Part shown: one piece after another, positions 1 to 22,906 of the stretch
How positions within the stretch are numbered: the first letter of the stretch is position 1
Layout of the letters: each line of letters starts with the position of its first letter
Virus record (IMG/VR): IMGVR_UViG_3300048037_000092
Coordinates: 1 to 22,906 of that record
DNA from: a virus
DNA: 22,906 nt
Strand: one strand, 5' to 3'
Notes under the pieces: generated by a model
Seen by the model: the letters and a program-made list of their open reading frames with translations, nothing else
Told to the model about the DNA's origin: nothing
Database searches by the model: none
Position numbers and translations under genes: made by a program

Positions 1-731
1 GATCAGGTTACACATATGGTAACGTATTGTTTGCAAATGGTAATCTATTCTCTAACGCAGGGTTATCATCTTCTGTAACAACTGGTGCATCTGCTGTTGG
101 TGCAATTGAAATAGTCATGGCACCAGAAGGTGGACATGGTTCTGATCATGAAACAGAATTAAATGGTAAGCGTGTTATGACTAACATTCGTCTTACATAT
201 TCAGAAGGATCTGGAGACTTCCCTGTAGATAACGATTTCCGTCGTATTGGTATCATTGCTGATCCATTTAACTGGGGAACAACAACATTCTCTACTGCTG
301 ATACTTTATCAGGATTAAAAGCAGTTAAGATTACAGGTGCTACTGCTGACTACTCAGTTGATGAGAAAATTACTCAGACTGTAACTGGTGGTACAGCATA
401 TGGTACAGTTGTATCATGGACATTAGACAGTGGTTCTACTACTGCTGGAGTTCTTAAGTATATCCAAACTAATGATGCACATACAGATAGCGGTGTTGTA
501 AGAGCATTTGAGTCAAATGGTTCTAACGCAATTAGTGGAGAAATTTCTGCTGCATCTGGTAATGTAGATACTTCTTATGGATCTGCTCTATTAGGTGTTA
601 CATTCTCTAGTGGTCTCGCTGCTCCTGAGATCGAAAATAACTCAGGTAATGTGATCTATGTTGAGAACAGAAGACTAATCACTCGTGCACCTGATCAGAT
701 CGAAGATATCAAGTTAGTAATTGAATTCTAA
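1..731 (+). CDS. 8: Baseplate wedge subunit gp8-like protein (5' end missing)
   Basis: This is the C-terminal part of a T4 gp8-like baseplate wedge protein, a structural component joining wedge core to outer baseplate. The frame is open to the left edge (in-frame codons from base 3 read SGYTYGNVLFANG), so the true start lies upstream; the TTG at 27 is not a credible start. What I see: a segment reading NDFRRIGIIADPFNWGT near the middle, and a C-terminus of IYVENRRLITRAPDQIEDIK followed by LVIEF. Both resemble the conserved 'DFRqIg..nP' and 'ENR..I.R...Q.EdIK...EF' elements I associate with gp8 of T4-like cyanophages. Between them (about bases 340-600) sits a small beta module of the type 'YSVDEKITQTVTGGTAYGTVVSW' (split here by its VTGG turn), probably a decoration absent from T4. 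The downstream neighbour is another baseplate-type protein. The family call is from memory of sequence features, not a search. Confidence 0.8.
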   Translation, partial: SGYTYGNVLFANGNLFSNAGLSSSVTTGASAVGAIEIVMAPEGGHGSDHETELNGKRVMTNIRLTYSEGSGDFPVDNDFRRIGIIADPFNWGTTTFSTADTLSGLKAVKITGATADYSVDEKITQTVTGGTAYGTVVSWTLDSGSTTAGVLKYIQTNDAHTDSGVVRAFESNGSNAISGEISAASGNVDTSYGSALLGVTFSSGLAAPEIENNSGNVIYVENRRLITRAPDQIEDIKLVIEF

Positions 732-748
732 ACGCTATTAAAACTACG

Positions 749-755
749 CTAAATA
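749..755 (+). promoter_or_regulatory. Candidate phage late promoter (CTAAATA)
   Basis: The short gap after the gp8-like gene contains GCTAAATAA. This is close to the T4-type late promoter element TATAAATA, which is read by a phage sigma factor (gp55) with a sliding clamp. It lies 37 bases before the ATG at 793. The only other substantial gap (14473-14524) carries the same GCTAAATA at nearly the same distance from its ATG, which supports function. That the phage encodes gp55 is inferred, not seen here. Confidence 0.55.
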
Positions 756-766
756 ATTCAACGAGA

Positions 767-778
767 AATACTAGTATT
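767..778. other. Perfect 12-base palindrome in leader
   Basis: AATACTAGTATT is exactly self-complementary. It lies between the candidate late promoter and the GGAG ribosome binding site of the DUF4815 gene. With no loop it would be a poor RNA hairpin, and no T-run follows, so it is not a standard terminator. It could be a protein site or chance in AT-rich DNA. Confidence 0.3.
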
Positions 779-784
779 ATTGGC

Positions 785-788
785 GGAG
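785..788 (+). promoter_or_regulatory. Ribosome binding site of the DUF4815 gene
   Basis: GGAG lies four bases upstream of the ATG at 793. The spacing is slightly short, but this is the clearest Shine-Dalgarno sequence in the window and it fixes the start of the 2700-residue gene. Confidence 0.6.
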
Positions 789-792
789 TAAG

Positions 793-3700
793 ATGCCTCA
801 AAAGACGAACCTAAACGTAAGCCCATATTACGAAGATTTTGATGCGAAAAAGAATTTTTATAAGATTCTATTTCGTCCTGGTTATTCTATACAAGGAAGA
901 GAACTAACACAGGTTCAATCAATTCTTCAGAATCAAGTCGAAAGCTTTGGAAAGTACGCCTTCAAGCAAGGTGAACTTGTAATTCCTGGTGAAGTAGGAC
1001 TTAACACAAAATTAGATTACGTAAAATTATCATCTGTTTCAGAAGTTGCAGTAAACGATGGTAGCAACAATATTGTTTATAAAAAATATGATATATCCCA
1101 ATTAGTTGGTCAAGAACTTATTGGGTTAACTTCTGGTGTCAAGGGAAGAATAGTTTCTACGAAACTAGCAACAGAAAGCACAGCAGATACTTTGTTTGTA
1201 AATTACGTCAACAGTGGTTCGTCTAACACTGAGACTACTTTTAGACAAGGTGAGACTCTAGAGGTAGTTGATGGCGTTAATACTCCTTTACTCGTTGTAG
1301 GCACAGATGGTAGTGTTTTACCTACTAGTATTCAAATTACAAATCCAGATACTAATGAAACAACTTCATTAGAAAGTCCTGCTATGGGATTTGGTTCTGC
1401 TGTTAAAGTAGAAGAAGGTATTTACTTTGTTAATGGTTATTTTGTTCGTTGTGATGCAGAACTTTTAGTTATTGATGAATATTATAATGAACCATCTGCT
1501 AAAGTTGGTTTTACAATTAAAGAAGAAATTATAACTCCAGAAGAAGATGCATCTCTATATGATAATGCAATAGGATCATCTAACTACACTGCACCTGGTG
1601 GTCATAGATTAAAAATATCTTTAGTATTAAAAGAATTTGCTCTTAACGCAATTACTGATAAGAATTTTATACAACTTCTTACAGTATCAAGAGGAGTAAT
1701 TCAAAGAAAAGTAGAATCTACAGATTTTAGTGTACTAGAACAGACTCTTGCTCGTAGAACATTCGATGAGTCTGGAGACTATGTTGTAGATAACTTTTCC
1801 GTAGACGTTAGAGAGTGGGCACAGAAAGACGGTAACAGAGGTTTGTATGCTGTAGATGCATTTGGTCTATACAATGGATATACAGCAACTGAGTCCTCTA
1901 GGAAGATGGTTGCGAGTATAGGTCCAGGTAAGGCATATATTAAAGGATATGAGATTGTCAATAAAGAGACTAAGTATCTTGAGATTAATAAGGCAAGAGA
2001 AAGTCTTTCTACTGACAATGTAAATTTAAAATCTAAAGGTCTTCCATCTTTCAGTGTTACTAATGTATACGGTAGTGTACCTTTAAACAAAGAAGGATCT
2101 GATCTAACTGCATATCCAGATGTATTCTTATACAATACATTCAATGATGGTTCTGTTGGATTAAACAATACAGAACTATCTTCAGATCATAGACAAACTA
2201 TTAGTAGAAGGGGAATTAATTTTTCTGCTGATGATGGTATTAAAACTATCACTTTACAAATAACAAACACAACTACACTTATCGGTGCTGTAACTGATGC
2301 AACATTTCAAAGTCAATTTGGAACTCTCTATTATATTAAAACAAGAAGTGATCTTGGTACTCCAACAGCAATTGGTTCTTTTAAAACATTATCTTTTGCT
2401 ACTACTAATAAACCACTTATCAATGCATCAACATCTGTACAGTTTTTAGAACTAACAGTATTCGGTCCTAAGAATGAATTAGAATCTCTATTATTAGAGT
2501 ATGATTTATCTGATACTGAATTTAAGAGAAAGATTTTCTTAACAGAAGCAAATGCACAAACAAACTCAGGAGATCAGTTTGGATTTATAGTAGATTATTC
2601 TCCTACTATTACTCCTGTAATTGGTAAAGCAAAACCCAATAACTTCTTCTTAAAGCAAAGAGGTTCTGGATTTAATTCAGATTCAGATATAGTTATTTCT
2701 AGAGGTCGTCTTGCAGCAGGAACTACAGCATATAATACAACATTTGGATTATCATATTTTGATCCACAATTTTTTACTAAAATTATACTAGAGTCAGTGC
2801 CTACTGGAACTGGTGCATTTGATGAAGGTAAATATGTTTTTGGTATTAATAGTGGTGCTTATGGTGTTGTAGAAGGAACTGCATCAGGTGTTTATAGTAC
2901 AGGTGTACTATTATTTGTAAAAACTCTATCAGGAAGATTTCTACCTGGTGAATCAATAAGAGATGAGAGTGGTGTAACTGTAAAAATTGCAAAAGAAAAT
3001 ACAATATCACATTTTGTAATTCAGAATAGAGGACTTGGTTATGCAGATGGTGCTACTTTATTAATTAATGGATTAGAATTTGATAGTTCTAAAATAGAAC
3101 TTTTAAGAACTACAGATGGTAAAATTTATAAAGCATCTGTTACTAATAGATCTGCTGTAGGAATTGAGTATGCTCAACCTCCTGCAGTAACAGTACAAAA
3201 TCCTAGTGGTGCTACTGCTCCTAATGCTGCTGCTGGTATTGTCCCAGTTTTGTATAGAGATACAGTAACTACATATACACCACAAAATGTCAAATCTGTA
3301 GGTTGTTCTTATGGATCTGGTAATGCAAATACTTTTTCTGCAGACGTTGTTGTAGATAGTCAAAAGTATTCAGAAATTAAAACTGTAACTGACTACACAT
3401 TTTTTGGTTCTCAAGGTTCTACATTTATAGAATCAACAAGTTTTAGTGCAGATGCTTCCACTGCTGTACAACAAGGAGATCTTATACAATTTTCTGATGA
3501 TGCTAATAATCTTGTTAGAGCAATTGTTCAATTTGCTACACAACAAGAAGGATCATATAAATCTAGAATTTACTTAGATACAGCTTTACCAGGTTCAGTT
3601 ACTAATGCTAGTATTGTAAGATTACGTCCTATAGTGGATAATGCTGCGAGTGGCACATTACTTTATTCTACTGGTAGTAAGCAAGTATCTCAAATTTCTG

Positions 3701-6700
3701 CTGGTGGAGATGATACTAAAATTAAATATTACTTCCGTAGAGATTTTGTAACTACTGCAACTACTGGTGGTGGTACAATTACATTTGCTGCACAGTTACC
3801 ATTTGGTACACAAAGATTTGCTGCATTTTCTGAAGAAAATTATATTATTACTGTATTAGATCCTGGTGATGCACCTGATATTATAAAAGGTGATGTAATT
3901 TATGTACCAGAAGATGTTGTAGATATTTCATCTGCTACAGATACTGCTAGTGGTTTAACATCTGGTAGTATTAGTTTACAACTAGCATCAACATATTTTG
4001 GAACCATACCAACAAATGGTGCTTATCCTAAACTCAAGTTGACTGCTACTCTAGAAGTATCTAATGCAAAACCAAGACTTAAGACTGTAGTAAAAAACAA
4101 AAGAATCACAGTTACATCTGCTGGAGATCGTGTAGTGCCATTAAGAGGTACTGATTACGATACAGAAGTTGTGGAGATACTCTCATATGCTGATGCATAT
4201 AAGTTAAACTACATTTACGAAGGAACATCATCACAACCTCCTGAGATTGATACTGCTGGTAATATAATTTCTGGTACTGATGTAACATCAAGATATACGT
4301 TTGATGATGGACAGAGAGATACAATATATGATGTCTCAAGAATAGTTTTAAAACCTGGTTTTGAAGAAACTACAGGTCAACTTGTAATATCTTTTGATTA
4401 CTTTGAACATTCCCAAGGAGACTTTTGTACTATTGATAGTTACTTACATGAGGCAGGAGTTTCTGAAGATGAGATACCTACATTTGATTCATCTGTTCTT
4501 GGTATTACAGAACTTAAAAATGTAATTGACTTTAGACCAAAAGTTGATAGCACTACTATTATACCAGGTTTTCTTGATACATCTACTTTAGAGAGAACAG
4601 AAGGATCTTTCTCTGGTGCTGGTGCTATTGTTTCAAGTAGTCCTGCTCCTGATAAGAATTTAGAATATACATTCTCATTCAGTCAAGTTCAATATTTAGA
4701 TCGCATTGATGGTATTTTCTTAGATAAGAAAGGTAGTTTTGTGGTTAATGAGGGTAATTCATCTCTCAACCCAACCAAACCAGATATGATAGAAGATGCA
4801 GTACCATTATTTTATGCTTATGTCCCTGCATTTACTAAAACAAGTAAAGATGTAAGAATAACACCTGTAGACAATCGTCGTTATACAATGCGTGACATTG
4901 GTAAATTAGAAAAACGTATTGAGAGATTAGAATACTACACTACACTCAGCATCCTAGAACAACAAGCACTCAACATGCAAGTTAAGGATGAGATTGGTCT
5001 TGATAGATTTAAGTCTGGTTTTGTTGTTGATAACTTTGAAGCACATAAAGTTGGTAATCTTAAATCACTTGATTATCGTTGTGCTATTGATGCTCAACAA
5101 TCAGTATTACGTCCACAGTCTAAAGAAGATTCTATAGATTTAGTAGAAGTTAATACAAGAGAAGATCAAAGAGCAGTTTCTGGTTATAAAAAATCTGGAA
5201 ACATGGTAACATTACCATATTCACCACTTTCATTGTTAGGAAATAGTTTTGCTTCTTCTACATTAAATCCAAATCCATTTGTTGTATTACAATATGTTGG
5301 TGATAGTGATGTTTCTCCATCAATAGATCAGTGGTATGATTCAAGTATAGAACCAGTTGTTGTAGATACAAATACAGATTTATTCAATATTTTCTTAGCG
5401 AAAGAGAGTGTAAAAGAAAGTTTCTCTAGTTTACACAATTCATTTGTGATTAACTGGGTGGGTGCATCTTCTTCCTTTACTGCTATTAATTCTCTTGGTG
5501 GAGTTAATTCACAAATTGCTAATACATCTGTACAGAATGCATCTGTTGGTAGTTCTTCTAATATCAGTCCTCAGAATAATGAAGTTGGTAAAGGATTACA
5601 AACAAAAACTGTAGGGGATAATATTGTTTCTACATCTCTATCATTTTTTGCAAGAAGCATACCTATTAAATTTAAGGTTGGTAGAATGAAACCTAACACA
5701 AGAATCTATGTATTCTTGGAAGGTAGAGATATTAGTCGTTGGGTTAACCCTGATCTTAGATACACTGGTATTGCAGGAAACTCATTATCAGCATTTAATG
5801 GTCCTATTACTACAGATGAATATGGTAATGCTAGTGGTTTAATTATTTTACCAGCAGGATCACCTCCTAATGAGAATGCTGTATGGGGTGGAGATATTGA
5901 TACTGTTGGTTATGACGCATCAGCAGAGGCATTGAACTTTACTGTTGGAACTCTTACATTTAGATTTACTTCTAGTTCTGCTAATGCACAAAAATCAACT
6001 GTAGATTCCTATACAGAAGTTAAGTACTATGCTACTGGTATTTTACCAGAAAATCCTTCTAGTATTGTTTCTACAAAACCATCTATATTTAAATCTAATG
6101 AAGGTGTTCAGTTAATTGAAAGTAATACTGATAATCCTGTAAGACCTAATCCTCTTGCACAAACATTTAAAGTAGAAAATCTTGATGGTGGTTGTTTTAT
6201 AACAGGTGTTGATTTATATTTTAATAAGAAAAGTTCTACAATTCCTGTTAAAACATACATTACAAATGTGGATGCTGAAAAACCAGCAAAAAATATTGTA
6301 CCTGGTAGTGAAAAAACATTAACACCAAATACTTTCCTTAAATGTTTTGCTAGTGGTAACATGGCAATTTATAAGAATGAAAATGTTACTGGTGCATCTT
6401 CTGCTGCATCTGGTCCTATACTCAAAGTATTTGATAAAAATAATGTAGAACTAGTTGCTACTGCATCTGGTAAGTATAGTCTCACAAACGAACAAGTTTA
6501 CACTGTTGTTCTTAGTAATCATAATGGTAAATCATTTATACCAAATGAAGATTTGGTTATTCCATCTGTAACTCTTGCAAATGCAACAGATGCAACAGAT
6601 TTTGTTCTTTCTATTGCTAAAGATAGTGGTAAATTATCTGATATTAAAATTACAAATACTGGTCTTAACTATGACAGTGCAATTTTAACAATAGAAAGTC

Positions 6701-8895
6701 CACAGTTACCTGGCGGATCTACTGCTACAGCAAGCATAGAAGTTTCTGGTGGTAAGATTTATAATGCTGAAGTAGCACTTAGTGGATTTGGATATACAGA
6801 AGCACCAGCTGTTGTTGTAAAAGGCGTTGGAAATGGTGCTGGAGGGTGTGAAATACAAACCTTTATAGAAATAGATACACCAGCAGTTAGGATGGGCGTA
6901 GCGGTTGATACAGAGGGTGTTACACAATCAACAACTCCTACACATTTTGGATTTGATTATCCAGTATATTTACAAAATGATACTGAGTACGCTCTTATAG
7001 TAGAGACAGATTCTATTGATTATGAATTGTGGTCATCTAAATTAGGAGAAACTGATATAGCAACAAGTACGGTTATTACAACACAACCATCATTAGGTTC
7101 GGTTTACCGATCACAAAATACTGAAAGTTGGACTGAAGATATATTTGAAGATCTTAAATTTACATTATATCGTGCAGAATTTAATATTAGTAGACCAGCA
7201 GAATTGTTGATTAAGAATGATAATTTAGGTTATGAATTAGTAGGTAACAATCCATTTGAAACTAATGCAAGTGCAAATACAAATTCTACTTCTAAATTAT
7301 TCAAAAATAATAACACTATTATTAAAGTAAATCATAGAGATCATGGTTTTGAGGATAGCGGAAATTCATATGTATTCTATAGAACTGCTACTGAAATTGG
7401 TGGTATTACAACATCAATATTAAACACCACATTATTCCAAATATCTAACTCTGGTGTTGACACATATAATATTAAATCAAGTTCACAGGCAGCTGGTAAT
7501 TCTATCGGTGGTGGAAGTAATGTTTATGCTTCATTTAATAGAAAATATGAAACTCTATATCCACAAGTATCATACTTATCATTTACTGGAACATCTTTAA
7601 ATACACAAGTTAAAACAACTAATGTAGTACCTATAGATTCTACATCTACAAATTATAATTCTTATTCAGAAGCAAGTTATGAGAAAACATTCTTAAATGA
7701 AGCACATTACTTTACTAATCAGAAGTTTATTGCCTCTAGTATTAATGAAACTTTAAATAGTATTTCTCAATCTCTAGTTTATAAAATGGCATTATCGTCT
7801 ACTGTTTCTCATTTGAGTCCAGCAATAGATTTGTCAAGTGCTACTGTAAAAACAGTATCTAATAGAATTGAAAATGCAAGTGGTCAAGAAGATAGATTTG
7901 GTAGAAGAGATCAGGTTGTTGAGTTTTATCCTGTTTATCAATTCAATCTTGCTGGTAATGGTGGAACTCAATTACAAGCAGATCAAACAATAAAGGGATT
8001 AACTACTAAAACAACTGGTACTATTGCTAGAGTTAATGGTCAGGTTGTATATGTTAGGGTTAAAACAAGTCAATTCTTTAAAAAAGGAGAGACAGTAACA
8101 TTAGGAAATCAATTAGGTCTTAATGCTGTTACAGTTGACTCAAATCCATCACAAGTATTTGCTACTATCGCTGAGGCATCTACTATTGTTGCACGTAATC
8201 CAAACGTATTAAATGAAACATATGATAATGTAATTACTGGTAAAACAACTATTTGGAATACTCAAACTCAACAATTAACATTGAGAGTTGATACTAATCC
8301 TATCAATGATAGTTTTACAGATAGAATTATAGACAATGTTCTTTATAACAGAAATGCAGTTACTGCAAATCAACTTGCTGATATATTTCGTGTAGGAGAC
8401 TTTATCAAATATCCAAACCAACCAGATGAAGAGAATTCATATCTAGAAGTTGGAAAAGTAACATATACAAATGGTTTAGACTTTGTTGCTGAAGATACAT
8501 CTAAAAACGGTTCTGCTATTGCTAAGTATGTAACTAAAGAAGTTACTATTACAAATCCAGCAACTGCTATTGATGTACATTTATTAGCAAATGTTAGAGA
8601 TATTAATGATCTTACAGTATTCTTTAAGTACAAGAAAGCATCAAGTCAAGAAAACTTTGAGGATATTGATTGGATATACTTTAATACATCAGGAGAACCA
8701 GATGTATTTGAAATTGCAACAAGCGAGAATACAATTTCTGGAATAGTAGAAAAACAATCTTCTTATCAAGATTTAAAATACAGTGTTTCTGATCTTCCAG
8801 AATACTCATCATTTGCGATTAAAATTGTGATGACTGGTACTGATCCTTCTTATGTTCCTAAGGTTCAAGATATACGAGCAGTTGCTGCGTTCTAA
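793..8895 (+). CDS. Giant DUF4815-type virion structural (baseplate/tail) protein, 2700 residues
   Basis: This matches, by recalled features, the DUF4815-containing structural proteins of T4-like cyanophages, thought to belong to the baseplate or proximal fibre. The N-terminus (residues 17-60) has the family pattern NFYKILFRPGYSIQGRELTQ followed by VQSILQNQVE and GKYAFKQGE. A predicted helical segment near residues 1367-1400 (RDIGKLEKRIERLEYYTTLS) is another hallmark. So are MKPNTRIYVFLEGRDIS (about 1632-1648), NPLAQTF (1786-1792), YPVYLQNDTEYALIVE (about 2057) and the C-terminus VPKVQDIRAVAAF. Small beta modules decorate the core: a VGQELIGLTSGVKGRI type near residue 105, and GxGY types near residues 743-826 and 1953-2025. 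The latter seems to interrupt a conserved beta domain. The start is supported by GGAG at 785-788 and a late-promoter-like motif. The next gene begins nine bases after the stop. I see no enzyme motif or signal peptide. Biochemical role unknown. Confidence 0.85.
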   Translation: MPQKTNLNVSPYYEDFDAKKNFYKILFRPGYSIQGRELTQVQSILQNQVESFGKYAFKQGELVIPGEVGLNTKLDYVKLSSVSEVAVNDGSNNIVYKKYDISQLVGQELIGLTSGVKGRIVSTKLATESTADTLFVNYVNSGSSNTETTFRQGETLEVVDGVNTPLLVVGTDGSVLPTSIQITNPDTNETTSLESPAMGFGSAVKVEEGIYFVNGYFVRCDAELLVIDEYYNEPSAKVGFTIKEEIITPEEDASLYDNAIGSSNYTAPGGHRLKISLVLKEFALNAITDKNFIQLLTVSRGVIQRKVESTDFSVLEQTLARRTFDESGDYVVDNFSVDVREWAQKDGNRGLYAVDAFGLYNGYTATESSRKMVASIGPGKAYIKGYEIVNKETKYLEINKARESLSTDNVNLKSKGLPSFSVTNVYGSVPLNKEGSDLTAYPDVFLYNTFNDGSVGLNNTELSSDHRQTISRRGINFSADDGIKTITLQITNTTTLIGAVTDATFQSQFGTLYYIKTRSDLGTPTAIGSFKTLSFATTNKPLINASTSVQFLELTVFGPKNELESLLLEYDLSDTEFKRKIFLTEANAQTNSGDQFGFIVDYSPTITPVIGKAKPNNFFLKQRGSGFNSDSDIVISRGRLAAGTTAYNTTFGLSYFDPQFFTKIILESVPTGTGAFDEGKYVFGINSGAYGVVEGTASGVYSTGVLLFVKTLSGRFLPGESIRDESGVTVKIAKENTISHFVIQNRGLGYADGATLLINGLEFDSSKIELLRTTDGKIYKASVTNRSAVGIEYAQPPAVTVQNPSGATAPNAAAGIVPVLYRDTVTTYTPQNVKSVGCSYGSGNANTFSADVVVDSQKYSEIKTVTDYTFFGSQGSTFIESTSFSADASTAVQQGDLIQFSDDANNLVRAIVQFATQQEGSYKSRIYLDTALPGSVTNASIVRLRPIVDNAASGTLLYSTGSKQVSQISAGGDDTKIKYYFRRDFVTTATTGGGTITFAAQLPFGTQRFAAFSEENYIITVLDPGDAPDIIKGDVIYVPEDVVDISSATDTASGLTSGSISLQLASTYFGTIPTNGAYPKLKLTATLEVSNAKPRLKTVVKNKRITVTSAGDRVVPLRGTDYDTEVVEILSYADAYKLNYIYEGTSSQPPEIDTAGNIISGTDVTSRYTFDDGQRDTIYDVSRIVLKPGFEETTGQLVISFDYFEHSQGDFCTIDSYLHEAGVSEDEIPTFDSSVLGITELKNVIDFRPKVDSTTIIPGFLDTSTLERTEGSFSGAGAIVSSSPAPDKNLEYTFSFSQVQYLDRIDGIFLDKKGSFVVNEGNSSLNPTKPDMIEDAVPLFYAYVPAFTKTSKDVRITPVDNRRYTMRDIGKLEKRIERLEYYTTLSILEQQALNMQVKDEIGLDRFKSGFVVDNFEAHKVGNLKSLDYRCAIDAQQSVLRPQSKEDSIDLVEVNTREDQRAVSGYKKSGNMVTLPYSPLSLLGNSFASSTLNPNPFVVLQYVGDSDVSPSIDQWYDSSIEPVVVDTNTDLFNIFLAKESVKESFSSLHNSFVINWVGASSSFTAINSLGGVNSQIANTSVQNASVGSSSNISPQNNEVGKGLQTKTVGDNIVSTSLSFFARSIPIKFKVGRMKPNTRIYVFLEGRDISRWVNPDLRYTGIAGNSLSAFNGPITTDEYGNASGLIILPAGSPPNENAVWGGDIDTVGYDASAEALNFTVGTLTFRFTSSSANAQKSTVDSYTEVKYYATGILPENPSSIVSTKPSIFKSNEGVQLIESNTDNPVRPNPLAQTFKVENLDGGCFITGVDLYFNKKSSTIPVKTYITNVDAEKPAKNIVPGSEKTLTPNTFLKCFASGNMAIYKNENVTGASSAASGPILKVFDKNNVELVATASGKYSLTNEQVYTVVLSNHNGKSFIPNEDLVIPSVTLANATDATDFVLSIAKDSGKLSDIKITNTGLNYDSAILTIESPQLPGGSTATASIEVSGGKIYNAEVALSGFGYTEAPAVVVKGVGNGAGGCEIQTFIEIDTPAVRMGVAVDTEGVTQSTTPTHFGFDYPVYLQNDTEYALIVETDSIDYELWSSKLGETDIATSTVITTQPSLGSVYRSQNTESWTEDIFEDLKFTLYRAEFNISRPAELLIKNDNLGYELVGNNPFETNASANTNSTSKLFKNNNTIIKVNHRDHGFEDSGNSYVFYRTATEIGGITTSILNTTLFQISNSGVDTYNIKSSSQAAGNSIGGGSNVYASFNRKYETLYPQVSYLSFTGTSLNTQVKTTNVVPIDSTSTNYNSYSEASYEKTFLNEAHYFTNQKFIASSINETLNSISQSLVYKMALSSTVSHLSPAIDLSSATVKTVSNRIENASGQEDRFGRRDQVVEFYPVYQFNLAGNGGTQLQADQTIKGLTTKTTGTIARVNGQVVYVRVKTSQFFKKGETVTLGNQLGLNAVTVDSNPSQVFATIAEASTIVARNPNVLNETYDNVITGKTTIWNTQTQQLTLRVDTNPINDSFTDRIIDNVLYNRNAVTANQLADIFRVGDFIKYPNQPDEENSYLEVGKVTYTNGLDFVAEDTSKNGSAIAKYVTKEVTITNPATAIDVHLLANVRDINDLTVFFKYKKASSQENFEDIDWIYFNTSGEPDVFEIATSENTISGIVEKQSSYQDLKYSVSDLPEYSSFAIKIVMTGTDPSYVPKVQDIRAVAAF

Positions 8896-8904
8896 TTTCC
8901 GCAC

Positions 8905-9111
8905 ATGGATTTTGTAAAAGTGTCTGGACATGATGGTCTTGTAAGAGATCAAAACACTGGTGCCATCATCAGTTTGGACAATTCTGCAATGGAAGCTAGA
9001 CGTAAAGCAAAAAATCTAAATTCCGCATTGAATGACATAAATACATTGAAGAATGAAGTTTCTGAGATTAAATCTTTACTTAGAGAGTTAATAAAAAATG
9101 CCAGCAATTAG
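8905..9111 (+). CDS. Small conserved coiled-coil protein, 68 residues
   Basis: The short N-terminal part contains HDGLVRDQNTGAIISLDNSA. From about residue 29 to the end a helix with heptad-like hydrophobics follows (LNSALNDINTLKNEV, then SEIKSLLRELIKN), so a coiled coil is likely. I recall similar 60-80-residue proteins (pattern LVRD..TGAII, ending EIKSLL..L) scattered among the structural genes of cyanomyoviruses, where they are annotated as hypothetical. No Shine-Dalgarno is visible in the nine bases between the upstream stop and this ATG, so translation is probably coupled to the DUF4815 gene. Its own end overlaps the next gene by 14 bases, which again suggests coupling. It may be a small virion component or an assembly factor for the flanking giant proteins; this is inference from position only. 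Confidence 0.75.
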   Translation: MDFVKVSGHDGLVRDQNTGAIISLDNSAMEARRKAKNLNSALNDINTLKNEVSEIKSLLRELIKNASN

Positions 9112-12100
9112 TGTAGCCAGAACGGACACCTTTGAGAAACAAAGGGAAAAAATTAATGAGATTAGTACTCAGATTTTTACTATCTCTCAGGGTGGTAGTG
9201 ATTTATCTACAGGTATCTTAAGATTGGGTGATGGTCTCATTGGAAATCCTTCTTTAGGATTTACTAATGAAACTGCTCTTGGTTTCTTCAGACCAGTAGA
9301 AAAAACAGTAAGGTGGGTATCTTCTGGAAAAAAATTATTAGACATAGCAGAAGATGCTGTAAGATTTTATAAAAACTCGGATTTTGTTAAACAAGAATTA
9401 ATTCAATCTGGATTAACATTCACTTCTACTGGAACTGGATATGAAGGAGGAGCATATACAAATATAGATTTAGTTGGTGGTACTGGAACTGGTGGTACAA
9501 TAGATCTTGTCGTAACAGGATTTACTGGAACTACTACAAATACAGGAGCTGGTTATCTACCTGGTGCATATACATCTATTCCTCTTATTGTTAACACTGG
9601 ATCTGGATCAGGTGCAGTTGCTGATATTACAGTTGATGGATTACAAGGAGATATTACTAACGCTGGTAATGGTTACAAACCAGGCAATTACACTGCAGTT
9701 CCATTAACTGGAGGTACTGGGTCAAGTGCTACTGCTGATATAGAAATACAAGGTGGGACAACTGGAACTGGTAGTATTACAACACCAGGATCTAGTTATG
9801 AGAATGGAACTTATGAAGATATTACAGTCTACAACCAAGCAGCACAAACATTTGTTGTAACTGTAACTGGTTCTGGTCCTTATCAATATGTAATTGATGG
9901 TTCATCTCAACCAACACTAACACTTAATAAAGGAAATACATACAAGTTTGATTTATCAGATTCTAGTAATGCAACTCATGTTTTTAACATTACAAATGCT
10001 ACAGGAAATTTAGATCCTACTGAATATTATTTTGTAAAAGTAGGAAATGATGGAAGTGCTGGTGCTTTTGGATATCTTGTAGTAAAACCATCTGCATCAA
10101 CAGCAATCACATATGAATGTACCTCTCATGCTGGTATGGGAGGTAATTTTACCTTAGCAACAGGAGGTACTGGTTTATATGGAGTTGGTTTTGCAGCAGA
10201 TTTCACAGTTGCTGGTGGTGCTATAACTGCATTTACTCTTAAGGATGGATTCTCAAGTCCAGTCGATTACAACACAAATGATGTATTAGAAGTATCTCCA
10301 CTTATATTTGGATTTAACGGTACTGGTAGTGGTTTTACATATACAATTACTGGATTAGCATACACTGGAACAATATTTAATGTGAATGTTATAGATATAG
10401 GTTCTGGTTATGTTTTTGGAGATCCTTTATCAGCATCAGATTCAAATTTAGGTGGTGCTGGTGGTGCTAACTTTTTATACACAGTTAATACATATCCTCA
10501 AATCATTACAGATGAAAAGATTACATTTTCTGATAAAGGAACTGGTTATGCTGCTGGAGAAATACTTTCTTTACCTGGTACTACAACAGGTGTTAATGCA
10601 ACTTTAAATGGTCAGGTTACCGACATTACTGCTACTCTTGGAACTGGAACATCAGTAACAGTTTCTGATACTACTGGAATTGTTGCAGGAATGGTAATTT
10701 CTGTACAAGCTGGTGGTGTTGGTTCATTCCCATTTTCTCCTGATACCACGGTTGTTAATGTTATTAACGCAACCACTATTGTTGTAAGTCAAGCACCAGA
10801 TGCTGCTGGTGCTGCTACATTAGACTTTAATAGTCCTAATCCTGCAACTGATATTGTTTTGAGTAGTGTAGTGGGTATTGTACCTAACTCAGTTGTTACA
10901 AAAACTGGAGGAACAGGAGTTTTAGCAGCAGACACAACAGTTAATAGTATTTCAGCAGACACTAATACAATAACACTGAATAACCCTGCAACGACTGCAG
11001 GACCAGTAACTTTAACATTTACACCTCCTTACGGATCTCCTACCACTGATTTTGCCTATACTATAAATGCAGTTGGTGTTGTTGAAAGTTTTTTAGTAAA
11101 CAATGCAGGATTGTCTTATAGTGTAGGTGATACTCTTAGTGTTTCACCATTTGATATAGTTCAACCAACAACTTTTTTAGTTACTTCTGTTCAAATAACT
11201 AGAATTGATATTACAGGAACCGTAGCAACATCAGCATTTCAAGTTGGAGACACTATAACATCAACTGGCGGTGGTTTTGGTGGATCTGAAACTGTTAATG
11301 TTTTACAAGTTTTTTCTACTGGTTCTACTATTGATTACATTATCGTAGAATCTTCATCTTTAACTGCTGGCGATGCATTTGATAATGACAGAACATCTAC
11401 AGGATATACTGCTAATACAGTAGACAATGAAGGTAGATTTAAAATTGGTGGTGATTTTCCTGTAAATCAAACAATTTACTCAGGAGACACTTATATCTTT
11501 GACATTTCCGATTCTTCAATGAGTGGAAAAGGATTCAAATTATCTGCATACAGAGATGGTATACATTCTCCATCAAAGATAAGTACAAGTTCATCTTTTA
11601 CAGATGGAAGTGCTGTTGTAACAATGGCATCTACAACAGGAATACTTGTTGGGATGGACATTACAATTACAGATTTTACATCTACTGTTGTAGTACCAGC
11701 CGATACTACAGTTCAATCTATTGATGGTGCTGGTCAAATTACTTTAACCAACGCTGTTACTAATTCTGGAAATGGGGTTGCTACAGATTTTGTTGGAAAA
11801 GAATTTACAGATGGTATTGAGTCATCTTCAACACAGGTAAAATTAAAAGTAACTGATACAACTCCAACTTTATACATTTATGGTACAGAAGAAAATGCTG
11901 GAGGATTTGATAATGATGAGTGGACATTAACATCAAATACAAATAATCCAAGAGTATTTGGTAGTGGATTCTTGATAACTGTTGATAGTATCTCTAGTTC
12001 ATCAGTTATAACCTCTAATTTAGCAACTGGTGCTTTTGGGGCAACAACTTTGACTGCTACAGATGTAAATGCCACAAACTTAACACTTGGAACAAACGGA

Positions 12101-13969
12101 GTTGTAACTGCACCCACAGTTAATGCTACTGCTATTACAGCAGAAACTATCACATCTGCTGCTGGATTAGCAATTTCTGCTACTAGCGGTGTAAACTTTT
12201 TATCTGATGTTACATTTGTTGATTCAAATGTAGCAACTCAAATATTAATAGAAAAACAAACTGGAAAAATTACTGCTAAAGGTGATATAAAAACTGAAGC
12301 TTCATTTAACAGTAATGATGCTCTTACAATTAGTAATAATACGATTGCAAGTGCAGCAAACACAAACATAGTGTTAGCACCATCTACAGGATCTACAGTC
12401 ACAATCACTTCCACTGGATCACTTGTCATTCCTGCAGGAGATAATGCAAATAGACCGACTGATGCTGCAAAAGGAAAAGCAGACGGTGCTATCAGATATA
12501 ATACTCAAACATTACAATACGAGGGTTATAGTGGTAGTTCTTCATCATGGTCTTCTCTAGGTGGTGTAAGAGACTTAGATGGAAACACTTATATGTTGGC
12601 AGAAGAAACTATAGGTGCTAACGATAACAACTTATGGTTTATTAACGATAACGTCAATACATTAAGAGTATCACCTTTCCATCTTGAATTTGTAAATATG
12701 AAAAAGATACGTTCCGTAAACGTATCTGCTCCTGCATATGTAAATTGGAATGCTAATACTCCTGTAACTGTAGGTCAATATTTAAAATGGAAGAATAATT
12801 TATACGAAGTAACAGGTGCTGGTACTACTGCTACAAGTGGTAGTGAACCAACACATACAAGTGGTGCATTAGTAAATGGTACTGCAACATTAACATATTC
12901 ACAAATAGCAGTTGCACCTCTCACATTTGAGGATATTGAAGAATTAAGAATAGGTCCTACAGGAGGTTTGCCATTAGTTATTAATGGTGATTTAAGATTA
13001 GCAACTAATATTCTTTCTACTGATATTAATGATTTAGTATTACAACCTAATACTGGTAAAAAAGTAAATATTAATTCTGTTACATCTCTTGTAGTTCCTA
13101 ATGGAACAACTGCTCAAAGAGGAACTGCAGAACAAGGTTCTGTTAGATTCAACACAACTGATAGTTTATTTGAAGGATATGATGGGTCTAACTGGGGATC
13201 TCTTGGTGGAGTTAAAGACGTAGATCAGAACACATATATTATTCCAGAATTATCTGCTGGATCAAACGAAAATATATTATACTTCTATAACGATGGAGCT
13301 AATTCATTACAGTTAACTAAAACTGCATTAGATTTCTATGCTGTAGATACAATCAGATCTCAAACAAGTAATCAATTTGAGATTACTGCAAACTTAATGA
13401 CATTCAATAATGCAGATACTACGTTTGATAATACAGCAGCAGATAAGACCTTCCTACATACTTCAAAACAGTATTTTGATCTTGGTGTTTCTACAGGTGT
13501 ATATGTAGATCCTATTCTTAGATTAGATGATCAGGGTGATGTATATTTGAATACTGGTTTTGGAACTGGAAATTATAATGGAGTTAAGGTCTTTGATGGA
13601 GATCTAAAAGAGTTTGAATTAGCTGATATTAAAATTCTATCTGAAGTTATAACACTTATAAAAGGTTCTTCTAACAGTGGAGGATCTAATATTTACACTA
13701 CTTCTACTGCAAAAGGAGCAAAAGTAGTTGTTGTCGCAGAAGACATTGTAACAAATGAAAAAGAATTTATTGAGTTTGGTGTCACAGATGATGGAACAGA
13801 TGTGTTCCACACTGAATATGGCAACTTAAGGACTGATTATCAATTAATTGTTCCTACATTTGAATACACTGCTACTAATGAAGCAAGGTTAAATATAACA
13901 TTAGGAGCAAATGTTCCTGCTACTAACTCAGTGAAAATTACTTTCTCATCAACAATTACTAAGAAATAA
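9098..13969 (+). CDS. Modular fibre-like virion protein with cupredoxin-like domains, 1623 residues
   Basis: A Gly/Thr/Ser/Asn-rich beta-modular protein, probably a baseplate-attached fibre. Residues 1-100 form a helical/mixed N-terminal domain (MPAISVARTDTFEKQREKI), probably the anchor. Residues 110-240 hold four GxGY repeats about 38-41 residues apart. Residues 250-353 look like a cupredoxin fold, with His294, Cys341, His344 and Met347 as candidate copper ligands. GxGY-type and 'TTGI..GM' beta modules follow (about 508-641). Residues 778-946 resemble a second cupredoxin without ligands, interrupted at about 829-900 by another 'TTGI' module. Residues about 1108-1420 contain a duplicated 'RYNT...EGY...W.SLGGV.D.D.NTY' module, with a carbohydrate-binding-like insert near 1214-1272. 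The gene overlaps the small coiled-coil gene by 14 bases; a weak AGAGAG lies upstream of ATG 9098. It ends two bases before the next gene. Function is inferred from architecture. Confidence 0.75.
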   Translation: MPAISVARTDTFEKQREKINEISTQIFTISQGGSDLSTGILRLGDGLIGNPSLGFTNETALGFFRPVEKTVRWVSSGKKLLDIAEDAVRFYKNSDFVKQELIQSGLTFTSTGTGYEGGAYTNIDLVGGTGTGGTIDLVVTGFTGTTTNTGAGYLPGAYTSIPLIVNTGSGSGAVADITVDGLQGDITNAGNGYKPGNYTAVPLTGGTGSSATADIEIQGGTTGTGSITTPGSSYENGTYEDITVYNQAAQTFVVTVTGSGPYQYVIDGSSQPTLTLNKGNTYKFDLSDSSNATHVFNITNATGNLDPTEYYFVKVGNDGSAGAFGYLVVKPSASTAITYECTSHAGMGGNFTLATGGTGLYGVGFAADFTVAGGAITAFTLKDGFSSPVDYNTNDVLEVSPLIFGFNGTGSGFTYTITGLAYTGTIFNVNVIDIGSGYVFGDPLSASDSNLGGAGGANFLYTVNTYPQIITDEKITFSDKGTGYAAGEILSLPGTTTGVNATLNGQVTDITATLGTGTSVTVSDTTGIVAGMVISVQAGGVGSFPFSPDTTVVNVINATTIVVSQAPDAAGAATLDFNSPNPATDIVLSSVVGIVPNSVVTKTGGTGVLAADTTVNSISADTNTITLNNPATTAGPVTLTFTPPYGSPTTDFAYTINAVGVVESFLVNNAGLSYSVGDTLSVSPFDIVQPTTFLVTSVQITRIDITGTVATSAFQVGDTITSTGGGFGGSETVNVLQVFSTGSTIDYIIVESSSLTAGDAFDNDRTSTGYTANTVDNEGRFKIGGDFPVNQTIYSGDTYIFDISDSSMSGKGFKLSAYRDGIHSPSKISTSSSFTDGSAVVTMASTTGILVGMDITITDFTSTVVVPADTTVQSIDGAGQITLTNAVTNSGNGVATDFVGKEFTDGIESSSTQVKLKVTDTTPTLYIYGTEENAGGFDNDEWTLTSNTNNPRVFGSGFLITVDSISSSSVITSNLATGAFGATTLTATDVNATNLTLGTNGVVTAPTVNATAITAETITSAAGLAISATSGVNFLSDVTFVDSNVATQILIEKQTGKITAKGDIKTEASFNSNDALTISNNTIASAANTNIVLAPSTGSTVTITSTGSLVIPAGDNANRPTDAAKGKADGAIRYNTQTLQYEGYSGSSSSWSSLGGVRDLDGNTYMLAEETIGANDNNLWFINDNVNTLRVSPFHLEFVNMKKIRSVNVSAPAYVNWNANTPVTVGQYLKWKNNLYEVTGAGTTATSGSEPTHTSGALVNGTATLTYSQIAVAPLTFEDIEELRIGPTGGLPLVINGDLRLATNILSTDINDLVLQPNTGKKVNINSVTSLVVPNGTTAQRGTAEQGSVRFNTTDSLFEGYDGSNWGSLGGVKDVDQNTYIIPELSAGSNENILYFYNDGANSLQLTKTALDFYAVDTIRSQTSNQFEITANLMTFNNADTTFDNTAADKTFLHTSKQYFDLGVSTGVYVDPILRLDDQGDVYLNTGFGTGNYNGVKVFDGDLKEFELADIKILSEVITLIKGSSNSGGSNIYTTSTAKGAKVVVVAEDIVTNEKEFIEFGVTDDGTDVFHTEYGNLRTDYQLIVPTFEYTATNEARLNITLGANVPATNSVKITFSSTITKK
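9428..9838 (+). repeat. Four tandem GxGY protein repeats
   Basis: Within the 1623-residue protein the motif GTGYEGGAYTNIDL recurs as GAGYLPGAYTSIPL, GNGYKPGNYTAVPL and GSSYENGTYEDITV. The G-Y pairs start at bases 9437, 9551, 9671 and 9794, giving periods of 38, 40 and 41 residues. Each of the first three is followed by a GGTGTGG-like turn and a strand such as ADITV. Likely small beta repeats forming a rod or decorating a shaft. Confidence 0.7.
9845..10156 (+). other. Cupredoxin-like (type-1 copper) domain within the 1623-residue protein
   Basis: Residues 250-353 start with TFVVTVTGSG, then YVIDGSSQPTLTLNKGNTYK, FDLSDSSNATHVF and, at the end, YECTSHAGMGGNFTL. Candidate ligands are His294 (codon at 9977), Cys341 (10118), His344 (10127) and Met347 (10136). 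The C-x2-H-x2-M spacing equals that of amicyanin, and the His-to-Cys separation of 47 residues equals that of plastocyanin. The fold is inferred. Copper binding is not shown: phage versions may be structural only. Confidence 0.6.
10631..11020 (+). repeat. Two tandem 'TTGIvaGM' beta modules
   Basis: Copy 1 (about 10631-10828) has SVTVSDTTGIVAGM, then DTTVVNVINATTIVVSQAP and ATLDF. Copy 2 (about 10841-11020) has DIVLSSVVGIVPNSV, then DTTVNSISADTNTITLNNPA and VTLTF. The shared order is strand, GI turn, DTTV, strand with I/T-rich edge, P/A turn and a final TLxF strand. A third copy sits at about 11588-11790. Confidence 0.65.
11435..11932 (+). other. Degenerate second cupredoxin-like domain with an inserted beta module
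   Basis: Residues about 780-945 begin RFKIGGDFPVNQTIYSGDTY, then IFDISDSSMSGKGFKL. This parallels the first copy's YVIDGSSQPTLTLNKGNTYK and FDLSDSSNATHVF. The last strand reads PTLYIYGTEENAGG where copy 1 has ITYECTSHAGMGG, so Cys and both His are absent. Between the halves (about 11588-11790) is SAVVTMASTTGILVGM, then ADTTVQSIDGAGQITLTNAV: a third copy of the 'TTGI..GM' module inserted into the domain. Confidence 0.5.
12419..13360 (+). repeat. Internal duplication in the fibre-like protein
   Basis: Copy 1 (12419-12718) contains SLVIPAGDNANRPTDAAKG, IRYNTQTLQYEGY, WSSLGGVRDLDGNTYM and LWFINDNVNTLRV. Copy 2 (13085-13360) contains SLVVPNGTTAQRGTAEQG, VRFNTTDSLFEGYDGSNWGS, LGGVKDVDQNTYI and LYFYNDGANSLQL. 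The copies are clearly homologous but diverged. A carbohydrate-binding-like stretch (about 12737-12913) lies between them. Confidence 0.75.
12737..12913 (+). other. Carbohydrate-binding-like module in the fibre-like protein
   Basis: YVNWNANTPVTVGQYLKWKN, then NLYEVTGAGTTATSGSEPTH, TSGALVNGTATLTY. The pattern 'W..nt.v..G.y....NlYeV..aGTTg...PtHtsG...nGta.l.Y' is common in phage fibres and recalls the compact CBM5/12 (chitin-binding type) layout with aromatic residues. A related stretch is at about 15110-15265 in the giant downstream protein. Ligand binding is inference. Confidence 0.45.
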
Positions 13970-13971
13970 AA

Positions 13972-14472
13972 ATGGCAACTACTATAGATAAATTTGATTC
14001 TGCTGGTGGTTTTTCTATTGCTAGAACCTCAGTCATTGATGAACTTAGAAATGGTAAAGATTTCAACACACTTGAAATTAAAAATTCACAATACACAGAC
14101 AGCAATACAACAACATATATTTTGAGAGGTGTAAATACAGCATCTCTAGCATTAGACGCTGTAGGAACACAAATTCCTATTGTTAATAATACTATGAATT
14201 TTGTCACGGCTCACATCATTGCAGTTAATGACGCTGGAGTTGTTTTTACAAACAAACTAGAGACAGCAGTCTATTGTGATGGTAGTGGAAACGTCTCTGT
14301 CATGTCTACAATGGAAACAGTTATAAAGGATGACATTCCCTCAGGTCAAACTTGGTCAATTGTTCCAGTTGGTGCTACAAATAGATTTTCTTACTCAACA
14401 GTTAGAGCTGGTACTACTGCCACAATCAAATGGGCAGCATCTACCAGAGTTACTAGTCTAGCTTGGGTTTGA
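13972..14472 (+). CDS. Putative virion structural protein, 166 residues
   Basis: I do not recognise a named family. It starts MATTIDKFDSAGGFSIARTS, whose FSIARTSVIDE part echoes the ISVARTDTFEK start of the preceding protein. The rest alternates short beta strands with polar turns (for example IPIVNNTMNFVTAHIIAVND and AVYCDGSGNVSVMSTMETVI) and ends with a strand-rich tail, TTATIKWAASTRVTSLAWV. There is one cysteine, no signal peptide, no membrane segment and no catalytic motif. It begins two bases after the preceding stop without a visible Shine-Dalgarno, so it is probably translationally coupled and co-transcribed with the fibre-like protein. It could be a small capping or adaptor protein of the fibre. 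The candidate promoter a few bases after its stop suggests it is the last gene of its transcription unit. Confidence 0.7.
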   Translation: MATTIDKFDSAGGFSIARTSVIDELRNGKDFNTLEIKNSQYTDSNTTTYILRGVNTASLALDAVGTQIPIVNNTMNFVTAHIIAVNDAGVVFTNKLETAVYCDGSGNVSVMSTMETVIKDDIPSGQTWSIVPVGATNRFSYSTVRAGTTATIKWAASTRVTSLAWV

Positions 14473-14477
14473 TGATG

Positions 14478-14484
14478 CTAAATA
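14478..14484 (+). promoter_or_regulatory. Candidate phage late promoter (CTAAATA)
   Basis: GATGCTAAATATAACTG lies just after the stop of the 166-residue gene. The core GCTAAATA is identical to that at 748-755, and the ATG follows 40 bases downstream (37 bases in the other case). The element resembles the T4-type late promoter and would drive the giant gene at 14525. Confidence 0.55.
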
Positions 14485-14507
14485 TAACTGAGGATAATAC
14501 AGGTTCT

Positions 14508-14512
14508 GGGAG
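14508..14512 (+). promoter_or_regulatory. Ribosome binding site of the giant structural gene
   Basis: GGGAG lies 12 bases before the ATG at 14525, which is longer than the usual 5-9 bases. I still chose this ATG because the N-terminus MAIHINSDKEKF is plausible and I see no better-placed ATG. Confidence 0.45.
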
Positions 14513-14524
14513 TTAAACTGCAAC

Positions 14525-17500
14525 ATGGCAATTCATATTAATTCCGATAAAGAAAAGTTTAGGGCGGGTTCGCCCCAACTTATCGGTGACAATGAACTTA
14601 CCGTTAGAGGTGGGACTGGTGCGAGCGAAAAAGAAATTTTAAGAACGCAACTAGATTCAAGTACAGGATTACCCCGTGTTGGTATAAACAGAACGGGTCA
14701 GAGAGTTAATGAGGTAAAAATATTATCTGGTGGATCTGGGTATGTATCTGCACCAACAGTAACAATCGCTGCACCAGCTGGTGGAGGAGGAGTTCAAGCA
14801 CAAGGTTCTGCTTTTATCTTCAACGGTCAAGTTGTTTCTGTTGCTATTAATGAACCAGGTACTGGATACTCACAAGCACCCCTAGTTACTTTATCAGGTG
14901 GTGGTGGTGCTGGTGCTTCTGTAGAATCAGTTCTTGATACTGTAGATTACGAACTTGATATTAACGGTGCGATTAGAACCTCTACTTCTATTATTTCTGA
15001 TACTGCGAGAATTCTAAACCTTGATATTGATAACTTTGTTACTCCAAACGCAGCATTTAGAGCACCATCCTTAAAAACTTTTGCGAATAATTCTGGAACT
15101 TTATGGTCCAGTAATATAATTTTACAAGAGAATGCATACAGATATTTCGGACAAAATGTATACCAAGCATTAAATTCTGGTCAAACAGGAAGTAGTGCCC
15201 CTGTACATACAGATGGTATTGCGGTAAACGGTGAAGTACAATTTAAACATATTGGTTTCCGTGTTGTAGATAGTAATGCATATGGTTATTCAACAACACC
15301 AAATTCTGGAGAGTTTCCAAGATCTATTACACCTTTACTTGGTGACAGATCAGACAAAATTGCAACTACAGAATACGTCCTTAACCTAGCAACAAACGAC
15401 GTTGGTGGTCGTATCTATGTTTCGCAGCAGATTGGTTCTGACCTTAACGATGGTCGTTCTGCTGTAAACCCAGTAAGAAGTATTAAGAAGGCAGCACAAT
15501 TAGCATGGTCAACACCTGGTGTTAAAGAAACACTTATTGTATCTGGTGGAGATTATGTAGAAGATAACCCAATTTCACTACCTCCTGATGCGTCAGTTGT
15601 TGGAGATAACCTTCGTCTTGTTATTGTTCGTCCTGCTAATCCACAGAAACATATCTTTAAGTTTGGTGATAAAAACTATGTGATTGGTGTTACCTATAGA
15701 GATAAGATTGATTCTAATGGTGATCCAGTTGCGACTTGGGATTTTGCTATGGTCTTTGACGATAAGCAAAGAGTATTAGTTGATGCAGATGCAAATGGTG
15801 ATGCTGGAACTACTTGGCCGATAGGACATCAGGTATTTGGTCCTGATCAATTTAGAGTTGGTTTCCAAAACAATACTGGTTTATCTACTCTTGTTTCTTC
15901 TTTACAAGTTGTTGGTGTTAACACTGGTGCGAGAGCAACTATTATCAATGTTAATTTTACTACAACTACAGGTGCAAGTGCTTACATAGATGGTACGATT
16001 GATATTAAACTAGATAGTGGTTCTTTTGTTGAAGGTGAACAATTTAATTACGTTACATCAGTTCAAACTGGTGCTCAACAATCATTAACATCAACAGGTA
16101 CAACTGCTGCTAATAAAATTACATATAGTACAGATCCTTCATCTGTAATTCCTCCATCAACATATGTTTATCTTTCAGATGTTGGAAACGCAACATTTAC
16201 TCCTTCTGCTGGTTACTATCAAGTTTCATTAATAGCACCTAATGATGCTAACAATCCTACATTATGGGAAGTAACTTTTGTTCCTCTTTTAGGTGCTACT
16301 GGTTGGACTACTGTTGCAGCTGCAACGATAGAAACATTTCTTGGAAATGCTCAGGTAGAAACATTAAACTCAAGTTCTCTTAAGTCAATTAGAGCTGAGG
16401 GTGAAGTTGTATCTGTTGACGACGATTATACTACATCATTACCTATTTCTAGAATTGATTTCTCATTACAAGGAGATGCAAGTATTACTCAAGGTGGTTT
16501 CCAAAACTCACAATTTGGTAATGCAGAAGATTTAGGTGGTATTGTATTCTATACAAACGCATTGGTTGGTAGAAATAATACACACGATTTTAAAGAAGGT
16601 CAAGAAATTCTAATTGAAGGTCTCTCAACAGGATCTCCAGACTTATCAATGTTAAATGGTAGGCAAAGAATTTATAAAGTATTGGAAGATGCTGATGGTC
16701 GTTGCAGAAGATTTGTAATTCCTAAAAAATTACCAGCAATAACAAGTGCAAACTACGATCCTGGTCAATTTGCTATCGTAAAATCGGCAACAAAGTCAAT
16801 TACTCTTTCACTTTTAAACTCTCCAAATACTTTCCCATTAAGTTCACCAGTAGAAAGAAGATATCAGGATGCTTGTGTCTTTATTAGGAATAATAGAGAG
16901 TTTATTGCTGAAGAAGTTCTTGGCAGAATTAATACTCAATTTGGAAGATTTTACTATTCTGTTTATGATATTGGTTCTGGTGGTGGAAATGATTTTAAAA
17001 TATTTGTAGGTCTTGCATCACAAATTCACACATACGTATCTGGTGGTACAGTAACATTTAATGGAAATACAGTTGCTGTAACAGACTTTGTTTATGATAA
17101 TACTGTTACTGGTAATGCAACTGTAACAGTTGCTTCTCCTATAGCAGGACTAGCAGAAGATTCTACAATTAAATTAGAAGGTTTATTATTATCTTGTGAT
17201 GCGGGACAAAAGACTTATCCTGCATTCAGTGCTTATAGTGCACCAGGTGATGATGGTGATTCACAATGTAAACAAGATGTTATTCATTTTTTAAATGCTC
17301 TTGTAAGAGATTTAGAATTTGGAACAAACTTCAACATTATTGATGGTGCTAAAAAATATATTGTTGGTGAAAAAATAACATATATTGATGACGAGATTAT
17401 AGAGAATGTTCGTGCTATTGAATATGCTAGACAGTTAGCAATTTTGGCAATGAGAAATTGGAGAACTGAAAATGGAACTCCTAGCGATCCAATTTATACA

Positions 17501-20500
17501 CCAGTATATTCTAGTTTAACAAGATATTTTGATGATACTGTTATCACAGCAACTGCAGGAACTCCTGCTTGTGCTAACGTAGCATCTGCTATTGATACAC
17601 TATCGTTTTTATGGGTAGATGTTATTGCTAACAATGCCAATGGAACATATCTAGACGCTGCATATTTAATATCAAGAAATAAAACTCTTATTGCTGATCA
17701 AGCATTAATTGATACCGAAGCTGCTTATCCTTTCTTACAATTAAATGATGTAAGTGAAAGAAAATGTCGTAGAGATGTAAGAAAAGTATTAGATGGTTTA
17801 ATTAGAGATTTAGTATTAGGTGGTAATGATGGTATTTTAACTGCTGCTGAGGAATACTTTACTGGTAATGCACTAACTGGTATTCAAGAGGCACAACGTC
17901 CTGCAACAATATATGCATTTGGAAGAGCAAAAACATATGCTATAGCAGCAATGCGTAACTGGAATGATGGTAATACTATAGAAGTTACACCAACTAATTC
18001 CACATATAATTCTACATCAGGTGAATTGACTGTTTCATTCCCAGATCCCACAATTCCTGTTGCCATAGGAGATAGAATTGCGTTTAAGGAAGATGCACTT
18101 AATTTTTCATGTACATACAATGGTACAACAGCAAATCATCCTGGTCCCAATCAAACAGATCCATCATACGGAAAAAGTTTTAATGTATCGAATAGAGTAA
18201 GTAACGGATCTACAACAACAATCACATGTAATGTTGGTGGTGCTGGAGCTGCTGCTGGTATAGCACACACATTTGTAAGTGCTATAACTGATGGCACAAT
18301 CATTATTTACAATCCTACGTCACTATCATCAGATATTCCTAAATTTGAAGATTGGAATATTCTTCTTGATGTAAGTGCTGGTGCTGCATCAACAATTTTA
18401 TCACCAACAAATGCTACTTACGATGGTGGAACAGGTTTACTAGAGTTGACAGTTGGTTCTGGTCATGGTGTAACTACATCAAATACAGTTCGTATTACAG
18501 AAAATTCTATAACAATGACTTGTGGAATGGACAGCAATGCAACTGAGCATAGTTATCCACAAATAGGTCAACCAGCATATGGAAATAATAGAAATGTTAC
18601 TGCTGTATCCACAAACACTATTACTGTTGATGTTGGACAAGCTGGTGCAAACTTAACATTTACTCCAACAGATGTTTCTTATGATCCTGCTAGTGGATTT
18701 TTACAATTAACTATTGGATCTCATGATTTAAGCATAGATGAAGGAATTGTCATCGCTGACGATTCATTAACATTTACATGTGCGATGGATGGCAACCAAA
18801 GTCAGAAGACTTATCCCCGTGCTGCCATTGATTATATTTCTGGAAGATCTACTCCAATTGTAGCAACAACATCTGAAACTATAACTGTTAATGTTGGTCT
18901 TGCTGGTGCTAACAGAACATTCACACCTACAAATGCTGTATACACTCCTACCACTGGTGACATGGTACTAACCTTAGGTCAACATGGTTTAGGAGTTGGG
19001 CGTGGTATTGTAATTGCAAATGGTTCTTTAGTATTCACATGTCTACAAGATAATAATCAAACCAATCACGCATATCCTAGGGTTGGAGATCCTGCATCTG
19101 GAACTTCTAGAACAATTACTGCTGTAAGTGAGTCACAGCATACAGTTTCATCTGCAACATATACACCTAGTACTGGTGTGATGGTAATTACCAGTAATAG
19201 TCATGGATTTAGTAATGGTGATTATGTTAAGTTTGATGATAACTCATTGACATTTTCATGTTCTTTAGATGGCAATGCAACAAACCATACTTACCCACGT
19301 GCTACAGATCGTGCTAGTGGTAGATGGATACAAATTTCTAACAAAACTGATAATACATTTGAAGTTAATGTTGGTATTACTGCATTTGGAGGGACACACG
19401 TTTTTGAAGGTGCGACATCAAATGGTTTAAAGAGACAGACAGGAACATTGACAGTCAATGTTGGAACATCATCTAACATAACTGCACATACATTTGTAGG
19501 TGCTACAACAGATGCAATATCACATTCTCCAAGTACAACTCACACATTTGTAAGTGCATCTACTGGTGCTGTTATTCATCAACCATCTGCTGCTCATACA
19601 TTCAAGAGAATGACTAGCAATTCTGTATCTGTGTATGCTGCAGGAGCTGCTCCATTATGTGCTAACGTTGCCACATCTATCAACACAATCATGGGATTGT
19701 TAGAGGATGTTTTAGATGGTACTATTGCACCAGGTGCTACAGCAAGAACATATGGAACTTTATTTGATCCTGCATTACTTTACACATATCCAGATAATTT
19801 CTTATACGATTCTACTAATAATAGAGTCGCAATTCGTGGTGACTATGATGATTATCCAATCATTGAAGCATCTCCATATACACAGAACGCATCTGTTATC
19901 TCCTTCTTAGGAGGTGGTGGTGCACTGGTTGATGGATCTAAAGTTAAACAACCCAACTGCCCATTTCCTGGTCTTGAAATAGACGGATCTGCATCATTCC
20001 CTAATCAGGGTAAGTCAATGGTTGCATCGGCATTTACGATTGTATCCTTTGGTGGTATTGGATATAAGGTTATCAATGATGGTTATACACAGTTAGTTTC
20101 TGTGTTTGTTATCTTCTGTCAAGATGGTGTGCTTGCTGAGTCAGGTGGTTATTGTTCTATAACAAACTCTGCTACTAACTTCGGTACATACGCATTGAGA
20201 GGAATTGGATATAGAGCAGAATGCTATTCATTTGACCAAGGAACAATTAGTAATGTTTCTTCTACTCCTACAGGTAGAACAATTCTTACTGTTACAGGAT
20301 TAGGTAGAGAACCATTAGAGCATTATGTTGGTAAAATTGATGGATATAAAAATACAAACGCAAACATAGAATACTTCATTGATGTTGTTGCTGGCGTTAC
20401 TGTAGGTCCTCCATTCTCTGCACAGTTAACATTTGATGATGGTACTGGTGGTGCGATGGATCTTACTGATACTACTACTAACGCAGTAGTTGCTACAGGT

Positions 20501-22906
20501 GTTCTTCTTGGTAAATCAATCAAGTTACATAGACCATCTATTGTTAACTCCTCATCACACACTTGGGAATTTGCTGGATCAGGTACTAACTACCTAGCAC
20601 TACCTGAGAACGGTGGTACTAAAACAGAAGCATTTGAACAGGTTTCTGAACAATATGGTCGTGTATACGTTTCTGGTACTGACGAACTTGGTGACTTTAA
20701 GGTTGGTACATTCGCTAGAATTGAAAACAGAACTGGTAACATTACCTTTACTGGTACGGTTACGATCTCTGAAGTTGAATTCTTGAAGTTGAAAGGTGGT
20801 GACGTTGTTGTTACTGGTTTTGACGCATCTAACACACTAGGTGGTGCTGGTGCTACTGACTCTAAACTACCTACTCAGAAAGCAGTTAGAGATTACATCA
20901 CTAACAACTTAGGTCCTTACATAAACAAACCATATTCTACTAACGCTGTTCCTAGAGCACTAGTTGAATTAACAGACTCTGGTAAGATTTCTATTGACCA
21001 GATTCCTGCATTAAGACCATTCAGTGTATTTACTGTTCCCGATCAAGCAGCAAGAACTTCTCTAGAAGGTGCACTTGCTGGTGACATCGCAATCCAACAG
21101 GATACATCACAGTCATTTATTTTAAATAATGATCTTGAGAGTTTATTCTTATCCTTCCAACCAGATGCTGCATTAGCATTTACAATTGGAGATATTTTTG
21201 AAGGTAGTTTAACAACAGGTCGTATACAGTCAACAGAATACAGAAAAGGTGTTGTTTATCAAATCAATGTTACCAACGGTGGTTCTGGTTATACTGTTCC
21301 TCCAACAATATCTTTCTCAGGTGGTAACCCAGAAGCGGGTGCAGTGGCAGCAGCAGCGACTTGTACGATTGCAAATGGAACAGTTGTTACTGTAACCATA
21401 ATTGCATTTAATGGATTCTTAGGTGGTAAAGGATATACTACTGGTCCAACAGTTACGTTCCAAGCTCCTCCAGGTGCTGGTACACAAGCACAGGGTAATG
21501 CTCTAATTGAAAGTAGACTCTATGGTAATATCGTTAACAATATTAAGATAGAAGATACAGATACTATTCAAGATAGTACAACACCAAGTGCAAATACAGT
21601 AAACATTACTAGAACTGTTAATACATCTTCATTCAATGTTAATAACTGGGTATCTCTATCATCTAACCAAATTGCTGCATCTGATATCACAACAGGTGTT
21701 ATTGAAACGGATAGATTAGCATCAGGTGGTGCTGCAAACTCATTCACATTCTTAAGAGGTGACCAGAACTTTGCATTAGCAGTTCAGTCAGTTAAGGGTG
21801 CTGAGACAAGATACTTTGCTAAGTTAAATGCACAATGTAACTCTGGTTCTAGCCAGATGCAATTTACTACAAACTCTAATGTTCTTATTGGACATGAAGT
21901 TAAACAAGGAATTGCTGGAATTCAATCAAATACAAATATTACTGGCGTTGTTACTGCTGCTGGTTTAACAACTATATCTATTAATAACCCAGTAACTCAG
22001 ACAATTCCTTTAGGAACAATTATCGAGTTTGAGCGTGGTGGATCACCAATGACATTTGAATCTACCTTTACACAAGGTGGATTTGTTGATGACGTTATTA
22101 TTGCAAATGCTGGTACAGGATTTACTAATGGTCAATACTTTGATCTCACTCTAAGTGGCGGAACTGGTACGGGTCTAAAAGCAAACATTGTAGTTACTAA
22201 TAACGCAGTTACAGATGTTACTGTTACTGATGGTGGTGTTGGATATAACGCAGACTTCTCAATTACAGTTGCACCAACTGCAATAGGTGGTGGATCTACT
22301 CTAGTATTGAATGCTAAAGTAAGTACAGTTAATAGACAGTATGCAAACGTTTCTCTTGACATTAACAGAGTTTCTGATTTAACAATCTCTGCCGATCTAT
22401 ATGGTACAATTGGTGTTTCTAGATATAAGAAATCTCAATTTAATATTGGTCTAGCAGGAAATGGTTCTGTTGAACTTAAAACAGGACCTGACAGTGGACT
22501 TGACGCTGACTTATTAGATGGTCAGCAAGGACAATACTATACCAGTGCAACTCACTTGTTCTCAGGAACAGTTCCAGAAGACAGATTATCGGGAATATAT
22601 CCTATTGACATTAGTGGAAATTCTGCTAATACAATTAGAGTACAAACTGGTACTAACAACCCAACCTCAAATCCAGATCCAAATAGTTTTGTTGATGGTG
22701 TTATTGCTAACACAGTATTCAATAGTTCTAATGGATTAGGAACTGCATATCCTTCAGTAAACGTAGGTATTGGAACTGGAACATCTACCAAGCATTTAGT
22801 TTTAAGTATAAGAAATGGTGCATCTGGTTTTGACGCATCATTCGGTGGTGTAAGACAACTTGCATTTGCTAACGATGATAACATGTATCTTCGTGGTTCT
22901 GGTAAC
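14525..22906 (+). CDS. Giant modular tail fibre/structural protein (3' end outside window)
   Basis: The frame is open for 2794 codons and runs off the right edge, so the protein is even larger. Modules in order: an N-terminus MAIHINSDKEKFRAGSPQ; GxGY repeats (residues about 60-140); a carbohydrate-binding-like stretch (196-247); a pectin-lyase-like start RIYVSQQIGSDLNDGRSAV with GGDYVEDNPISLPPDASVVG (about 296-420); two helical C..DV...RDL modules (915-979 and 1081-1146); five Cys-containing beta repeats (about 1156-1653); three 18-residue HTF repeats; then DSKLPTQKAVRDYI and PFSVFTVPDQAARTSL segments. More GxGY modules follow, and the visible end has the fibre motif GLDADLLDGQQGQYY...SGTVPEDRLSG. 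These modules recall long fibre-type proteins of cyanomyoviruses. A role in host-surface contact is inferred. Preceded by its own candidate late promoter and a distant GGGAG. Confidence 0.8.
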   Translation, partial: MAIHINSDKEKFRAGSPQLIGDNELTVRGGTGASEKEILRTQLDSSTGLPRVGINRTGQRVNEVKILSGGSGYVSAPTVTIAAPAGGGGVQAQGSAFIFNGQVVSVAINEPGTGYSQAPLVTLSGGGGAGASVESVLDTVDYELDINGAIRTSTSIISDTARILNLDIDNFVTPNAAFRAPSLKTFANNSGTLWSSNIILQENAYRYFGQNVYQALNSGQTGSSAPVHTDGIAVNGEVQFKHIGFRVVDSNAYGYSTTPNSGEFPRSITPLLGDRSDKIATTEYVLNLATNDVGGRIYVSQQIGSDLNDGRSAVNPVRSIKKAAQLAWSTPGVKETLIVSGGDYVEDNPISLPPDASVVGDNLRLVIVRPANPQKHIFKFGDKNYVIGVTYRDKIDSNGDPVATWDFAMVFDDKQRVLVDADANGDAGTTWPIGHQVFGPDQFRVGFQNNTGLSTLVSSLQVVGVNTGARATIINVNFTTTTGASAYIDGTIDIKLDSGSFVEGEQFNYVTSVQTGAQQSLTSTGTTAANKITYSTDPSSVIPPSTYVYLSDVGNATFTPSAGYYQVSLIAPNDANNPTLWEVTFVPLLGATGWTTVAAATIETFLGNAQVETLNSSSLKSIRAEGEVVSVDDDYTTSLPISRIDFSLQGDASITQGGFQNSQFGNAEDLGGIVFYTNALVGRNNTHDFKEGQEILIEGLSTGSPDLSMLNGRQRIYKVLEDADGRCRRFVIPKKLPAITSANYDPGQFAIVKSATKSITLSLLNSPNTFPLSSPVERRYQDACVFIRNNREFIAEEVLGRINTQFGRFYYSVYDIGSGGGNDFKIFVGLASQIHTYVSGGTVTFNGNTVAVTDFVYDNTVTGNATVTVASPIAGLAEDSTIKLEGLLLSCDAGQKTYPAFSAYSAPGDDGDSQCKQDVIHFLNALVRDLEFGTNFNIIDGAKKYIVGEKITYIDDEIIENVRAIEYARQLAILAMRNWRTENGTPSDPIYTPVYSSLTRYFDDTVITATAGTPACANVASAIDTLSFLWVDVIANNANGTYLDAAYLISRNKTLIADQALIDTEAAYPFLQLNDVSERKCRRDVRKVLDGLIRDLVLGGNDGILTAAEEYFTGNALTGIQEAQRPATIYAFGRAKTYAIAAMRNWNDGNTIEVTPTNSTYNSTSGELTVSFPDPTIPVAIGDRIAFKEDALNFSCTYNGTTANHPGPNQTDPSYGKSFNVSNRVSNGSTTTITCNVGGAGAAAGIAHTFVSAITDGTIIIYNPTSLSSDIPKFEDWNILLDVSAGAASTILSPTNATYDGGTGLLELTVGSGHGVTTSNTVRITENSITMTCGMDSNATEHSYPQIGQPAYGNNRNVTAVSTNTITVDVGQAGANLTFTPTDVSYDPASGFLQLTIGSHDLSIDEGIVIADDSLTFTCAMDGNQSQKTYPRAAIDYISGRSTPIVATTSETITVNVGLAGANRTFTPTNAVYTPTTGDMVLTLGQHGLGVGRGIVIANGSLVFTCLQDNNQTNHAYPRVGDPASGTSRTITAVSESQHTVSSATYTPSTGVMVITSNSHGFSNGDYVKFDDNSLTFSCSLDGNATNHTYPRATDRASGRWIQISNKTDNTFEVNVGITAFGGTHVFEGATSNGLKRQTGTLTVNVGTSSNITAHTFVGATTDAISHSPSTTHTFVSASTGAVIHQPSAAHTFKRMTSNSVSVYAAGAAPLCANVATSINTIMGLLEDVLDGTIAPGATARTYGTLFDPALLYTYPDNFLYDSTNNRVAIRGDYDDYPIIEASPYTQNASVISFLGGGGALVDGSKVKQPNCPFPGLEIDGSASFPNQGKSMVASAFTIVSFGGIGYKVINDGYTQLVSVFVIFCQDGVLAESGGYCSITNSATNFGTYALRGIGYRAECYSFDQGTISNVSSTPTGRTILTVTGLGREPLEHYVGKIDGYKNTNANIEYFIDVVAGVTVGPPFSAQLTFDDGTGGAMDLTDTTTNAVVATGVLLGKSIKLHRPSIVNSSSHTWEFAGSGTNYLALPENGGTKTEAFEQVSEQYGRVYVSGTDELGDFKVGTFARIENRTGNITFTGTVTISEVEFLKLKGGDVVVTGFDASNTLGGAGATDSKLPTQKAVRDYITNNLGPYINKPYSTNAVPRALVELTDSGKISIDQIPALRPFSVFTVPDQAARTSLEGALAGDIAIQQDTSQSFILNNDLESLFLSFQPDAALAFTIGDIFEGSLTTGRIQSTEYRKGVVYQINVTNGGSGYTVPPTISFSGGNPEAGAVAAAATCTIANGTVVTVTIIAFNGFLGGKGYTTGPTVTFQAPPGAGTQAQGNALIESRLYGNIVNNIKIEDTDTIQDSTTPSANTVNITRTVNTSSFNVNNWVSLSSNQIAASDITTGVIETDRLASGGAANSFTFLRGDQNFALAVQSVKGAETRYFAKLNAQCNSGSSQMQFTTNSNVLIGHEVKQGIAGIQSNTNITGVVTAAGLTTISINNPVTQTIPLGTIIEFERGGSPMTFESTFTQGGFVDDVIIANAGTGFTNGQYFDLTLSGGTGTGLKANIVVTNNAVTDVTVTDGGVGYNADFSITVAPTAIGGGSTLVLNAKVSTVNRQYANVSLDINRVSDLTISADLYGTIGVSRYKKSQFNIGLAGNGSVELKTGPDSGLDADLLDGQQGQYYTSATHLFSGTVPEDRLSGIYPIDISGNSANTIRVQTGTNNPTSNPDPNSFVDGVIANTVFNSSNGLGTAYPSVNVGIGTGTSTKHLVLSIRNGASGFDASFGGVRQLAFANDDNMYLRGSGN
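15110..15265 (+). other. Carbohydrate-binding-like module in the giant protein
   Basis: Residues about 196-247 read SNIILQENAYRYFGQNVYQA, then LNSGQTGSSAPVHTDGIAVN and GEVQFKHIG. The pattern matches the stretch at 12737-12913 (NlYeV...GTTg..PtHtsG..vNGt...y) in a different gene. Sugar binding is inferred from layout only. Confidence 0.45.
17267..17962 (+). repeat. Duplicated alpha-helical C..DV...RDL...AMRNW module
   Basis: Copy 1 (17267-17461) reads CKQDVIHFLNALVRDLEFGT, ends YARQLAILAMRNW. Copy 2 (17765-17962) reads CRRDVRKVLDGLIRDLVLGG, ends FGRAKTYAIAAMRNW. Both span 65-66 residues with Cys, Asp-Val, Arg-Asp-Leu, Gly and a terminal Met-Arg-Asn-Trp aligned. A linked CANVASAID element at 17570 recurs as CANVATSIN at 19658. 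Such helical modules stand out in an otherwise beta-rich protein. Confidence 0.75.
17990..19483 (+). repeat. Five tandem Cys-containing beta repeats
   Basis: Repeats start at about 17990, 18401, 18662, 18923 and 19142. The two best (18401-18661 and 18662-18922) are both exactly 261 bases (87 residues). The shared frame is 'aTY.P.tG.l.LT.g.HGl...d.v.i...SLtFtC..DgN...h.YPR..d..sgr...V.a...tiTVNVG'. The cysteine codons are at 18110, 18521, 18779, 19040 and 19259. The fourth repeat lacks the TVNVG end. The first is the most diverged and carries an extra AHTFVSA stretch. Confidence 0.8.
19484..19627 (+). repeat. 54-base tandem repeat (18 residues, HTF motif)
   Basis: Units begin at 19484 (AHTFVGATTDAISHSPST), 19538 (THTFVSASTGAVIHQPSA) and 19592 (AHTFKRMTSNSV, partial). 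The period is exactly 54 bases, so the frame is kept. A solitary related element, AHTFVSAITDGTI, lies at about 18266 in the first long repeat. Confidence 0.75.
21266..21503 (+). repeat. GxGY module pair in the giant protein
   Basis: INVTNGGSGYTVPPTISFSG, with an Ala-rich turn and GTVVTVTII, is followed by GGKGYTTGPTVTFQAPPGAG. This matches the N-terminal pair at about 14725-14920 (SGGSGYVSAPTVTI and EPGTGYSQAPLVTL) in the same protein. A third, looser pair (GTGFTNGQYFDLTL and GGVGYNADFSITV) is at about 22106-22275. Confidence 0.65.
22490..22601 (+). other. Phage tail-fibre LDADLLDG motif
   Basis: GPDSGLDADLLDGQQGQYY then SGTVPEDRLSG. The 'LDADLLDG..g.yY......SGT.p..RL.G' pattern is widespread near the distal parts of phage tail fibres. 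It supports a fibre identity and suggests the C-terminal tip lies beyond the right edge. Confidence 0.65.

Follow-up and report, generated by a model that had tools for sequence, protein, structure and literature searches.

A divergent cupredoxin domain with a putative type-1 copper site in a virion structural protein of marine phages

Introduction

Type-1 copper is a mark of electron carriers and oxidases. In the plastocyanin/azurin family (PF00127; TIGR02656), whose members are small free carriers, a cupredoxin fold presents the ligands in the order His...Cys-x2-His...Met. Cyanophages encode a protein of this kind, the PetE plastocyanin (T4-GC 225), a cyanomyovirus-encoded cupredoxin that is the product of a free-standing metabolic gene (PMC3037559). 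The closest precedent for a phage tail protein with a metal site is provided by the iron-binding HxH sites in the tail fibres of T4 (gp37) and alterophage R22Y, which are octahedral, made of His only and located in fibre trimers; a part in host encounter and in marine metal pools, together with a Trojan-horse hypothesis, has been proposed for this iron (PMC11705849).

The window analysed here is the whole of a 22,906-base viral fragment, whose closest annotated DNA is that of T4-like marine cyanophages such as S-WAM2; the virus is described here as a marine phage of cyanomyovirus-like type. One of its proteins contains a domain that shares the fold and ligand order of plastocyanin and azurin, and differs from them in being a module of a 1623-residue virion protein, in having a ligand loop (C-x2-H-x2-M) of amicyanin length and, across the phage family, in following the first His with Pro or Val (H-P or H-V) where theirs is followed by Asn (H-N). 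Unlike PetE, this putative copper domain is built into a structural protein, and, unlike the fibre iron sites, its candidate ligands are a Cys/His/His/Met set within a single chain. Open-licence PMC literature on phage or cyanophage cupredoxin, azurin or copper domains contained no account of it. Databases may nevertheless contain a superfamily annotation for it. The family described here consists of divergent cupredoxins that form modules of virion proteins and are in part split.

Results

The 1623-residue protein matches PHROGs family phrog_6005 (virion structural protein) with 1651 bits, and also phrog_32294 (baseplate wedge subunit), parts of the chain being baseplate-wedge-like (Table 1). 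Its cyanophage orthologues are annotated as virion structural proteins; relatives in Bellamy, P-SSM2, Melnitz and Mosig carry the label tail fiber. The fibre of the first-pass annotation is accordingly a candidate identity for this protein. The chain contains 7 His, 9 Met and one Cys; as Cys341 is the only one, a disulfide within the chain is ruled out.

Table 1. Coordinates of the virion protein, its two cupredoxin-fold domains, the candidate copper ligands and the upstream gene, numbered along the window
Feature	Position	Strand	Basis or conservation
DUF4815 protein, 2700 aa, upstream context	793-8895	+	PF16075 E 2e-45; phrog_358
Virion structural protein with both cupredoxin-fold domains	9098-13969	+	ORF, 1623 aa; phrog_6005, phrog_32294
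Cupredoxin domain 1, residues 245-361, full type-1 copper ligand set	9830-10180	+	AF2, Foldseek, VIA, profile
His294, ligand 1 (NATHVF; GHPL in many relatives)	9977-9979	+	kept in 134/135 relatives
Cys341, ligand 2, sole Cys	10118-10120	+	kept in 133/135 relatives
His344, ligand 3	10127-10129	+	kept in 133/135 relatives
Met347, axial ligand	10136-10138	+	kept in 133/135 relatives; Gln in one lineage
Cupredoxin domain 2, residues 761-964, no ligand kept in the window	11378-11989	+	profile E 4e-9; AF2; structure match
Phage module splitting the domain 2 sandwich	11576-11800	+	model residues 67-141 match 8eci

A cupredoxin fold had been proposed for the first of these domains in a first-pass annotation, and structure prediction agrees. 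The AlphaFold2 model of residues 245-361, built from 91 aligned sequences (pLDDT 93.8, pTM 0.86), is a nine-stranded cupredoxin sandwich whose top PDB matches are copper proteins: Foldseek places a three-domain nitrite reductase first (E 6e-5), followed by rusticyanin (1e-4) and then multicopper oxidases, with moderate TM-scores of 0.5-0.6, and VIA returns the N-terminal cupredoxin domain of 2dv6 (Z 9.1, rmsd 3.4, 101 residues). The closest PDB folds, this domain of the Hyphomicrobium denitrificans nitrite reductase and rusticyanin 1rcy, are a cellular enzyme domain and a respiratory carrier, respectively, with about 20% identity to the phage domain.

Translation of the reading frame confirms the positions previously assigned to His294, Cys341, His344 and Met347, and with them a His-Cys gap of 47 residues, as in plastocyanin, and the C-x2-H-x2-M loop; the claim of a full blue-copper ligand set thus stands, with His, Cys, His and axial Met in their canonical places and order. 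In the model, the first His occupies the loop preceding strand 52-55, the Cys ends strand 94-97, and the second His and the Met lie in the loop preceding strand 104-110. Along the modelled strands this is the plastocyanin layout, and from such places the four side chains would be expected to lie close together in space.

Relationship to known copper proteins emerges at the level of the family. Searched alone as a single sequence against Pfam, NCBIfam and the PDB, the window domain has no cupredoxin match; it falls below the PF00127 gathering score, no PF00127 match is found in the window, and the domain is therefore filed as a divergent cupredoxin rather than a plastocyanin. For the aligned family, hhalign against 17 plastocyanin/azurin-type proteins encoded by marine bacteria gives an E-value of 2.7e-6 with all four ligands aligned (reversed or shuffled alignments, E >= 0.09; phage rows alone, 1.2e-4), and in a profile search of the PDB plastocyanin ranks first (E 0.03). 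A profile made of phage sequences only recovers two bacterial proteins, L142 and L146, at 1e-17 and a Prochlorococcus protein, L163, at 5e-6, all three of which score above the cut-off of Pfam Copper-bind (PF00127). By these sequence comparisons, domain 1, with a profile match at 9842-10162 (E 7.8e-38), is assigned as a divergent member of the plastocyanin/azurin superfamily.

Homologues in which the ligands varied freely would have spoken against a metal site. Among 135 distinct relatives of the domain, 133 have the complete set, with a spacing of H-x(2,3,4,6)-M between second His and Met; of the two exceptions one is truncated, and in the other, the full-length L060, all four ligands are replaced together (E, S, N, I). 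The residues are hence near-invariant and lost as a set. Since some of the patterns used to fetch relatives included the first His, or the Cys and second His (the Met was in none), the count was repeated on 80 orthologous contigs fetched by ligand-free patterns from another domain: 61 have the full domain 1 motif, 5 have the domain without the full motif, and in 14 the domain is undetected. Four of the five appear to belong to a single lineage in which only the Met has changed, to Gln; read from sequence, domain 1 of L250/L256 retains His, Cys and His, with Gln in place of Met. Gln in place of Met is tolerated in type-1 sites such as stellacyanin, the axial ligand (Gln, Glu) being the variable one in type-1 copper proteins. 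The S-WAM2 orthologue lacks domain 1 and contains not a single Cys, and a search of the S-WAM2 genome for the domain yielded just two weak, ligand-poor matches; phages can therefore live without the site, which is dispensable.

The domain was found by tblastn in 50 phage records, and in more with other queries; these are cyanophages, Pelagibacter (SAR11) phages, Methylophilales phages and a few unassigned marine viruses. At least 507 IMG/VR stretches encode relatives; an IMG/VR search with the single window protein gave no match, and a 21-row alignment was too diverse for pattern searching. Contigs of marine bacterial and archaeal genome assemblies, some of them phage-like, hold 47 further relatives. 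P-SSM2 alone has four copies with complete ligands, one of which (L192, P-SSM2 25550-25834) is an intact His/Cys/His/Met domain within a collagen-like protein of GPTGPTG repeats.

The same chain contains a second cupredoxin sandwich, and this one is split. Its model (AF2 pLDDT 87) matches copper proteins with Z 7.8 over 94 residues that span model residues 4-193, and the module inserted into it superposes on the Arthrobacter phage Bridgette protein 8eci (Z 9.3, rmsd 1.7, 67 residues). A module similar to this insert (STTGI..GM..V) matches residues 505-579 of the 1623-residue ORF. In the window, domain 2 has Lys at the place of the first His and a LYIYGTEENAGG loop, with no ligands left. Across 77 distinct orthologous copies, the first His is found in all 48 that have the Cys and in 10 of the 29 that do not. 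The Cys-His loops of domain 2 copies are often longer (L054, L061, L096, L200 and others), and many copies have Glu at the axial Met place (HENEGG, HEDEGG), possibly an unusual copper ligand set.

Between the two domains, the site appears to alternate. Of the 12 orthologues that lack domain 1 or have it in altered form, 8 show a canonical C-x2-H-x2-M in domain 2; of the 69 with domain 1 intact, a set partly selected by the route of fetching, 2 do. None of the 81 is without a site in both. S-WAM2, described above, departs from this pattern. A phylogeny-corrected test of ligand coupling found 2-4 independent pairs on supported branches, all tied or in the expected direction, and was underpowered and non-significant. 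Complementarity of the two domains, as seen in the sequences, is thus strong as a pattern and leaves coupled evolution unproven, because the intact set is partly selected and the independent supported pairs number only 2-4.

Discussion

Taken together, these data make it likely that residues 245-361 hold a selected type-1 copper site. That a metal site is under selection is supported by ligands that are near-invariant, lost in concert and complementary with those of domain 2; judged by the ligand pattern, its metal is very probably type-1 copper. We infer that domain 1 binds copper, and marine phage particles with the domain probably carry it.

Two alternatives, each improbable, would retain the domain without the copper. 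In one, the site holds another metal (Zn or Fe), or a mixture, in a purely structural capacity. Zn can occupy cupredoxin sites, as in recombinant azurin, and the collagen-like repeat protein of P-SSM2 is a structural setting; against this, an invariant Cys and two His with a variable axial residue (Met, Gln or Glu) are the pattern of type-1 copper, and the closest structural neighbours are copper proteins. In the other, an inherited cupredoxin scaffold serves as an Ig-like adhesion module in a metal-free virion, its ligands being kept for folding. Domain 2 is ligand-free in the window and in many orthologues, so the virion can use the fold without metal, which favours this alternative; by the same token, domain 2 keeps its fold without ligands, which are therefore not needed for folding, yet all four are maintained in nearly every domain 1 relative, ligands disappear together, and orthologues that have lost domain 1 tend to have the canonical site in domain 2.

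Type-1 copper sites are usually electron carriers, and the first-pass annotation suggested that the domain might mimic a host electron-transfer partner at the cell surface. This usual job, and the separate petE plastocyanin gene of cyanophages (PMC3037559), would lend some weight to an electron-transfer domain imitating, for instance, plastocyanin. The suggestion nonetheless finds no support and is more doubtful than either of the foregoing: occurrence of the domain in SAR11 and Methylophilales phages is evidence against plastocyanin mimicry, and rules it out in the form tied to photosynthetic hosts; plastocyanin acts in the thylakoid lumen, beyond the reach of a tail; and a site found in either of two domains is unlike a fixed docking surface. 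Nor is petE supported as the direct source of the domain, since it is a separate gene and the virion family is both divergent and widely distributed. Coincidence as the origin of the Cys, His and Met pattern in a beta-rich repeat protein, for which nothing speaks except the low Pfam scores of the window domain alone, is refuted by conservation across hundreds of phages, with about 2.4e-5 C-x2-H-x2-M triplets expected per protein at this composition.

As for the role of a copper site, the likeliest, put forward tentatively, is that the metal holds together a beta-sandwich module in the tail or baseplate, or joins in a metal-dependent contact with the host envelope. Domain 1 would be made in the apo form in the host cytoplasm and would acquire its copper once the cell has lysed, with seawater or the cell envelope as the source. 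One site per chain is usual and the domain that bears it varies, so that carrying the metal may matter more than its exact place; such variation would therefore fit stabilisation or display better than docking of a redox partner. By analogy with the proposal for iron in phage tails, copper might instead act as a lure for uptake receptors, which seems unlikely; less probable still is a part in redox sensing or electron transfer. A broader version, as doubtful as the lure itself, would have marine phages display tail copper either as an uptake-receptor lure or as a redox trigger of infection that responds to the reducing envelope of the host, their particles making up a distinct pool of oceanic copper ligands.

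Should the site indeed hold copper, type-1 copper would belong to the structural make-up of abundant ocean phages, with selection keeping the site in one or the other of a protein's two domains, and would be a second metal beside iron for the biology of phage tails. Adsorption by widespread marine viruses could then be probed through it, and phages might prove to be linked with marine copper. The paired domains, one keeping and one losing its ligands, and one of them split by an insert, constitute a natural experiment in cupredoxin evolution.

Relatives of the family also occur outside phage records. Proteins of SAR86, Woeseiaceae and other Gammaproteobacteria (L130, L136, L139, L142, L144, L146 and L148) share a lipobox-like beginning and a CGGGGG run and carry the domain mostly at the C terminus; L130 is a single-domain protein of 161 residues. 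The Prochlorococcus relative L163, a free-standing protein of 148 residues from a single-cell genome, appears from its sequence to stand between classical cupredoxins and the phage family. In BFVD, the fold is matched by A0A481Z7Q7 and A0A481YVH3, small "beta-sandwich proteins" of pithovirus- and marseillevirus-like giant viruses.
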